DNA of 64,000 bases from Paracoccaceae bacterium (GTDB taxonomy: Bacteria > Pseudomonadota > Alphaproteobacteria > Rhodobacterales > Rhodobacteraceae), in contig JABSSD010000021.1 of NCBI GenBank assembly GCA_013214575.1, forward strand, positions 1 to 64,000, in the 5' to 3' direction. The first letter of the stretch is position 1. Each line of letters opens with the position of its first letter. Shown in pieces: positions 1 to 64,000 of the stretch. The translations under genes were made by a program, and so were the position numbers. The notes beneath the pieces were generated by a model. The model worked only from the letters and a program-made list of their open reading frames with translations, did not search any database and was not told where the DNA came from.

Positions 1-96
1 AGTATCGCACGGATCTCAGGACGCCCCAGTTTCCGGAACGGTGGAATATGACCCAACAGGCTTTCATCCAGTTTTCTCAATATCCCAACCCCAAGT

Positions 97-110
97 TTGC
101 TGAAGAACAA
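97..110 (+). promoter_or_regulatory. FNR/Nnr-type box upstream of pseudoazurin gene
   Basis: Sequence TTGCTGAAGAACAA, a TTG-N8-CAA dyad of the CRP/FNR superfamily type. Its centre lies about 65 bp before the ATG at 169. A sister box stands before nirK (2945-2958) and shares the AACAA half. In denitrifying rhodobacters such boxes bind NnrR/Nnr or FNR proteins; that a regulator binds here is inference. Confidence 0.5.
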
Positions 111-168
111 AGACCAACAATTCCCCATACCCTAATATCAACGCAAGACAAGGGCTTCTAATTTCGCA

Positions 169-636
169 ATGAAAGAAATCAACATGTTTGCAAAACTCAC
201 CCTGATGACTGCCGCCGCCGCATTATTTGCCAGTGTCGCAGCCGCCGAAACCTTTGAAGTTCGGATGCTCAACAAAGGCGAAGACGGATCCATGGTCTTT
301 GAACCTGCCTTTGTTGCCGCACAGCCGGGCGATACCATCACCTTCATCCCGTCCTCCAAGGGCCACAATGCCGAAACCATCAAAGGCATGTTCCCAGAAG
401 GGTTTGACAAATTTAAAAGCAAGATCGGCAAGGAATTCTCGATCACTCTGGATCTAGAAGGTCTCTATGGGATCAAATGCACCCCGCATTATGGCATGGG
501 TATGGTTGCGCTGATCCAGGTTGGGGAGCCCGTCAATCTGGAGCTAGCTGCCGCCGTCAAGCAAAAAGGCAAAGCAAAGAAACGTTTTGCGCCGCTGTTC
601 GAACAGGTCACCTCCGAAATCGCGGCATCGAACTAA
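169..636 (+). CDS. Pseudoazurin (blue copper electron carrier)
   Basis: Small periplasmic type-1 copper protein that carries electrons from the cytochrome chain to copper nitrite reductase. The 155-residue product starts with a signal peptide ending near AAA-ETFEV (residue 26). The copper ligands are visible: His66 in SKGHNAE, then Cys104, His107 and Met112 in the CTPHYGMGM loop, the pattern of pseudoazurin rather than amicyanin. ATG at 184 is an alternative start giving a cleaner 21-residue signal peptide; neither start has a strong ribosome site. The gene faces the nirV-nirK genes, ends in a strong terminator and has an FNR/Nnr-type box upstream, so co-regulation with nirK is likely. Confidence 0.93.
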   Translation: MKEINMFAKLTLMTAAAALFASVAAAETFEVRMLNKGEDGSMVFEPAFVAAQPGDTITFIPSSKGHNAETIKGMFPEGFDKFKSKIGKEFSITLDLEGLYGIKCTPHYGMGMVALIQVGEPVNLELAAAVKQKGKAKKRFAPLFEQVTSEIAASN

Positions 637-674
637 CCTAGGCTTTATCCAAAATCATCCGCTGATGTTGGACC

Positions 675-708
675 GGGGCGGCATGTGCAAACATGCTGCC
701 CCTTTTTT
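675..708 (+). terminator. Rho-independent terminator of pseudoazurin gene
   Basis: Twelve-base stem (675-686 with 691-702, one mismatch) around a GCAA loop, followed by six T. It lies 38 bases after the pseudoazurin stop codon. Confidence 0.9.
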
Positions 709-825
709 GGCTGCAATAATTCTGCGACAAATAACTTCTCCAACAGAGGATGGCGCAACTGGGCGAAACAGCGGCTCACCCAATTGCACCAGACCCTTGG
801 GCGCCCTTAGGGCGGCTGGGTCGGG

Positions 826-1653
826 TCAGCCCCCTCGCACCAGTCGAAAGCCAAGATGGTCTGGAGGAATGCCAACAGCGCAGCCTCCCACTTTGGCATC
901 CCGAACAAAATCAATGATAAACGCCCGGTGTTTGCCCTGCACCGCGCGCACACCGCAATAACTGGTTTGTTGGGTAATTTCGCGGCCGTCCTCGGACAGC
1001 TGCCCATTCACAAAGCAGCTTTCAGTCCATTCCCAGACATTGCCAGCCATGTCGGAGACGCCAAACTCGTTGTCGCCAAAATGCCCCCGTGGATGAATTT
1101 CAATATCAGTGTCGCCCCGGACCGTCAGCAATTTACGATAATTGGCCAGCCAGCGCTTGGAGGGGTCGCCCTCGTCCTTGCTGATCTCCAGCCCGGCATC
1201 CACGTAACGGTCGCCCGCAGCGCGCACCCATTCATCGTCAGTCGGCAAACGCCAGGTTTCCAGCGTCATCTGCGAAAACCAGCGGGCAAAACCAGTGGCG
1301 TCCACATAGCTGATATCAACTTGCGGCGCATTCGCCAAGCCGGACACCACTGTCGGGTTACAGGCCCCAGCCGCAACACAGAGCCCATATTGCGCCTCGC
1401 TGACCGGGTATTTCATGATTTGGAAATCTGTGTCGGCGCGGCGAAATTCGCGCGGCGCATCGACAGCACGGGTGCCGATGCGAAAATCACCGGAGGGGCG
1501 ATAGCTGTAAGAGCCGGCAGGAATGACCACGATCTCCGGCAAATCCGTTATCTGTGGCGCTGCGGGCCACCACATCACAGCCGCCACAGCCGCCACAGTC
1601 AGTGCAGCGCCGGTGGCGCAGAGGGTGGAAAGAGTAACATAGGGTCGCATCAC
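826..1653 (-). CDS. nirV: NirV-like formylglycine-generating-enzyme-fold protein
   Basis: Accessory protein commonly found beside nirK; its biochemical role is not settled. The 275-residue product has an N-terminal hydrophobic segment (about 9-29), so it is exported or membrane anchored, followed by an FGE-sulfatase (SUMF1) fold with the typical motifs WRLPTDDEW (134-142) and GVSDMAGNVWEWTESC (198-213). Position directly after nirK on the same strand is the main support for the NirV name; a terminator-like hairpin lies between them. Two adjacent ATG codons (1653, 1650) are both possible starts. Confidence 0.88.
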   Translation of the reverse strand: MMRPYVTLSTLCATGAALTVAAVAAVMWWPAAPQITDLPEIVVIPAGSYSYRPSGDFRIGTRAVDAPREFRRADTDFQIMKYPVSEAQYGLCVAAGACNPTVVSGLANAPQVDISYVDATGFARWFSQMTLETWRLPTDDEWVRAAGDRYVDAGLEISKDEGDPSKRWLANYRKLLTVRGDTDIEIHPRGHFGDNEFGVSDMAGNVWEWTESCFVNGQLSEDGREITQQTSYCGVRAVQGKHRAFIIDFVRDAKVGGCAVGIPPDHLGFRLVRGG

Positions 1654-1670
1654 GTCACCTCATCAGGGGT

Positions 1671-1699
1671 AAAAAAGGGCGACCGCAAAGCGGCCGCCC
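1671..1699 (-). terminator. Terminator/attenuator between nirK and nirV
   Basis: Stem GCGGCCGCCC / GGGCGACCGC (1690-1699 with 1677-1686, one mismatch) and three-base loop. Read on the minus strand it is followed by six T (complement of 1671-1676). It stands after the nirK stop and before the nirV start, so nirV may be read only by partial read-through. Confidence 0.75.
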
Positions 1700-1729
1700 T
1701 TGAACGTCACGGCAGATCGGCGGCCTTGT

Positions 1730-2881
1730 TTATGGCAGCGCAGTCTTACCCTCGTGCATCACGTCGTATTCACTTGGGGCAACAACCTGTTCCATCAGAT
1801 CGTTGTTCCATTCGCCCTCGACCAGAACGTGTGCAGTGGCGCCCAGATTGACCGCCTCGATCAAGTTGTGGTTGACGTAGGCATAGACCCCAGGCTGCAG
1901 GAATGTATACAATGCGGCCCCGGCAGAGCCACCGCGAATGAACCATGTTTCCAGATCACGATCCGGCGCATTGTTGAACTTGCCGGTTTCCCAGACCAAG
2001 TCACCGTGGCCACCAATCAGGTGCGGGCGACTGTCCCGGTTGGCCTGCGAGTGCACAAACAGCACCGTTTCACCCTGATTCGCGATCAGCGCGTTATCGC
2101 CAGTCAACGCGCCCACTTTACCGTTGAAGGTCACGTGGGTTGGGATCAACCCGTTCATCACCTCAAGTGTGTCGCCATAACTGTCGCCGGCATCCTCAAA
2201 GCGCATGTAGTCGCCATTTTTATCTTTGGGAATGTAGAAGTCATTCTCGCCGATGTAATAGATGCGATCATAGCTGACTGGCTTGCCTTCGTGGTCTCTC
2301 AGGCCGTCGCGTGGCAGCACCATAATGGCACCTGACATACCGGAAACGACGTGCCATGGGATCATCGGCCCACCTGGCGCACAGTGATAAACAAAGGTGC
2401 CCGGACGGGTTGCCTTGAACCGCAGAACTGTCTTTTCACCTGGATTGACCAGGGTCAGCGAGCCACCCCCCAGTGCGCCGGTGGCGGCGTGGAAGTCGAT
2501 ATTGTGCTGAAACATGTTTTCTGGCGGATTGTAGAGGGTCAGTTCAACATAATCGCCTTCATGCACCACCATCATCGGCCCTGGCATCGACCCATTGAAA
2601 GTCATCGCCTGCAAATAGGCATCATCGGAAATTTGCACTTCTTTTTCGATGATCTTCATTTCGAACTGAATAACCGCAGGACCGCTTGTCGCGACCTGTT
2701 CATGCTCATGCACAAACGGCGGTTTGAGCAATTTGACTTTACGACGGGGAAGAGTGCTGAGATCGACCGCTTCCGCAGCGGAAGTGTCCATGACTTCTTC
2801 CGACGAAGCCGAGGCCTTGATTGCAAGCGGCGCGGCTGCGACCGCTACAGCACCCATCAGTGTGGCTCTACGTGTCAGCAT
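1730..2881 (-). CDS. nirK: Copper-containing nitrite reductase NirK
   Basis: Reduces nitrite to nitric oxide in the periplasm, the defining step of denitrification. The 383-residue product has an N-terminal twin-arginine-like signal (LTRRATLMG) and two cupredoxin domains. All copper ligands are seen: type 1 His126, Cys167, His177 and Met182; type 2 His131, His166 and His338. The catalytic Asp129 (HNIDFH) and His287 (RPHLIGG) are also present. The linked [10 protein letters not shown] motif is that of class I enzymes. Electron donor is probably the pseudoazurin encoded at 169-636. No nitric oxide reductase genes are in the window. An FNR/Nnr-type box is centred 70 bp before the start. Confidence 0.97.
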
Positions 2882-2944
2882 TGGCTATCTCCATATTGGG
2901 ACATTGTTTCACCACTGATCTACTGCGTTTGGTACCGCTCCACG

Positions 2945-2958
2945 TTGTTCCAACGCAA
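2945..2958 (-). promoter_or_regulatory. FNR/Nnr-type box upstream of nirK
   Basis: On the minus strand the sequence is TTGCGTTGGAACAA, a TTG-N8-CAA dyad; the TTGCG half matches Nnr-type sites of rhodobacters. The centre is 70 bp before the nirK start, compatible with activation from about -41.5. No regulator gene is next to it. Confidence 0.6.
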
Positions 2959-3344
2959 ACTTCAAAACCAAATACCGGCCCCTTGGATAGCCTCGCGCCT
3001 GAGCCGGTAAACCATGATGGAGATTATCTTTTTGGGATTCGCCGCCAGGCCCTGACAGTACCGCCTGAAACGCCCCCGCAGGTGCTGATTTTCTCAGCCA
3101 GATCTCTCCGGATCAGGGGATTGCCCCCTCCCAACCCTCCTTTGACAGAGGGCTGGGGGCTGACAGCAAAGGCACCATGCGCACCGGTCTCCTGGTAAAT
3201 GCAGGCAAATTTCCTGGCAAAAGAGTGGGCCAAATATGTTTGAAACCACCGAAAACCCACCGAAGAACCACCGCGAATGGGCCGGAACGAGCCAGCAGAT
3301 GGCCGTTGCCCGTTGGTCAGTTCAAAGCGCCAAAGCGGGCTTTG
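2959..3344. other. Intergenic region upstream of nirK
   Basis: Non-coding stretch between nirK and the PAS protein gene, both on the minus strand. It holds the nirK control region and a GC-rich hairpin at about 3122-3162, in which CCCTC and CCCA tracts pair with GAGGG and TGGG tracts. The hairpin has no T-run, so its role is unclear. No protein-like reading frame stands out. Confidence 0.5.
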
Positions 3345-4583
3345 TTACCGAACCCGATGTGTCTCGAAATCCTGCGATCGAATTTCGTTACTCAACCGAA
3401 CGATGTGATCCAGTTTTTCAGAAATACGAGACTGAAAATCAGCAAGCTGATCGATGATATCGGTCAGTGTTTCTCCGGTGTCCGGCAGCCGCGCACTTTC
3501 AATTTTGCACAGGACACGGGTAGAACTCAGCCCCAGCAAATGACGATGCATGATACTGCAGGCCTGCAAAATGCGGTCGGCCTCGGTTTTCACATCCTGT
3601 AATCCAGCATAGGCCTCGGTAACCCGGTCCGCCGATACCTTACTCAGAATCTTACGTTCTGCATCCACATCCTGATTTTCGAGACTTTGTTCCTCGGCTG
3701 AAAATAACTCGCCGCACTCTCCGATGATCAGGGCCATACACTCGGCGAACAGGCAATTATTGACGGTGCCATTGATACTGGAAAAATTGCTTTTCTCACC
3801 CAGAACATGTGCTTCAAACCACTGTGACATGCTCTCCGACATGGTGCTGTAGTTTTGCGACAGAACGGTTACCGGCCCACCGGCAGGTTCAATGCGTGAG
3901 GCGATAACCCGCAAATTATGCGGAATGGTCCGCATCGCCTGAAATTCTTTAACCAGGCCTTCGCTTTCCTGCTTCAGCGTCTGGGCATTGTGCAGCATCT
4001 TGCGCATGTTTGCGATCGTTGCATTTTGGTTTCGCTTCAGACCGACATCGCGCGCCAATAGTTCTTCGCTGGCAGCATGGGCTGCAAAATGATGATATTT
4101 TTCAAACCCCAACTCTTGCAGCCGGGCCAGTAAACGCATGGCGCTGGCTTGCGGCGTTAGGTTTTCGGTCTGTTCGGCCTTCAGCAGCGCAGCATATTCA
4201 GTTTGGATTGTTGCGAGCAGAGGACTGCTGGGTTTAAAACGAACCGAGAGGTACCCGCCCTCGCAGGGGACCACCATGGCGTAGACCCAATAATAAAGCC
4301 CATCCTTGGTGCGGTTTTTTACATAGGCCCCGATACTGCGGCCGCGCTTGATGGTGTCCCATAGAAGCCAGAACAGGCCCTTGGGCATATCGGGGTGACG
4401 CACCGCCTTATGCGGCGCTCCCTGCAGTTCGTCCCATTCAAAACCTGCAACCCGCTTGAAAAGGTAGTTTCCGGCCTGAATAATCCCGCGTTCATCCGTT
4501 CTTGAAAAAAAACACTCGTGGAGTTGGAATGGAGCTTCGCCGATGGAGGCCTGGTTGCTGATAGTCTGGTCGTGAAAAGACAT
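3345..4583 (-). CDS. PAS-domain sensor with chemoreceptor-like C-terminal region
   Basis: Probable soluble sensor of redox or energy state. Numbered from the ATG at 4619, residues 36-128 form an Aer-type PAS domain (typical RHPDMPKGLF and KNRTKDGLYYWV motifs). The remaining helical part contains a stretch at about 235-268 that resembles the hairpin tip of methyl-accepting chemotaxis proteins but is strongly diverged, so coupling to CheA/CheW is doubtful. There are no membrane segments. The internal ATG at 4583, preceded by GGAA, is preferred over 4619, which has no ribosome site. No chemotaxis genes are nearby. Confidence 0.7.
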   Translation of the reverse strand: MSFHDQTISNQASIGEAPFQLHECFFSRTDERGIIQAGNYLFKRVAGFEWDELQGAPHKAVRHPDMPKGLFWLLWDTIKRGRSIGAYVKNRTKDGLYYWVYAMVVPCEGGYLSVRFKPSSPLLATIQTEYAALLKAEQTENLTPQASAMRLLARLQELGFEKYHHFAAHAASEELLARDVGLKRNQNATIANMRKMLHNAQTLKQESEGLVKEFQAMRTIPHNLRVIASRIEPAGGPVTVLSQNYSTMSESMSQWFEAHVLGEKSNFSSINGTVNNCLFAECMALIIGECGELFSAEEQSLENQDVDAERKILSKVSADRVTEAYAGLQDVKTEADRILQACSIMHRHLLGLSSTRVLCKIESARLPDTGETLTDIIDQLADFQSRISEKLDHIVRLSNEIRSQDFETHRVR

Positions 4584-4619
4584 TGGCAATTTCCGTATAT
4601 AAAAATGATTCGTAGCCAT

Positions 4620-4974
4620 TTTTAAGACACCGAGCTTTTCCAGATCTTAATTGCGGTAATTTTACGTTGCGTAGCCTGCGGAAATTTCATTTTGCTGCTT
4701 GATTTTTCAGATCTCCCGGCGCAACGGCCGGTGCCGGACGCACATCCGTCTGCACATCAGTCTGCGGTCAGCCCAGAACGAAGCATAAATGCCTCTTCTG
4801 GCCCCCAGCTGCACATGATTTCGGCAAGCCTCACAGGGCTGCGTGGGGCAAATTTTGCAAGCGCCGCGCCCTAGCAGATCCACAAAAACACCACTGCAAT
4901 TGAGCCGTCACCATCGAGAGCTCTGTCTTGGCAACCCCATTGCCAAGACCACTGCGCCTTGCGATACCAACAGT
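4620..4974. other. Intergenic region between divergent genes
   Basis: About 355 bp between the PAS sensor gene (minus) and the antiporter gene (plus). The first 80 bp are AT-rich and probably hold the sensor promoter. The antiporter frame stays open up to an ATG at 4843, but this part does not look like protein of the family. Confidence 0.45.
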
Positions 4975-6852
4975 ATGGAAGCCTTTTTGTACCAAGCCAC
5001 GATCTATCTGTCGGCCGCGGTGATAGCGGTTCCAATTGCTGCCCGGCTCGGGTTGGGATCCGTGTTGGGATATCTGGCGGCCGGCATCATGATCGGCCCG
5101 GTTTTTGGGCTGGTTGGCTCTGAAGCCCGTGACCTCCAGCATTTTGCTGAATTTGGCATCGTGATGATGCTGTTCCTGATTGGGCTGGAATTGGAGCCAC
5201 GGGCGCTTTGGGCCATGCGCCACAAGCTGATCGGCCTGGGCGGCCTGCAAATCATCCTGAGCACTCTGGCGCTGATGGGGGCGGCGATGTTGGCCGGTGA
5301 GCCCTGGCAGGTATCATTGGCGATCGGGTTGTCATTGTCGCTGTCATCAACCGCCATCGTCCTGCAAACCCTGTCGGAGAAGGGCCTGATGCAGACCGGT
5401 GGCGGCCGCGCCAGCTTCTCGGTATTGCTGACTCAGGATATCGCAGTCATTCCCATTCTGGCCTTCATGCCACTGCTGGCGGCAAAAAACCTCCTTCAGA
5501 TGTCCGATGATGGCTCCATTCAGCGGGCCAGCAGCGTTGTCACGGACCACGGCGACCGCCTGTCTCTGGTGGACGGCTTGCCCGGCTGGGGCGTCACCTT
5601 GGTCACCATCGGTCTGGTTGCCCTGATTGTGCTTGCAGGGATCTACCTGACCCGTCCGGTTTTCCGCTATATCCACGCGGCCAATATGCGCGAAATGTAT
5701 ACCGCGCTGGCCTTGCTGATCGTGGTTGGCATCTCTTTTCTGATGACATTGGTGGGCCTGTCGCCTGCCCTTGGGGCGTTCTTAGCCGGGGTGGTGCTGG
5801 CCAACTCTGAATTCCGCCACGAGCTGGAGAGCGATCTGACCCCGTTCAAAGGGCTGCTGCTGGGATTGTTCTTTATCACGGTCGGCGCAGGCATCAACTA
5901 TCAGCTGTTTTTGTCCAATCCCGGTGATCTGATTGGGCTGGCGCTCTTGGTGATCGTGGCCAAAGGCAGCATCTTGTATTTCGTCGCCCGTGCCTTTGGT
6001 CTGAAGCGGCGCAATCGCTGGCTGTTCACCCTGGGGCTGGCTCAGGCCGGGGAATTTGGCTTTGTGCTACTGTCGTTTTCCCGCCAATTGGACGTCATCC
6101 CGCCGGCCCTGACTGAAAAACTGCTGTTGATCGTGGCGCTCTCGATGCTGATCACGCCGTTGCTCTTCATCACCTACGACCTGCTGTCGAAACGACTTGG
6201 CGACACAGCAGCCGAACTCGAGCCCGATGAAATCGATGAAGAAGGCCCGGTTATCATCGCTGGCATTGGTCGTTTTGGTCAGATCGTCAACCGGTTGGTT
6301 CGGGCCAGCGGCGTTAAAACCGTGGTGCTCGACTATGACATGAAGTCGATCCAACTGATGCGCCGTTATGGAGTCAAAGGCTTCCTGGGCGACCCCACCC
6401 GCCCAGAGCTTCTCAAGGCTGCAGGCCTGGCCAAGGCTCGGGTATTGGTGGTGGCGCTGGATGACCCCAAGAAAACCGTTCAGATGGTGCGCCAGGTGCG
6501 TCGTATGCAACCGGATCTGCACATCATCGCCCGCGCCCACGACCGCACCCATGTGTTCGAGCTGTATAAGGCCGGTGCCAATGACATCGTCCGCGAATTA
6601 TTCGACAGCTCACTGCGCGCCGGGCGTTATGTTTTGGAGAACATCGGTCTCAGCGAGTATGAGGCCGCCCGGGCAGAACAGACCTTTTATGCCCATGATC
6701 GGATGACCCTCCGCGATCTGGCCGATTACTGGATACCCGGAGTGCCGTCCAGCCTCAACAAAGCCTATATCGCCCGCGCCCGGGAGTTGGAAAAGGACTT
6801 GGAAACGGCGCTGCTGGAACTATACGAGGAAAAGGATCAAAATCAGGCGTAA
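4975..6852 (+). CDS. KefC-type cation:proton antiporter with RCK domain
   Basis: Membrane antiporter of the CPA2 family, probably K+/H+ exchange. About 390 N-terminal residues form the Na+/H+ exchanger fold with a dozen hydrophobic helices; the GLELEPRALW segment and the acidic FLIGLELE stretch are typical. The C-terminal third is a TrkA-N (RCK) domain beginning near VIIAGIGRFGQIV with a Rossmann glycine pattern. Length (625 residues) fits KefB/KefC. The start at 4975 matches the family N-terminus; an in-frame ATG at 4843 would add 44 residues unlike it. No KefF/KefG partner is adjacent, so glutathione gating is not shown. Confidence 0.88.
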   Translation: MEAFLYQATIYLSAAVIAVPIAARLGLGSVLGYLAAGIMIGPVFGLVGSEARDLQHFAEFGIVMMLFLIGLELEPRALWAMRHKLIGLGGLQIILSTLALMGAAMLAGEPWQVSLAIGLSLSLSSTAIVLQTLSEKGLMQTGGGRASFSVLLTQDIAVIPILAFMPLLAAKNLLQMSDDGSIQRASSVVTDHGDRLSLVDGLPGWGVTLVTIGLVALIVLAGIYLTRPVFRYIHAANMREMYTALALLIVVGISFLMTLVGLSPALGAFLAGVVLANSEFRHELESDLTPFKGLLLGLFFITVGAGINYQLFLSNPGDLIGLALLVIVAKGSILYFVARAFGLKRRNRWLFTLGLAQAGEFGFVLLSFSRQLDVIPPALTEKLLLIVALSMLITPLLFITYDLLSKRLGDTAAELEPDEIDEEGPVIIAGIGRFGQIVNRLVRASGVKTVVLDYDMKSIQLMRRYGVKGFLGDPTRPELLKAAGLAKARVLVVALDDPKKTVQMVRQVRRMQPDLHIIARAHDRTHVFELYKAGANDIVRELFDSSLRAGRYVLENIGLSEYEAARAEQTFYAHDRMTLRDLADYWIPGVPSSLNKAYIARARELEKDLETALLELYEEKDQNQA

Positions 6853-6867
6853 ATGCCGCCTGTTTTT
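6844..6867 (+). terminator. Terminator overlapping the antiporter stop codon
   Basis: Stem CAGGCG / CGCCTG (6844-6849, 6857-6862) with the TAA stop in the loop, followed by five T. Confidence 0.75.
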
Positions 6868-6898
6868 GGTTTTAGGGTCCGATGTCTGGTGTCATGGC

Positions 6899-7915
6899 CT
6901 ATCCGTCACTGACGCCAGCCTCGGCGAATGTAGCCATACCACTATGGCAAACAACCGCGCCCTTCAGGATCTGAATGGCCAATGCGGCGCCCGATCCTTC
7001 TCCCAGACGCAGTCCCAGCGACAACAGTGGCTCTTTTCCAAGCTTGGCCAACAAGGCTGCATGTGCGTTTTCAGCGCTTTGGTGACCTGCAATGCAGTGA
7101 TCCAATGCCCCGTCAGCAGTCTGCGCCAGACAGGCCGCCGCAGCGCAACAGATGAAACCGTCGAGAATGACCGGAATACGCAACATACGCGCCGCAGCGA
7201 TTGCCCCGGCCATCGCCACAATCTCCCGTCCGCCGAGATATCTCAATGCATCCAGCCCGTCCCGGATAGCAGAGTGATGCAGAGCCACGCCCTCGCGGAC
7301 CACACGGGTCTTGTTTTCCAGCCCGGCATCATCAACGCCAGTGCCCCGTCCGGTCCAGTCCGCAGCCTCACCGCCAAACAACGCATGCGCCAAAGCCGCA
7401 GCCGAAGTGGTATTGCCAATGCCCATTTCCCCTACAACCAGCAAGTCCGAGGCCGGATCCACCGCGCCCCAGCCTGCCTGCAGCGCCGCCATCAGGCCGG
7501 CCTCATCCAGCGCCGCCCCTTGGGTGAAATCCTGGGTGGGGTGATCCAGTTGCAGGGCCTGGACATCCAACCGCGCCCCCGCCAGAGCAGCAAGCTGATT
7601 GATCGCCGCCCCGCCCTGTTCAAAATTACCCACCATCTGGGCGGTGACTTCCGGCGGAAACGCCGACACGCCCTGTTCGCAAATTCCATGATTGCCGGCA
7701 AAAATGACCACCTGAGGGCTTTCAATTACCGGACGCCCGGTTTGGCGCCAGCCACCGTACCAAATCGCCAGCTCTTCCAGCCGGGCCAAAGCGCCTGGCG
7801 GCTTGGTCAACTGACCATTGCGCTGCTCAGCAGCGGCCAGCGCCCCAGGATCAACAGCAGGCGCTTGAGACAGCAGGGAACGGAAGTGATCTAGATCAGT
7901 CAGCACTGGCAGCAT
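6899..7915 (-). CDS. cobT: Nicotinate-nucleotide--dimethylbenzimidazole phosphoribosyltransferase
   Basis: Activates dimethylbenzimidazole to alpha-ribazole phosphate for the lower ligand of cobalamin. The 338-residue product has the family hallmarks: a central [14 protein letters not shown] motif, the [16 protein letters not shown] segment and the C-terminal [12 protein letters not shown] stretch. Start at 7915 is preceded by GAGG. It is divergent from cobS with only 99 bp between, so the two probably share a control region; no cobalamin riboswitch could be placed there. Confidence 0.95.
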
Positions 7916-8014
7916 AAAAAGCCTCGTTGCATTAAAGGGGACGTCGCGGGTAAAGCGGGTAGCAACTGTTTAACCGCTGCAAACCATACCGCAAGTCCTG
8001 CAAGAGGCCCGCAA

Positions 8015-8773
8015 ATGCGAAAAAACGACATCATCCGGGATATTGCCCTGGCCCTGATCCTGCTGACCCGGCTGCCGCTGCCCAGCCTGCCCAAGCCCTG
8101 GTTTCAGCACCAGGCGCAGGCGGCCTGGGCGTTTCCACTGGCTGGCCTGGCTGTCACCCTGCCTGCCTGCGCCGCAGCGGCACTGGCCCTATGGCTGGGC
8201 CTGCCGGTAACTATCGCCGCCGGGCTGCTGGTGACGGTGCAAATCATACTGACCGGAGCCATGCACGAAGATGGTCTTGCCGATACCGCTGACGGCTTCT
8301 GGGGCGGCTTCACGGTGGAACGCCGCCTGGAGATCATGAAAGACAGCCAGATCGGTACCTACGGGGTGCTGGCGCTGGTGCTGAGCATCAGCCTGCGCTG
8401 GCTGGCGCTGGCGGCGCTTATCCCGCAGGCCGGGCTTTGGCCGGTGCTGGCCCTGGCCCTCCTCAGCCGGGCTGTGATGCCGCTGTTGATGGGGGCCCTG
8501 CCCCATGCGCGCAGCACCGGGCTGTCGCAATCGGTGGGCCGCCCCAGTGCCGCAGCCATGTCCATTGGCCTGGTTCTGGCGCTGCTGGTTTCGATATTGA
8601 TAATCGGCACCACCACCGTCCCTGTCGCCGCGGCCATGGGCCTAACCACCCTCGGCATTGCCCTGCTCGCCCGCGCCAAAATAGGTGGCCAGACCGGCGA
8701 TGTCCTAGGCGCCGGCCAAAATATCGCCGAACTCACCGGGCTGCTGGTGCTGCTGGTGGCGCTGGCAACTTAA
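8015..8773 (+). CDS. cobS: Adenosylcobinamide-GDP ribazoletransferase (cobalamin synthase)
   Basis: Inner-membrane enzyme joining adenosylcobinamide-GDP and alpha-ribazole. The 252-residue product is very hydrophobic, with the conserved GAMHEDGLADTADGFWGG segment (metal-binding acidic residues) and an ERRLEIMKDSQIGTYG motif. Start preceded by AGAGG. It pairs functionally with the divergent cobT. The kinase/guanylyltransferase CobP/CobU is not in the window. Confidence 0.95.
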   Translation: MRKNDIIRDIALALILLTRLPLPSLPKPWFQHQAQAAWAFPLAGLAVTLPACAAAALALWLGLPVTIAAGLLVTVQIILTGAMHEDGLADTADGFWGGFTVERRLEIMKDSQIGTYGVLALVLSISLRWLALAALIPQAGLWPVLALALLSRAVMPLLMGALPHARSTGLSQSVGRPSAAAMSIGLVLALLVSILIIGTTTVPVAAAMGLTTLGIALLARAKIGGQTGDVLGAGQNIAELTGLLVLLVALAT

Positions 8774-8793
8774 CCTCAGCCCGCTGCCCGGCT

Positions 8794-8854
8794 TCATCTG
8801 GCTGAAAATATCCCAGGGGTGAATTGGCCTCAGGTCAAGAGGGGGCAGCGCCCC
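8794..8854 (+). repeat. Dispersed intergenic element, copy 1
   Basis: About 61 bp, from TCATCTGGC to GGGGGCAGCGCCCC, starting 21 bp after the cobS stop in the sense direction. A near-identical copy lies at 41804-41865 on the minus strand, also just after a gene. The 3' end can form a GGGGC/GCCCC hairpin. Confidence 0.8.
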
Positions 8855-8896
8855 TTCCCCAGTGAATCATCCCCTGCCAAATCTTCCTCTGCTACG

Positions 8897-8925
8897 AAAA
8901 AGGGCCGCACCCCACGGCACGGCCC
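8897..8925 (-). terminator. Terminator downstream of carD
   Basis: Stem GGGCCG / CGGCCC (8902-8907 with 8920-8925) followed on the minus strand by five T. It lies 25 bp after the carD stop. Confidence 0.8.
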
Positions 8926-8949
8926 CAATCACTGGCTTCAAGCGGTGGC

Positions 8950-9471
8950 TCAGGCTGCGGCTGCGGGGGCGCGGGACGCCAATACATCGCCAACCTGCTT
9001 GGCGGCCAGGATCTCGTCTCCCCCGGCCACAGCGGCCACTTCGCGGGTCAAGCGCTCCAGCGCCGCTTCATACAGCTGACGCTCAGAATAGCTCTGCTCA
9101 CGCTGATCATCGGTGCGGTGAAGATCCCGAACCACTTCGGCAATAGCGATCAGATCGCCCGAGTTGATCTTCTGCTCATATTCCTGAGCCCGGCGCGACC
9201 ACATGGCCCGCTTGACCTTGGCCTTGCCCTTCAGTGTCTTCATCGCATGGGCGATCACATCGGGTGAGCTGAGCGACCGCATCCCCACCTCGATGGCCTT
9301 GTTGGTCGGCACCCGCAGCGTCATCTTGTCCTTTTCAAAGGTGATCACGAACATCTCCAGCGAAAAGCCGGCCACTTCCTGCTCTTCGACCGAGATGATC
9401 TGGCCAACGCCATGGGCCGGGTAGACCACAAACTCGTTCGGGCGGAAGTCGAGCTTCTTCGATTTACTCAT
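8950..9471 (-). CDS. carD: CarD/CdnL family transcription regulator
   Basis: RNA-polymerase-binding protein that stabilises open promoter complexes. The 173-residue product has an N-terminal Tudor-like RNA polymerase interaction domain (DFRPNEFVVYPAHGVGQI, residues 7-24) and a helical C-terminal DNA-binding part with the conserved MWSRRAQEYEQKINSGD segment. The Ala-rich tail (APAAAA) is typical of alphaproteobacterial members. It is single-copy, with its own terminator and a 326-bp upstream spacer, so it is probably transcribed alone. Confidence 0.92.
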   Translation of the reverse strand: MSKSKKLDFRPNEFVVYPAHGVGQIISVEEQEVAGFSLEMFVITFEKDKMTLRVPTNKAIEVGMRSLSSPDVIAHAMKTLKGKAKVKRAMWSRRAQEYEQKINSGDLIAIAEVVRDLHRTDDQREQSYSERQLYEAALERLTREVAAVAGGDEILAAKQVGDVLASRAPAAAA

Positions 9472-9797
9472 TCATGTCGTTCCTTGCTGTCTATCGGCCT
9501 CAGGGCCAAAAACCGGTTAAACCATCTCATCATCACAACTGGCCGCAGAATGCGTCCCGTATCAGAGAATCAGGGTGGGGTTAATCCACCCGAATAAGCA
9601 CACCAAAGGGCACGCTATCGGAATGGGGACCGGTATGTGAGTATGTTGGTGGCATTAGCATACCACAAAATTCACCGCTCCAACAGGTGAGCCAGGTCAA
9701 AGGATAGTAAAAACTTCCCCAATCTGCCTGAATATTGCAGAAAATGGCCCGCGTTCGGATCCTGTTGGCGAATCATCCGCTGCCAGGGCTGGCCGGT
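9472..9797. other. Intergenic region upstream of carD
   Basis: 326 bp between fdxA (stop at 9798) and carD (start at 9471), both on the minus strand; it must contain the carD promoter. A short hairpin GGGTGG/CCACCC occurs near 9572-9592. No reading frame of interest seen. Confidence 0.45.
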
Positions 9798-10136
9798 TTA
9801 GCCGCCCTCGCCCGGGGCTTCCGAGAAGTATTTCTCCAGCTTGCCAGCTTCGCCGTCTCGTTCCTCAGCACTGGGCATCGGATCTTTTTTGGAGATGATC
9901 ACCGGCCAGAGCTCAGCATATTTACGGTTGAATTCAACCCATTTGTCCATGTCTGGCTCAGTATCCGGGCGGATCGCATCCGCTGGACACTCCGGCTCGC
10001 AAACGCCGCAATCGATACATTCATCGGGGTGAATAACCAGAAAGTTCTCACCTTCATAGAAACAGTCTACCGGGCAAACCTCGACGCAGTCGGTGTATTT
10101 GCATGCAATGCAGTTGTCCGTAACGATGTAGGTCAT
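9798..10136 (-). CDS. fdxA: Seven-iron ferredoxin FdxA
   Basis: Low-potential electron carrier with one 3Fe-4S and one 4Fe-4S cluster. The 112-residue product shows the cysteine pattern in its first 50 residues: Cys9, Cys17 and Cys50 for the 3Fe cluster and Cys21, Cys40, Cys43 and Cys46 for the 4Fe cluster, with additional Cys12 and Cys25. The charged C-terminal extension (about 60-112) is usual in alphaproteobacterial FdxA. Its place between carD and the S4/helicase genes is conserved in the family; the redox partner is not evident. Confidence 0.95.
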
Positions 10137-10198
10137 AGGCCAGATCCAGTTTGTATCATGCCGCCTAGCTAAATCAGAGCCAGCCCTACTTCAAGGTG

Positions 10199-10573
10199 TC
10201 AAAACGCCCCCCGGCGCCGACTAAGGTCAAGCTCGCGGCGTTGCTTCTTACCAGGACGGCCCTTTCCTTCAAACCGGGGGTTAGCTGGAACATCGTCCTG
10301 CGGTTCGCTCATATCAAAGTACAGCGCCTGCGCCTCGGGGGCCGGTCCACGCCGAGTGCCGATCGCATCTATGCGCACCACCCGCAGCTGACGACCTTGG
10401 GGAAAGGTCAAAACATCCCCCAAGGTCACCATTTGGGCCGGCTTATGAATTTTAGTGTCGTTAAGGCGGACATGGCCCGTACTGACCTGTTTGGCGGACA
10501 GGCTGCGGGTCTTAAAAAACCGCGCCTGCCACAACCATTTGTCAATTCGAATCCTGTCCGCCGGTTCCGACAT
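10199..10573 (-). CDS. S4-domain RNA-binding protein (Hsp15-like)
   Basis: Small RNA-binding protein related to heat-shock protein 15, which binds stalled 50S subunits. The 124-residue product starts with an S4 domain (DRIRIDKWLWQARFFKTRSL, about 6-25) and ends in a basic tail rich in Arg and Lys. It follows the helicase gene with a four-base gap, so the two are almost certainly co-transcribed, suggesting a shared role in RNA metabolism. Confidence 0.88.
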   Translation of the reverse strand: MSEPADRIRIDKWLWQARFFKTRSLSAKQVSTGHVRLNDTKIHKPAQMVTLGDVLTFPQGRQLRVVRIDAIGTRRGPAPEAQALYFDMSEPQDDVPANPRFEGKGRPGKKQRRELDLSRRRGAF

Positions 10574-10577
10574 CAGA

Positions 10578-13500
10578 TCACTTACCCTGCTTCATCCCCA
10601 TCAGCGCTGCTGCAAATGGGTTATCGGGATCGATCTTCTTCTCCGGCTTGGAGGGCCGCGATGAGAAGGTCTTGGCGCCCTGCTGAGGACGGCCACCCTT
10701 TTTGGCAGCGCCAGCAGCTTTACCAGCGCCACTTTTGCCCTGCGGCTTACCACCACGGCCCTTGCCCTGGGGTTTGGCCTGGGGTTTGCCACCCCGACCG
10801 GCGCCGCCCTCGGCGCCCTGCTCACGACGTTGGCCACGTTGACCACCGGCCTGACGATTGCGGCCCCAGGTGAAGGTCACAAACTGTTCCATTTCAGGCG
10901 CAGGTTCTGCAGCGACTGCTGCGTCTTCCGCAACAGGATCTGCCGTCACAGGATCTGCTGTCACAGGATCTGCTGTCACAGGATCTGCTGTCACAGGATC
11001 TGCCGTCACAGCTGCAGCTTCAGTGGTCTCAGCATCAGTGGCCGCAGCGCTTTCGGTGACCTCGGCGGGTGCCTCGGTGCTTTCGGTAACTTCGGCTGGC
11101 ACCGCAGTGCTTTCGGTGGCCTCGGCAGGTGCCTCGGTGCTTGCGGTGGCCTCGGCTGGCGCCTCGGCGGTGGCGGCAGTTTCATCTGCCAAAGCAGGTT
11201 CAACCGCAGCATCTGCGACCGCATCGTCAGACCCGCGTGCCTTGGCGGCGTCGGGTTTTGGCTCGGCAGAGGCCTTGACCTTAAGCCGTTCGCCCTTTTC
11301 AGCCTTATAGCCAAGACCGCTCATCAGGTCGGCAAACTGTTCCAGCGTCATACCGGTAATCGACAGCATGTCCGGCTTGGCCTCAAAGCCACCGCGGCTG
11401 TCTTCGCCGCGCAGCATATCGGCCAGACGTTCCAGCATATCGATGCGGATTGCCCGGGTGCCAGCAGAGCGATAGCCACACATGGTGTCACAGCCTTTGG
11501 GCGCAGTGGCGTCAGCAGGCACGGTCACCAGACCCGGAGGCGGTGCCTCGGGGAATTCCTGCAGCCCCTGCACCAGCGACCACAGCACCAGACGCAGCCG
11601 CGTCGGAGCCGGTTTCAGCAGCAGCGGCATGAAAATGGTGAACTGACCAAAGCGAATGCCGTGCTTGCGCAGGGCCCCGCGGGAGTCCTGGTCCAGATCC
11701 TTGACCTCCTGGGCCACATCGGCGCGTGGCAGGATGCCCAGCGATTCGACCATGCGAAAGGCAAAGCCCCGCGCTAGACCAGTTAGCGCTTCATCCTGTT
11801 GCAGGGCGATCAACGGCTCAAACAGAGCGGCGACCTTGCGACTGATGAAATGCTGCAGGCGGCGTTCAACCTTTTGGGCGACCTCCGCACCGGCAGCGTC
11901 ATCCACAAACACGGTGATCGTCGGTGTCAAAGCGTCAGCGCCGGCAGTCAACTTGCCAACCGCATGTTCGCCCCACATCAATCCACCCTGTTCGGTAAAA
12001 TCAATCTCGGTATCGGGTGCATTGTAGAACCGGTCTGCGCGCAAATGGAATTGCGGCGCCAAAGCCTGCATCGAGGCTGTTTTCAAGGCTTTCGCCTCGG
12101 CCCCCTGCGCGCTTTTGTCCGGTGAAAACCGGAACCCTTCCAGTCGACCAACGAATTCGCCTTCGATGGTCACATCACCTTTGTCATTCACTTCGGCCAA
12201 GAGGGCCTCCTTCTGTTTGAGCCGGCGCAAAAGCACGGATGTGCGCCGATCCACAAATCGCTGAGTCAGACGCTCGTGCAATGCGTCCGACAGTCGGTCT
12301 TCTACAGCGCGGGTTGCCCCACGCCAATGGCTTTCGTCACGAAGCCAGCCTTTCCTTTGCGAAACATAGGTCCACGTACGGATAAAGGCCAATCGCTTGG
12401 ACAAAGTATCAATATTGCCGTCGGTGCGGTCAATCAACTTTATCTGACGCGCAATCCAATCGTCCGGCACCACGTTGCGTTCAACCAAATGGTCAAAAAT
12501 CAACCCCAGCAGGTTGGCATGTTCACCGTGAGAAACGCCGCGAAAATCAGGGATTCGGCACACATCCCAAAGCAATTTCACGTTTGGCCCCGAGCGGGCA
12601 CGCGCCGCGATCAGCGCATCCTGCGACAGCATTTTCAGGGTGCGCAGGTCATCGGCCTCGCGGGCCTTGGTCAGCCGTTCGCCTACCGGGCTAACCTCCA
12701 ATGAGCGGATAAGCGCTTCCGGCGTGCCAAATTGCAGATCGGCAGAGCGCCAGTTCAGTTTTTTCAGCGGTGCAAACTGGTGGTCCATGATCGCGCCCGC
12801 AACATGATCGTCCAATGGGCGGGCATCACCGGTGACCCCAAAGCTGCCGTGGCTCATGCCGCGCCCGGCCCGGCCGGCGATCTGCGCCAGCTCATTTGGC
12901 TCCAGCGGCCGCATCCTCTGGCCGTCGAATTTGCTCACCGAGGAAAACGCCACATGGTCAATATCAAGGTTCAGCCCCATGCCGATAGCATCGGTGGCAA
13001 CCAGATAATCCACCTCGCCACTCTGGTACATCTCGACCTGAGCATTGCGGGTGCGCGGCGACAGCGCCCCCATCACCACGGCGGCACCGCCCTTTTGGCG
13101 GCGAATCAGCTCGGCGATCGCATAGACATTATCCACCGAGAACCCGACAATGGCGCTGCGCGGCGGCATCCGGCTGATCTTTTTCGAGCCACTATAGACC
13201 AGCTGCGACAGCCGCTCGCGGTGGATGAACTGCGCCTCGGGCACCAGCGCCGAAATCGGCCCGCGCATGGTATCCGAGCCCAGAAAAAGGGTCTCAAGCA
13301 GCCCGCGCGCCCGCAACAGCCGGTTGGTAAAGACATGGCCCCGCTCGGGATCTGCGCAGAGCTGGATTTCGTCGATCGCCAGGAAATCACAGCCCATGCC
13401 CTCGGGCATCGCCTCGACAGTGCAGACGTAGTACTTGGTGCGGGGTGGAACAATGCGCTCCTCACCGGTGACCAGTGCCACCACCGAGGGGCCGCGAATC

Positions 13501-13652
13501 GCGACAATCTTGTCGTAGACCTCACGCGCCAGCAGCCGCAACGGCAGCCCGATCACCCCGGTGCGGTGCGCCAGCATACGTTCAATTGCGTAATGGGTTT
13601 TGCCAGTATTGGTCGGGCCAAGCACGGCCACAACCCGAGATGCGCCAGTCAT
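10578..13652 (-). CDS. SUV3-like superfamily 2 RNA/DNA helicase
   Basis: ATP-dependent helicase of the SUV3 type, probably acting in RNA turnover. In the 1024-residue product the Walker A motif is GPTNTGKT (12-19) and the Walker B variant DEIQ is at 94-97; helicase motif VI appears as QIAGRAGRG. The core occupies about 1-480. Residues about 810-945 are an Ala/Glu/Thr-rich low-complexity region including five VTADP repeats. The last 90 residues are Gly/Lys/Arg-rich, likely RNA-binding, and end in the conserved IDPDNPFAAALMGM segment. It is followed by the S4 protein gene in one transcription unit. Confidence 0.92.
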   Translation of the reverse strand: MTGASRVVAVLGPTNTGKTHYAIERMLAHRTGVIGLPLRLLAREVYDKIVAIRGPSVVALVTGEERIVPPRTKYYVCTVEAMPEGMGCDFLAIDEIQLCADPERGHVFTNRLLRARGLLETLFLGSDTMRGPISALVPEAQFIHRERLSQLVYSGSKKISRMPPRSAIVGFSVDNVYAIAELIRRQKGGAAVVMGALSPRTRNAQVEMYQSGEVDYLVATDAIGMGLNLDIDHVAFSSVSKFDGQRMRPLEPNELAQIAGRAGRGMSHGSFGVTGDARPLDDHVAGAIMDHQFAPLKKLNWRSADLQFGTPEALIRSLEVSPVGERLTKAREADDLRTLKMLSQDALIAARARSGPNVKLLWDVCRIPDFRGVSHGEHANLLGLIFDHLVERNVVPDDWIARQIKLIDRTDGNIDTLSKRLAFIRTWTYVSQRKGWLRDESHWRGATRAVEDRLSDALHERLTQRFVDRRTSVLLRRLKQKEALLAEVNDKGDVTIEGEFVGRLEGFRFSPDKSAQGAEAKALKTASMQALAPQFHLRADRFYNAPDTEIDFTEQGGLMWGEHAVGKLTAGADALTPTITVFVDDAAGAEVAQKVERRLQHFISRKVAALFEPLIALQQDEALTGLARGFAFRMVESLGILPRADVAQEVKDLDQDSRGALRKHGIRFGQFTIFMPLLLKPAPTRLRLVLWSLVQGLQEFPEAPPPGLVTVPADATAPKGCDTMCGYRSAGTRAIRIDMLERLADMLRGEDSRGGFEAKPDMLSITGMTLEQFADLMSGLGYKAEKGERLKVKASAEPKPDAAKARGSDDAVADAAVEPALADETAATAEAPAEATASTEAPAEATESTAVPAEVTESTEAPAEVTESAAATDAETTEAAAVTADPVTADPVTADPVTADPVTADPVAEDAAVAAEPAPEMEQFVTFTWGRNRQAGGQRGQRREQGAEGGAGRGGKPQAKPQGKGRGGKPQGKSGAGKAAGAAKKGGRPQQGAKTFSSRPSKPEKKIDPDNPFAAALMGMKQGK
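10933..11007 (-). repeat. Five 15-bp tandem repeats inside the helicase gene
   Basis: Five consecutive 15-bp units (ACAGGATCTGCYGTC on the plus strand) that encode VTADP repeats in the low-complexity linker of the helicase. The outer units differ from the three inner ones at one base. The repeat is in frame, so copy-number changes would alter the linker length without breaking the protein. Confidence 0.95.
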
Positions 13653-13666
13653 TGCATCAGCCCTAA

Positions 13667-14236
13667 TTACAGTTCCTTGCCCACCACCGCGGACCTTAAT
13701 CTATTCAGGGCCGTGGATACGTCCTGGTGATGCGGATGTATAGCCTGCGCCCGCAGGTAGGCCTGATAGGCGGCCTCCGGGTCCCGGAAAAGCTCAAACA
13801 CATTGCCCAGTGCAAAAATGGCGTTGTAATCATTTGGGTTCAGCAACAGCGCCCGCTCCAGATCTGCGACCGCCGGACCATAGCGTCCGATCAGGAAATA
13901 CGTCCGCGCCCGCTGATACCAGCCATAGGCAAATTCTGGCGCGTGATCGGTCAGCGCGGTCAGATGGTCGATGGCCTGGGGCAGATCCCCGCGCTCAATC
14001 CCGTCGATACCGCGTTTCAGCAACAAATCCATCGCTGGTGAACCGCTTTTGCTCCAAAGCGCCTGCAATTGGCGATCCAGCCGCAGCGCCTGTGATGATT
14101 CTGCCCCGGCCAGCGCCGACAAAAGCGTCGGCTCATCCGTTGAATCCTGTGCATTCGCGGCAAATGGTAAGATAATCGTGACTGACAGCAGGGTTGCCGC
14201 CACGATAGCTTTGAGGTTCGACGTGTTTGTGATCAT
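13667..14236 (-). CDS. Exported TPR-repeat protein
   Basis: Probable periplasmic scaffold of unknown function. Starting from ATG 14236 the 189-residue product has a signal peptide (hydrophobic stretch then FAANAQD). Two to three tetratricopeptide repeats follow in the middle and C-terminal parts (segments GYWYQRARTYFLIGRYGPA-like, LLLNPNDYNAIFALGNVF and AAYQAYLRAQAIHP). An upstream ATG at 14296 is open but would put 20 non-signal residues in front. It lies 14 bp before the helicase gene on the same strand and may be the first gene of that unit. Confidence 0.75.
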   Translation of the reverse strand: MITNTSNLKAIVAATLLSVTIILPFAANAQDSTDEPTLLSALAGAESSQALRLDRQLQALWSKSGSPAMDLLLKRGIDGIERGDLPQAIDHLTALTDHAPEFAYGWYQRARTYFLIGRYGPAVADLERALLLNPNDYNAIFALGNVFELFRDPEAAYQAYLRAQAIHPHHQDVSTALNRLRSAVVGKEL

Positions 14237-14335
14237 GATGTCAGGCAGTGTAACGACGCAGGCCATGATTTCCAGTGCTGACGGACGGTCCGTCACGCAG
14301 AAGTGCTGGCTACAGTATCAAATTAAGGACACCAG

Positions 14336-14626
14336 ATGAGCGACATTCTTTCCCAGGCCGCAGACGCGCTGAACGAGAAACTGGCAGGCGGGGACTTCGA
14401 CGCCTCGGCAAAATTTGAGATTGCCGGCCTTGGCGCAGTGGTGATTGATGCCAATGGCGCACGGGTCAGCGATGACGAGACCGATGTAACCCTCTCCGCC
14501 GACACCGAAACCTTTCAGGACATCCTGAGCGGCGAGCTGAACCCAACCAGCGCCTTTATGTCCGGCAAGCTGACCATTGACGGCGACATGGGCACTGCGA
14601 TGAAGCTGGCGGCGGTTCTGGCCTGA
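14336..14626 (+). CDS. SCP2 sterol-transfer-like domain protein
   Basis: A 96-residue single-domain protein of the SCP2 family, which binds lipids or acyl chains in a hydrophobic tunnel. The C-terminal FMSGKLTIDGDMGTAMKLA segment is the typical SCP2 signature. Start preceded by AAGGA. The stop overlaps the start of the next gene by one base (TGATG-type), so it is translationally coupled to the lipase-like hydrolase, hinting at a shared lipid substrate. Confidence 0.88.
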   Translation: MSDILSQAADALNEKLAGGDFDASAKFEIAGLGAVVIDANGARVSDDETDVTLSADTETFQDILSGELNPTSAFMSGKLTIDGDMGTAMKLAAVLA

Positions 14627-15585
14627 TGGATGCCCGCCCAGGTGACCTGCAGCCCGCTCCGTTTTTTGCCGATATCGCCAAAGGACCGGAGGGTGGTCAG
14701 GCCCATTGGGTAAAGACCAGCGATGGCCTGCGCATCCGCGTGGGCCATTGGCAGCCTGAGACGGCGACCAAGGGCACGGTGCTGCTGTTCCCCGGCCGCA
14801 CGGAATATATCGAAAAATATGGCCCCGCCGCCAGTGAACTGGCCAATCGCGGCTATGCCACCCTGACCATCGACTGGCGCGGACAGGGTCTGGCTGACCG
14901 GATGCTACCAGACCGTCGGCTGGGGCATATTGATGATTTTCAGGATTTCCAAAAGGATATCGCGGCGGCGCTGGATCTGGGCGACCGGCTGGCCCTGCCA
15001 AAGCCCTATTTCCTGATCGGTCACTCGATGGGCGGCGCAATTGGTTTGCGGGCGCTGATAGAGGGGCTGCCAGTCAAGGCCTGCGTGTTCACCGGCCCCA
15101 TGTGGGGCATTGATATCGCCCCGGCAATGCGCCTCTTGAGCAGGCTGATGGGCAAGTTTGGCCCCGCCATCGGATTGGGCGGCAAACTTGTACCAACATT
15201 GGAGCTGCAAACCTATGTGCTGGCAAATCCGTTCGACGGCAACACTCTGACCAATGATCCAGCAATGTATCAACTGATGCGTGACCAGCTGCAGGCACAG
15301 CCGGATCTGGCGCTTGGCGGGCCAACGATAGGCTGGCTGGGCCAGGGCTTGCAGGACTGCGCCGCACTGGCGGCACTGGACTCGCCCCCCCTGCCCTGCA
15401 TCACCTTTCTGGGCCAACAGGAACAGATCGTCGATTGTCCCGCCATTCATCACCGCATGGCGCGCTGGCCCGGTGGCGAGTTGGTTCTGCTGGAGAACGT
15501 CCGACACGAGGTGATGATGGAGGCAGCTGAGGTTCGCAGCCGCGTCTTTGACCGCATCTGCAGCCTGTTTGATCAATACCGCTAA
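14626..15585 (+). CDS. Alpha/beta hydrolase, lysophospholipase-like
   Basis: Serine hydrolase similar to PldB and monoacylglycerol lipases. The 319-residue product shows the oxyanion/strand segment LFPGRTEYIEKYG, the WRGQG motif (84-88) and the nucleophile elbow GHSMGG with Ser134. A likely catalytic His lies in NVRHEVMMEA near the C-terminus. No signal peptide, so it is cytoplasmic. Coupled to the upstream SCP2-type gene. Substrate is inferred only from family resemblance. Confidence 0.85.
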   Translation: MDARPGDLQPAPFFADIAKGPEGGQAHWVKTSDGLRIRVGHWQPETATKGTVLLFPGRTEYIEKYGPAASELANRGYATLTIDWRGQGLADRMLPDRRLGHIDDFQDFQKDIAAALDLGDRLALPKPYFLIGHSMGGAIGLRALIEGLPVKACVFTGPMWGIDIAPAMRLLSRLMGKFGPAIGLGGKLVPTLELQTYVLANPFDGNTLTNDPAMYQLMRDQLQAQPDLALGGPTIGWLGQGLQDCAALAALDSPPLPCITFLGQQEQIVDCPAIHHRMARWPGGELVLLENVRHEVMMEAAEVRSRVFDRICSLFDQYR

Positions 15586-15706
15586 GCCCCGGCCAAACCC
15601 TGCCCCCGGGGTTAGCGGCCGTATCGGTTTCACGCGGTTCCTACCGCTTGTGATCCCCCTTCGCGCCGCTTAGATGTTTTGCCAACGCTAGATATTGAGG
15701 TGCACC

Positions 15707-17527
15707 ATGTTCCAACTCCCCTTCCCCGTTCGCGACGCCAATGCCGCCTCTGGTTCCGATCAATTCGGCAACCTGCCAGAGTGGGATCTCAGTGATCTCT
15801 ACACCGGCGAAGACGCCCCCGAGCTGAAACGCGACCTGCAGTGGCTGGAGAGCGAATGCAGCAGCTTTGCCAGTGATTACGAGGGCAAACTGGCAGATAT
15901 CGACGCTGACGGCTTGCTGACCTGCGTGCTGCGCAACGAAAAGATCAACGGTATTGCCGGGCGTATCATGTCTTATGCCGGTCTGCGCTATTACCAGCTG
16001 ACCACCGATGCCGACCGCGCCAAGTTCATGTCGGACATGCAAGAGGCGATCACCGTCTTTACCACCCCGCTGGTGTTCTTCACACTGGAACTGAACCGCC
16101 TCGACGACAGTATTCTGACCGCTCACTTTGACGCCAACACTGATCTGGCCCGCTACAAACCCGTCTTTGATCGCATCCGCGCGATGAAGCCCTATCAGCT
16201 GTCGGACGAGCTGGAGAAATTCCTGCATGATCTCGGCGTGGTCGGCGACGCCTGGGAGCGCCTGTTCGATGAAACCATCGCCGGCCTTACTTTTTGCATC
16301 GACGGCGAAGAGCTGAATATTGAGGGCACCCTGAACCTGCTCACCGAGCAGGACCGCTCCAAACGCGAGGCCGCCAGCCGCGAGTTGGCGGCGGTGTTCC
16401 AGGACAACATCAAGATCTTCGCCCGTGTCCACAACACCCAGGCCAAGGAAAAAGAGATCGTCGATCGCTGGCGCGGCATGCCCAGTGCGCAGGCGGGTCG
16501 TCACCTGTCCAATGATGTGGAACCCGAAGTGGTCGAGGCCCTGCGCAGCGCGGTTGTCGCCGCCTACCCCAAGCTGAGCCACCGCTATTACGATCTGAAA
16601 CGCAAATGGCTGGGGCTGGAGCGGATGCAGGTCTGGGACCGCAACGCGCCACTGCCGATGGAAAACACCCGCACCGTCAGCTGGGCTGAGGCAGAACAGA
16701 CCGTGATGGAGGCCTATACCGCCTTTGATCCCCGCATGGGTGAACTTGCCGCGCCGTTCTTTTCCAAGGGCTGGATTGACGCAGGTGTGAAACCCGGCAA
16801 GGCCCCCGGCGCCTTTGCCCACCCCACCGTCACCGATGTGCACCCCTATGTGATGCTCAACTACTTAGGCAAACCGCGCGATGTGATGACCCTGGCACAT
16901 GAGTTGGGCCACGGCGTGCATCAACGGCTGGCTGCCGGTCAGGGTGAGATGCTGTCCTCCACCCCGCTGACCCTGGCCGAGACCGCCTCGGTGTTTGGCG
17001 AAATGCTGACCTTCCGCAAGATGCTGGACAAGGCCGAAACCAAAGAGCAGCGCAAAATCCTGCTGGCGGGCAAGGTCGAGGACATGATCAACACCGTGGT
17101 GCGCCAGATCGCGTTCTACGATTTTGAATGCAAACTGCACGCCGCCCGCGCCGAGGGTGAGCTGACACCCGATGACATCAACGCCCTGTGGATGTCAGTG
17201 CAGGCCGAATCCCTGGGCGAGTGTTTTGACTTCATGGATGGGTACGAGACCTTCTGGGCCTATATCCCCCATTTCGTGCATTCGCCGTTCTACGTCTACG
17301 CCTATGCCTTTGGCGATGGCTTGGTGAACGCGCTCTATTCGGTCTACGCCGAGGGCGACGAGGGGTTCGAGGACAAGTATTTCGAGATGCTGAAAGCCGG
17401 TGGATCGAAGCACCACAAAGAGCTGCTGGCGCCCTTTGGTCTGGATGCCAGCGATCCCAAGTTCTGGGACAAGGGCCTCAGCATGATTTCCGGCTTTATT
17501 GATGAGCTGGAGGCGATGGAAGACTAA
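15707..17527 (+). CDS. pepF: Oligoendopeptidase F (M3 metallopeptidase)
   Basis: Cytoplasmic zinc peptidase that degrades short peptides. The 606-residue product has the HELGH zinc motif at about 398-402, followed by a conserved ETASVFGEM segment that supplies the third zinc ligand. Length and the long helical N-terminal half fit the PepF/M3B clade. ATG at 15707 is chosen because GAGG stands six bases before it; a TTG at 15695 is also open. Read alone; a set of strong hairpins follows the stop codon. Confidence 0.93.
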   Translation: MFQLPFPVRDANAASGSDQFGNLPEWDLSDLYTGEDAPELKRDLQWLESECSSFASDYEGKLADIDADGLLTCVLRNEKINGIAGRIMSYAGLRYYQLTTDADRAKFMSDMQEAITVFTTPLVFFTLELNRLDDSILTAHFDANTDLARYKPVFDRIRAMKPYQLSDELEKFLHDLGVVGDAWERLFDETIAGLTFCIDGEELNIEGTLNLLTEQDRSKREAASRELAAVFQDNIKIFARVHNTQAKEKEIVDRWRGMPSAQAGRHLSNDVEPEVVEALRSAVVAAYPKLSHRYYDLKRKWLGLERMQVWDRNAPLPMENTRTVSWAEAEQTVMEAYTAFDPRMGELAAPFFSKGWIDAGVKPGKAPGAFAHPTVTDVHPYVMLNYLGKPRDVMTLAHELGHGVHQRLAAGQGEMLSSTPLTLAETASVFGEMLTFRKMLDKAETKEQRKILLAGKVEDMINTVVRQIAFYDFECKLHAARAEGELTPDDINALWMSVQAESLGECFDFMDGYETFWAYIPHFVHSPFYVYAYAFGDGLVNALYSVYAEGDEGFEDKYFEMLKAGGSKHHKELLAPFGLDASDPKFWDKGLSMISGFIDELEAMED

Positions 17528-17550
17528 ACCGGCCCCATATTTCTCTGTTT

Positions 17551-17618
17551 GGCCCGGCGGGCACCGCCGGGCCGGGCCGCGCCCGCCCCTCCCCCACGGG
17601 GGAGGGGCGGGCGCGGCC
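17551..17618. repeat. Two tandem perfect inverted repeats between convergent genes
   Basis: First a 10-bp perfect inverted repeat with three-base spacer (17551-17573), then directly a 21-bp perfect inverted repeat with only two bases between the arms (17575-17595 and 17598-17618), almost entirely G and C. It sits between the pepF and zinc-finger gene stops. There is no T-run on either side, so it is not a classical terminator, though it would form very stable hairpins in either transcript. Confidence 0.9.
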
Positions 17619-17657
17619 ACCCAGGGTCAGACATGACCCTGGTCAATCACCGCAAAC

Positions 17658-17927
17658 CTACTTCAACTGGCTGTCCTTGGACCCACGCCGGTTGAACCCG
17701 CCGCGGGCCTTATAGGTCCCGTCGCGTTCCTGCTGGCACTCAACGCATAGTTTGACACCGGGGATGGCGATCTGGCGCCTCTCGGGGATCGGTTCCTCGC
17801 AATCGGCACAGTGGGTCAGACTGTCGCCCACAGGTTTCTTGCGGGACTGCATCCGCGCCAGCTCGTCACTGATCGAGGCCTCGATCTGCTCGCTGACCGC
17901 GCCGTCCTTTGCCCAACCACCTGCCAT
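17658..17927 (-). CDS. DksA/TraR-type C4 zinc-finger protein
   Basis: Small 89-residue member of the DksA/TraR family, like E. coli YbiI. The zinc finger is complete: HCADC and LCVEC supply four cysteines. Start at 17927 is preceded by AGGAG with good spacing; the frame is open to 17963. Its short helical N-terminus lacks the long coiled coil of true DksA, so a ppGpp-type role at RNA polymerase is uncertain. Canonical DksA of this genome is at 36247-36669. Confidence 0.82.
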   Translation of the reverse strand: MAGGWAKDGAVSEQIEASISDELARMQSRKKPVGDSLTHCADCEEPIPERRQIAIPGVKLCVECQQERDGTYKARGGFNRRGSKDSQLK

Positions 17928-17959
17928 GGCACCATCTCCTGTTGTTCCGACCCAAGCCC

Positions 17960-18934
17960 TCACAAGGGCTGTGCCACCTCAAATACCCGGTCAATCATCT
18001 CTTGCGTGCCGCGCGAGAATTCCAGCGGGCACGGATAGTCGGCCCCGTCGCGCACCGAGCGGCCAAAGGACTCGACCTGCAGCTTGTAGTGATCATCCGC
18101 CGGAAAGCGCGTCACCTGCACCTCTAATCCCGACAGGTGCAGCTCCACCCGCGCCTCGCCAGAGACACGCGCGTTGAACGGCGCCGTCAGCCGTATCACC
18201 CCAGACTCGCCATGGAACAGCATCTCTTGATACGGGTGCATCCGAATGCTGACATAGGCGGAATAGGAAAATCCGGGGAACTGCGCCTGCACCTCGGCCA
18301 GAGCATCCACTCCGTTTTCCCAACGAATACGCGCCGAAATCTCATCCGGTTCCTGACCCGTGGCATAACGCGCTGCGCCAAACACATAGACGCCAATATC
18401 GCGCAAGCCGCCGCCGCCGGTCTCGGCCTTGTTGCGAATATTATTGGTATCCGCCCGGTTATCGAATGAAAACTTTCCGCTGACATGGGCTAGTTTGCCA
18501 ATTGCGCCCTCGTCAATCAGCCGCTTCACCATCTGCCACTGAGGGTGATGCACGATCATATAGGCCTCAGCCGCCAGCAACCCGGTCTCGTCTCGCTTAG
18601 CGATCAACTGGTCGAACTGCTCCGCCTGCATGGTCATCGGCTTTTCGCACAGCACATGTTTGCCCGCGGCCAAGGCCTTCAGGCTCCACTCCACATGCAG
18701 ATGATTGGGCAGCGGCACATAGACCGCATCGATATCAGGATCGGCCAATAGCGTGTCATAATCGCCGTAAACCGTCAATTCGGGGCAGAACGCCCGAAAC
18801 GGTTCCGCTTTTTCCGCGCTGGACGTGGCGAGTGCGACCAATTGCGCGCCCTCAGCCGCGTGAATTGCCGGCGCCATAAACTGGCGGGCAAATTGGGCGG
18901 CCCCCAAAATCCCCCATCTCACTGGTTTCTGCAT
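17960..18934 (-). CDS. Gfo/Idh/MocA family NAD(P)-dependent oxidoreductase
   Basis: A 324-residue sugar or polyol dehydrogenase-like protein. N-terminal Rossmann fold starts WGILGAAQFARQF; the conserved EKPMT motif (CEKPMTMQAEQF) carries the usual catalytic Lys; the C-terminal half is the substrate-binding sheet domain. ATG 18934 is preferred because AGGAGA lies upstream with normal spacing; GTG 18940 is also open. It lies 32 bp before the zinc-finger gene on the same strand. Substrate unknown. Confidence 0.85.
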   Translation of the reverse strand: MQKPVRWGILGAAQFARQFMAPAIHAAEGAQLVALATSSAEKAEPFRAFCPELTVYGDYDTLLADPDIDAVYVPLPNHLHVEWSLKALAAGKHVLCEKPMTMQAEQFDQLIAKRDETGLLAAEAYMIVHHPQWQMVKRLIDEGAIGKLAHVSGKFSFDNRADTNNIRNKAETGGGGLRDIGVYVFGAARYATGQEPDEISARIRWENGVDALAEVQAQFPGFSYSAYVSIRMHPYQEMLFHGESGVIRLTAPFNARVSGEARVELHLSGLEVQVTRFPADDHYKLQVESFGRSVRDGADYPCPLEFSRGTQEMIDRVFEVAQPL

Positions 18935-19072
18935 CAACACTCTCCTGATTATGCGAGCAATTTACCTATGCTGCCGCCACCGGCAAGGGGGTGTTGCCCT
19001 GACGTTCCCCTTTGCGCCCCTATGGCCCTGCCCTAGGCTACCGGAAAAATGGATCTGGAAAAGGGTATTCAC

Positions 19073-20245
19073 ATGCGCAGGTTGGGAAAATGGCTGGGGC
19101 GGTTGCTGATCCTGCTGGCAATTTCGGTGATCGCATTTCTTATCTACGGCCCGCAATATGTGGAGACAAAGCGCAATGTGGTGAGCGAACACGCGCCCTA
19201 TCCGATCAGCCCCGAGGCCGCCGCGCTGCACAAGGATCTGCTGATTGGCGACTGGCACGCCGATAGCCTGCTGTGGAACCGCGATTTGAACACCCGCGGC
19301 ACCCGCGGGCAGGTCGACATCCCACGCCTCATCGAGGGAAACGTGGCGTTGCAGATGTTCACGGCGGTCACAAAAACGCCCGCAGGGATGAACTATGACC
19401 ACAACGCGGCCGATGCTCGGGATAATATCACCTTGCTGGCCATTGGTCAGCTCTGGCCGCCACGCACCTGGGGATCGCTGTATCAACGGGCGCTGTATCA
19501 ATCGGAGAAGCTGCACGCCGCACAGGCCGCCTCGGGTCGGCACCTGCGCATCATCCGCAGCGAGGCCGACCTGGATGCTCTGATGGCCCTGAAACTGGCC
19601 GGGGAACCAGTGGTCGGCGGGCTGCTGGGCATCGAAGGCGGCCATGCTCTTGAGGGCGATCTGGTCAAACTACAGGGCCTGCAGCAAGCCGGCTATCGAA
19701 TGATTGGATTGCAGCATTTCTTTGACAACGAACTGGGCGGGTCGTTGCACGGCGATGGCAATACCGGGCTAACCGATTTTGGCCGCGAGGTCGTTCAGGC
19801 GGTGGCGACGCGCGGCTTGATCCTGGACCTGGCGCATTCAGGCCACCAGGTGGTGCGCGACGTGCTGGCAATGACAGAGATGCCGCTGGTGGTGTCTCAC
19901 AGCGGCATTCACAAGAACTGTCAGGTCAAACGTAATCTCCCCGATGACCTGATGCAGCAGATCGCCGCCACTGGCGGCGTGATCGGCATCGGCTATTGGG
20001 CTGATGTCACCTGCGATGACAGCCCCGCCGGGGTGGCCCAAGCGATCAAAGTTGCCATTGAGGTTGTGGGCGAGGACGCGGTGTCGCTGGGCTCGGATTT
20101 CGACGGCTCAGTGACCACGTCCTTTGACACCTCCGAACTGGTGGCGGTGACACAGGCCATGTTGGACATTGGGCTGAGCGAGAGCCAGATCCGCAAGGTC
20201 GCTGGTGAAAACATGCTCCGGGTTCTGCGCGCCAGGCTGGACTGA
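19073..20245 (+). CDS. Membrane-anchored dipeptidase (peptidase M19)
   Basis: Zinc dipeptidase of the renal-dipeptidase family. The 390-residue product has one N-terminal membrane segment (LGRLLILLAISVIAFLIYG) and the family metal-site motifs: DWHADS, GIEGGHALEG, LAHSG, SHSG and GSDFDG. ATG 19073 follows AAGGG with seven-base spacing and is preferred over ATG 19049. It ends in a clear terminator. Probable substrates are D- or L-dipeptides in the periplasm; not determinable from sequence. Confidence 0.88.
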   Translation: MRRLGKWLGRLLILLAISVIAFLIYGPQYVETKRNVVSEHAPYPISPEAAALHKDLLIGDWHADSLLWNRDLNTRGTRGQVDIPRLIEGNVALQMFTAVTKTPAGMNYDHNAADARDNITLLAIGQLWPPRTWGSLYQRALYQSEKLHAAQAASGRHLRIIRSEADLDALMALKLAGEPVVGGLLGIEGGHALEGDLVKLQGLQQAGYRMIGLQHFFDNELGGSLHGDGNTGLTDFGREVVQAVATRGLILDLAHSGHQVVRDVLAMTEMPLVVSHSGIHKNCQVKRNLPDDLMQQIAATGGVIGIGYWADVTCDDSPAGVAQAIKVAIEVVGEDAVSLGSDFDGSVTTSFDTSELVAVTQAMLDIGLSESQIRKVAGENMLRVLRARLD

Positions 20246-20277
20246 ACAAAACCCAACCCCCGCAATGGAAATGTTTC

Positions 20278-20310
20278 AAACCCGCCCACCTCACCGTGGG
20301 CGGGTTTTTT
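20278..20310 (+). terminator. Terminator of the dipeptidase gene
   Basis: Nine-base perfect stem CCCGCCCAC / GTGGGCGGG (20281-20289, 20296-20304) with six T after it and an A-run before it, so it could also act on the other strand. Confidence 0.92.
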
Positions 20311-20395
20311 GTCGCCACAGACTATCCGAGTGTTTCAGTCGACTAGTCAATTCCGACCATAATAGTCAAGTATATGATTTTATTACATCTTTTCA

Positions 20396-20424
20396 TTGAC
20401 CGCGCGCGGGGGCTGACCTATCAA
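20396..20424 (+). promoter_or_regulatory. Candidate sigma-70 promoter
   Basis: TTGACC, 17-base spacer, TATCAA. It lies beyond the dipeptidase terminator and points into the GCCAG-rich stretch, with a start of transcription expected near 20431. Confidence 0.4.
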
Positions 20425-20430
20425 AGGGAC

Positions 20431-20705
20431 AGAACATGCAGCAAGCCAGACTCTACAGGCCGCAAGCATCGAGCCAATCCAGCCAGCCCGCAGGGCACGC
20501 CTGATAGCCAGACACGCCAGCCCCCAATGTTTCAGCCAGCCAGCTATGTCAGCCAAGGGCCCTGCCCTAGCCAGTCGCTGAAACATTACCCAACAGCCAG
20601 CCGCATCCTGCCAGCCAGCACTGCCTTTGCCAGCCACGCCGGTTTCCGGTGCCGCCAGCAGGACAATGCCAGCATCAAAAAAGGCGGCGCATAAGCACCG
20701 CCTTT
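20431..20705 (+). ncRNA. Candidate structured, GCCAG-rich non-coding RNA
   Basis: Non-coding stretch between two convergent, terminated genes. It has a candidate promoter at its 5' side and the hairpin at 20677-20705 at its 3' side. GCCAG occurs 13 times between 20445 and 20672, always on the plus strand. A perfect 11-bp inverted repeat (20526-20536 with 20577-20587) encloses an inner hairpin AGGGC/GCCCT (20556-20568). A 22-codon frame with a good ribosome site (20436-20504, MQQARLYRPQ...) begins near the predicted RNA start and could be a leader peptide. I recognise no known RNA family. Confidence 0.35.
20677..20705 (-). terminator. Terminator of rpoH
   Basis: Stem AAGGCGG / CCGCCTT (20681-20687 with 20698-20704) extended by a GC pair; on the minus strand six T follow. 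It lies 28 bp after the rpoH stop. Confidence 0.85.
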
Positions 20706-20732
20706 CTCGCATTTCAGTCCCGAAAAATCGAG

Positions 20733-21629
20733 TTACGCTGTGGCCATCATACCTTTGGCCAGCGCCAGTTCCCGCATCTTCGTTTGCAGCTTTTCAAAGG
20801 CCCGCACTTCGATCTGACGGATCCGCTCGCGGCTCACACTGTACTGGCCGCTCAACTGCTCCAGGGTCATGGCCTTTTCGGCCAGGCGGCGCTGGGTCAG
20901 AATGTCCTTTTCACGGTCATTCAGCACCTCAAGCGCCTCCCCCAGCAACTCACGCCGGGCGTCCAGTTCATTGCGTTCTTCGTAATCGCCAGCCTGATCG
21001 GCGCTTTCGTCTTCAAGCCAGTCCTGCCATTGCATGGTGCCTTCGCCGTCAGAGCCGACGGTGGCATTCAGCGAGGCATCGCCGCCCGACATCCGCCGGT
21101 TCATCGAGATCACCTCGGCCTCGGTCACCCCCAGATCAGTGGCAATGCGTTTGACATTGTCGGGGTGCATGTCGCCGTCTTCCAGCGCACCGATGCGGGC
21201 CTTGGCCTTGCGCAGATTGAAGAACAGTTTCTTCTGCGCCGAGGTGGTGCCCAGTTTCACCAGCGACCAGGACCGCAGGATATACTCCTGAATCGAGGCC
21301 CGGATCCACCACATCGCATAGGTCGCCAGCCGGAACCCACGTTCGGGATCAAACCGCTTTACCGCCTGCATCAAACCGACGTTGGCCTCTGAAATCACCT
21401 CGGCCTGAGGCAAGCCATAGCCACGATAGCCCATGGCAATCTTTGCCGCCAATCGCAGGTGCGAGGTGACCATACGGTGCGCGGCACCGGTGTCTTCCTT
21501 TTCCACCCAGGCCTTGGCCAGCATGTATTCTTCTTCCGGTTCCAGCAGCGGAAACTTACGGATTTCCTGCATATAGCGGTTCAGACCGCCCTCTGGTGTT
21601 GGTGCAGGTAGGTTCTTAAAATTCGCCAT
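20733..21629 (-). CDS. rpoH: RNA polymerase heat-shock sigma factor RpoH
   Basis: Directs RNA polymerase to heat-shock and stress promoters. The 298-residue product has sigma-70 region 2 (YAMWWIRASIQEY, about 104-116), the RpoH box QKKLFFNLRKAK (132-143) that distinguishes sigma-32 from other factors, and region 4 with helix-turn-helix at the C-terminus (SRERIRQIEVRAFEKL). Rhodobacters often have two RpoH proteins; which one this is cannot be told here. Upstream are a near-perfect sigma-32 promoter and a CRP-type palindrome. Confidence 0.96.
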   Translation of the reverse strand: MANFKNLPAPTPEGGLNRYMQEIRKFPLLEPEEEYMLAKAWVEKEDTGAAHRMVTSHLRLAAKIAMGYRGYGLPQAEVISEANVGLMQAVKRFDPERGFRLATYAMWWIRASIQEYILRSWSLVKLGTTSAQKKLFFNLRKAKARIGALEDGDMHPDNVKRIATDLGVTEAEVISMNRRMSGGDASLNATVGSDGEGTMQWQDWLEDESADQAGDYEERNELDARRELLGEALEVLNDREKDILTQRRLAEKAMTLEQLSGQYSVSRERIRQIEVRAFEKLQTKMRELALAKGMMATA

Positions 21630-21672
21630 GTAGTGTGCCCCTCCCTAATGTATAAGGACTTAACATATCAGC

Positions 21673-21701
21673 ATATGGGTCAGCATTGTCTCCCTTTCAA
21701 G
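21673..21701 (-). promoter_or_regulatory. Sigma-32 type promoter of rpoH
   Basis: On the minus strand: CTTGAAA, 15-base spacer, CCCATAT, an almost exact match to the heat-shock promoter consensus. The predicted start lies about 36 bp before the rpoH ATG, implying autoregulation. Confidence 0.8.
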
Positions 21702-21744
21702 AGGTGCTGCATCTTTCTGATATACTAACACGAGAAGGCGCGTC

Positions 21745-21760
21745 TGTGATCTGCTTCACA
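21745..21760. promoter_or_regulatory. CRP-type palindrome upstream of rpoH
   Basis: TGTGATCTGCTTCACA, exact TGTGA-N6-TCACA half-sites. Centre about 86 bp upstream of the predicted rpoH transcription start. The binding protein is not known. Confidence 0.5.
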
Positions 21761-21879
21761 GGGATGTGCAAAAAGTTGCCAAAAAGTTAAAAATCCTATC
21801 CGCCTGCAGCGACAAAGCACCCGCCCGGCCTTGCAGCCGGGCCTCATAGTGCGATCAGGTCAGACGCTCAGGCCCTCTC

Positions 21880-22929
21880 TCAGGCTGGTCTGGCCTGCTC
21901 GGCCGGCAGTCGCAACAGCTCCATCAGCGCTTCCATGTCGCTTGGCATTGGCGCCTCAAACCGCATTTCCTCACCCGATACCGGATGCACGAAGCCCAGA
22001 ACCGCTGCGTGCAGCGCCTGACGTGGAAAGTTGCGCAGGGCCTCATGTGCAACCGGAGCCAGTGACTTGGCCGCCAGCTTGCGACGGCCGCCATAGGTTG
22101 GGTCGCCCACCAGCCCGTGACCGGCATGGGTCATATGAACCCGGATCTGATGGGTGCGGCCGGTTTCCAGCCAACATTCCATCAGCGCCACAACACCTGG
22201 GTTGCCAAAGGGTTCCACAATCCGCGCCCGGGTTACCGCATGGCGGCCGCCCTGAAACAGCACCGCTTGGCGCTGACGGTCAAATTTGTGCCGCGCCAGT
22301 TGGGTGGTCAGTTTCAGGATATTTCCCGGCTCAAAACTGGTGCCCTTGATGCCGCGAAGCCGCGGGTCATTGGCATCCGGAACGCCGTAGCAGATGGCGC
22401 GGTAATAGCGCTCAACCGTGTGTTTTTCGAACTGTTTGGCCAGCCCCTGATGCGCCACATCAGACTTGGCCACTACCAGCAAGCCACTGGTTTCCTTGTC
22501 GATACGGTGCACGATACCGGGGCGCTTTATGCCGCCCACACCGGACAAATTTTCCCCGCAGTGATGCAGCAAAGCATTGACCAGAGTGCCCGACGGGGTG
22601 CCCGGCGCCGGGTGCACAACCATGCCAACCGGTTTGTTCACCACAATCAGATCATCATCTTCATAGATCACGTCCAGCGCGATGTCTTCGGGGCCGATAT
22701 GACTGTCCTCGGCCTCTTCCACGGTGACCAGAATCACCGCCCCCTCAGCGACCTTGGCCTTGGGGTCTTCGACCACCACACCGTCCACAGTCACCGCCCC
22801 GGCAGCGATCAAGCGGACCAACCGGGTGCGCGACAGGGTTGCTTCCTCTGGCACATTCCGCGAAAGCGCTTTATCAAGCCGGTTAGGCGGATTTTCCGCA
22901 ATGACAAACTCAATTTGGCGGCTGCCCAT
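21880..22929 (-). CDS. RluA/RluD family pseudouridine synthase
   Basis: Isomerises uridine to pseudouridine in ribosomal RNA. The 349-residue product has an N-terminal S4 domain (about 17-75) and the RluA catalytic domain with HRIDKETSG (141-149), catalytic Asp144. S4 plus this length is closest to RluD (23S rRNA helix 69), but RluC cannot be excluded. Its start codon lies in a CATG that also forms the start of the divergent small gene at 22928. Confidence 0.9.
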   Translation of the reverse strand: MGSRQIEFVIAENPPNRLDKALSRNVPEEATLSRTRLVRLIAAGAVTVDGVVVEDPKAKVAEGAVILVTVEEAEDSHIGPEDIALDVIYEDDDLIVVNKPVGMVVHPAPGTPSGTLVNALLHHCGENLSGVGGIKRPGIVHRIDKETSGLLVVAKSDVAHQGLAKQFEKHTVERYYRAICYGVPDANDPRLRGIKGTSFEPGNILKLTTQLARHKFDRQRQAVLFQGGRHAVTRARIVEPFGNPGVVALMECWLETGRTHQIRVHMTHAGHGLVGDPTYGGRRKLAAKSLAPVAHEALRNFPRQALHAAVLGFVHPVSGEEMRFEAPMPSDMEALMELLRLPAEQARPA

Positions 22930-23227
22930 GACACGTCCTTCCGAACCCGAAATCCAAGAGCCAGCTCAGCTAAAGTTCCTGAGACGGCTGGTGACCACGC
23001 TCACCGCGGTCATGATTGGCGGCCTTGTAGTGGTAATTAGCCTGCTTGTCATCCGCTTGTCGGATAAAGCTGTAACATTACCCGACAGCATCACCCTGCC
23101 CGACGGCACCACACCGACCGCCGTCACCTTTGGCAAGGGCTGGATTGCCGTGGTCACTGACGACAACCGCATCCTGATTCTGGATGCCGAAAGCAGCGCC
23201 CTGCGTCAGACAATTATGATTGAGTAG
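22928..23227 (+). CDS. Small membrane protein (DUF6476-like)
   Basis: A 99-residue protein with one transmembrane helix (about 23-45, VTTLTAVMIGGLVVVISLLV) and a short C-terminal domain that looks exported (GKGWIAVVTDDNRILILD). I recall similar proteins divergent to RluA-type genes in Rhodobacteraceae, but the function is unknown. The ATG at 22928-22930 and the start of rluA at 22927-22929 share two base pairs. Confidence 0.75.
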   Translation: MTRPSEPEIQEPAQLKFLRRLVTTLTAVMIGGLVVVISLLVIRLSDKAVTLPDSITLPDGTTPTAVTFGKGWIAVVTDDNRILILDAESSALRQTIMIE

Positions 23228-23341
23228 CCGCCGCAGCCCGCCCTGGGTCTCACAAATCTGCGGCAGCGGGTCTTTGGTCCCTTCACTGACCTAGGTTCAG
23301 CCAATACAAGATCATCCTGAACACAATTCGAGGGCAAGCCG

Positions 23342-24502
23342 ATGGTGGCATCCATTCTTATTCTACTGAGTGCCATTGGTGTCATCGGGGCCAATTCCCT
23401 GTTGCTGTCGCCGCTGGTGACCGCCGTCGGCAGTGATTTGCAGGTCAGCGCAGCACAGGTCATGCAGGCCGCCAGCGCCTATGGGCTGGGCGTCGCGGCT
23501 GCCGCCTTGGTGCTGGCACCGCTGGGCGACCGGTTTGGCGCCGGACGCCTGCTGCGGGCGGCGCTGGTCGTTTTGGCCATCGGACTGGCGGCCAGCGCCC
23601 TGGCGCCGAACCTTGCGGCGCTGATTGCCGCCCAAGCGCTTTGCGGATTGGCGGCTGGCGCGGCGCTGCCTTCGATTTACACATTGGCTATCACCATCGC
23701 CCCAAAGGGGCGCGAGGCGCAGACCATGGGGGCGGTGCTGACCGGCTGGACGGTGTCGCTGGTGCTGGGCGTCAGCGCCGGAGCCCTGCTCACCGACCTG
23801 GCAGGCTGGCGGGCTGTGTACACGGCGCTGGCTGTTGGCACTGCCCTTCTCTGGCTGCTCAGTTCCGGCTTGCGTCAGTTGGGCACCAGCGGAAACCCAG
23901 GCACATCGCCGCTGACGGCGCTGAAAGTGCCCGGCATGGCCCGCGGCTTGCTGGCCACGGTGATGCTGATGCTGAGTTTCTACCTCACCTATTTCTTTAT
24001 TGGTGCCCATGTCACCGTGGCTCTGGGGCTGAGCACCACCAAGGCCGGGTTGATCCCGCTGTTCTATGGAATTGGCTTTGGTCTGGCGGTACTGCTGGAT
24101 CCGCTGCTGGACCGGCTGGGTCTGGCGCGGGCAACCGCCCCGGTGTTTCTGGCCATTTCCCTGATATACCTCGGCATGGCGACCCTGACGGAATCGTTTC
24201 ACGCCATGTTGATGATTGCGGTTGTCTGGGGGATTGTTCAGCATCTGGGCCTGAATCTGCTGGTGGCCCGCCTAACGGCGTTGGACCCGTCGCAACGAGG
24301 CGCCATCATGGGGCTATACAGCACCGCAACCTATCTGTGCATCTTTGCGGTGCCGGTTCTGGGAGATCAGGCCTACGCCCGCTGGGGGCTGGCTGGATGC
24401 CTGGCGATCTCGGCGCTGTTATGTCTGATCGAGGCGGTCGAATCCCTCAGCCTGCGGCGCGCTACTTCCATGGCCCCCGCTGCGTCAGACGCGCCTGTTT
24501 AA
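23342..24502 (+). CDS. MFS transporter (drug/sugar efflux-like)
   Basis: A 386-residue major facilitator protein with 12 predicted helices. The loop 2-3 signature is recognisable (PLGDRFGAGRLLRAAL). Closest in style to the AraJ/YdhP and chloramphenicol-resistance subgroup, so it probably exports small molecules. Good ribosome site (GAGGG). Its 3' end overlaps the convergent small gene at 24462-24674 by 41 bp. Substrate unknown. Confidence 0.82.
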   Translation: MVASILILLSAIGVIGANSLLLSPLVTAVGSDLQVSAAQVMQAASAYGLGVAAAALVLAPLGDRFGAGRLLRAALVVLAIGLAASALAPNLAALIAAQALCGLAAGAALPSIYTLAITIAPKGREAQTMGAVLTGWTVSLVLGVSAGALLTDLAGWRAVYTALAVGTALLWLLSSGLRQLGTSGNPGTSPLTALKVPGMARGLLATVMLMLSFYLTYFFIGAHVTVALGLSTTKAGLIPLFYGIGFGLAVLLDPLLDRLGLARATAPVFLAISLIYLGMATLTESFHAMLMIAVVWGIVQHLGLNLLVARLTALDPSQRGAIMGLYSTATYLCIFAVPVLGDQAYARWGLAGCLAISALLCLIEAVESLSLRRATSMAPAASDAPV

Positions 24503-24674
24503 CGGCCTGCTTGCGATCAGATCCGGGGACAGGCAAAGTCGATCCCCGGCTGTCGCCTCCACGGGAGTTTTTGCCCAGCCTGGTGGCCGCTTTGATACTG
24601 GCACCGACGCCAAAATTAACCGCCCGGCGCATCAACTGCCTGACAACCATGTTGATGATGGAATTTAGATTCAT
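24462..24674 (-). CDS. Conserved small basic protein of unknown function
   Basis: A 70-residue product beginning MNLNSIINMVVRQLMRRAVN, an amphipathic, hydrophobic N-terminus followed by a basic, Gly/Ser/Arg-rich tail. I recall similar short proteins upstream of scpB in rhodobacters. An upstream ATG at 24701 is open. Its C-terminal codons overlap the end of the MFS gene on the other strand. No function is proposed. Confidence 0.55.
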   Translation of the reverse strand: MNLNSIINMVVRQLMRRAVNFGVGASIKAATRLGKNSRGGDSRGSTLPVPGSDRKQAVKQARLTQRGPWK

Positions 24675-24751
24675 ACCAGTGCTCCCTGCAATCCGTCGCA
24701 TTTCTTAACAGAAGACTAAGTCCATTTAGAGGCGTCAGATCCGTTGTCAAT

Positions 24752-25399
24752 TCAATCCTCGAACAGTTCCGGCTGCTCTTCGTCTACCTCATCCAGATCG
24801 CCAAGTTCCAAGGCTCCGGGCGGTGGGCGATTTTCCAGCAGGCCGGCGGCACGAAGCTCTTTCAGCCCCGGCAGATCGCGGGCGCTCTCTAGCCCGAAAT
24901 GATCCAGAAACTGCGGCGTCACCACAAAGGTCACCGGCCGCCCCGGCGTCATCTTGCGCCGCCCCAGCCGGATCCACTCCATTTCAAGCAGTTGATCAAT
25001 GGTGCCCCGCGACACTGAGACGCCGCGAATTTCCTCGATCTCGGCCCGAGTGACGGGCTGGTGATAGGCGATGATGGCCAGGGTCTCGATCGCCGCCCGG
25101 CTCAGCTTGCGGGTCTCGACGGTCTCTTTCTGCATCAGAAAGCCAAGATCACGCGCCGTCCGCATCGCCCAGGTGTCGCCAATCCGAACCACCTGCACAC
25201 CGCGCCCCTCATATGTTTTGCGAAGATGCGCCAGTGCCTCGGCCGGGTTGCAGCCCGGTGGCATCCGCGCTTGCAGATCCCGCAGGGTGACAGGCGTGGC
25301 ACTGGCGAACAGGACCGCCTCGACCATACGTTCCTGCTCGGCCATCAGCGGCGCATCAAACAGGCTTTCGCCTTGGGGAACGGCACTGTGGTCTTCCAT
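24752..25399 (-). CDS. scpB: Segregation and condensation protein B
   Basis: Winged-helix partner of ScpA and SMC in chromosome compaction and segregation. The 215-residue product has two winged-helix units, with the conserved ETLAIIAYHQPVTRAEIEEIRG segment region (about 100-122) and RGTIDQLLEMEWI. The C-terminus is acidic. The start overlaps the scpA stop by one base (TAATG), so both are translationally coupled and made in related amounts. Confidence 0.94.
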   Translation of the reverse strand: MEDHSAVPQGESLFDAPLMAEQERMVEAVLFASATPVTLRDLQARMPPGCNPAEALAHLRKTYEGRGVQVVRIGDTWAMRTARDLGFLMQKETVETRKLSRAAIETLAIIAYHQPVTRAEIEEIRGVSVSRGTIDQLLEMEWIRLGRRKMTPGRPVTFVVTPQFLDHFGLESARDLPGLKELRAAGLLENRPPPGALELGDLDEVDEEQPELFED

Positions 25400-26190
25400 T
25401 AATGGCCCTCGCCGCAGCTGCGCATTTGAATCGGAGCGTAGATCTCTGACTGGCGCAGTTCAAGCTTACCTTCTTTAACCAGTTGCAATGCCGCCGCAAA
25501 GGTCGCAGCGGTCGCCGAGCGGCGCCGCACCGGGTCACTGTGCCAGCCATCTGGCAGATAGCTGAGCATATCCGTCCAGCTGCCGGTAAAGCCGATCAGC
25601 CCGCGCATCCGTTCCAGCGCCTCTTCCATGGTGAACACAGAGTCACGATCAATCACAAAGGGGCGAAAGTCATCGCGGGTGCGGATGCGGGCGTAGCCCT
25701 GCATCAGATCCAGCAGGGTGGCGCTATAGGTCACCATCTTGATCCGGGTGATGTCTTCCGCCTGACCACGGGCAAAGAAGTCACGCCCCAGCTGATCCTG
25801 CGCCATCAACTGGGCGGCGGCATCCCGCATCGCCTGCAACCGCTCCAGCTGAAAGGCCAGATGGGCTGCCAGTTCTTCGCCGCTGGGGCCCTCTTCACCG
25901 GGTTCGGGGGGCAACAGCAGTCGTGATTTCAAGAAGGCCAGCCAGGCCGCCATCACCAGATAATCCGCAGCCAGCTCGATCCGCAGCGCCTTGGCGCGTT
26001 CCACAAAGCTCAGGTATTGCCGGGCCAGCTCCAAAACCGAGATCTTGCGAAGGTCGACCTTTTGGCTGCGCGACAGGCCAAGCAGCACATCAAGCGGCCC
26101 CTCAAACCCGTCAACATCCACAATCAGCGCCTCAGCCGCCAGCCTGTCGGCCACCGTTTCCGCAGTCTCCTGAAACAGATCGTCAGCCAT
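25399..26190 (-). CDS. scpA: Segregation and condensation protein A
   Basis: Kleisin subunit of the bacterial condensin SMC-ScpAB. From ATG 26190 the 263-residue product has the typical start FEGPLDVLLGLSRSQKVDL (kleisin N-terminal helix) and a C-terminal winged helix. The frame is open to 26271, but the start at 26190 fits the family and overlaps the nagZ end by 8 bp. Member of the minus-strand run SPOR-nagZ-scpA-scpB. Confidence 0.93.
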   Translation of the reverse strand: MADDLFQETAETVADRLAAEALIVDVDGFEGPLDVLLGLSRSQKVDLRKISVLELARQYLSFVERAKALRIELAADYLVMAAWLAFLKSRLLLPPEPGEEGPSGEELAAHLAFQLERLQAMRDAAAQLMAQDQLGRDFFARGQAEDITRIKMVTYSATLLDLMQGYARIRTRDDFRPFVIDRDSVFTMEEALERMRGLIGFTGSWTDMLSYLPDGWHSDPVRRRSATAATFAAALQLVKEGKLELRQSEIYAPIQMRSCGEGH

Positions 26191-27214
26191 ATACCAGTCC
26201 GCCCATGAGGACAGATAGTTCCTCTTCGGCGGCAGCAATGTCAAGTTCATCAGGGGTTTGGCGCGCCGCAAGGGCTCGGTCAGCGCGGATTTGCGCTGTC
26301 TCGGTCATCTCACCGGCGGCCGCAGCCGTATCGCTGCGCTCAGCCAGTGTTCCATTGCAATGCAGGATCACATCACATCCCGCGTGCAGCGCTGCACGCG
26401 TTAGCGCGGCAGGCGTGCCAGACAGCGCCTTCATCGAGATATCGTCGGTCATAATCAACCCATCAAAGCCAATCTGCTGCCGGATCAGCCGCATCATCAC
26501 CGCAGAAAGAGTGGCCGGATCAGGGTCGATGGCGTCATAGACCAAATGTGCGGTCATCCCCATCGGCAGATCATTGAGGCTGCGGAACACCTCAAAGTCA
26601 GTGCTATCAAGGCTGGTGCGATCCGCGCCCACATGCGGCAGATCGTGATGGCTGTCCGCGGTCGCCCGCCCGTGGCCCGGCAGGTGCTTCAATACTGGCA
26701 GAACACCGCCGTCCAGCAACCCCTGTGCCACAGCGCGGCCGATAGCCGCCACCGTGATCGGATCCTGCCCGTAGCAGCGGTTTTTCAGAAATGGATGGGT
26801 GTCCTTACCGGCCAAGTCGACCATTGGCGCGCAATTGCTATCGATTCCCAGCCCCTGCAGCTCATCCGCGATCAGCCGATAACGCAGATACATGGCGCGG
26901 GCGACAGCCCCCGATACGTCAGAGGGCGGGGCAGTTGCCGCAGCCCGCGCAACATGGTCCAACGGCGCCAGCCACTGACGGGCCAATGGTGGGCGCAGGC
27001 GCTGAACCCGGCCGCCCTCTTGATCAATCGTAATAAGACAGTTGCGCCCCACCGCATTGCGGAAATCATCGCACAACCCGCGGATCTGCTCCGCCGTATC
27101 GATATTGCGGGCAAACAGGATAAAGCCAAACGGGTTGGTGTCGCGAAACAGCGCCACTTCCTCGGCTGTCAGCCGCAGGCCAGTGGCGTCCAGAATGGTG
27201 GCCCCAAACCGCAT
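26183..27214 (-). CDS. nagZ: Beta-N-acetylhexosaminidase NagZ (GH3)
   Basis: Cytoplasmic enzyme of peptidoglycan recycling, removing N-acetylglucosamine from anhydro-muropeptides. The 343-residue product has the GH3 signature KHLPGHGRATADSHHDLP, which carries the mobile His/Asp loop, and the nucleophile segment LIMTDDISMKAL. ATG at 27214 overlaps the SPOR gene stop (TGATG). The neighbouring SPOR protein also binds peptidoglycan, supporting a cell-wall unit. Confidence 0.94.
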   Translation of the reverse strand: MRFGATILDATGLRLTAEEVALFRDTNPFGFILFARNIDTAEQIRGLCDDFRNAVGRNCLITIDQEGGRVQRLRPPLARQWLAPLDHVARAAATAPPSDVSGAVARAMYLRYRLIADELQGLGIDSNCAPMVDLAGKDTHPFLKNRCYGQDPITVAAIGRAVAQGLLDGGVLPVLKHLPGHGRATADSHHDLPHVGADRTSLDSTDFEVFRSLNDLPMGMTAHLVYDAIDPDPATLSAVMMRLIRQQIGFDGLIMTDDISMKALSGTPAALTRAALHAGCDVILHCNGTLAERSDTAAAAGEMTETAQIRADRALAARQTPDELDIAAAEEELSVLMGGLVYG

Positions 27215-28332
27215 CAGCGGGTGGTCACAGGAATGCAATCGGCCTTGCCTGCCACCAGCGTTGCGCAGAAACGCCGGGCGCCAGACAGGTCAGCGAAGCC
27301 CATGGCCCGAAGCCGGTAAAAGGTCCGGCCACCGCTTTGTGCTTTTTGGATCACCCGCTTTTTGCCCTCCAGATAATCTTCGAACCTTCCGTAAATACGA
27401 TCCCACTCGGCCCGCGCCACCTCGGCGCTTTCATAGGCCCCAAGCTGGGCCAAACGGGTGCCCGCAGGCAGGCTGGCGGCGTCGACCTCCAGCGTTGACC
27501 GCCCCTGAGAGGCGGAGGCGCTATACAGCGAGGGCGAAAACCGGGCGGGACGCACCAGCGGACGCAACGACACTTTGACGCCGGGCGCATTAAGCACAGC
27601 CGGAGCGGCAACCGCCGTTCCAGACCTGACAGTTAGCAGCGGCGCGGGTTGCACGATTGAGGGCGCCGAAGCCGAGGCCAGGGTTGCGCCCACCCGGTTT
27701 GAGGTTGTGGTCAAAGGTGTAACACCGGCGGTCAGCGCCGCAACCAGCGCATCAATTTCAGTGGACCGAGTGGCGGCGGATTCGGTTCCCTGGCCCGCAT
27801 CCTGACCGGCATCGTTGAGCGCGCGAACCGGCGCAGCGGATCCGGAAATAACCACCTCGACCACGGGAACGTCATCCTCGGTCAGGTGCAGCGAGCTGGG
27901 CGCCAGGATCAACCGGTCCGCCGGATCCGACGCAATGCCATTGGCGGCAACCGCATTGACCGCCAAGCCCTGATTGACGGCGGCCTGGCCACCTGGATTA
28001 TCGGGTTGAACCCTCATCGGGCCTTCCAGAGACCGGACAACGGGCACCCCACTGACGTCCCGCGCCACCAGTTTGTAGCCCCAGACGCCAACCCCCACGA
28101 TCAGGGCCAGCGAGGCCACAGCGCCCAAAAAGCCCAGCGTCCGGGTGACATCCCCCGAGGAGGCAATCGGGGCATCCAAATCCCCCGCAAGAGGATCCGC
28201 CTGGCCATAGGCCTGCGGATCATACTGCTGGTATTGGGTCTGGTAGCGGCCATCATCGGGCGCACCCCGGGACGAGGATGCACCTTGCAAAGAATACGCC
28301 TGGCTCTCGCCAGCTTGCGCGTTAAACGCCAT
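27214..28332 (-). CDS. SPOR-domain membrane protein
   Basis: A 372-residue bitopic protein: cytoplasmic N-terminal part rich in Gln/Tyr/Asp, one transmembrane helix (FLGAVASLALIVGVGVWGY), a long Ala/Pro-rich periplasmic linker, and a C-terminal SPOR domain (TRLAQLGAYESAEVAR to the end) that binds denuded septal peptidoglycan. Start at 28332 is preceded by GAGG; the frame is open to 28362. Probably acts in cell division or wall turnover with NagZ. Confidence 0.88.
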   Translation of the reverse strand: MAFNAQAGESQAYSLQGASSSRGAPDDGRYQTQYQQYDPQAYGQADPLAGDLDAPIASSGDVTRTLGFLGAVASLALIVGVGVWGYKLVARDVSGVPVVRSLEGPMRVQPDNPGGQAAVNQGLAVNAVAANGIASDPADRLILAPSSLHLTEDDVPVVEVVISGSAAPVRALNDAGQDAGQGTESAATRSTEIDALVAALTAGVTPLTTTSNRVGATLASASAPSIVQPAPLLTVRSGTAVAAPAVLNAPGVKVSLRPLVRPARFSPSLYSASASQGRSTLEVDAASLPAGTRLAQLGAYESAEVARAEWDRIYGRFEDYLEGKKRVIQKAQSGGRTFYRLRAMGFADLSGARRFCATLVAGKADCIPVTTR

Positions 28333-28417
28333 GTCCGCCTCACTGCCCAGCTGATGCGTCAACGCGCATTTTCAGGGTCTCTTGATCTGCCTCAGACCAG
28401 CGCTTCGGGCGATTTTG

Positions 28418-30163
28418 TTACCGCATCTCCTGCGCCGGAGTCACTCCCAGAATACCCAAACCAGCGGAAATAACAATCGAAACGGCCCGCGCCAGTGCCA
28501 AATTCGCATGTGTTGCCGATTGGTTGCGTGCGTTAACAAATCGTAAATTCTCATTGGATTTACCCATATGATAAAGCCCGTGCAGGTCTGAGGCCAGATC
28601 ATAGAGGTAGAAGGCCACCCGGTGTGGTTCATGGGTGCGCGCGGCGATATCGACCAGACGCGGCCATTCTGCCAGCTTTTTGGCCACCGTGATCTGCGCG
28701 TCATCCGCCAGCAGCGTCAGATCCGCCGCGACAAGGGTTGCATCGTCGACGGCGATTCCTTCGACAACCGCCTTGCGCAGGGTCGAGCAGATCCGCGCAT
28801 TGGCATATTGCACATAGAACACCGGATTGTCCTTCGACTGCTCCAGCACCTTGGCAAAATCAAAGTCCAGCGGCGCATCGTTCTTGCGGGTCAGCATCAC
28901 AAAACGGGTGACATCCGCCCCCACCAGATCCACCACGTCGCGCAGCGTAACAAAGGTGCCTGCCCGCTTGGACATTTTGAACTCCTGGCCGTCCTTGAAC
29001 AGTTTGACCAGCTGAGTCAGCTTGATATCCAGTGGCACCCGGCCATCGGACAGCGCCGAAACCGCCGCCTTCATCCGCTTGACGTAGCCACCGTGATCGG
29101 CGCCAAAGACATCAATCAGCATGTCAAAGCCGCGATCGACCTTGTCATAGTGATAGGCGATATCGGGGGCAAAATAGGTCCAGGCACCGTCAGATTTCTT
29201 GACCGGGCGATCGACGTCATCGCCATGCTCGGTGGATTTGAACAGGGTCTGCTCGCGCGGTTCCCAGTCTTCGGGCTTTTTGCCTTTTGGCGGCTCCAGC
29301 ACGCCCTGATAGATCAGCCCCTTGCCGTCCAGCTCGGAAATAGCTGCTTCGATCCGACCAGTGCCATAGAGCGACTTTTCGGAATAGAAATTATCCATCA
29401 CCACGCCCAGTGATTTCAGGTCGGCGCGGATCAGCACCATCATTGCGTCGGTTGAAAAGGTCCGGACCTCCTGCAGCCAGACCTCCTCGGGCTGGTCAAC
29501 ATAGGCGTCGCCGACCTTGTCCTTCAGCGCCTTGCCAGTCTCTTTCAGGTAATCGCCGGGATAGGTGCCATCCGGAAAGGCAACCTCTTGGCCGTGCGCC
29601 TCAAGATAGCGCAGGTACACTGACCGCGCCAAAACATCGACCTGACCGCCCCCATCGTTGATGTAATATTCGCGGGTGACGTCATAGCCGGCAAAATCCA
29701 GCAGACTGGCCAGCGCGTCACCAAAGACCGCGCCGCGGGTGTGGCCCACATGCAGCGGTCCGGTGGGATTGGCCGAGACATATTCGACGTTGACCTTCAG
29801 CCCCTGGCCCATATCGGAACGGCCAAATCCCAGGCCAGCCTCAAGCACTGCTTTTGGGATGCCTTGCCAGATCGACGCCGCCAGACGCAGGTTCAGGAAC
29901 CCCGGCCCCGCCACCTCGGCCGAGGTGATGCGGTCATCCGCAACCAGCTTGGCCGCCAGAGCATCAGCAATGTCGCGAGGCTTCATCTTGGCAGGCTTGG
30001 CCAGCACCATCGCCGCATTGGTGGCCATGTCGCCGTGGGCCGCATCGCGGGGCGGCTCAACCGATACATTTCGCAGGTCCAAACCTGCCGGAAGTGTGCC
30101 GTCAGACACCATAGTGTCGAGGCTTTCAAGCACAAGCGAGCGGATATCTGTAAACAGGTTCAT
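28418..30163 (-). CDS. argS: Arginyl-tRNA synthetase
   Basis: Class I synthetase charging tRNA-Arg. The 581-residue product has an N-terminal additional domain, the HIGH motif as HVGH within [18 protein letters not shown], the KMSKR loop ([11 protein letters not shown]) and a C-terminal DALR anticodon-binding domain. Length agrees with the family. It heads the argS-SPOR-nagZ-scpAB run on the minus strand. Confidence 0.97.
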
Positions 30164-30297
30164 GTCTGGCGTCCCATAGGTTCAGTCACGCGAAGTATCA
30201 CGCCCAGCCCAAGGGTCAATATCTTATGGACCGCATCACCAGCGGTGCCGGGCTGCATTCGCGGGCCATATGGCGCCCCCCACCCTAACAGTCCGGC

Positions 30298-30597
30298 TCA
30301 GGCCAGCATGTCCTGCACCACAGAGGTCTGACCCTGGATATCAATGGAATACCGGCGCAGTGACGGGATGTAATAGGGATCCTTTAGCACCAATCGTTCC
30401 ACCTCGGCACGGGTTTCGGCCTCAACCGTCCAGATTGCGCCCGGAAAATCCTGCTGCGGACACAGCGCCAAAGTGCCGCCAATCTGCAACCCCGGCCGCC
30501 CACGCACATAAGCAATATGGGCATCCCGGCGCGCCCTGTCGGCCCGGATCTTGGTCATTTCAGGGGTATCCTGAAAGGTGACGGTCCAATGTGTCAT
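30298..30597 (-). CDS. YciI-family protein
   Basis: A 99-residue protein of the YciI/YCII fold (ferredoxin-like, often dimeric). Start at 30597 is preceded by AGGGAGG; the frame is open to 30651 without a ribosome site. Typical features are the N-terminal beta strand WTVTFQDTPEM and the conserved His/Asp-containing DAHIAYVR stretch. Catalytic role in the family is unclear. Confidence 0.82.
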   Translation of the reverse strand: MTHWTVTFQDTPEMTKIRADRARRDAHIAYVRGRPGLQIGGTLALCPQQDFPGAIWTVEAETRAEVERLVLKDPYYIPSLRRYSIDIQGQTSVVQDMLA

Positions 30598-30700
30598 TCT
30601 GGCCTCCCTAGCTGTCTCCCTCACAAAGAAAGAATAATGCGCAGAGGTCATAGGGCCAGTTTCAGACCGTTCTTATTTCCAGCCCGGAAACTCCGGGCCC

Positions 30701-31855
30701 TCACTTGGTCACCTCCAGCCCCAGGATCAATCGCTGATGTTCCTGCAGGGCAAAACGGTCGGTCATGCCGGCAATATAATCCGACACAATCCGCGCCAGC
30801 GCGGTCTCGCTGTTGGCCGCCGTTATCTCGGCGTGCCAGCGATCCGGCATTTGCAGCGGGTTCTGCTGGTAATAGGGAAACAGCGCCTCCACCACTTTGC
30901 TCACTTCGGAACGCTTCACCATCACCGAGGGCGCGCGGTACATGCGGGTGAACAGGAAGCTGCGGATTTCCTTCAGCTCGCTCCAGATCCGGTCTGAAAA
31001 CTGAACCACCGGGTGATCCAGCGCCCGCACCGCCTCGACGGTTTGCACCCCGGTATCAGCCAGCACGGCGCGCGAGGTGTCGATCACATCGCCCACCATG
31101 ACACCAAACACCCGGCGAAGCGCCTCGTGTCTGCGACGGCTGGGATCCAATCCGGGATACAGAAGGTCCACTTGGGCATAGGCGGGCCCGATCATCGACA
31201 GCTCAGAGATATCAGCATCGCTAAACAGACCGGCGCGCAGCCCGTCATGCAGATCGTGATTGTTATAGGCAACATCATCGGCCAGCGCCGCCACCTGCGC
31301 CTCGGCGCTGGCGTGGGTGTGCAGTTCCAGATCATGCCGCGTGTTATACTCGGCCAGAGCATAGGGCAGATCGCCCACCACCGGGCCATTGTGCTTGGCA
31401 ATCGCCTCAAGCGTTTCCCAGGTCAGGTTCAGCCCGTCGAATTCGGCATAATGACGCTCTAGCGAGGTCACGATGCGGATCGCCTGGGCGTTGTGGTCAA
31501 AGCCGCCATAGGGCACCATCAGCGCGTGCAGCGCGTCCTCGCCAGTGTGGCCAAAGGGGGTGTGCCCCAGATCATGCGCCAAAGCCACCGCCTCGGTCAG
31601 TTCCTGGTTCAACCCCAGGGCACCGGCAATGGTCCGCCCGACCTGCGCCACCTCAATGGTATGGGTCAGCCGGGTGCGAAAATTGTCGCCCTCATGCTCA
31701 ACAAAGACCTGGGTCTTATGTTTGAGCCGCCGAAAGGCGCTGGCATGAATGATCCGGTCGCGGTCGCGCTGGAAAGGCGAGCGAAAGCTGCTCTCTTCCT
31801 CATCGACCAATCGGCCACGGGTGTTTTCTGGTTTTGAGGCATAAGGCGCATGCAT
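30701..31855 (-). CDS. dgt: Deoxyguanosinetriphosphate triphosphohydrolase-like protein
   Basis: HD-domain dNTPase, regulating nucleotide pools. The 384-residue product has RLTHTIEVAQVGRTIA, then AHDLGHTPFGHTGED, the HD-motif pair that binds metal. ATG 31855 follows an AAAGGAAAA ribosome site; the frame is open upstream to 31951 without one. The ErpA-like gene starts 90 bp away in the other direction, so the two share a promoter region. Confidence 0.92.
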   Translation of the reverse strand: MHAPYASKPENTRGRLVDEEESSFRSPFQRDRDRIIHASAFRRLKHKTQVFVEHEGDNFRTRLTHTIEVAQVGRTIAGALGLNQELTEAVALAHDLGHTPFGHTGEDALHALMVPYGGFDHNAQAIRIVTSLERHYAEFDGLNLTWETLEAIAKHNGPVVGDLPYALAEYNTRHDLELHTHASAEAQVAALADDVAYNNHDLHDGLRAGLFSDADISELSMIGPAYAQVDLLYPGLDPSRRRHEALRRVFGVMVGDVIDTSRAVLADTGVQTVEAVRALDHPVVQFSDRIWSELKEIRSFLFTRMYRAPSVMVKRSEVSKVVEALFPYYQQNPLQMPDRWHAEITAANSETALARIVSDYIAGMTDRFALQEHQRLILGLEVTK

Positions 31856-31945
31856 CTTAAATCTTTTCCTTTGCAAATCTTGTCGCCCAGCCTCTACCTT
31901 TCTATATAATGGATGACACCGCAACAGAACTTCGTGGAGATGGGC

Positions 31946-32269
31946 ATGCAACTGCCACCAAAAGTAACCGACCGGGCCTTTGCCCGACTGGCAGAGATCG
32001 GCGCTGCCGGACAGGGTCAGGCCCTGCGCATTGCCGTTGAAGGCGGCGGCTGTTCCGGGTTTCAGTACGAAATTGAGCTGGATAGCGCCAAGACTGACGA
32101 TCTGGTGCTGGAAGGTCAGGGTGAAAAGGTGGTGGTCGATTCCGTGTCGCTGCCATTTCTGGAGAACGCAGTGATTGATTTCACCGAGGAACTGATCGGG
32201 GCGCGCTTCACCATCGAAAACCCCAATGCCACCTCCAGCTGCGGCTGCGGCACCTCGTTTTCAATGTAA
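31946..32269 (+). CDS. Iron-sulfur cluster insertion protein (ErpA/IscA family)
   Basis: A-type carrier that delivers Fe-S clusters. The 107-residue product has the three conserved cysteines: GGGCSGFQY and the C-terminal SSCGCGTSF pair. GGAG precedes ATG 31946 by eight bases; the frame is open to 31913. The lack of isc/suf genes nearby suggests ErpA rather than IscA, but naming is tentative. Confidence 0.9.
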   Translation: MQLPPKVTDRAFARLAEIGAAGQGQALRIAVEGGGCSGFQYEIELDSAKTDDLVLEGQGEKVVVDSVSLPFLENAVIDFTEELIGARFTIENPNATSSCGCGTSFSM

Positions 32270-32275
32270 TTCAGG

Positions 32276-32319
32276 CTTTGGCTGGCGTTTTCAGAGGCTT
32301 CGGCTGCGGCTAGCCAAAG
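32276..32319. terminator. Hairpin between convergent genes
   Basis: Eleven-base stem with one mismatch (32276-32286 with 32309-32319) and a 22-base loop. It spans the space between the ErpA-like gene and the stop of the 359-residue protein gene. No T-run, so termination is only presumed. Confidence 0.35.
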
Positions 32320-33389
32320 GCCGAGCCGACCCGAGCAAACCCAGCAAAGAAGCGTTCAAAATTGCTGGTGCTGCTTTCGGCGGCACTCAGAATATCATGG
32401 GCTTCTTGGCTCAGGCCTGCCTGCAAATGCCGCCGCATCAGGGGCCAGTCGGCGCTCCTGTGGTGCTGCAGCTCATATAACATCTGTGACATCTGCCGCA
32501 GCGGCCCGGTTCGGCTGGCGCTTTGCCTGATTTGCATCGCGCCCGGCGGCACCCGCTGCGCAAAATATGGCTGCTGCGTCGCCGCCATCAGCCAATTGCA
32601 CACAAAATACTGGTGATATGCGTCTGCTGTCTGCCTCGGGTCATCGGTGGTCAGAACAAAACCAGCCGTCTGCCGCAAGAGCCAGCCCATCCATGCCACC
32701 GGTGGCGGCTTTCCGGCATAGTGCAAGGCGATACACACCTCTGCCAGCAGATCCGCGTTCTGATCCAGATAGGCCAGCAGCCCGGCATATTCGAGGCTGA
32801 TCAGCGCGCTCGGCTCCAGCTGCGGATCAAGGCGACCGTATTCCGACAGGTAGAACACGATATGGGTCAACTCATAGGCCGCCTTGCGATTGGGCAGCGC
32901 AAAGGTTTCAGAGCGATTGATGAAGCGCCGCAAACGGTGCTCGAGGGCCGCATAATCGCCGACGGCCTTGATGCCGCGCCGCTGCATCAGCCTGTGCGCC
33001 TCAGCACGTTGCAGGTCTGACAACTCGGCCTCGGCCAACCCCTGCTGCGCCACCCAATTGGCAATATCTTCACCTTTGTGTCCCGCCAGACCCAGATCCT
33101 CAAGATCCAGGCAGATCGACAAGATGAAGCGATAATATTGCTGGAAAAAGCAAATCTGATCTTCGATCTGATGGTAGAAACTGATCAATGGTCGCAGCTG
33201 GTTTTCGCTTAACCTAGCCCCGGTGCATTCCAGAATATTCAACAGCTCGGCATTTTCCTTTAACCAGTACACATCGCCTTGCTGTCGCCGGTGCTGTGCA
33301 AAATTATCAATAAGGGCAGTGCATTGCTGGTCAAAACTGGGTTGCGCACCTGGCGCCCCCGGCGCCCTGAGTGGAATGACGTTTGACAT
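32310..33389 (-). CDS. Helical protein of unknown function, partner of repeat protein
   Basis: A 359-residue protein without signal peptide, mainly helical. It resembles the uncharacterised family I recall as DUF6902. Seen motifs: YELTHIVFYLSEYG (172-185), with His176, and ALHYAG (221-226), with His223; also several Cys (23, 55, 80, 93, 219). It follows the 97-residue repeat protein gene by 64 bp on the same strand and is probably co-transcribed. The fixed His residues could make a metal or catalytic site; a modifying role on the repeat protein is a guess. Confidence 0.7.
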   Translation of the reverse strand: MSNVIPLRAPGAPGAQPSFDQQCTALIDNFAQHRRQQGDVYWLKENAELLNILECTGARLSENQLRPLISFYHQIEDQICFFQQYYRFILSICLDLEDLGLAGHKGEDIANWVAQQGLAEAELSDLQRAEAHRLMQRRGIKAVGDYAALEHRLRRFINRSETFALPNRKAAYELTHIVFYLSEYGRLDPQLEPSALISLEYAGLLAYLDQNADLLAEVCIALHYAGKPPPVAWMGWLLRQTAGFVLTTDDPRQTADAYHQYFVCNWLMAATQQPYFAQRVPPGAMQIRQSASRTGPLRQMSQMLYELQHHRSADWPLMRRHLQAGLSQEAHDILSAAESSTSNFERFFAGFARVGSAFG

Positions 33390-33422
33390 TCGATTGCTTT
33401 CTTTCAGTCCACGTAATCACAA

Positions 33423-33452
33423 GGCGCCCTTATGGGGCAATGAGCAGGCGCC
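33423..33452 (-). promoter_or_regulatory. Hairpin between repeat-protein gene and its partner
   Basis: GGCGCC arms (33423-33428, 33447-33452), with a competing inner stem GCCC/GGGC. No T-run. It could set a high ratio of the small protein to its partner, as often seen between a peptide gene and its enzyme. Confidence 0.35.
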
Positions 33453-33453
33453 G

Positions 33454-33747
33454 TTAGCTGCCCGACGAGAACATCTGCGTGCCCTCGCCCAAAGTGGTCA
33501 GCTGAAGACGGGCTGGCGCCGAGCCAGAGGAAAACAACTGGGTGCCCTCACCGGCCAAACTGTCGGACACAGAGGTCGGAGCAGAACCCGACGAGAAGGC
33601 ACCGGTTGCCTCGCCGTTGAAAATATCCGCGCTCATCTCAGCACTGGAACCAGAGGAGAACAATGCGGTGTCACCCCCGTCAAAAAGGCTGGACACTGTG
33701 GATGTATGGTCACTGGCAAACGCAGTATTATTACGAAGAGCGGTCAT
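33454..33747 (-). CDS. Tandem 21-residue repeat protein ending in FSSGS units
   Basis: A 97-residue protein, like the uncharacterised family I recall as DUF6749. It consists of a 13-residue leader (MTALRNNTAFASD) followed by exactly four 21-residue units, each ending FSSGS; the stop codon directly follows the fourth. Unit pattern: about eight variable residues, then a hydrophobic pair, a Gly-(Glu/Gly) step, Thr, and F-S-S-G-S. Ser, Thr and Gly dominate; there is no Cys, signal peptide or membrane helix. Ribosome site AAGGAG is strong. The architecture recalls multi-core peptide precursors, but no known modifying enzyme is adjacent, so a structural or binding repeat is equally possible. Confidence 0.75.
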   Translation of the reverse strand: MTALRNNTAFASDHTSTVSSLFDGGDTALFSSGSSAEMSADIFNGEATGAFSSGSAPTSVSDSLAGEGTQLFSSGSAPARLQLTTLGEGTQMFSSGS

Positions 33748-34098
33748 GGAATAAACTCCTTAAACAGGTTGAATGGGTGCAGCTAACGCTTGCACTCATA
33801 ACGCGATATATATTAATCAAATACCCTCAAAATTGTACGGTGTCTCATATTTCGGAGAGCTTCGCGTCACAACTCCATGAAATAATTGCTCAATAAATAA
33901 TCAATAAATATTCAGCCGCCCGCCCCCATAACCGCAAAACTGCAAGACTTCTTAACTATACCGAGGGTTTATTTTGCGACATTTCACTATCAAATTGATC
34001 GCCCCAGCCGCCGATTCGGTCGCCATGTTCACATCGCCAGCTTGCCCCTGCCGCCAACATCGGCAATAGATCTCACTCAGCCCAACAGGAGACCTGAG
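33748..34098. other. AT-rich divergent intergenic region
   Basis: 351 bp between the repeat-protein gene (minus) and xthA (plus), clearly richer in A and T than the surroundings. Contains two tandem 11-bp copies of CAATAAATAWT (33891-33912). No gene seen. Confidence 0.5.
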
Positions 34099-34905
34099 AT
34101 GAAAATCGCCAGCTTTAACATCAATGGCATCAAAGCCCGCGCTTTGGCTCTCCCGGCCTGGCTGGATGACGCCCAGCCCGATGTGGTGCTGCTGCAAGAG
34201 GTCAAATCGGTCGATGAAGCCTTTCCGCGCGCGCTGTTCGAGGACCGGGGCTATAATGTCGAAACCCACGGCCAAAAGGGCTTTAACGGTGTTGCGATCC
34301 TGTCAAAGCTGCCGCTGGAGGACGTGTCACGGGGATTGCCCGGCGACGACGACGATGTTCAGGCGCGCTGGATAGAGGCGACAGTGATTGGCAAACAGGC
34401 ACTGCGCATTTGCGGCCTCTACCTGCCAAATGGAAACCCCGTGGAACTGCAAGACGACGGCTCCCCGGTACCGGGTGGCAAATACGATTACAAAATGCGT
34501 TGGATGCAGCGATTGCAAGCGCGCGCTGCCGAGCTGATGTCAGGCGATGCCCCGGCGCTGATGGCTGGCGACTACAACATCATACCGCAGGCCGAAGATG
34601 CCACCCGACCAGAGGCCTGGCTGGAGGACGCATTGTACCGGCCAGAAAGCCGCGCCGCCTATCGGCGCATCGTCAACTTAGGCTTTACAGAAGCCTTTCG
34701 CGCCCGCCACCAGGGCCCTGGCCATTATTCATTCTGGGATTATCAGGCCGGCGCCTGGAACCGGGACGACGGCGTCCGCATTGACCATTTTCTACTGACA
34801 CCTCAGGCCGCAGACTTGCTGCTGGACTGTCAGATCGACAAACAGGTGCGGGCCGGCGAAAAACCGTCGGACCATGTGCCAATCTGGATCGAGCTGGATC
34901 TCTGA
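34099..34905 (+). CDS. xthA: Exodeoxyribonuclease III
   Basis: Mg-dependent AP endonuclease and 3'-exonuclease of base excision repair. The 268-residue product has the EEP-fold motifs: MKIASFNINGIKAR at the start, LLQEVKSVDEAFP (metal Glu), MAGDYNIIP, RIDHFLLTP and the final SDHVPIWIEL with the catalytic His. ATG 34099 follows AGGAG. Confidence 0.95.
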   Translation: MKIASFNINGIKARALALPAWLDDAQPDVVLLQEVKSVDEAFPRALFEDRGYNVETHGQKGFNGVAILSKLPLEDVSRGLPGDDDDVQARWIEATVIGKQALRICGLYLPNGNPVELQDDGSPVPGGKYDYKMRWMQRLQARAAELMSGDAPALMAGDYNIIPQAEDATRPEAWLEDALYRPESRAAYRRIVNLGFTEAFRARHQGPGHYSFWDYQAGAWNRDDGVRIDHFLLTPQAADLLLDCQIDKQVRAGEKPSDHVPIWIELDL

Positions 34906-34978
34906 GGCCGGCCCTCCACTGACACCATTTCACCCGCCGCCTCACGGCATGGGCAAGACGGTAGCCGCCGAGGCTAAT

Positions 34979-36154
34979 TCACGAAACTTCGGCGGTTACG
35001 TCATGCCCATATATCCAGTCAAACTGGCGCACCATTTGCTGCGGCGCCAGTCGGCCTCCCAGCTTCAAAACCTGATGCGCCGGCCATGCCAGCGGCGCCC
35101 GCAGGTGGTACTTCCAGGCGTTATGATTGGCGGCCTCAACGATGCGCAGCGTGCGGGTATATCGTTGATGCTGATAGCGTTTTAGACCGGCCTCGATAGT
35201 GTCGGCGGCACTCAGGGATTCGGTCAACACCCAGGCATCTTCCAGCGCCATATTGGCCCCTTGCGCCATGAACGGCAGCGTTGGATGTGCGGCATCGCCC
35301 AGAATTGCCACATGCCCCTGATACCAGTTTTTCGCCACCGGATGACGGAACAGCCCCCAAAGACGCACCTCGTCGACCGCCGATATCAGGCCACCAGCGA
35401 CGCCGCCAAATTCCCTGAAAGCCACCCGCAGATTGGCCGGGTCATCGCTGTGGTTCCAGCCTTCTTCCGCCCAGGCACTGCGCTCTTGTACCGCGACCAG
35501 ATTGACCTGCTTGCCGTCCCGCAGGGGATAGGCAACCAGATGCTTCCTGGGCCCCATGAACACCTGCGCTTCGGCTGGCAGATTCAGCAGATTGGGCACT
35601 GTCGCCCGCCAGGCCACCTGACCGGTGAACGCTGGCTGGCCTGGATTGTTAAAGGCTTTTCTGGTTTTCGAGTGCAATCCATCGGCACCGATCACCAGGT
35701 CACCGCCGCATTGGTCGCCGCGGGACAGATGCACCACCGGAGACGATCCGGCCTCCACCCGCTCGACCTTTTGCAGCAATCGAACCTGCACTCCGGCCCG
35801 ACGCACCGCATCCGCCAGCATCGTAATCAGGTCCGAGCGATGCACAAAATAGAAATTCTGACCGCCGCCATATTGGTCAAGGTCGAGCCGCACCACTTGG
35901 CGGCCGTGACGATAGTGCCGCAAACAAACAGCCCTTGACCGCAGCGAGCACCAGGCCAAATCATCGTTCAGCCCCAGAGCCGCCAGTACCGCCACCCCGT
36001 TGGGGGTGATCTGCAACCCGGCGCCAACTTCGGAAATCGCCTCGGCCTGCTCCAGCACCGTGACCTCGGCGCCTTTTCGCTGCAGAGCCAGCGCCGCGGT
36101 CAGCCCACCGATGCCGCCGCCAATTATCGTGATCTTCTGACCTTTGAGTTCCAT
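34979..36154 (-). CDS. FAD-dependent aromatic monooxygenase (salicylate hydroxylase-like)
   Basis: Group A flavoprotein hydroxylase of 391 residues. N-terminal FAD site GGGIGGLTAALALQRKGAEV begins at residue 12; the second FAD motif GDAAHPTLPFMAQGANMALED is present. The family covers salicylate, 6-hydroxynicotinate and 3-hydroxybenzoate 6-hydroxylases; the substrate cannot be assigned. No ring-cleavage genes adjoin it. Confidence 0.85.
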   Translation of the reverse strand: MELKGQKITIIGGGIGGLTAALALQRKGAEVTVLEQAEAISEVGAGLQITPNGVAVLAALGLNDDLAWCSLRSRAVCLRHYRHGRQVVRLDLDQYGGGQNFYFVHRSDLITMLADAVRRAGVQVRLLQKVERVEAGSSPVVHLSRGDQCGGDLVIGADGLHSKTRKAFNNPGQPAFTGQVAWRATVPNLLNLPAEAQVFMGPRKHLVAYPLRDGKQVNLVAVQERSAWAEEGWNHSDDPANLRVAFREFGGVAGGLISAVDEVRLWGLFRHPVAKNWYQGHVAILGDAAHPTLPFMAQGANMALEDAWVLTESLSAADTIEAGLKRYQHQRYTRTLRIVEAANHNAWKYHLRAPLAWPAHQVLKLGGRLAPQQMVRQFDWIYGHDVTAEVS

Positions 36155-36191
36155 ATCACCCGACTTCGCCTATGTTCTTCATCCATAAACG

Positions 36192-36221
36192 AAAAACGCC
36201 GGGACAACAGGCCCCGGCGTT
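36192..36221 (-). terminator. Terminator of dksA
   Basis: Nine-base perfect stem AACGCCGGG / CCCGGCGTT (36195-36203, 36213-36221); on the minus strand it runs into five T. It lies 26 bp after the dksA stop. Confidence 0.9.
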
Positions 36222-36246
36222 AGTTTGTTAAGTAATTGATCTGGTT

Positions 36247-36669
36247 TCAATCGTCGCGATGAACTTTTTCGCGGCGCTCATGACGTTCTTGCGCTTCAAG
36301 ACTCATCGTGGCGATTGGCCGGGCATTCAGACGCTTCAACGAAATCGGATCACCCGTCACGCTGCAATAGCCATATTCACCTTCGACGACACGGCGGATT
36401 GCAGAGTCGATCTTGGATACCAATTTGCGCTGCCGGTCACGGGTCCGCAGTTCCAGGGCACGATCGGTCTCTTCGCTGGCACGGTCGGAAACATCAGGAA
36501 TATTTCGCGTATTATCCTGCAGTGCCTCAATCGTGTCACGGCTGTCCGCCAGAAGATCTTGCTTCCAGTCCAATAGTTTGCGTCGGAAAAACTCCAACTG
36601 CCTTTCATTCATGAAAGGTTCATCTTCGGCCGGTCGATAGTCATCCGGCAGAAACAATTCTTGCTTCAT
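36247..36669 (-). CDS. dksA: RNA polymerase-binding factor DksA, zinc-site degenerate
   Basis: Works with ppGpp at RNA polymerase to adjust transcription to nutrition. The 140-residue product has the coiled coil with acidic tip and the C-terminal globular part. Of the four zinc cysteines of E. coli DksA only one remains (GYCSVTGD); the others are replaced (Thr, Thr, Ser region ATMSLEAQ). Such a Cys-poor, zinc-independent DksA is known from Rhodobacter. ATG 36669 follows AAGGAG; the frame is open to 36705. Own terminator follows. Confidence 0.93.
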   Translation of the reverse strand: MKQELFLPDDYRPAEDEPFMNERQLEFFRRKLLDWKQDLLADSRDTIEALQDNTRNIPDVSDRASEETDRALELRTRDRQRKLVSKIDSAIRRVVEGEYGYCSVTGDPISLKRLNARPIATMSLEAQERHERREKVHRDD

Positions 36670-36855
36670 TTCGGCTCCTTCGGTCAGGCCATAAATGCTG
36701 GTCATAGTCTACTCCCAAACATTTGGCCGCCCCCTCTGCGGCAGCATTTATCTGCTCCACCCGAGATTGTCACTACACAATAGTAACCGTACAGGGTTAA
36801 AAGCGGCGTAACAGCAACACGTCGCGGGCTTCTGCGCAATCAAGGTGGGAAAAAT

Positions 36856-37695
36856 ATGCGTTTTCAGGGCACTAAAGACTACATTGCGACCGACGACCTG
36901 AAAATTGCGGTGAATGCGGCTGTCACCCTTGAACGGCCGCTGCTGGTCAAGGGGGAACCTGGAACCGGCAAGACCGAACTGGCACGGCAAGTGGCAAGCT
37001 CGCTGGGGATGCGGATGATCGAGTGGAATATCAAATCCACCACCCGCGCCCAGCAAGGCCTGTATGAATATGATGCGGTCTCAAGGCTGCGCGATAGCCA
37101 ACTGGGCGATGAGCGCGTGCATGACGTGCGCAACTACATCAAAAAAGGCAAGCTCTGGGACGCCTTCGATGCCGACGAGCGGTTGGTGCTGCTGATTGAT
37201 GAGATCGACAAGGCTGATATCGAGTTTCCCAATGACCTGCTGCAGGAACTCGACAAGATGGAATTCTACGTCTACGAGACCGGCGAGACCATCCGGGCCA
37301 AGCACCGTCCGATCATCATCATCACCTCGAACAACGAAAAAGAACTGCCGGACGCGTTTTTGCGGCGCTGTTTCTTTCACTACATCCGCTTTCCGGATGC
37401 CGAGACGATGAAACAGATTGTCGAAGTCCACCACCCCGGCATCAAACAGGCGCTGCTGACCACCGCGCTGACCCAGTTCTACGAAATCCGCAACACCGAC
37501 GGGTTGAAAAAGAAGCCGTCTACGTCTGAGGTGCTGGATTGGCTGAAGCTGTTGCTGGCTGAGGATTTAACGCCTGAGGATCTGGCCCGAAACGGCGTTG
37601 ACGCCCTGCCCCGGCTGCATGGGGCGCTGTTGAAGAACGAGCAGGACGTGCATCTGTTTGAGCGTCTGGCCTTCATGGCACGCGGCAAACGCTGA
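36856..37695 (+). CDS. MoxR-family AAA+ ATPase
   Basis: AAA+ chaperone-like ATPase of 279 residues. Walker A GEPGTGKT is at 33-40 and Walker B LLIDEIDKAD near 112-121. MoxR proteins act with von Willebrand A proteins to insert metals or assemble enzyme complexes; such a partner is encoded at 39776-40960 on the same strand, three genes on. Strong ribosome site (GGTGGGAA). Confidence 0.9.
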   Translation: MRFQGTKDYIATDDLKIAVNAAVTLERPLLVKGEPGTGKTELARQVASSLGMRMIEWNIKSTTRAQQGLYEYDAVSRLRDSQLGDERVHDVRNYIKKGKLWDAFDADERLVLLIDEIDKADIEFPNDLLQELDKMEFYVYETGETIRAKHRPIIIITSNNEKELPDAFLRRCFFHYIRFPDAETMKQIVEVHHPGIKQALLTTALTQFYEIRNTDGLKKKPSTSEVLDWLKLLLAEDLTPEDLARNGVDALPRLHGALLKNEQDVHLFERLAFMARGKR

Positions 37696-37786
37696 TTTCA
37701 GATCCGCTTGCCACCACTCAATTGCAATGGCACCATGAGCGCACCTGACGCGCTATTTCATCTCTTGGGAATTGGATCCTCTAAGT

Positions 37787-38236
37787 ATGACAGGACAAGT
37801 GTTGATCCGCGCGCTGCGCGCCGACGATCACCCCGATTGGGCCGCGATGTGGTGCGATTATCTGGCCTTTTACGAAACCGAGGTGTCGCAAGCAATCTAC
37901 GACAGCACCTTTGGCCGCTTGATCGGTGAGGACCCGCAGGATTTCTCCTGCTTATTAGCCGAGCAGGACGGTAAAATCGTCGGCCTGACCCATTATTTGT
38001 TCCATCGCCACAGCTGGACGTTGGACAACACCTGCTACCTGCAAGATCTGTATGCCCGCCCCGAGTGCCGCGGCACCGGTGTTGGCCGCGCGTTGATCGA
38101 GGCGGTTTATGGCGCCGCCGACGTGAAGGGCAATGGCTCTGTTTACTGGCTGACGCAGGATTTCAACCAGACCGCGCGCAGGCTCTATGACCGGGTTGGA
38201 AAACAAACGCCGTTTATCCGGTATCAGCGCAAATGA
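37787..38236 (+). CDS. GNAT-family N-acetyltransferase
   Basis: A 149-residue acetyl-CoA-dependent acetyltransferase. The acetyl-CoA loop is seen as ECRGTGVGRALIEAV, after the LQDLYARP strand. ATG 37787 chosen over a TTG at 37772. Its last four bases overlap the next gene (ATGA). Acceptor substrate unknown. Confidence 0.87.
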   Translation: MTGQVLIRALRADDHPDWAAMWCDYLAFYETEVSQAIYDSTFGRLIGEDPQDFSCLLAEQDGKIVGLTHYLFHRHSWTLDNTCYLQDLYARPECRGTGVGRALIEAVYGAADVKGNGSVYWLTQDFNQTARRLYDRVGKQTPFIRYQRK

Positions 38237-39600
38237 TCTGGCGCGCCGTCTTGATCTCGACCCTAGTTCTGGGTGGCTGCAACACCATTCCGCTAGAGCC
38301 GCCGCCGACGCGCGCCCGCATCGCTGACAGCGCCTTGCCGCCTGTCAAACGATTTGGGACATCACGCCCGCTGCCGCCACAGCGGTCAAACAGCGATATG
38401 GCGCGTGACTTTTTGGATCTGCACTTCAAATTGGAGGGCGGCAGCTCTCTGCCGGTATTCACCCGGTTTGACCAGCCGATAACGCTGCGGGTCACCGGTC
38501 GCCCGGCAAAAAACCTGACCCCGGATCTTGCCCGCCTGCTGGCGCGACTGCAAAGCGAAGCGGGTATCAAAATTCACCGCGTTGACAGCAGTAACGCCGT
38601 TATCACCATTGAATCCGTCAGCAGCGCCCAGATCCGCCGGGTGCTGCCAAGGGCGGCCTGCTTTGTGGTTCCAAACGTCGGCTCATTGGCCGAATACCGT
38701 CGCAACAGACGGCGCGCCAAAACCAACTGGTCGCAGCTGCGCAAGCGCGCCAGGCTGGCGATTTTCATTCCCAACGATGTCAGCCCGCAAGAGGTGCGCG
38801 ACTGCCTGCACGAGGAACTGGCGCAGGCAATCGGACCGCTCAACGATCTGTATCGACTGCCGGATTCGGTGTTCAACGACGACAATGTCCATACGGTACT
38901 TACCGGCTTTGACATGCTGATCCTGCGCGCCACCTATGCGCCCGAGCTGGCAACCGGGATGACCCGCGCCGAGGTCTCGGCCCGCCTGCCGGCCCTGCTG
39001 AGACGGATCAATCCCCGGGGCGCATCCCGGCCCTCGGCACCGCTGCAGGACACCCCGCGCGACTGGGTGACCGCGGTGGAAACCGCCATTGGCCCCAATG
39101 CCACAGCTCAAACCCGCAAACGGGCCGCCAACCAAGCCGCCGCAATTGCCAAGCGTTTGGGCTGGCAAGATCACCGCCGGTCTTTTAGCCACTTCATTCT
39201 GGGCCGTATGGTTCAGGGATCTGACCCGGATCTGGCGCAAGACCACTTCAAGACAGCGATGCGCTATCTTGGCAACGCCCCGATCACCCAATTACACCGC
39301 GCCCAGATCGCCGCCCGTATGGCGGCCTTTGAAATCACCCGTGGCAACGGTCGCGCCGCACAGTCCCTGTTGCAACCCAGCATCCCAACCGCGGCGCGGT
39401 TTGAAAATGCCACATTGCTGGCCACCCTGATGATGCTGCAGGCCGAGGCGCTGGTGCTGAGTGGTGATTTTGACGCGGCACGCGCCGTCAGGCTGGACAG
39501 CCTGGGATGGGCGCGCTACGGGTTCGGTTCAGACTGGGCGGTGCGGGCAAGACTGAATGAAATTGCCGCGCTGAACCCCAATACTTTGACGGGCGGATAG
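38233..39600 (+). CDS. DUF2927 lipoprotein
   Basis: A 455-residue exported lipoprotein of unknown function. Signal peptide with lipobox VLGGC (Cys16). DUF2927 region occupies about 60-250, including FVVPNVGSLAEYRR and a conserved CLHEELAQAIGPLNDLYRLPDSVFNDDNVHT stretch part, which resembles a metalloprotease HEE motif (HEELAQ) but is unproven. C-terminal 200 residues are helical and TPR-like. Overlaps the GNAT gene stop by four bases; next gene begins 3 bp on. Confidence 0.82.
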   Translation: MIWRAVLISTLVLGGCNTIPLEPPPTRARIADSALPPVKRFGTSRPLPPQRSNSDMARDFLDLHFKLEGGSSLPVFTRFDQPITLRVTGRPAKNLTPDLARLLARLQSEAGIKIHRVDSSNAVITIESVSSAQIRRVLPRAACFVVPNVGSLAEYRRNRRRAKTNWSQLRKRARLAIFIPNDVSPQEVRDCLHEELAQAIGPLNDLYRLPDSVFNDDNVHTVLTGFDMLILRATYAPELATGMTRAEVSARLPALLRRINPRGASRPSAPLQDTPRDWVTAVETAIGPNATAQTRKRAANQAAAIAKRLGWQDHRRSFSHFILGRMVQGSDPDLAQDHFKTAMRYLGNAPITQLHRAQIAARMAAFEITRGNGRAAQSLLQPSIPTAARFENATLLATLMMLQAEALVLSGDFDAARAVRLDSLGWARYGFGSDWAVRARLNEIAALNPNTLTGG

Positions 39601-39603
39601 AAA

Positions 39604-39771
39604 ATGATCGTAATTGGCGGTTTGGTTATTGGGGCCCTGCTGGGCAGCTACAAGGCCCAAAAGCGGGGCGGTGGGCTGGCGGATATTCTTCAATATGCCG
39701 CCGTCTATGGCATCATTCTGGGCCTGGCCGGTATGCTGCTGACCCTGATGGTGCATCGTTTGGCGGTCTGA
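39604..39771 (+). CDS. Small two-helix membrane protein
   Basis: A 55-residue product (MIVIGGLVIGALLGSYKAQK...) with two hydrophobic segments (1-14 and about 31-50) separated by a basic Gly-rich loop. It fits exactly between the DUF2927 lipoprotein gene (gap 3 bp) and the VWA gene (gap 4 bp), which makes it convincing as a gene despite its size. I recall similar small membrane proteins at this place in rhodobacters. Function unknown. Confidence 0.75.
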   Translation: MIVIGGLVIGALLGSYKAQKRGGGLADILQYAAVYGIILGLAGMLLTLMVHRLAV

Positions 39772-39775
39772 AACC

Positions 39776-40960
39776 ATGTTCCAGCCCTTCTTTGAGAACC
39801 TTCGCAACGCCTCGGTGCCGGTATCTCTGCGCGAATACCTTAGCTTTCTCGAATGCCTGAAAGCAGGCCTTGCCACCTATGATGTCGAGGCCTTCTATTT
39901 CCTGGCCCGCGCCTCCATGGTCAAGGATGAGCGCAATATCGACAAGTTCGACCGCGCCTTTGCCGCCACGTTTAAAGGACTAGAGGCGATCCCGGCGCAG
40001 GCCGTTATGGATGCGGTCGACATCCCCGAAGAGTGGCTCCGCAAAATGGCGGAGAAGCACATGTCAGAGGAAGAGCGCGCCGAGATCGAGGCGCTGGGTG
40101 GCTTTGACAAGCTGATGGAAACCCTGAAAAAGCGCCTGAAAGAACAGGATGGACGTCATCAGGGTGGCAGCAAGTGGGTTGGCACCGCCGGAACCTCGCC
40201 CTTTGGCGCCTATGGCTACAACCCCGAGGGCGTGCGCATCGGCCAGAAAGAAAGCCGCCACCAACGCGCGGTCAAGGTCTGGGACAAACGCGAATTCAAA
40301 AATCTGGACGGCGATGTCGAACTGGGCACCCGCAACATCAAGGTGGCGCTGAAACGCCTGCGCCGCTGGGTGCGTCAGGGCGCCCATGAAGAGCTGGATC
40401 TCGACAACACCATCCGCTCTACCGCTGAACATGGCTATCTCGACGTCAAGACCCGCCCCGAGCGTCACAACGCTGTCAAAGTGCTGCTGTTCCTCGACGT
40501 CGGTGGCTCGATGGATCCGCATATCAAGGTGGTGGAAGAATTGTTTTCCGCCGCCCGCAGCGAGTTCAAGCATCTGGAATACTACTACTTCCACAATTGC
40601 CTGTACGAAGGTGTCTGGCGCGACAATGCCCGGCGCTGGGAGGCGCAGATCCCGACCCACGAGGTGCTGCGCACCTATGGCCCGGATTACAAATGCATCT
40701 TTGTCGGCGATGCCTCGATGAGCCCCTATGAAATCGCCTATGCCGGCGGTGCCAATGAACACTGGAACCCGGAGGCCGGTCAGGTCTGGCTACAGCGGGC
40801 GCGCGACCGCTGGTCGTCCAACCTGTGGATCAATCCGCTGCCCGAGAAATATTGGGATCACACCCATTCGATCAAAATGATGCGCGAGATCTTTGCCGGT
40901 CAGATGGTGCCTATGACCCTGTCCGGCCTGGAAAAGGGCATGAAGGAACTGACCCGCTGA
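39776..40960 (+). CDS. CoxE-like von Willebrand factor A protein
   Basis: A 394-residue VWA protein, likely partner of the MoxR ATPase at 36856-37695. The MIDAS metal site at residue 241 reads DVGGSM, with Gly in place of the first Ser of DxSxS. The N-terminal part is helical and charged. Membership in the CoxE-like group suggests a role in maturation of a metal enzyme or envelope complex, target unknown. Probably the last gene of the unit. Confidence 0.87.
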   Translation: MFQPFFENLRNASVPVSLREYLSFLECLKAGLATYDVEAFYFLARASMVKDERNIDKFDRAFAATFKGLEAIPAQAVMDAVDIPEEWLRKMAEKHMSEEERAEIEALGGFDKLMETLKKRLKEQDGRHQGGSKWVGTAGTSPFGAYGYNPEGVRIGQKESRHQRAVKVWDKREFKNLDGDVELGTRNIKVALKRLRRWVRQGAHEELDLDNTIRSTAEHGYLDVKTRPERHNAVKVLLFLDVGGSMDPHIKVVEELFSAARSEFKHLEYYYFHNCLYEGVWRDNARRWEAQIPTHEVLRTYGPDYKCIFVGDASMSPYEIAYAGGANEHWNPEAGQVWLQRARDRWSSNLWINPLPEKYWDHTHSIKMMREIFAGQMVPMTLSGLEKGMKELTR

Positions 40961-41094
40961 GCCGGCACGCCAGGATCTCGGCGGGGTCTCGGCAGGGACT
41001 TAGATCTATCCGTTAATAGACATTTGGCGCCCCCAGCATCACCTCTGCGTCTTTCTCTCTTGTTCAACGCGGAGGTACAGCCCATATCTAAGCC

Positions 41095-41781
41095 ATGTTG
41101 CGTCTTGCCCCAATTCTACTGGCCATTGCCTATGGCCTTGTCATGTACCGGATCTCAATCTGGCGCACCCATAAGGATCTGGATGCCAAGTCGACCGAGC
41201 TGGCCGACCGTAAGATGAAGGCGCTGACAGATCGAATGGCCGCCGCGTTGGAGATTTCGCGCATTCCGGTGTTCATCTACGAGATTGACCCGGTCAACGG
41301 CCTGGCCGCTCCGGATGGCCGGATTTTCATCACCCGCGGATTTTATCGCAAATATCAAAACGGTGAAGTCAGCGCCGAAGAACTGGCATCGGTGATTGCC
41401 CATGAGCTGGGCCATGTGGCGCTGGGGCATGCCAAGCGGCGCATGATCGATTTCTCTGGCCAGAACGCCCTGCGCACGGCGCTGATGATGGTTCTGGGCC
41501 GCTACATCCCGTTTATTGGCCCCTGGATTGCCGGCATGCTGACAACCCTGATTGCGGCCCGGTTGTCGCGCGGCGATGAATATGAGGCGGATGAATATGC
41601 AGCGGCACTGCTGATCAAGTCGGGGATCGGGGTTGAGCCGCAAAAGACCCTGTTCCGCAAACTGGAAGCTTTGACGCAAAGCCGGGCCGGCATGGCCCCC
41701 GCCTGGTTGATGAGCCATCCAAAAACCGAGGACCGGATCGAGGCGCTGGAACGGTTGCAGGGAAAATGGACCCGGTCCTAG
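41095..41781 (+). CDS. M48-family zinc metallopeptidase
   Basis: A 228-residue membrane-bound protease. The zinc motif is VIAHELGHVALGH with His103, Glu104 and His107; the third ligand is in the GDEYEADEYAA segment. One N-terminal helix, and a hydrophobic stretch at about 138-155. Related to HtpX/BepA-type proteases. The sense-strand repeat copy at 41804-41865 begins 22 bp after its stop. Confidence 0.88.
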   Translation: MLRLAPILLAIAYGLVMYRISIWRTHKDLDAKSTELADRKMKALTDRMAAALEISRIPVFIYEIDPVNGLAAPDGRIFITRGFYRKYQNGEVSAEELASVIAHELGHVALGHAKRRMIDFSGQNALRTALMMVLGRYIPFIGPWIAGMLTTLIAARLSRGDEYEADEYAAALLIKSGIGVEPQKTLFRKLEALTQSRAGMAPAWLMSHPKTEDRIEALERLQGKWTRS

Positions 41782-41803
41782 CGACCCCGGCTGGCGACAA
41801 ATG

Positions 41804-41865
41804 GGGGCGCTGCCCCCTCTTGGCCATGCGGCCAATTCACCCCTGGGATATTTTTGGCCAGATGA
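41804..41865 (-). repeat. Dispersed intergenic element, copy 2
   Basis: Minus-strand copy of the element at 8794-8854, differing at a few bases and a short central insertion (GGCCGCATGGCC against GGCCTCAGGTC). It starts 14 bp after the stop of the PIN-domain gene in that gene's sense direction. Confidence 0.8.
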
Positions 41866-41878
41866 TACCCGCGGATCT

Positions 41879-42421
41879 TTAGCCGGCCAGTGCTTTGGCC
41901 AGGCGCGGCAACCGGGCCTTTTTCAACAATGGGCGGATCTGCCATTCCGAGCCAGACAGGCGGCTTGCCTCTGCCATAACCCGCTGGCCCAGTTGCTCCA
42001 TCCCGCGATTGTCATTCAGCCATAGATCATAGAGCAGCGCGTCGGGGCCAAGACGCTTCAACCCTTCGTCGGCCAGGATATCGCGCGGGAAGTCCTTGTT
42101 GTTCAGGGTCACGATGGCATCCGCCGAGGCTGAGACGGCCACCGCCAGCACGTGAATATCCGCAGCGTCCGGCAGCCACAGGCGGGACTCTAACCCCGGT
42201 GCCGGGGGCAGTTCCGCCTGCGGCCAGTTGGCCCGGATCAGAGCAATCTCAGCGCTGGCCTGTGCTGCGCCCAAGGGGCCCAGCTTCACCGCTGCACGCT
42301 CCCACTCGCCCAGAATGCGGGTCGACCACAGCGGCACGAAATGCCCCAGCGGGGCCGCGCCCAACAGCATCTCGCGCATCACCGTGGGGTAAAGCACACA
42401 GGTATCCAGCAGCAGTTTCAC
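41879..42421 (-). CDS. PIN-domain protein
   Basis: A 180-residue protein with a PIN nuclease-like fold: LLLDTCVLYPTV holds the first acidic residue, and DAADIHVLAVAVSASADAIV the later ones. GTG at 42421 is the likely start, after AAGG; there is no ATG near. It begins 11 bp after the methyltransferase stop, so the two are co-transcribed. No antitoxin-like gene is beside it, so it is more likely an RNA-processing enzyme than part of a VapBC pair. Confidence 0.75.
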   Translation of the reverse strand: MKLLLDTCVLYPTVMREMLLGAAPLGHFVPLWSTRILGEWERAAVKLGPLGAAQASAEIALIRANWPQAELPPAPGLESRLWLPDAADIHVLAVAVSASADAIVTLNNKDFPRDILADEGLKRLGPDALLYDLWLNDNRGMEQLGQRVMAEASRLSGSEWQIRPLLKKARLPRLAKALAG

Positions 42422-42432
42422 CGGTCCCGACC

Positions 42433-43647
42433 TTAGTCGAGCCGGAAGAACACGGATTTCAGATAGCCGCTTTCGGCCAATTGTGGCAATTGCGGGTGAT
42501 CCGGCCCGGCAAAACCGGTGCGGATCAGTTGCGAAGAGCGACCGGCGCGGCCGATGCCGCGTGCCGATGCGCCGCGGAATTTGCTGAGGTCGGCGGCATG
42601 GCTGCAGGAACACAGGCCAAGGTAGCCGCCGGGTTTGACCAGCGGCGCCGCCAGTTTGGCGATGCGTTCATAGGCGCGCAGGCCCGCCTCCAGCGTCGGT
42701 TTTGATGGCGCAAATGAGGGCGGATCACAGATCACCACGTCGAACATCTCACCCTCAGTGGCCAGAGCGGCCAGGGTGTCGAAGGCATCGCCCTGACGGG
42801 TGGTGAGCTGGTCGCCGAAGCCACTGGCGACAGCGCCCTGTTCCGCCAGCGCCAGCGCCGGGGCCGAACCGTCGACACAAAGCGCCGAACCGGCTCCTGC
42901 GGCCAGCATCGCCAGGCCAAAGCCGCCAACATGGGAAAACACATCCAGCACCCGCGCACCGGGCGACGCCAGTTTTGCGGCAAAGGCATGGTTGGGTCGC
43001 TGGTCGTAGAACAGGCCGGTTTTCTGACCGCCGGTGAGATCCGCCATATAGCTGGCGCCGTTCATCTGCACCACAATCGGAGCCTCGGGTGCGGTGCCGT
43101 GCAGCACCATATTCACATCATCCAGCCCCTCAAGACTGCGGGTGCGGCCGGCGGCGTTTTTCAGCACCACCTCAACGCCGGTAACATTGATTAGCGCCTG
43201 CGTCAGCAGCTCCAGATGGGCCTCGGCCCAGGCGGCGTTGGGTTGCAGCACGCAGGCCGAGCCAAAGCGGTCGATCACCACACCGGGCAGCCCGTCGGCC
43301 TCGGCGTGAACCAGGCGATAGAACGGTGCGTCGAACAATTGTTCGCGCATTTGCAGCGCACGGGTCAGGCGGGTTTCGAACCAAGCCAGATTCAGTTCAG
43401 CATCGGGGTTGCGGTCCAGCATCCGGGCGATGATTTTGCTGTCGGGGTTCACCGTCACCAGCCCCATCGGGGTCTGCACCTCGTCCTCGAGCACCGCCAG
43501 GGTGCCGGGGACCAACTTACGGGTGCGCCGGTCAGTGACCAGCTCGTTGGCAAAGACCCAAGGAAACCCGTGCCGGATGGCGCGGGCATTGGATTTGGGT
43601 TTCATACGGACGCGGGCGCGCTGGGACGCAGAAGAGGAGGCTGTCAT
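42433..43647 (-). CDS. rlmI: RlmI-type 23S rRNA cytosine methyltransferase
   Basis: SAM-dependent m5C methyltransferase with an N-terminal PUA domain (AIRHGFPWVFANELV). The 404-residue product has the SAM-binding motif VLDVFSHVGGFGLAM, the DPPSFAPSK motif and CSCSHAA with the catalytic Cys. RlmI modifies C1962 of 23S rRNA in E. coli; the same target is inferred. Followed by the PIN-domain gene. Confidence 0.88.
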   Translation of the reverse strand: MTASSSASQRARVRMKPKSNARAIRHGFPWVFANELVTDRRTRKLVPGTLAVLEDEVQTPMGLVTVNPDSKIIARMLDRNPDAELNLAWFETRLTRALQMREQLFDAPFYRLVHAEADGLPGVVIDRFGSACVLQPNAAWAEAHLELLTQALINVTGVEVVLKNAAGRTRSLEGLDDVNMVLHGTAPEAPIVVQMNGASYMADLTGGQKTGLFYDQRPNHAFAAKLASPGARVLDVFSHVGGFGLAMLAAGAGSALCVDGSAPALALAEQGAVASGFGDQLTTRQGDAFDTLAALATEGEMFDVVICDPPSFAPSKPTLEAGLRAYERIAKLAAPLVKPGGYLGLCSCSHAADLSKFRGASARGIGRAGRSSQLIRTGFAGPDHPQLPQLAESGYLKSVFFRLD

Positions 43648-43700
43648 GGCCTCCTCTTAGCGGTATCACTGGTTCAGGGAAAGGCCCCAATGGGGACCCG

Positions 43701-44468
43701 TTAGAAGTTGTAGAGCATCTGAACAAAGTCGGCACTGGCGTTTTGGTAGCCTTCGGGCTTGGTCAGCTCGCGCCGAATCACGGCTGCCAGATGCGCGGTG
43801 ATCCGCACTTTTTGGGTCTGACCAGAGGCGATGGCGACCAGGGCTTGCTGACCACCAAAGGCGTTGAGGTCGGCCCGGACGCTGCGCAGGGGCAACAGCA
43901 ATGCGCCGGTTTCCGCATGTCTCACAGCCATCTCAAATTCGATCCCATGACGGCCACCGGTGGTATAGCGTGCCTTTTCGGTCAAGGCGTGGAACTTGGT
44001 GATCTCTATGTCCAGAACCACTGGCACCGGTCCGTCAAGCCCGGCAACGCCGTGGTCCATTGCACTCTGCACAATTGTTTGCACCTGGGCGTAGCGGTCG
44101 CCAAGTGGATCTTCACGCCAGACAATATCACCATGTGGAAGATAGCGATTGGCCTCAGAAACCTTTAGCGCGCGGGGCACGCGGACCTGCACCGAAGTCA
44201 CATGCACAGGCACCTGCCGCGCCGCAAATTCAGCGCCGCCAAAAGAAACCACCGCAACAACCGGGGTCACGTCGGTGACCACCGGCGCCCCCAGCATGGG
44301 CCTCCACAGCGGCGCGGTCTGCTGCCGGATCTCATATCCCTGTGGCGTGCTCACCTGCCCATCGGGAAGGGCTTCAAACGGCGCGTTACGTGTTGGCACG
44401 TCCACCGAGGCACAGGCCGAAACGGTCAATCCAAGAGTGAGCAGCATCAGTTTACGAAGGATAGTCAT
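43701..44468 (-). CDS. Lipoprotein of unknown function (DUF6778-like)
   Basis: A 255-residue putative lipoprotein: signal peptide followed by lipobox VSAC (Cys17). The mature part has beta-rich segments and a conserved GGRHGIEFEMAVRHAETG stretch; I recall this family as DUF6778 in rhodobacters. Start at 44468 follows AAGGAG; the frame is open to 44564. Alone on the strand, 170 bp downstream of a palindrome at 44639-44658. Confidence 0.75.
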   Translation of the reverse strand: MTILRKLMLLTLGLTVSACASVDVPTRNAPFEALPDGQVSTPQGYEIRQQTAPLWRPMLGAPVVTDVTPVVAVVSFGGAEFAARQVPVHVTSVQVRVPRALKVSEANRYLPHGDIVWREDPLGDRYAQVQTIVQSAMDHGVAGLDGPVPVVLDIEITKFHALTEKARYTTGGRHGIEFEMAVRHAETGALLLPLRSVRADLNAFGGQQALVAIASGQTQKVRITAHLAAVIRRELTKPEGYQNASADFVQMLYNF

Positions 44469-44638
44469 CAGGTTGCTCCTTGCGGTGACCGGAATGTCCC
44501 GGTCTGAGAGGTCCTGCACAAGGTCGCGCCCAAACGCGGCAGCATTTAGGCAAATTTGGCTCAATTTCGCGTTATGTTAATGAATATTGACGCGCCCCCT
44601 ACCCTATCGCTGTTAAATTAAGGGGGTTCGGCAGCCGC

Positions 44639-44658
44639 CTGTTTACATATGTTAACAG
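44639..44658. promoter_or_regulatory. Near-perfect 20-bp palindrome
   Basis: CTGTTTACAT next to ATGTTAACAG: ten-base half-sites with one mismatch. Intergenic, 25 bp after the stop of the small gene at 44684 and 170 bp before the lipoprotein gene. Possible operator for the lipoprotein gene; the binding protein is unknown. Confidence 0.35.
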
Positions 44659-44683
44659 TCAGCGCCGGGTTTCGCGGGTGCCA

Positions 44684-44953
44684 TCAGTCCCGCTTGCGCC
44701 CGCGCCAACCGCCACGGCGCTTGGGATTGGCCACAGCCTCCAGCCCCTGCTGCAATACCACACTCATCGGGTGATCCGGGTTCGCAGTGCCATACATATC
44801 CAGAATGACCTGGATCGCCGCGGCACTGTCCTGGCCGCCTGGCAGGCTCAAGGCCCAATCGAGAAAGATGCTGCGGCACTCGGACGGCTTTATTCCGTCG
44901 ATGTGATAAGCCTCATACATCAATGACTTTGGGTCTAATTCAATCCTAGCCAC
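44684..44953 (-). CDS. Small conserved protein after glnE
   Basis: An 89-residue cytoplasmic protein of unknown function with a basic C-terminus (PKRRGGWRGRKRD). GTG 44953 has GGGAAG at ideal spacing and is preferred over GTG 44962. It overlaps the glnE stop by 8 bp, so it is translationally coupled to the nitrogen regulator. The central motif YHIDGIKPSECRSIFLDW looks conserved. Confidence 0.7.
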   Translation of the reverse strand: MARIELDPKSLMYEAYHIDGIKPSECRSIFLDWALSLPGGQDSAAAIQVILDMYGTANPDHPMSVVLQQGLEAVANPKRRGGWRGRKRD

Positions 44954-47732
44954 GATCTGCACCTTCCCGTTTCAGGGCCTTTGCAATCAGTGTGTTGCAG
45001 GCCTCATATCTTTGTTCCAGATTATCCTGCAGGTCCTCCAGACGGTCAAATCCGGTGCTGCGGCACAAAAATTGCGCGCCGCCCTCGCCCAGATTAGCAA
45101 TTTCTATCCCGGTGCTGGACAACAGCCTTGCGGCGGTCTGTACGGACCAGAATAAATCATAGCTACTGTGCAAATATGTCGCCTCCGCGACATCCAGCCA
45201 GCCACTTGCGACGGTTGCCTGCAAACCCGCCCCAACGTTTTGAGTTGTGCTGCCTTCCAGCAAGGCACCAACCTGCGATGTCAGCTCGATATCCATCATC
45301 CGGCCGCCACCAATCTTGGCATCCCAAACGCCCTCTGGTGTTTTCGCCGCCGCCAGCCGCAGCCGCATCTGTGCCATCTCGCTGAGGATCTTGATCCGGT
45401 CGCGCGGGGCAGTCAGAACCTCGGTGCGAAACGCCTCGATGTCCTGGGTCAAATCGGCCGGCCCCGCCACCACCCGGGCGCGGGTCAGCGCCAGATGTTC
45501 CCAAACCCAGGCCTCATTCTGTTGGTAATGGGTGAAACTGGACCAGCTGGTCGCCACCGGCCCCTTTGATCCCGAAGGCCGCAACCGCATGTCGACCTCG
45601 TACAAACGCCCCTGCGCCATCGGCGCGGTCAGTGCGGTAATCAAGGCCTGGGTCAGACGCGCATAATAGGGACGTGTGGCCAGCGGTCGCTTGCCCTGTG
45701 ACATCTCCTCGTCCAGCGGGTCATAGATCACAATAATGTCCAGATCAGACTGCGCATTGATCCGCTCAGAGCCCAGAGATCCCATCGCCAGAACCGCAGC
45801 GCCGCGCCCCGGCGGCGGGCCATGTCTGGTTGCAAACTGAGCGATCACCAGCGGGCACAAAGCAGCGATCACCGCCTCAGCCAGTTGCGCATATTGGCTG
45901 CCGGCCTCCTGGGCGTTGGTCAGTCCACGCAAAAAATGCACACCAATGCGAAAATGCCATTCTTTGCACCAGCGCCGCGCCCCATCCAGCCGGGCCTCAT
46001 AATCCACCTCCTGCGCCAGCCTGGAGGCCAGATCGGCCTGCAAGCTTGCCGTGCCCGGCCACTCATCAAAGAAAGAGCCGCCAATCACCGCGTCAAACAC
46101 CCCCGAATTGCGCGACAGGTGACTGGCCAGCGCCGGCGATGTGCCGGCAATATCCACCAGTAGATCAATCAGTTGCGGATTTGCCTCAAGCAAGGAGAAC
46201 AGCTGCACCCCGGCAGGCAAGCCAGCCAGAAACCCATCCAGCGCCATCAGCGCCTCAGATGGTTTTGCGGTTTTGCTCAGCCTAGCCAGCAATTCAGGCT
46301 TAAGCCGTTCAAAAATCCGCGCGCCGCGCACCGACCGCAACGCCGGATAGGTTGGCCAACGCGCAATGATATCGCCGTCCAACTCTTGCGACAGCACTGG
46401 CACCGCGCCGGTCCCACTGCCCGGCGCAAAGAAGTCTTCGGTCAGAGCATGGACCTCGGTCAGCCTCGACTTGACCTGGCGGATCAGCGCCGCCGGTTCA
46501 AGATCCATCAGGCAGGCGACCCGCGCCAGACCTTCCTCGGTTTTTGGCATCCGGTGGGTCTGCGCATCATGGATCATCTGGATGCGATGCTCGACCTCGC
46601 GGTGAGCGCGGTAATGTTCGGTCAGTTTTGCCGCCGAATCGCTGGGCACCCAGTCGCGTTTTGCCAAAGCGGCCAGCCCCTCGACGGTGCCCCGCAGGCG
46701 CAGGCTCTCGTCACGACCGCCGGCGATCAGCTGACGGGTCTGGGTGAAAAACTCAATCTCGCGAATGCCGCCACGGCCCAGTTTCATATCATGACCGGGA
46801 ACTGTGATCGCGCCACCGACCCCCTTGTTCTCGCGAATTCGGAGCCGCATTTCATGGGCGTCCTGAATGGCGGCAAAATCCAGATGGCGACGCCAGACAA
46901 AAGGTTTCAGAGTGTTGAGAAACCGCTCTCCGGCGGCGATATCACCGGCACAGGCGCGCGCTTTGATATAGGCGGTGCGTTCCCAGGTGCGCCCCAAGCT
47001 TTCATAATACCGTTCCGCCGCCTCCATCGCCAGGCAAACCGGAGTTACTGAGGGATCGGGGCGCAGCCGAAGGTCGGTGCGAAACACATAGCCATCGGCA
47101 GTGCGGTCGCTGAGCGTCGCGCACATATTGCGGGTGGCCCGCACCATGCCCTGCCGGGCCTGCTGGAAATCTTCCGGGTCAAACCGGGTTTCATCAAACA
47201 GGCAGATCAGGTCGATGTCAGAGCTGTAGTTCAGCTCATACGCGCCCATCTTGCCCATGGCCAGAATACTCAGCCCGCCCGCGGTGGCGATGTCATCTTC
47301 AGTCATTCCCGGCAATTTGTTGCGCCGGATCAAAACCGCGATTTCGGCCTTGATCGCCACATCCGCCGCCAGCGCACCAAACTCGGCCAAAACCCGGGTG
47401 ACCTGCTCCAAGCTCCATCCGCCGCTGAGATCCGCCAGTGCCGTCACCAGCGCAACCCGCCGCTTGGCTTGCCGCAATCCCGGCCTGATCTGATCCAGCG
47501 GCAAGGCCCGGCAGAAGTCAAACACCTGCGCCATCGCCGCCTCGGGGTCTGCCAGGGCCTGTTCCAGCCAGCCCGATTCGCGCCCTATCAGCTCTTTGAG
47601 AAAGGGACTGGACCCGGCCGCACCACCGATGAGGGCCGCCATTTCGCCGCCCAGCGCAGGAACCGATGCTTTAGCTTCAGCCCCCAGATCGACATCAAAG
47701 GCGCGCGGCAGGCGGGTTATTTTCAAAGACAT
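44946..47732 (-). CDS. glnE: Glutamine synthetase adenylyltransferase/deadenylylase
   Basis: Controls glutamine synthetase by adding and removing AMP in response to PII and glutamine. Two nucleotidyltransferase domains are visible: SSDIDLICLFD in the N-terminal half (deadenylylation) and QSDLDIIVIYDP in the C-terminal half (adenylylation), each followed by helical regulatory parts. About 928 residues from ATG 47732, which begins MSLKITRLPRAF; upstream ATG codons at 47738 and 47786 are alternatives and none has a strong ribosome site. Confidence 0.95.
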   Translation of the reverse strand: MSLKITRLPRAFDVDLGAEAKASVPALGGEMAALIGGAAGSSPFLKELIGRESGWLEQALADPEAAMAQVFDFCRALPLDQIRPGLRQAKRRVALVTALADLSGGWSLEQVTRVLAEFGALAADVAIKAEIAVLIRRNKLPGMTEDDIATAGGLSILAMGKMGAYELNYSSDIDLICLFDETRFDPEDFQQARQGMVRATRNMCATLSDRTADGYVFRTDLRLRPDPSVTPVCLAMEAAERYYESLGRTWERTAYIKARACAGDIAAGERFLNTLKPFVWRRHLDFAAIQDAHEMRLRIRENKGVGGAITVPGHDMKLGRGGIREIEFFTQTRQLIAGGRDESLRLRGTVEGLAALAKRDWVPSDSAAKLTEHYRAHREVEHRIQMIHDAQTHRMPKTEEGLARVACLMDLEPAALIRQVKSRLTEVHALTEDFFAPGSGTGAVPVLSQELDGDIIARWPTYPALRSVRGARIFERLKPELLARLSKTAKPSEALMALDGFLAGLPAGVQLFSLLEANPQLIDLLVDIAGTSPALASHLSRNSGVFDAVIGGSFFDEWPGTASLQADLASRLAQEVDYEARLDGARRWCKEWHFRIGVHFLRGLTNAQEAGSQYAQLAEAVIAALCPLVIAQFATRHGPPPGRGAAVLAMGSLGSERINAQSDLDIIVIYDPLDEEMSQGKRPLATRPYYARLTQALITALTAPMAQGRLYEVDMRLRPSGSKGPVATSWSSFTHYQQNEAWVWEHLALTRARVVAGPADLTQDIEAFRTEVLTAPRDRIKILSEMAQMRLRLAAAKTPEGVWDAKIGGGRMMDIELTSQVGALLEGSTTQNVGAGLQATVASGWLDVAEATYLHSSYDLFWSVQTAARLLSSTGIEIANLGEGGAQFLCRSTGFDRLEDLQDNLEQRYEACNTLIAKALKREGADRG

Positions 47733-48018
47733 GTTCATGGCCGCATCATTGTTCGGCCCGGTCGGCAAGGTCAATGTGTCAAACATCACGATCCCGGATA
47801 GGACATGACCAACCAAGGCGAGCCAGGCGATGACGGTGAGACTAAGGAAGAACGGCAGCCTAAGGCGGGGCTACCGGCCTGCCCCCAAAGATCAAATGCA
47901 ATGGATGTAAAAACAGCACCCTGGCTGCCTAATTCGCTTGCTCCAAGCGGCCATCGGTTTCAACCTGGGCCACAGGGCGTTCCATTTGGGGAATGTCGGA
48001 CAGAGAGAGAGAGCTTTG

Positions 48019-48780
48019 ATGTCAACAACTGCCGCAACCACGCAACCCAACCTCGCCCATTGGAACGAACGCGTTGACCTGGCCGCCGCCTTTCGCTGGA
48101 CGGCGCGGCTCAATATGCACGAAGCGGTTGCCAACCACTTTAGCCTGGCGGTGAATAACGATGGGTCGCAGTTCTTGATGAACCCAAACCAGATGCATTT
48201 CAGCCGGATAAAGGCGTCCGATATGTTGCTGCTGGACGCAAACGATCCGAACACGATGGACCGTCCGGGGGCGCCCGATGAGACCGCCTGGGGGTTGCAC
48301 GGGTCGATCCACCGGCTTTGTCCACATGCGCGCTGTGTGATGCATGTGCACTCTATCCATGCCACGGTTCTCGCCTCACTTGCCGATAGCACATTGCCAC
48401 CAATCGATCAGAATTCCGCGATATTTTTCCGGCGCCATGTGGTGGACGAGGAATACGGCGGCCTGGCGTTTGAAAGTGAAGGCAAGCGCTGTGCCGGATT
48501 GTTAACAGATCCCAAGATCAAGGTGATGATCATGGGCAATCACGGTGTGCTGGTGATCGGCGATACTGTGGCCGACACCTTTAACCGGCTTTACTATTTT
48601 GAACGTGCCGCCGAGACCTATATCCGGGCGCTGCAAACCGGCCAGAAGCTGCGAATTCTCAGCGATGCGATCGCTGAAAAAGCGGCGCAGGAACTGGAGG
48701 ACTATCCCGATCAATCCGAGCGCCACCTGGCAGAGCTGAAAGCCATCCTTGACAGTGAAAATGATTCCTACGCGAACTGA
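48019..48780 (+). CDS. Class II aldolase/adducin family protein
   Basis: A 253-residue zinc-dependent aldolase-like protein. Zinc His residues are in ARCVMHVHSIHATV and MGNHGVLVIG; an N-terminal NHFSLAVN stretch is the phosphate or carboxylate pocket region. Family members include fuculose-phosphate aldolases and decarboxylases of unknown substrate. ATG 48019 follows a GAGAGAG ribosome site. Confidence 0.87.
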   Translation: MSTTAATTQPNLAHWNERVDLAAAFRWTARLNMHEAVANHFSLAVNNDGSQFLMNPNQMHFSRIKASDMLLLDANDPNTMDRPGAPDETAWGLHGSIHRLCPHARCVMHVHSIHATVLASLADSTLPPIDQNSAIFFRRHVVDEEYGGLAFESEGKRCAGLLTDPKIKVMIMGNHGVLVIGDTVADTFNRLYYFERAAETYIRALQTGQKLRILSDAIAEKAAQELEDYPDQSERHLAELKAILDSENDSYAN

Positions 48781-48998
48781 GGCGCCATGAAAGGCGGTCT
48801 CCCGATGCGTAACATATCATCTGAGCTCTGCGCCGGGTCTGTGGCCCCCCAGTCCCGGCGCAAACGGCTGCTGACTTGGGGTGGGGCTCTGCGACAAATT
48901 CGGGGCGATCAAGGATCTACGCAATTGTGATATGGCCAAACACCGCCAGTGGTCGTTAAAGGTTGATCACGAAATTAAAAGGCCCTAGCAAAAAACCA

Positions 48999-49370
48999 AT
49001 GGACTTGCTGAAGCGCATACTCTCGCCCCTTGCAATCGGTTTGCTGATCCTGACAACGGGGTTCGGCACGACCGCTTATGCGCTGGCCATGGATAGAGAC
49101 GCGGGCCACTGCGCAGAGACCATGCCCATGCGCGCTGAGGCCAATGCGACCACAAATGCTGCCATCGACACCTCCCCGCCTGAGATATCCCCTGAGTGTT
49201 CAGGCGGTGAGCACGATAAATGCAAGGTACACATGTGCCTGGGATTGACCATTTTGACACCTCAGATATCTGCCAGCATGGTTCACTTCGACTTAGTCCA
49301 GGCGCGTTTCAAACGGGATCTGCATCATGTCAATCAAATCGAAGCCCCAGACCGGCCACCAACCTTCTGA
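48999..49370 (+). CDS. Small anchored Cys/His protein of copper operon
   Basis: A 123-residue protein with an N-terminal signal or anchor segment (LLKRILSPLAIGLLILTTGFG) and a Cys/His/Met-rich exported part (AGHCAETMPM, CSGGEHDKCKVHMCLG). These look like soft-metal ligands, and the gene precedes copper genes on the same strand. TTG at 48963 would add 12 residues. No family recognised; copper binding is inference. Confidence 0.6.
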   Translation: MDLLKRILSPLAIGLLILTTGFGTTAYALAMDRDAGHCAETMPMRAEANATTNAAIDTSPPEISPECSGGEHDKCKVHMCLGLTILTPQISASMVHFDLVQARFKRDLHHVNQIEAPDRPPTF

Positions 49371-49483
49371 GACTGAATTGCCGTGCGTTTGCTGTTCGGC
49401 CAAACTTGGGTGCGGTTGTTTTTGGCGTCGCTGCCGACCAGCAAACGCATTCTTCCAGTCCATATCCTTGTTGGGAACACCCT

Positions 49484-49915
49484 ATGAAACAAAAATATAC
49501 CGTACTCGCTGGCAGCGCATTTGCCGCCCTCATCCTGGTTGCCTTTTGGCAGACCAGATCCCCAGAGTCAGAGACGACCATCGAGGCGGTCGCGGGCGGT
49601 CCAATTGTCGCCGTGCAAAGCCCGCTGATGGAAGGCAATGCAGCGATTGGCAAGGGTATTTTTGACAATGCATGTGCCTCTTGTCATGGCGAAAACGCAG
49701 CCGGCACCAACGGTCTGGCGCCACCGCTGGTGCACAAGATCTATGAACCCAGTCACCATGCGGATGAGGCGTTCCAACGCGCCGCCTCGCTTGGCGTCAA
49801 AAGCCATCACTGGCCATTTGGAGATATGCCGCCGGTCCAGGGCCTGACCCGTGGCGATGTCACCATGGTCGTCGCCTATATTCGCACGCTACAGCGCGCC
49901 AACGGAATCCACTGA
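49484..49915 (+). CDS. Class I c-type cytochrome of copper operon
   Basis: A 143-residue exported protein with one N-terminal hydrophobic anchor (6-22), the heme motif CASCH (64-68) and a likely axial Met115 in FGDMPPV. Lies 114 bp after the Cys/His protein gene and 9 bp before copC. Could hand electrons from the multicopper oxidase or a membrane donor; partner unknown. Confidence 0.88.
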   Translation: MKQKYTVLAGSAFAALILVAFWQTRSPESETTIEAVAGGPIVAVQSPLMEGNAAIGKGIFDNACASCHGENAAGTNGLAPPLVHKIYEPSHHADEAFQRAASLGVKSHHWPFGDMPPVQGLTRGDVTMVVAYIRTLQRANGIH

Positions 49916-49924
49916 GGTATCGCC

Positions 49925-50266
49925 ATGAAAATTATCATCACAATGATCGTTTCCGCGTTGCTCGCCTCAGCGGCATCTGCCCATTCAAAGGTCAGCACAA
50001 CAACGCCGCCCAACCTGGCCCAGCTTTCCGATACTCCGGCCCAGATCGGCTTTGACTTTGCCAAGAACATTCGATTGACCAAGGTGAAGCTGACCCACGA
50101 CAACGATCCGACGGTGCCTGTTGATCTTGTTGGGCAGACCGATTTCGAGCGGGACTTTACGCTGCCGCTACAAGACATGGGCGACGGCAGTTACCACATC
50201 GAATGGCGGGGGTTGGGCATGGACGGTCACGCCATGCAGGGCGCTTTCACCTTTGAAGTGAACTGA
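49925..50266 (+). CDS. copC: CopC-type periplasmic copper-binding protein
   Basis: A 113-residue CopC-fold protein. The signal peptide ends ...ASA, so mature CopC begins with His, the Cu(II) ligand typical of the family. The C-terminal GLGMDGHAMQGAFTFEV segment carries the second His. The Met-rich Cu(I) loop is absent, as in the short CopC class that binds Cu(II) only. Two bases before copD. Confidence 0.9.
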   Translation: MKIIITMIVSALLASAASAHSKVSTTTPPNLAQLSDTPAQIGFDFAKNIRLTKVKLTHDNDPTVPVDLVGQTDFERDFTLPLQDMGDGSYHIEWRGLGMDGHAMQGAFTFEVN

Positions 50267-50268
50267 GC

Positions 50269-51132
50269 ATGCCGGACATTTGGGAAGGCGCATCGATATT
50301 GGCAAAACTGCTGTTGTACGCCGGGATTACCGGGGCAACGGGGATCGCCATGGTCCGGCTCATCTTTTGGGACGACGTGAAATCCCTTGATGCGCGCCTG
50401 CGGCGCTTTTCGCTTGCTCTGGCTGGCGTCGCCCTCACCGCCGCCATCGTTGGTTTTCTGCTCCGCGGTGCGGCCTTAACCGGCGATATCGCAGGTATGG
50501 TTGACCGCGAAATGCTTGACCTCTTGTGGAGCACCTCGGTGGGGGAGGCGTTCACCTACCGGTTGGCCGGCATCACCCTGATCATTATCGGCCTGTACCT
50601 GCCTGTGATCGGGGCATGGGTCAGCCTGGCTGGCGGCCTTTTAGGCCTGTGGTCGTTTACCCAGATTGGCCACATCCCGGACCAAGAGCAAACCGGCATA
50701 CGGCTGCTGCTACTGCATCTGGCTGGCGTTTCGTTTTGGGTTGGCATACTTGCCCCGCTGCGCTGGCTGGCCCGCGACCCCGCATATTTGGCGGTCGCCG
50801 CAAAATTCGGCGATAAATTCGGGGTCATGGCCTCGGCTATTGTCGCCGTCCTGGTGCTGGCCGGAGGGCTGATGGCCTGGTTGATTTTGGGGTCTCTCTC
50901 GCTGATCTTCACCACCGCTTATGGCCTGACGCTGGCCGGCAAAGTGAGCTTGGTGGCGCTGCTGCTAGGATTGGCAGCCGCCAACAAACTCCGTTTTATT
51001 CCGGCGATGCATGCGGGAAATCAAAAGGCGGCGGCTCACCTTGCCCGCTCCATTGATCTGGAAATCACTGTCATCACCGCTGTCTTGGTTGCAACCGCGA
51101 TCCTGACCAGCGTTTTGGCATTACCGATGTGA
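50269..51132 (+). CDS. copD: CopD-family copper membrane protein
   Basis: A 287-residue integral membrane protein of about eight helices, the usual partner of CopC in moving copper across the inner membrane. The TFQIGHIPDQ-like segment with His (WSFTQIGHIPDQEQTG) and the LLHLAGVSFWVG stretch match the CopD family. Starts 2 bp after copC and ends 8 bp before the multicopper oxidase gene. Confidence 0.88.
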   Translation: MPDIWEGASILAKLLLYAGITGATGIAMVRLIFWDDVKSLDARLRRFSLALAGVALTAAIVGFLLRGAALTGDIAGMVDREMLDLLWSTSVGEAFTYRLAGITLIIIGLYLPVIGAWVSLAGGLLGLWSFTQIGHIPDQEQTGIRLLLLHLAGVSFWVGILAPLRWLARDPAYLAVAAKFGDKFGVMASAIVAVLVLAGGLMAWLILGSLSLIFTTAYGLTLAGKVSLVALLLGLAAANKLRFIPAMHAGNQKAAAHLARSIDLEITVITAVLVATAILTSVLALPM

Positions 51133-51140
51133 GAAACACT

Positions 51141-52448
51141 ATGAAAAGACGCGACTTCCTGACCGCAAGCTGCGCGGCAATACTGGCGCCGCAGCTCAGC
51201 TGGGCAGCCACTCCACTCGACCTGATTGCGCAATCCGTGAGCGCCCAGATCTTACCCGATGGCAGTCCAAAATCCGCGATGTGGGGATACGATGGCACCA
51301 CACCCGGCCCCGAACTTCGCCTGCCTCAGGGAGGCGTCCTTGATGTCAGATTTCTGAACCAGATCGATCAGGGATCGGCAGTGCATTGGCATGGGCTGCG
51401 CGCGGACAACGCTATGGATGGTGTTCCGGGGCTGACCCAGGATGTCGTCCAGCCCGGCGATGCATTCGCCTATCGCTTTCGGGCGCCGGATGCGGGAACC
51501 TTCTGGTATCACTCTCATAACCGATCATGGGAGCAGGTCGCCAAGGGGCTATATGGACCGTTGATCGTCGAAGAAAGCAATCCACCGGATGTGGATCACG
51601 ATATTACCGTTCTGATTGATGACTGGCGCATGTCGGACACCGGTGTTCTGGCTGCGGGCTTTGACAGCATGCATGACCAGGCCCATGCGGGCCGGTTGGG
51701 GAACTTTGCCCGCGCGATCATCACCACAGAGGGTGCAGTTCGGACCGGCGACCGGCTGCGCCTGCGGCTGATCAATGTTGCAACCGACCGCGTGTTCCCA
51801 ATCGATCTGACTGGCATCGAAGGTAAGCTGGTCGCTTTGGACGGTATGCCGCTTGCTGAGCCTCAGGACCTTGCAGACCTGGTTCTGGCCCCGGCGCAGC
51901 GGGCCGATATCATTGCGGATGTCACCTCCTCCCAGGGCGTTCAATTTGTCTTTCCGACCCGCGACGGCGCCTATGTTATGGGCGAGATTACCAGTACAGG
52001 CACCAATACCCAGCGCGTCGCCTCAACCGTGCCGCCGCTACCGGCCAACAGGGTGGCGCAGCCTGACCTGGACAATGCGCTGGCCCTGACGCTGACAATG
52101 GACGGTGGCGCAATGAGCCCACGCAATACGCTGACTGACATCTGGGGCCTAAACGGTCAGTCCGGACTAACCGACATTCCATTTCACAGCTTCAAACGCG
52201 GCCAGACCGCACGCATAACATTGGTGAACCACACCCGTTTCCCACATGGAATTCACCTGCATGGTCATCACTTTTTTGAAGTTGAGGCGGATGGGAAACC
52301 GGCAGCCTTCAGGGATACCACCCTGGTCGACGCCGGTGACTCCCGCGATATTCTCTGCGTCTTCGACAATCCCGGCAAATGGTTGTTGCATTGCCATATG
52401 CTCGGGCATCAGGCGGCTGGCATGAAAACATGGGTGGAGGTGGCCTGA
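51141..52448 (+). CDS. Periplasmic multicopper oxidase
   Basis: Laccase-type enzyme, probably a cuprous oxidase protecting the periplasm. The 435-residue product has a twin-arginine signal (MKRRDFLTAS). Copper motifs: HWHG (82-85), HSH (124-126), HGIHLHGHHF and HCHMLGHQAAGM near the C-terminus, which include type 1, 2 and 3 ligands. Similar to CopA/CueO-type enzymes but without a long Met-rich insertion. ATG 51141 preferred; GTG 51129 is also open. Confidence 0.92.
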   Translation: MKRRDFLTASCAAILAPQLSWAATPLDLIAQSVSAQILPDGSPKSAMWGYDGTTPGPELRLPQGGVLDVRFLNQIDQGSAVHWHGLRADNAMDGVPGLTQDVVQPGDAFAYRFRAPDAGTFWYHSHNRSWEQVAKGLYGPLIVEESNPPDVDHDITVLIDDWRMSDTGVLAAGFDSMHDQAHAGRLGNFARAIITTEGAVRTGDRLRLRLINVATDRVFPIDLTGIEGKLVALDGMPLAEPQDLADLVLAPAQRADIIADVTSSQGVQFVFPTRDGAYVMGEITSTGTNTQRVASTVPPLPANRVAQPDLDNALALTLTMDGGAMSPRNTLTDIWGLNGQSGLTDIPFHSFKRGQTARITLVNHTRFPHGIHLHGHHFFEVEADGKPAAFRDTTLVDAGDSRDILCVFDNPGKWLLHCHMLGHQAAGMKTWVEVA

Positions 52449-52611
52449 GGCGGATCAGAAATCGGTCCGGGGCCCAGTCCCCGACCACCACAATCCACAT
52501 TGATTATTGGCCGCCCTGCGGTCTGACCGCGACAACCTCATAGGCTGAGGAACAGCCGGTTTGACGGGGCGGCCCAATCAGGGCCATATCTACGATATGG
52601 GCCAATCGCTT

Positions 52612-53445
52612 CTACTTGAAGACAGCCAGTCCGTTCTCCGTCAAAATTTTCCGAATTTTGACACCCATTTGCTTCACGTCATCCCCTTGGCTTCTGGAGC
52701 AAGTTTTACACTGCGGTCTCACCTGCCATTTGGGAACCCGAATTTTCAAGACACTCAAAGCATACTGAAAATATGCCGTACCAAATTCTTGGGGGGGAAC
52801 ATGATCAGCATCGAACTTTGTGCTGGCCAGCTTTTTCTTACATGTATGGCATCCGTCCGAATCGCCAAAATCTTGCATCTCATCGCGCTGTTTGTCAGAC
52901 GCATCAGCCTTTTGTCCTTTAATACTCAGTGACAAATCCTGATGGTGAATATTACTTTTCTCTTTGGCCGAAAGACCCGGAAATACACCCTTCTTCTTAG
53001 CAATAGCATTTAATTTTTTGACCAGTTTACTCTGATCCTCGGCGCATGTATTGCAATGGGGGAAAAAACGATAAGACCCTTTCTTCCATTTTGGCCAATA
53101 GTGGGAAATGGCGTTTTCACTTAGATTTTTTGGTGGGATGTGATCTGATATCCATACGTCATTCGGTGCCTTGCCACATGTATGGCATCCACTGGTACGT
53201 CCAATTCTATTGACCTCAAATTTATGGGAGGCTTTCAATGGTCCGGGTGTCGCTGCCCCACCGATCTTCACTCCCCCTCCTCGATACTGAGCGGTTGATG
53301 CCCCCGTCAAAAACTTTCCCAGATTGGCCTTCAGTGGTTTCAACTGATCTAGAATAGTGTCTTCATCAGGTTGCTCTTTCAGTCGTTTTGATTTTCGATC
53401 CCCAACGTCATCACCGCCGCGGGCTCGTTTGACACCTTTAGGCAT
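52612..53445 (-). CDS. Duplicated CxxC-DHxPP zinc/HNH-like protein
   Basis: A 277-residue protein with two copies of one module: GCHTC ... SDHIPPKNL ... HCNTC, and GCHTC ... ADHVPPQEF ... QCKTC. Each looks like a treble-clef or HNH nuclease-like zinc fold (two CxxC knuckles plus a DHxPP loop). A basic, charged N-terminus (MPKGVKRARGG) has no signal peptide. GGAGGG precedes the start. The base composition is clearly AT-richer than the flanks, indicating recent transfer. Could be a nuclease toxin or DNA-binding protein; no immunity partner is evident, and I do not recognise the family. Confidence 0.6.
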   Translation of the reverse strand: MPKGVKRARGGDDVGDRKSKRLKEQPDEDTILDQLKPLKANLGKFLTGASTAQYRGGGVKIGGAATPGPLKASHKFEVNRIGRTSGCHTCGKAPNDVWISDHIPPKNLSENAISHYWPKWKKGSYRFFPHCNTCAEDQSKLVKKLNAIAKKKGVFPGLSAKEKSNIHHQDLSLSIKGQKADASDKQRDEMQDFGDSDGCHTCKKKLASTKFDADHVPPQEFGTAYFQYALSVLKIRVPKWQVRPQCKTCSRSQGDDVKQMGVKIRKILTENGLAVFK

Positions 53446-53773
53446 AATTTAGTTCCCTCCCCCATTTGACAATGCCAGCGCGTTTGTCGCCAGCTGGCTA
53501 TTCAATAAACTAGACTTCAAATGCATTACAAAGTGACTGCGCCCGGCAATCGAAGCATTCCGGGTTTTAAAGCTCCAGAATTTTGCCCGAAAAAACACAG
53601 GCCATTTGACCAACCGTGGCCTCTTCCCCTGCATCTGTCAACAATTGCTCTTTAGTTGGGTAATTATTAGAAATTCAAATTCACATCCAAATCCATCTCC
53701 TGGAACATCCAATGAAACGGTCTGTAAAAGAGGGCCCCGACGGCACCAAGTTCGACGTAAAACGCGCCGAACG

Positions 53774-53844
53774 TTAATATGGTATGCATACATACTACAT
53801 TGACGCGACGGCGCCTTGCCTGCTATTTGACAAGCATACATACC
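53774..53844 (+). promoter_or_regulatory. Promoter and paired 10-bp repeats before monooxygenase gene
   Basis: A promoter-like pair TTCGAC-N17-TTAATA ends at 53779. Two direct copies of GCATACATAC follow, at 53786-53795 and 53834-53843; the first is part of the palindrome GTATGCATAC. Their position at and after the predicted start fits a repressor site, e.g. of GntR or MarR type. No regulator gene adjoins. Confidence 0.4.
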
Positions 53845-53861
53845 AAACTGGAAAACCGCAC

Positions 53862-55739
53862 ATGCAGTATCATCTGAATGGCTTTCACCCCGGCGTTCCC
53901 TTTGTCGCCAAGGCGCTGGACGCAACAGATGCCAGTTCAGCAACCGTTGATGTTCTGATCGTTGGCTGTGGTCCGGCTGGGCTGACACTTGCGGCGCAGT
54001 TGTCTGCCTTTCCCGAGATCACCACGCGGATCACAGAGCGCAAATCGGGCCCGCTGCAAGTCGGCCAAGCCGATGGCATCGCTTGCCGGTCAATCGAGAT
54101 GTTTCAAGCTTTCGGATTCGCGGAGAAGGTGACCAAGGAGGGCTACTGGGTCAATGAGGTGGCTTTCTGGCGCCCCGGCGGGGCTGGCTCAGGTCTGCAA
54201 CGGGCAGACCGGATTCAGGACGTCGCAGATGATCTGTCAGAAATGCCCCATGTCATCCTCAATCAGGCAAGGGTGCATGATTTCCATCTTGAGATCATGC
54301 ACAACAGCCCGCATCGACTGAAACCAGATTACAATCGAGAACTGATAGAGCTGAGCAGATCTGATGACGCGGAATATCCCATCACCGCCACTTTCAGATG
54401 CCTTAATGGCGACCGCGAGACGGAAATCATTCGCGCCCGCTATGTTGTTGGCTGTGACGGCGCCCACAGCACCGTGCGAACATTCATTGGCCAATCCCTG
54501 AAAGGCGCCTCGGCACGGCAGCTTTGGGGCGTGATGGATGTGCTGGCCATCACCGATTTTCCGGATATTCGGTTGAAAACGGCCATCCAGTCGGCGGATC
54601 AAGGCAGCCTCCTGATTATTCCGCGCGAAGGCGGCTACATGGTCCGGATGTATATTGAACTGGACGAGTTGCACGGCGATGAACGGGCCGCCGACAGGAA
54701 CGTGACGTCTGAGATGTTGATCGAAAAAGCGCGCGCTATCATTGCCCCCTATTCGCTGGACGTGAAGGAAGTCGCCTGGTGGTCTGCCTATGAAATAGCC
54801 CAGAGACTCTGTGATGCCTTTGACGATGTCCCTGACGGGGAGCGGCGCAGCCGCAACCCAAATATCTTCATCGCCGGTGATGCCTGCCATACCCACAGCC
54901 CAAAGGCTGGCCAGGGCATGAATGTGTCGATGGCTGACACTTTCAATCTGGGATGGAAACTGGCGGCGGTTCTGCGTGGCCAGGCGGCCCCTGCTCTGCT
55001 GCACAGCTACTCGGAAGAACGCCGCGCCAAAGCCAAGGAATTGATTGACTTCGACAGGGATATGGCCCGCCTTTTTAGTGCCAAACCCAAGGACGCGGCA
55101 GAGGCCGCGCAATTCCAGCGCTTTTTCAAGCAACACGGGCGCTATACCGCAGGAGTTGAGACACGATATCAGACCTCTCTCATCACTGCAGCGGAGACGC
55201 ATCAAACACTGGCAACAGGTTTCAAAGTTGGAATGCGGTTCCACTCAGCGCCTGTGATCCGACTGTGTGACGGCAAACCGATGCAGCTTGGCCATACGCT
55301 CAAAGCCGATGGCCGGTGGCGGCTAATCGCCTTTGCAGCGGCGCAGGATAGCGGCCAACCCGGTGGCGGCATTGCCCGGCTTTGCGACTTTCTGACCGAT
55401 AATCCGGACAGTCCGGTGGTACGCTTTACCCCCAAAGGGGCCGATATCGACAGTCTCTTTGACCTGCGCGCCGTGTTTCAGTTGCAGCATCGCTCTATGA
55501 CACTGGAAACATTACCAAAGCTGCTGCTGCCCGCCAAGGGGATCCACCGTCTAACGGACTACGAAAAGGCCTTCTGCCCCGACCTCAAGCAAACCCCTGA
55601 CATTTTTGATATTCGCGGGATCAACCGCACTACAGGGGCGCTACTGATCATCCGTCCAGACCAGCATGTCGCCCATGTCCTGCCACTGGATGGTTTTGAG
55701 GACCTGGCAATTTTCTTTCAAAAAATCATGGGCCTGTAA
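53862..55739 (+). CDS. Phenol-hydroxylase-type FAD monooxygenase
   Basis: A 625-residue aromatic hydroxylase of the phenol 2-monooxygenase / 3-hydroxybenzoate 4-monooxygenase class. FAD sites: VDVLIVGCGPAGLTLAAQL near the N-terminus and GDACHTHSPKAGQGMNVSM in the middle. The C-terminal about 170 residues form the thioredoxin-like dimerisation domain that marks this class. ATG 53862 after GGAAAA is preferred over an open ATG at 53784. No ring-cleavage or transport genes adjoin, so the substrate is open. Confidence 0.88.
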   Translation: MQYHLNGFHPGVPFVAKALDATDASSATVDVLIVGCGPAGLTLAAQLSAFPEITTRITERKSGPLQVGQADGIACRSIEMFQAFGFAEKVTKEGYWVNEVAFWRPGGAGSGLQRADRIQDVADDLSEMPHVILNQARVHDFHLEIMHNSPHRLKPDYNRELIELSRSDDAEYPITATFRCLNGDRETEIIRARYVVGCDGAHSTVRTFIGQSLKGASARQLWGVMDVLAITDFPDIRLKTAIQSADQGSLLIIPREGGYMVRMYIELDELHGDERAADRNVTSEMLIEKARAIIAPYSLDVKEVAWWSAYEIAQRLCDAFDDVPDGERRSRNPNIFIAGDACHTHSPKAGQGMNVSMADTFNLGWKLAAVLRGQAAPALLHSYSEERRAKAKELIDFDRDMARLFSAKPKDAAEAAQFQRFFKQHGRYTAGVETRYQTSLITAAETHQTLATGFKVGMRFHSAPVIRLCDGKPMQLGHTLKADGRWRLIAFAAAQDSGQPGGGIARLCDFLTDNPDSPVVRFTPKGADIDSLFDLRAVFQLQHRSMTLETLPKLLLPAKGIHRLTDYEKAFCPDLKQTPDIFDIRGINRTTGALLIIRPDQHVAHVLPLDGFEDLAIFFQKIMGL

Positions 55740-55800
55740 CAACAGCTTGGTGCGTTGCCACTGAATTTTTCCGGCGCAGATGCCGCACGGCGGCAGTCCC

Positions 55801-55989
55801 TCAGCCGCGACGATGGCGCGGGTCGGAGGCCATCAAAAGCAACACCCCAAGTAAAGGCGTCAGACAAATCGAAGCGAAGAAATATGCCCAACCACCAAGC
55901 TTGCGATGGCGGCCGACGATACCAAGAACACCGCAGATCAAAAGATAAGCTGCCGCAATCCAGAGAACGTAATGATTTGCTATGGGCAT
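55801..55989 (-). CDS. Small two-helix membrane protein
   Basis: A 62-residue protein with two hydrophobic helices (about 7-25 and 33-53) joined by a basic loop (GRHRKLGG). It begins 8 bp after the periplasmic-receptor gene on the same strand and ends that operon. Function unknown. Confidence 0.6.
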   Translation of the reverse strand: MPIANHYVLWIAAAYLLICGVLGIVGRHRKLGGWAYFFASICLTPLLGVLLLMASDPRHRRG

Positions 55990-55997
55990 GTCGCCAC

Positions 55998-57188
55998 CTA
56001 TCGGTTGGAAGAAATGAAAATGTCAGATGCTAAAGTATTGCCCGGCACAAAGATCAGAGCCTCGCTGTAATCCGTCGGTTGCGGCGAGATATGGGGGTAG
56101 CCAACGGTGATGCCTGCCCAGGGCAGGTTGTTGCGCAGGGCTGGTGCCACAACGGATGGATCAAGCGACTGTGCGGCGTCTACCGCGGCAGCAAGCAATA
56201 ACACCGCGTCATAGCCCTGACCGGCCCAGCCATTTGGGGTGACTCCGTAGCTGCGCAAAAATGCTCTTCGAAAGTCCGCCACTTGGTATGCATTCTCTTG
56301 CTCGGCAAATAGGCTGGGCTTTAGGATGATCAGGTCCTCTGAAAAGCGGTCCTTGGCGGTTAGGCCAAATTCCTCGGGATGCCCCAGCAGAATCGGCCGA
56401 TCGTAACGCAGCCGCGCGGCGTCCTGCAGCAGGCCCTCGCGCATTTGTCGGTTTGCCAGAATGACCAGCGCATCAACATCGGCTTGACCCAGACGGGTCA
56501 GCAGATCCTGATAGCTCGCCTGTTGCCGGTGCAGGGTGACCTGCAAGGCAATGTCGATCTTCCGGAAGGCCGCCCTGTTTGTTGCAGCAATGGCGATTTC
56601 ACCAGAGAGATCGGAAGGATCCCTAACAATCGCGACAGACCGCAATCCTAACTGCGATAAGGCATCCGCGATGCCTTCACCTATGTCCCGGCTGTCAGGA
56701 ATAATGGCAAAAGTGTAATCAAGGGGGAGATTGCTCAGCGTCTTGTGCGCCACCAGAGCGTTCAGATATATGATACTGTTTGCATCGTAAAGAATGGCGG
56801 CCTGCGCAGCGTTGGCCCGAGTGGAATGACCGATGACCGCAAGCAGGGCAGAGTTTTCGACCAGCTGACGCGCAACGACATTTCTGTCTCTCTCCTCAGG
56901 GTCCAGCGCCGCTTCGTCCATTTCAATAAGCCCGAGTGGCTTTCCGAGCAGGCCACCGCGTGCATTCACTTCGGCGACGGCCATCTTCACCCCCTCCCGA
57001 AATTGTGGATGGGTGTTGCCATTGTAAACCAGTCCAAGCGCCACGGTTTTATGGGCCCCCAACTCATTGATCGCGGGAGGTCGGGTCGACAAATCGAGAT
57101 TATTCTCAGATTCCTGATCGCCGCGGACCACCAGATTCAAGCCAAGGCCAACGCAGAGGATAAAGAAAAGCACCTTGTTTACGGTCAT
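55998..57188 (-). CDS. Periplasmic binding protein, Leu/Ile/Val-receptor type
   Basis: A 396-residue extracytoplasmic receptor of the type I periplasmic-binding fold (branched-chain amino acid/amide class). N-terminal hydrophobic signal or anchor (VLFFILCVGLGLNLVV), then the LGLVYNGNTHPQFREGVKMA strand-helix start and a GQGYDAVLLLAAAVDAA stretch near the end. No permease or ATPase genes are near, so it is more likely a sensor or a partner of the SPFH protein than an ABC importer. Its start overlaps the SPFH gene stop by four bases (ATGA). Confidence 0.8.
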   Translation of the reverse strand: MTVNKVLFFILCVGLGLNLVVRGDQESENNLDLSTRPPAINELGAHKTVALGLVYNGNTHPQFREGVKMAVAEVNARGGLLGKPLGLIEMDEAALDPEERDRNVVARQLVENSALLAVIGHSTRANAAQAAILYDANSIIYLNALVAHKTLSNLPLDYTFAIIPDSRDIGEGIADALSQLGLRSVAIVRDPSDLSGEIAIAATNRAAFRKIDIALQVTLHRQQASYQDLLTRLGQADVDALVILANRQMREGLLQDAARLRYDRPILLGHPEEFGLTAKDRFSEDLIILKPSLFAEQENAYQVADFRRAFLRSYGVTPNGWAGQGYDAVLLLAAAVDAAQSLDPSVVAPALRNNLPWAGITVGYPHISPQPTDYSEALIFVPGNTLASDIFISSNR

Positions 57189-58252
57189 GGTAACACCTCG
57201 AATGGGGCCTCAAGAAATTCTGCTGCTGTCAGCAAACCGTCCGCCACTTCTGCGCGTGGCGGCTGACCGGAGACAGCCGGTACGGTTTCAGTGCGCCTCA
57301 CATTGGTAAAAGAAATGCCCGGAGGCGAGCGCTCATCCTCAGCAGGCGACCCATTGGGAGTATTTGAGAATGTGTCCCCACCAAGAATGAGGGGCAGGCC
57401 ATTCTGGCTGGCCCCAATCACCACGACTTTGGCATTGTTCGAACGCGCCAGCTCCAGCGTCGCTTGGATACCCTGCCAGTTGATCAACCGGTCATTCAGT
57501 GTTCTGTTGATCTCAAAAAGATAGTCGTGAATGCCGCCGGCCTCAATCTTGAGACGCTCGGCTTCCTTTCGCTGTTGCTTGATCCTGAATTCATAGGCTT
57601 CCAGTTGCTGTTGATAGACCAGCTTATCTTCCACCGCCGCAGCCACCCGCGGCGGAAGAACCACTTCGCGGATGAGCACCCCAGTGATTTTCACATAGCG
57701 TTGGCCGGCTTCTTCGCCCGCCTCCTGCAGAACACTGGTCAAAATGCCAGCCTTGTTGGTATAAATTTCTTCAGGATCGGCCTGTCCCAACCGCCGTCTC
57801 AGAACCGATTCAATCTGATTTATTACAATGACTTCGGCGTAGTTTGGACCAATATGTTTGTGCAACATCCCGACAAGCTCGCGTTCTGGGTGGTAGCGGA
57901 TGGCCAGTTTTAGCGTCACCGGTAAGCCTTTGTTGGTCAGGGTGGTGAAATCGTGCAGGATGGTCTGGATGCGGATGTCGTAGATATACAGCTTGTCCCA
58001 TGGGTACTTAACGTGCACGCCTTCCTGAAACACCCGGTCGGTGATGGTGCCGTTGGAGAGCGGTTTGTAAAGGACCCCAGCCGAGCCAGCGGGAATGATG
58101 CGAACAACGGCAGGATAGAGCGCCGCGCCGAGGATCAGAAGGATCGCGAGAAAGGCCAGCAGCCCCTTGGCGGCCGAATCAACGGCCCATCTCAACCGGT
58201 GTTTTTTCGGTATCTCGACACCACTTTGAGGCGCCAGATCAGCTACATCCAC
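57185..58252 (-). CDS. SPFH/prohibitin-like membrane protein
   Basis: A 355-residue SPFH (band 7) protein with one membrane segment (about 30-52) and a prohibitin-like core (GVHVKYPWDKLYIYDIR and the VVLPPRVAAAVEDKLVYQQQ stretch) followed by a coiled coil rich in Gln, Glu and Lys. Such proteins form ring or raft-like assemblies in membranes. It is translationally coupled to a periplasmic receptor, an unusual combination. Confidence 0.85.
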   Translation of the reverse strand: MDVADLAPQSGVEIPKKHRLRWAVDSAAKGLLAFLAILLILGAALYPAVVRIIPAGSAGVLYKPLSNGTITDRVFQEGVHVKYPWDKLYIYDIRIQTILHDFTTLTNKGLPVTLKLAIRYHPERELVGMLHKHIGPNYAEVIVINQIESVLRRRLGQADPEEIYTNKAGILTSVLQEAGEEAGQRYVKITGVLIREVVLPPRVAAAVEDKLVYQQQLEAYEFRIKQQRKEAERLKIEAGGIHDYLFEINRTLNDRLINWQGIQATLELARSNNAKVVVIGASQNGLPLILGGDTFSNTPNGSPAEDERSPPGISFTNVRRTETVPAVSGQPPRAEVADGLLTAAEFLEAPFEVLP

Positions 58253-58331
58253 TGAAGAGGCCCTCCAAAATAGTCAGTTGGCCCCGCGACGGTATTGCGC
58301 AGGGCCTGAAAAGGGCCTGCCAATACCAAGA

Positions 58332-58982
58332 TTATGCGGGTTCCGGCTTTGCCGTTTCGGCTGTGGCGCTATCGGCCTTCAGGTCCTTTGCCACCGACTT
58401 ACCCAATTTGAACTCGCGCAGAAAAAACGCCCGCATTTCGGCAACGCTGAAGCCCATCAGATCACCGCCACTGTCAAAGTGCCGGGCGAAAACCTTGCCA
58501 ATGGCGTAGGTGATAGCCCCGGCAAGAACAACCATGCCTGCAGTCCCTGCCAAGGTCCCTGCCAGCGGCACCGATTTGGCCAAGCTGGCAGCGCCCAAGG
58601 CGATCGCCACCGGTGCGGCGCCGCCAATCAGCGAGATGATAATGCGGCGGGCGAGTTTCTCATTGAAGGGCACATCATAGAGCTTGGCAAATCCGTGAAC
58701 CATTTTCAGTTGCACGGCAATGATGGCCGCTGCGTCGAACATCGGCACCGGCACCAGGGCGACCCCCATGGCAGCGACAACATAGGTCTTGATCAAGTTC
58801 TCGATCTCAATCTCACTGGGTAATTCAGTCGCTTTTTCCGCCGCCAATTGCACAACATCTGGCTGATCTACAGCCACATCCTGCTCTGGATTTTCCGGTT
58901 CAATGGCCTTGGGTTTTATCTTTGCACTTGCCTTTCGTGTGGTGGATTTGATCGGCGCTTCGGAAGCAATTTCTTCTGTCAT
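58332..58982 (-). CDS. DUF697-type membrane protein
   Basis: A 216-residue protein with a charged N-terminal cytosolic arm (to about residue 60) and hydrophobic segments at about 70-90 and 110-160 (GGAAPVAIALGAASLAK, LAGTAGMVVLAGAITYAIGK), resembling DUF697, the membrane part of YcjF-like proteins, but without a GTPase domain. Ribosome site GAGG. It heads the operon DUF697-SPFH-receptor-small protein (gap to the SPFH gene 79 bp). Confidence 0.7.
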   Translation of the reverse strand: MTEEIASEAPIKSTTRKASAKIKPKAIEPENPEQDVAVDQPDVVQLAAEKATELPSEIEIENLIKTYVVAAMGVALVPVPMFDAAAIIAVQLKMVHGFAKLYDVPFNEKLARRIIISLIGGAAPVAIALGAASLAKSVPLAGTLAGTAGMVVLAGAITYAIGKVFARHFDSGGDLMGFSVAEMRAFFLREFKLGKSVAKDLKADSATAETAKPEPA

Positions 58983-59049
58983 TTCAATTACCTCTTTAAG
59001 TCTTTACGGAATCCTGCTGAAAAATCGAAAGTCCGCAGAGAATCCACGG

Positions 59050-59078
59050 ATAATCCGAATCATTTACTTGACTGTCAA
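59050..59078 (-). promoter_or_regulatory. Promoter of the DUF697-SPFH operon
   Basis: On the minus strand TTGACA, 17-base spacer, GATTAT, ending about 67 bp before the DUF697 gene start. The -35 box lies in an 11-bp palindrome TTGACTGTCAA (59068-59078), a possible operator. Confidence 0.55.
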
Positions 59079-59256
59079 TGTATACTAATTGATTTAAGAT
59101 CTACCACAAGTTGATTTTACCACCGCATTCCTGTATCGTCTAAATTAAGATCAAGCTATTTTTGAAACCACGACCCTGACTGCCAAGAAAAATCTAATGT
59201 TCGACCACGGAATGCGCGGTCCATTGGTCAAATGTGCGGTCCGGTGAGGAGCACAG

Positions 59257-59493
59257 ATGATCACCATTCTTTCCGGGTTGGGATATCAGATCAGCGGACC
59301 GGGTTTTGCCGGTGCTCTGCTGTCAATCGTGACTGCGGCCCATTGGATTCATAACGCGGACCATCCAGCGCAACATTTGGCTGCCGCAGGCAGCTTGCCG
59401 CCGGTGCAGGGCCGCAGTCGTCGGCCAGTGCCGGGACGCAGGGCGCGAATTGACATCGGGCAGATTGCGCATCACCGACAGACGGCCACGTGA
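59257..59493 (+). CDS. Possible small hydrophobic protein
   Basis: A 78-residue frame preceded by an excellent ribosome site (GAGGAG, seven bases before ATG). The N-terminal 35 residues are hydrophobic (MITILSGLGYQISGPGFAGA), the rest basic and Pro/Arg-rich, like a shifted frame. It could be a small membrane protein or the 5' remnant of a longer gene. It ends 51 bp before the MFS gene. Confidence 0.3.
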   Translation: MITILSGLGYQISGPGFAGALLSIVTAAHWIHNADHPAQHLAAAGSLPPVQGRSRRPVPGRRARIDIGQIAHHRQTAT

Positions 59494-59544
59494 CCAGACA
59501 AAATGCAGCCAACCCATCGTATCAGTTCGCGGAAATAGGCCATC

Positions 59545-60750
59545 ATGACCTCAAACGACCTCTCCCGTCGCACCATCGTATTTGTGAATATCGCCCATTC
59601 TTTTGACCATTTCATCCTGCTGATCTATCCAACTGCGGTGATTGCCATCGCGGTTGAGAGGGGGCTGGATTATGCGATGCTGATCACCCTGGCAACCGGA
59701 GCATTTGTCGCCTTTGGACTGTGCTCCCTTCCGGTTGGCTGGCTGGCAGCGCGCTATGGCTCTCGCAACATGTTGGCGGTGTTCTTTGTCGGATATGGTC
59801 TATCTTGCATTGGCGTTTCCACCCAAACCTCGTTGCATGGGCTGGCTATCTGGCTGCTCATTCTGGGCGTATTTTCAGCGATCTACCATCCAATCGGATC
59901 GGATATGATCGTGACGCATGCGCAGCGCCCTGGCCGTTCACTTGGCTGGAATGGCGCATGGGGGAACATCGGCGCCGCCAGCGCACCTGGGGTAACTGCG
60001 CTGATTGCTACAACCGTTGGATGGCAGGCCGCCTTTGTGGTGCCCGGGTTAATTTGCATCGGGATCGGTATTTTATTCATTATTCTAGTACCTTACGACG
60101 GAGAGGGTCAAAATCAGGAAATATCCAAGGTAGGAAAGCGCCCGCCGGTGGCGCGGCCAATCGTACTATTGGCAATTTTTGGACTGGCTATCGTGGCCGG
60201 CGGCCTGACCTTCAATATGACAACCATCTCCCTGCCAAAAATTGTCGACGAGCGGCTGGGCACTGAACTGTCGCTTGTGCTCACCGGCTCCTTAGCGACA
60301 ATCGTTTTCCTGCTGGGCGCTCTGACCCAAGTCACCTTGGGCCGAATGATCGAAAACTTCAGCCTGCCGATGGTATTTCTCTGTGTGGCCATATTTCAGC
60401 CAATCGGCCTCATGGTGGCTGCAACCAGCACCGGTCCTCTGATGTTGATGGGTCTGGTGATGGCAATGGCCGCGATCTATGGTCAGGTGGTGGTCAACGA
60501 TGCCATCGTTGCCTCATACGTGCCGCGCGAGCTTCGCGCCAAGGCCTTCAGCCTAAGATATTTCATGGGTTTCACAGTCGGAGGTTTCGCCATACCGATC
60601 ATCGCCTTTTTGCACTCTGTCGGAGAATTTCCACTGGTGTTGGCGGCGATGGCATGCTTCGGGACGCTGGTCTTTATCTCCTCCATAGCATTTGCACTGG
60701 AGGCGAGCCGTGTCGCGATGCCCGCATCAGTGCAGGCAGCTTCTGACTAA
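59545..60750 (+). CDS. MFS transporter
   Basis: A 401-residue, 12-helix major facilitator. The N-terminal AHSFDHFILLIYPTAV segment and the loop-2 motif WLAARYGSRNML resemble the fosmidomycin-resistance/Fsr-like efflux group. Substrate unknown. It is on the same strand as the diamine pair at 61230-63863 but 479 bp away, so an export role for their product is only possible. Confidence 0.82.
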   Translation: MTSNDLSRRTIVFVNIAHSFDHFILLIYPTAVIAIAVERGLDYAMLITLATGAFVAFGLCSLPVGWLAARYGSRNMLAVFFVGYGLSCIGVSTQTSLHGLAIWLLILGVFSAIYHPIGSDMIVTHAQRPGRSLGWNGAWGNIGAASAPGVTALIATTVGWQAAFVVPGLICIGIGILFIILVPYDGEGQNQEISKVGKRPPVARPIVLLAIFGLAIVAGGLTFNMTTISLPKIVDERLGTELSLVLTGSLATIVFLLGALTQVTLGRMIENFSLPMVFLCVAIFQPIGLMVAATSTGPLMLMGLVMAMAAIYGQVVVNDAIVASYVPRELRAKAFSLRYFMGFTVGGFAIPIIAFLHSVGEFPLVLAAMACFGTLVFISSIAFALEASRVAMPASVQAASD

Positions 60751-61229
60751 TTGAGTCCATTTATGAAGCCTCCGGCGCATCCCATTGAGGAGAGATTCCT
60801 TGGAATTCTGGTCGTGGAGACGCATTTCTGATCGCTGCGCGCCGCCGCGTCAGGTTCTTGGCGCCCTCTCCACTCTGTGGTCCTCAGACCGCCATCTTGG
60901 CCCAGTGCGGCGCGCTCACTAAGAAGGTGGCACAGCCCCTCTTCAGTATCTGGAGTTTCCTTTCAAACGCGAATCTGCCTGTGTCAGCACCAGCCCTTCA
61001 ATAATTCAAACTTACATTGCAATTAATTTTCCATCAGGCTAAACCTTAGGTTGTTAAACGTGGCGATTTATTTTTCCTGCCGTCGAATTGCAGTGCCATT
61101 CCCGACATTGACGGCGAATTTTCATGAGTGACCGACCCGCACTTGCCTATCTTGGCTAAGCTCCGTTTCAATCTGACGGAGCAATAGAGAAATATTGCGC
61201 GGGGATGGATATTTGTTTGGGGGACCACA
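60751..61229. other. Intergenic region upstream of aminotransferase gene
   Basis: 479 bp without a convincing gene. The first 240 bp are GC-rich; the part from 60990 to 61130 is AT-rich and probably holds the promoter of the aminotransferase gene. I did not find a clear iron-response (Irr/Fur/RirA) box. Confidence 0.45.
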
Positions 61230-62486
61230 ATGCATCATCAAATTGAATCCGAAGTCCGGAGCTATTGCCGGTCTTATACGGCAGTTTTCGAGCGCGCTGC
61301 CGGTGCGCATATGTATAGTTTAGAGGGGGCCGAGTACTTAGATTTTTTAAGCGGCTGCGGGGCACTGAATTATGGTCATAATAACCCGGTGCTGCGAGAT
61401 GCCTTGCTGGGTTACATTCAGTCGGGCGGTATCGCGATGTCGATGGACATGCACACCCGCTCAAAGTCGGAATTCATCGATGCCTTCGACTCCCTTATCC
61501 TCAGACCGCGCAAAATGAACTACCGGCTACAGTTCACCGGGCCCACAGGCGCCAATGCCGTCGAGGCCGCGATAAAGCTTGCCCGCAAGGTCACTGGGCG
61601 CACCAATGTAATCGCCTTCACCAATGGGTTTCACGGCTGCACCCTTGGGGCATTGGCCTTGACGGGCAACAGCCATCACCGCGCCGCCTCTGCGTCACTG
61701 TTGAGCCAGGTCAGCCGGTTCCCTTACGACGGCTATCTCGGGGCCGGTACAGATACCTGTGAATTGCTCCAGAAAATGCTCGAAGACCCCTCCAGTGGCT
61801 GCGATAAACCGGCGGCGATTATCCTTGAAACCGTTCAAGGCGAAGGCGGCCTGAACCATGCCTCCGCGCCCTGGCTTCGCAAGCTGGCCACAGTGGCCAA
61901 ACGCAATGATATTCTAGTTATCATCGACGATATCCAGGCGGGTTGCGGCCGGTCCGGAACATTCTTTTCCTTCGAGCACATGGGGGTCGAGCCGGATATG
62001 ATTACCATGGCCAAGGCGCTGAGCGGGTTTGGCCTGCCGATGTCCATGGTGCTGATCAAGCCCGAACTGGACCACTGGCTGCCCGGAGAACACAACGGCA
62101 CCTTCAGAGGTAACAATTTTGCCTTTGTGACAGCCCGGGTAGCACTTGAACACTATTGGGCGGACGACACATTTGCCCAGCGTTTGAACAGCAAGATAGA
62201 AGTGCTGCGGTCTGAGCTTTCAACGCTGGCACATCGCTATGGTTTTTACACCAAGGGGCGGGGTTTTATGCAGGGCATTGATCTGCGCGACGGGGCCCTC
62301 GCCGACGCGGTGAGTGCCCGCTGTTTCGCAGCAGGCCTGATTGTCGAAACCTGTGGTCCCAAGGGTGAAGTTCTGAAATTGCTGCCCCCCCTGACGATCT
62401 CCGAAGCCGACATGCTTGATGGTATTGGCCGCATTGAGGCGGCTCTGCAGGCGACCCTGTCGCAACCGATTTTAGCAAATGCATAA
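61230..62486 (+). CDS. Diaminobutyrate--2-oxoglutarate aminotransferase
   Basis: Class III PLP aminotransferase of 418 residues making 2,4-diaminobutyrate from aspartate semialdehyde. Seen: FTGPTGANAVEAAIKLAR, the PLP Asp in IIDDIQAGCGRSG and the Schiff-base Lys in MAKALSG. Similar to EctB and to the siderophore enzymes RhbA/Dat. No ectA or ectC lies beside it; instead an N-hydroxylase gene follows 24 bp on, so the diamine is probably for a hydroxamate-type product. Strong ribosome site GGGGGA. Confidence 0.9.
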   Translation: MHHQIESEVRSYCRSYTAVFERAAGAHMYSLEGAEYLDFLSGCGALNYGHNNPVLRDALLGYIQSGGIAMSMDMHTRSKSEFIDAFDSLILRPRKMNYRLQFTGPTGANAVEAAIKLARKVTGRTNVIAFTNGFHGCTLGALALTGNSHHRAASASLLSQVSRFPYDGYLGAGTDTCELLQKMLEDPSSGCDKPAAIILETVQGEGGLNHASAPWLRKLATVAKRNDILVIIDDIQAGCGRSGTFFSFEHMGVEPDMITMAKALSGFGLPMSMVLIKPELDHWLPGEHNGTFRGNNFAFVTARVALEHYWADDTFAQRLNSKIEVLRSELSTLAHRYGFYTKGRGFMQGIDLRDGALADAVSARCFAAGLIVETCGPKGEVLKLLPPLTISEADMLDGIGRIEAALQATLSQPILANA

Positions 62487-62510
62487 CTCTAACAATTGGG
62501 AAGAAAATCT

Positions 62511-63863
62511 ATGAAGAACTCTAGCCCATCGACGGAAATCTATGACATTGTCGGCATCGGCTTCGGACCCGCCAACATCGCTCTGGCAATCGCACTGGAA
62601 GAATTGCACCCCGACAAAAGCTTTCGCTTTGTCGACAGCCAGAAGCAGATAGTCTGGCAGAATGAAATGCTGTTCGAAAACGCGCTGGATGTGTATTCGA
62701 ATATTCAAAATTCGCCTCATCGCGATCTGGCCACGCCGCGCAATCCACGCAGCCGCTACAGTTTCCTCAATTATCTTCACGAGAATGGTCTGTTCTGGAC
62801 CCAATTGAACCTAAACATGAGCATGCCGCTGCGGCCTGATTTTGCAAATTACATTGCCTGGGTGGCCGAGAATTTCCGGGATCATTTCATTGGCGGCACC
62901 TGGGTAACCGGGATTGAACCACGCGGTGACCACTATGCCATCAAATGCGACAAAGGACCTGAGATACTGGCCCGGCATGTGGTTCTGGGAACCGGGCGCC
63001 CGCCACAAATCCCTGAACAATTTCAGGGAATCAAAAACCCCAATTGCATCCACTTCACCAAATACAACTCGTCCATAGAGGCCATGGTTGCCGGCAACGA
63101 CAAACGCATTGCCATCGTGGGCAGCAGCCAGACCGCGGCCGAGATTGTGTTGCACCTCACCAAGATGCACCCGCAGATCGAAGTCGATGTGATCATGCGA
63201 CGCTTCGGCTTCCCCCTCAAGGATACCACGCCCTTTGTCAGCGAAATCTATTTCCCAGAGTTCACGGATCTCTATTTCAATTCCTCAGAGGCCATGAAAC
63301 GTCGGATTGATCGCGACGTTTACGGCACCAACTACGGCACGGCCGACGAGGACGTCATCCAGGAAATATACCAGCAAATTTATTATGATAAATTGGCTGG
63401 TCGCAATAAACTGGAGCTCCACCGGCTTTCAGAGATCAAGAACGTCCGCGACAAGGGCGGGAAAATAGAAATCACCATCAACGACAGAATGCACACCCGG
63501 ACCTTCGATAAGGCCTATGACGGGGTGATTTTGGCGACCGGATTTGTCAACTATGGGCCGCATCCACACAACCAAAAGATACCCAATCTGCTGCAGCCAT
63601 TGCAGCATCTTTTGCAGCTTGAAAGAGGCGCGGTGTCGGTGGGGCGGAAATACGACCTTGCTCTGACGCCAGAAGCTCCCGGCAAGATCCTGATGAACGG
63701 GCTTTGCGAAGTGACCCATGGCATGGGGGATGCCGGATCAATCAGCCTGATGTCACTCCGCGCGGCGGAAATCGCCTCCAAGGCTTTTGAGCCCGGTGAC
63801 AGCGCAGGCCCGAAGACTGCTTCAGGCGATGCCGACACTGAGTTACACCCAGTTAACGCCTGA
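62511..63863 (+). CDS. Amine N-hydroxylase, SidA/IucD/PvdA family
   Basis: Flavin-dependent N-monooxygenase of 450 residues acting on the side-chain amine of lysine, ornithine or a shorter diamine. FAD site IVGIGFGPANIALAIAL, NADPH site IAIVGSSQTAAEIV and the ATGF segment (VILATGFVNYG) are present. ATG 62511 with GGAAGAAA upstream; a TTG at 62496 is open. It follows the diaminobutyrate aminotransferase gene, so diaminobutyrate or a product of it may be the substrate. No siderophore synthetase is seen before the window ends. Confidence 0.9.
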   Translation: MKNSSPSTEIYDIVGIGFGPANIALAIALEELHPDKSFRFVDSQKQIVWQNEMLFENALDVYSNIQNSPHRDLATPRNPRSRYSFLNYLHENGLFWTQLNLNMSMPLRPDFANYIAWVAENFRDHFIGGTWVTGIEPRGDHYAIKCDKGPEILARHVVLGTGRPPQIPEQFQGIKNPNCIHFTKYNSSIEAMVAGNDKRIAIVGSSQTAAEIVLHLTKMHPQIEVDVIMRRFGFPLKDTTPFVSEIYFPEFTDLYFNSSEAMKRRIDRDVYGTNYGTADEDVIQEIYQQIYYDKLAGRNKLELHRLSEIKNVRDKGGKIEITINDRMHTRTFDKAYDGVILATGFVNYGPHPHNQKIPNLLQPLQHLLQLERGAVSVGRKYDLALTPEAPGKILMNGLCEVTHGMGDAGSISLMSLRAAEIASKAFEPGDSAGPKTASGDADTELHPVNA

Positions 63864-63875
63864 CCAAAGCAATCA

Positions 63876-63909
63876 GACCCCACCGCGAACATCCCGGTGC
63901 GATGGGGTC
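63876..63909 (+). terminator. Hairpin after the N-hydroxylase gene
   Basis: Stem GACCCCA / TGGGGTC (63876-63882, 63903-63909) with an inner CCG/CGG pair set. Only a short T-run follows further on, so termination is uncertain. It suggests the unit ends with the N-hydroxylase gene. Confidence 0.4.
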
Positions 63910-64000
63910 AAATCAACTCTTTTGAGGCGAGGCAGCTGCTGTGTGGCCCCCTGACACATTAATCGATCTCTCAATTGGTGTGGTACACCCCGACGCGGAT

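Follow-up and report, generated by a model that had tools for sequence, protein, structure and literature searches.

The window analysed here is a 64,000-nucleotide stretch of a Paracoccaceae bacterium genome (contig JABSSD010000021.1, positions 1 to 64,000), and it raises the question of what is made from a small minus-strand gene whose product carries the same five residues at four regular intervals. The first-pass annotation described this product as a leader followed by equal units ending in FSSGS, and proposed either a multi-core peptide precursor or a repeated binding module. The open reading frame, which runs on the minus strand from the ATG at 33747 to the stop codon at 33456..33454, agrees with that description, giving 13 + 4 x 21 residues exactly, with FSSGS starting at residues 30, 51, 72 and 93 and the stop codon straight after the last unit. 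The features of the locus are listed below with the evidence for each in brackets.

31913..32269, plus strand: Fe-S biosynthesis gene, flank outside the system on the downstream side (domain match)
32310..33389, minus strand: partner gene, 359 aa, DUF6902, proposed maturase (profile match, kept pairing)
33454..33747, minus strand: proposed multi-core precursor gene P0002, 97 aa (orthologues, pN/pS)
33457..33519, minus strand: unit 4, FSSGS end, stop codon directly after (sequence, pN/pS)
33520..33582, minus strand: unit 3, FSSGS end (sequence, pN/pS)
33583..33645, minus strand: unit 2, FSSGS end (sequence, pN/pS)
33646..33708, minus strand: unit 1, FSSGS end (sequence, pN/pS)
33709..33747, minus strand: N-terminal leader, 13 aa, MTALR start (sequence, relatives' leaders)
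33756..33761, minus strand: AAGGAG, likely ribosome-binding site of the precursor gene (sequence, GGAG conservation)
34042..34905, plus strand: exonuclease III-like gene, flank outside the system on the upstream side (Exo_endo_phos domain)

The repetition of FSSGS in the precursor is not due to chance: any 5-mer occurred at least four times in 24 of 200,000 shuffles of the protein, in a test that ignored spacing and counted overlapping runs. The four FSSGS copies are written by four different codon strings, indicating that no recent duplication of DNA produced them and that protein-level selection preserves their identity. Searches of Pfam and NCBIfam gave no family for the precursor up to E 1, its own genome gave one match to it, and a signal peptide was not apparent by eye. 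An antisense open reading frame on the plus strand (33223..33786) was discarded, the pattern of selection being that of the minus-strand frame.

That pattern comes from the same genus, in which orthologues were present in all seven other genomes searched, all of them with 97 residues and four units. Over the eight same-genus sequences, pN/pS was 0.009 in the core (F and the four residues behind it), 0.175 in the six residues before F (the recognition part), 0.41 in the spacer (ten residues per unit) and 0.53 in the leader, with pS at 0.66-0.69 in the three unit parts. The cores are thus under purifying selection in this genus. Equal unit length and kept FSSGS ends hold in all eight sequences, bar one FSSGA in unit 2 of one orthologue; they do not extend to the wider family, which has other spacings and other cores. 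The GGAG of the likely ribosome-binding site is invariant across the eight sequences. Further 5' of the gene, at 33878-33979, the eight species share invariant blocks (CGCAAAAT, TTTGCG and TTATTG on the minus strand), possible promoter or operator elements; a sigma-70 scan of 32200..34100, which includes these blocks, returned no site.

The precursor is followed after 64 nt by the partner gene, the product of which matches DUF6902 (PF21843) over its full length (E 7.9e-155; 515.5 bits against a cut-off of 27) and, more distantly, DUF6895 (PF21836; E 1.7e-21; 77.3 bits against a curated cut-off of 23.8). By profile, the partner is a member of a superfamily comprising DUF6902 and DUF6895. DUF6902 was found in 45 of 149 genomes of the same family (one per genus) and in none of 14 control genomes, and in a class-wide draw four of 385 genomes passed the DUF6902 cut-off, all of them from the same family and including the present genome. 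Named relatives come from Sulfitobacter, Roseobacter, Roseovarius, Pseudophaeobacter, Phaeobacter, Planktotalea and Pseudooceanicola, and the domain also occurs in two uncultured Granulosicoccaceae, which we take to be Gammaproteobacteria. No match to DUF6902 was found among plasmids.

Of 76 distinct DUF6902 genes whose upstream DNA could be read, 75 are preceded on the same strand by a repeat gene built like the window precursor (72 of a first set of 73, and all of three more), once a fragment at a contig end (L080), a DUF6895-type gene (L085) and identical proteins had been set aside; in L033, L040, L073 and L086 the precursor is cut by a contig end. The gap between the two genes in the first set is 11-109 nt in 68 of 72 pairs and 146-343 nt in the other four. 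Searches made in the opposite direction, with two precursors from other genera, gave matches in 34 and 32 of the 45 DUF6902 genomes, 39 together, and direct reading of DNA added precursors in G072, G087, G103 and G130, bringing the count to 43 of 45. The two remaining genomes are G170, which has a gene fragment at a contig end, and G070, home of the sole unpaired gene (L079). The 104 genomes without DUF6902 gave two marginal precursor matches (E 6.2e-4 and 7.2e-4), each interrupted by two stop codons; the DUF6902 search and the two precursor searches covered 149 genomes each, and the genomes listed agree. This distribution suggests that precursor and DUF6902 gene form an old, widespread two-gene unit with modified peptides as its probable product, and if this reading is right, 45 of 149 sampled genera of the family carry an unrecognised two-gene peptide pathway.

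The place of the pair on the chromosome is conserved as well. Clustering of neighbours at 35 loci returned, besides the pair, flanking gene groups, of which those near the pair match its flanking genes in the window in place and strand, with an opposite-strand group at the place of the exonuclease III-like gene in 33 of the 35. Neither at these loci nor among the window neighbours did a gene for a protease, a transporter or a second tailoring enzyme emerge as a conserved companion. An attenuator between precursor and enzyme was considered; relative to single-base shuffles, the folds of 66 intergenic stretches had a mean z of -0.92, a value too weak to claim one. Neither precursor nor partner matched any PADLOC-DB anti-phage defence family up to E 0.1.

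Across relatives, precursors contain 2 to 20 units anchored on G-x5-[F/Y]-x4, with other residues more rarely at F, and, judged from these sequences, the fixed anchor makes the 13/21 phase of the window precursor a matter of choice. Usually about 20-30 residues precede the first G, and an M[TSN]A start is common to many leaders. Unit spacing is 19-22 in 333 of 347 spacings (71 precursors), the others being 16-18, 29-30 or picking artefacts (41 in L090, 48 in L037). An [A/G/S/T]-P frequently comes next after the core, and many precursors end with their last core. The main cores include FSSGS, FTSGS, FTSGA, FTSGL, FTCGA, FCSAS, FSSAS, FPSGS, FISGS, FTSWS, FVSWS, FISWS, FPSWS, FTNWC, FTSCA, FITSC, FTTSC, FTTSM, FTSSM, FTTSG, FTAGY, FGCYT, MMCCS and YIAGL. 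The absence of Cys from the window precursor, taken earlier to exclude classical lanthionine chemistry, does so for this protein; 14 of 71 precursors have Cys in their main core (FTTSC, FTNWC, FCSAS, FGCYT and others), so the exclusion does not carry over to Cys chemistry in the family as a whole. Matches of relatives to Pfam families (MORN; Herpes UL35, E 7.2e-10; DUF4245) were taken as compositional artefacts, because no stretch passes on its own. At L010 (G034:C6) and L014 (G034:C20) one precursor is apparently divided over two contig ends, probably because near-identical repeats broke the assembly, so that draft assemblies may understate the number of units.

Within a protein the four positions behind F vary little from unit to unit, but their residues differ from genome to genome. 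When units were chosen without reference to core letters (65 precursors, 393 units, five other same-genus loci being left out), within-protein identity was 0.65-0.77 at the four core positions versus 0.26-0.33 at seven spacer positions, a contrast lowered by some misregistered units, and between-protein core identity was 0.20-0.46. Core positions 7 and 9 were alike in 0.65 of comparisons within proteins and in 0.20 and 0.28 between them, whereas G and F were as alike between as within proteins (0.76/0.74 and 0.56/0.59). Mean within-protein core identity was 0.684, against a mean of 0.387 for units shuffled between proteins (maximum of 200 shuffles 0.421); the shuffles ignore descent, for which the comparison of core with spacer inside the same units corrects in part. 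The majority core of a protein made up a mean share of 0.785 of its units under this neutral picking. A single core was found in 63 of 71 precursors when units were picked partly by core similarity (at least two of four letters), a procedure that favours homogeneity, that produced artefacts in the count of L095 (1) and the first unit of L037, and that left out L079, which has no precursor, and the partly masked L103, whose visible units were read by eye. The comparison of homologues that the first-pass annotation had called for thus shows a varying number of units whose ends stay largely fixed within each protein.

In the DUF6902 tree, neighbours on short branches have different core sets, for example FSSGS, FTSGS, FCSAS and FSSGL in a five-row group with moderate support (82/93, in a bootstrap that had not settled). 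Concerted change of a genome's cores would be the simplest account, and the switching of whole core sets would, if that reading is right, offer an exceptionally clear example of concerted evolution acting on a peptide product. Two precursors were possibly caught during a switch: L101:5598-5930 combines FTAGY and FSSGS units, and in L090:5196-5927 FTTSG alternates with YMTAC/FMTAC. Mixed cores also occur in L044, L065, L087 and L105.

Within the partner, H176, D213, E217 and H259 are each present in 52 of 53 aligned DUF6902-type rows, and the only row without them is L079, in which all four are missing. This gene (L079:2831-3928, G070) is a divergent DUF6902 gene (E 1.9e-37) without a precursor that looks decaying or repurposed, and its neighbours on either side were read as counterparts of the exonuclease III-like and Fe-S genes of the window. 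Such a pattern is what a catalytic set should leave, a dead copy being expected with loss of the substrate, as seen here in one case that carries no statistic. If the reading as precursor and maturase is right, a domain of unknown function gains a substrate and a predicted active site. In an eight-row alignment that includes four DUF6895-type proteins and in which 22 positions, chosen for their conservation in DUF6902, were examined, the same four residues together with Y258 and F179 are found in seven of eight rows, the odd row again being L079. H176, D213, E217 and H259 are kept in all four DUF6895-type rows, with which DUF6902 rows share 15-20 % identity. A search of PDB sequences with a profile of the 53 rows gave no match up to E 10.

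The DUF6895 family thus resembles DUF6902 in sharing H176, D213, E217, H259 and Y258, and the two are also alike in lying directly behind a small peptide gene in most places read. Five places with DUF6895-type genes were inspected in other Pseudomonadota, and in four of them (L123, L124, L125 and L126) a small gene lies directly upstream, with two such genes in L123; at the fifth (L130) a core-like stretch is present without a clear start. Plasmids gave eight DUF6895 matches, and of four regions opened, three have a small peptide gene upstream (L172 and L174 on Streptomyces plasmids, L171 on a Pseudalkalibacillus plasmid, Bacillota); in L173 none was recognised upstream of the DUF6895-like match, which is preceded by a second protein with a THxxFHLTDWG motif. 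The peptides at the four Pseudomonadota places have a leader of the form L..SGI[IL]N...T..QLL and cores such as GRWYVY, GPWFVL, GPWYIY or DWTF...YVYKG. In a leave-one-out profile test of eight small peptides, in which pairs from one locus were left out, none of 500 shuffles reached the real score each time (weakest score 9.9 bits, for L174). The eight recognise each other, indicating that related peptide genes accompany the superfamily in three phyla, in a partial survey that covered four of the eight plasmid matches and left out G601 and G611 (below cut-off). Precursors linked to DUF6895 have a longer leader and one or two W/Y-rich cores, whereas DUF6902 precursors have a short leader and many cores.

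Cyanobactins, orbitides, dikaritins and multi-core graspetides are made from tandem cores with recognition elements, on all of which one maturase acts. The DUF6902 system likewise has tandem cores in varying number (2 to 20 units) and a recognition part that is conserved while the core changes freely between species. A dedicated neighbour gene, presumably for an enzyme, adjoins the precursor in 75 of 76 cases. It differs from these systems in its enzyme family, in cores that are largely identical within a protein, and in having no linked protease or cyclase that could be seen. The pair appears to work like a multi-core RiPP, full membership of which hinges on a modified product. None of the 14 window open reading frames scanned with Pfam, the pair included, is a lasso B protease or an asparagine-synthetase-like C cyclase, and none contains a Lan-type domain; judged on these frames, the pair is not a lasso peptide cluster, nor, given also the Cys-free precursor, a lanthipeptide cluster. 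In the literature searched, from which subscription papers mostly fell outside, DUF6902, DUF6749, PF21843 and PF21836 were unmentioned and DUF6895 appeared in one reference title. Titles and abstract starts gave no description of such repeat precursors, although an earlier one is possible in subscription papers, and matches to FSSGS were unrelated by title. The DUF6902 pair is probably a new, apparently undescribed RiPP class.

The title in question names a member of the DUF6895 family as an epimerase of lasso peptides (Shi et al., ACS Catal. 2026, 16, 1757; reference 371 of PMC13352647). Together with the remote homology between the two families, this title makes epimerisation the leading guess for DUF6902. 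A parallel is offered by MslH, described as the metal-dependent peptide epimerase of the lasso peptide MS-271 (PMC10406935), which acts in a RiPP pathway and whose two His/Asp pairs recall the H/D/E/H set of DUF6902; its calcineurin-like fold, set against a DUF6902 profile without a PDB match, leaves this as a parallel only, with no homology shown.

The account we favour, and hold to be somewhat better than even, is a two-gene RiPP-like system in which a multi-core precursor is served by a DUF6902 enzyme of the DUF6895 superfamily that is likely to epimerise the core. The enzyme would recognise the G-[DE]-x-x-x-x-[F/Y] element before each core and modify one F-x-[S/T]-x-x core after another, the most likely reaction being an L-to-D change of one or more core residues that uses H176, D213, E217 and H259 as a His/Asp/Glu/His set. 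Cleavage between units by an unlinked protease would follow, plausibly at the junction of the core with [A/S/G/T]-P, and would release several copies of one peptide. If this is right, peptide epimerisation extends to a new enzyme branch, and, with two linked genes only, the pair is testable by co-expression in E. coli.

Pairing and anatomy would be the same if the dedicated maturase carried out another reaction on the multi-core precursor, such as cyclisation, cross-linking, oxidation or cleavage of the core. This is the less likely form of the same idea, though a serious one: DUF6902 is a separate branch from DUF6895, with the low identity given above, and the cores differ widely, with Ser/Thr/Gly, Trp, Cys or Met in them. 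It is set back by the fact that epimerase is the only superfamily activity found named, albeit from a title (PMC13352647), and by the presence of the His/Asp/Glu/His set among the residues common to both branches.

Readings without a RiPP fare worse. The original proposal of a multi-core precursor gains over that of a plain repeat module from the varying unit number, the largely uniform end motif of each protein and the dedicated partner gene adjoining it. An intact multivalent array of short linear motifs (G[DE]xxxxF), bound by DUF6902 as adaptor or scaffold, would account for the freely varying unit number, for a G-x5-F element that resembles a binding motif and for the lack of a protease or exporter standing out beside the pair. 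It is nevertheless improbable, as a pure binding motif would predict neither that constraint within one genus peaks at F and the next four residues nor that the core differs as a set between near relatives, and the joint absence of H/D/E/H in the one precursor-less copy points to catalysis. It is very improbable that the repeat protein stays unmodified in a structural, surface or bacteriocin-like role, served by DUF6902 as its chaperone or immunity partner: low complexity and Ser/Gly-rich composition fit this, as does the status of DUF6902 enzyme function as a prediction, but no signal peptide is apparent by eye, the core is far more alike than the spacer within a protein, and DUF6895 homologues lie behind leader-plus-core peptide genes.

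A broader extension of the epimerase reading is tentative and, in our estimate, doubtful. DUF6902 and DUF6895 may together form a peptide epimerase superfamily that reaches beyond lasso peptides, in whose Roseobacter-type branch the leader would have been largely lost and recognition moved into each repeat, so that one enzyme serves up to 20 cores. Since cores mostly change as a set within a genome, every lineage would then produce a barcode-like D-amino-acid peptide of its own, encoded at one conserved site in the chromosome. Core switching between lineages and near-uniformity inside each would fit a signal or competition peptide.

Several DUF6895 loci show arrangements of their own. The gene in L123:3119-8741 (G628) lies behind two leader-plus-core genes and looks like part of a separate peptide gene cluster, its neighbours including a C70/C39-like cysteine protease, an O-methyltransferase and, by eye, a transporter-like protein. 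In L130 (near 2400-4300, G824) a DUF6895-like gene has upstream a core-like GWWAVVSDHCVV segment with no clear start in frame. The genes at L171:5602-5862, L172:5747-5953 and L174:4548-4904 are annotated as hypothetical proteins and encode related leaders before DUF6895-like genes. In L124:8437-8868 and L125:7269-7685 leader and core were duplicated together, giving two leader-core modules per protein.
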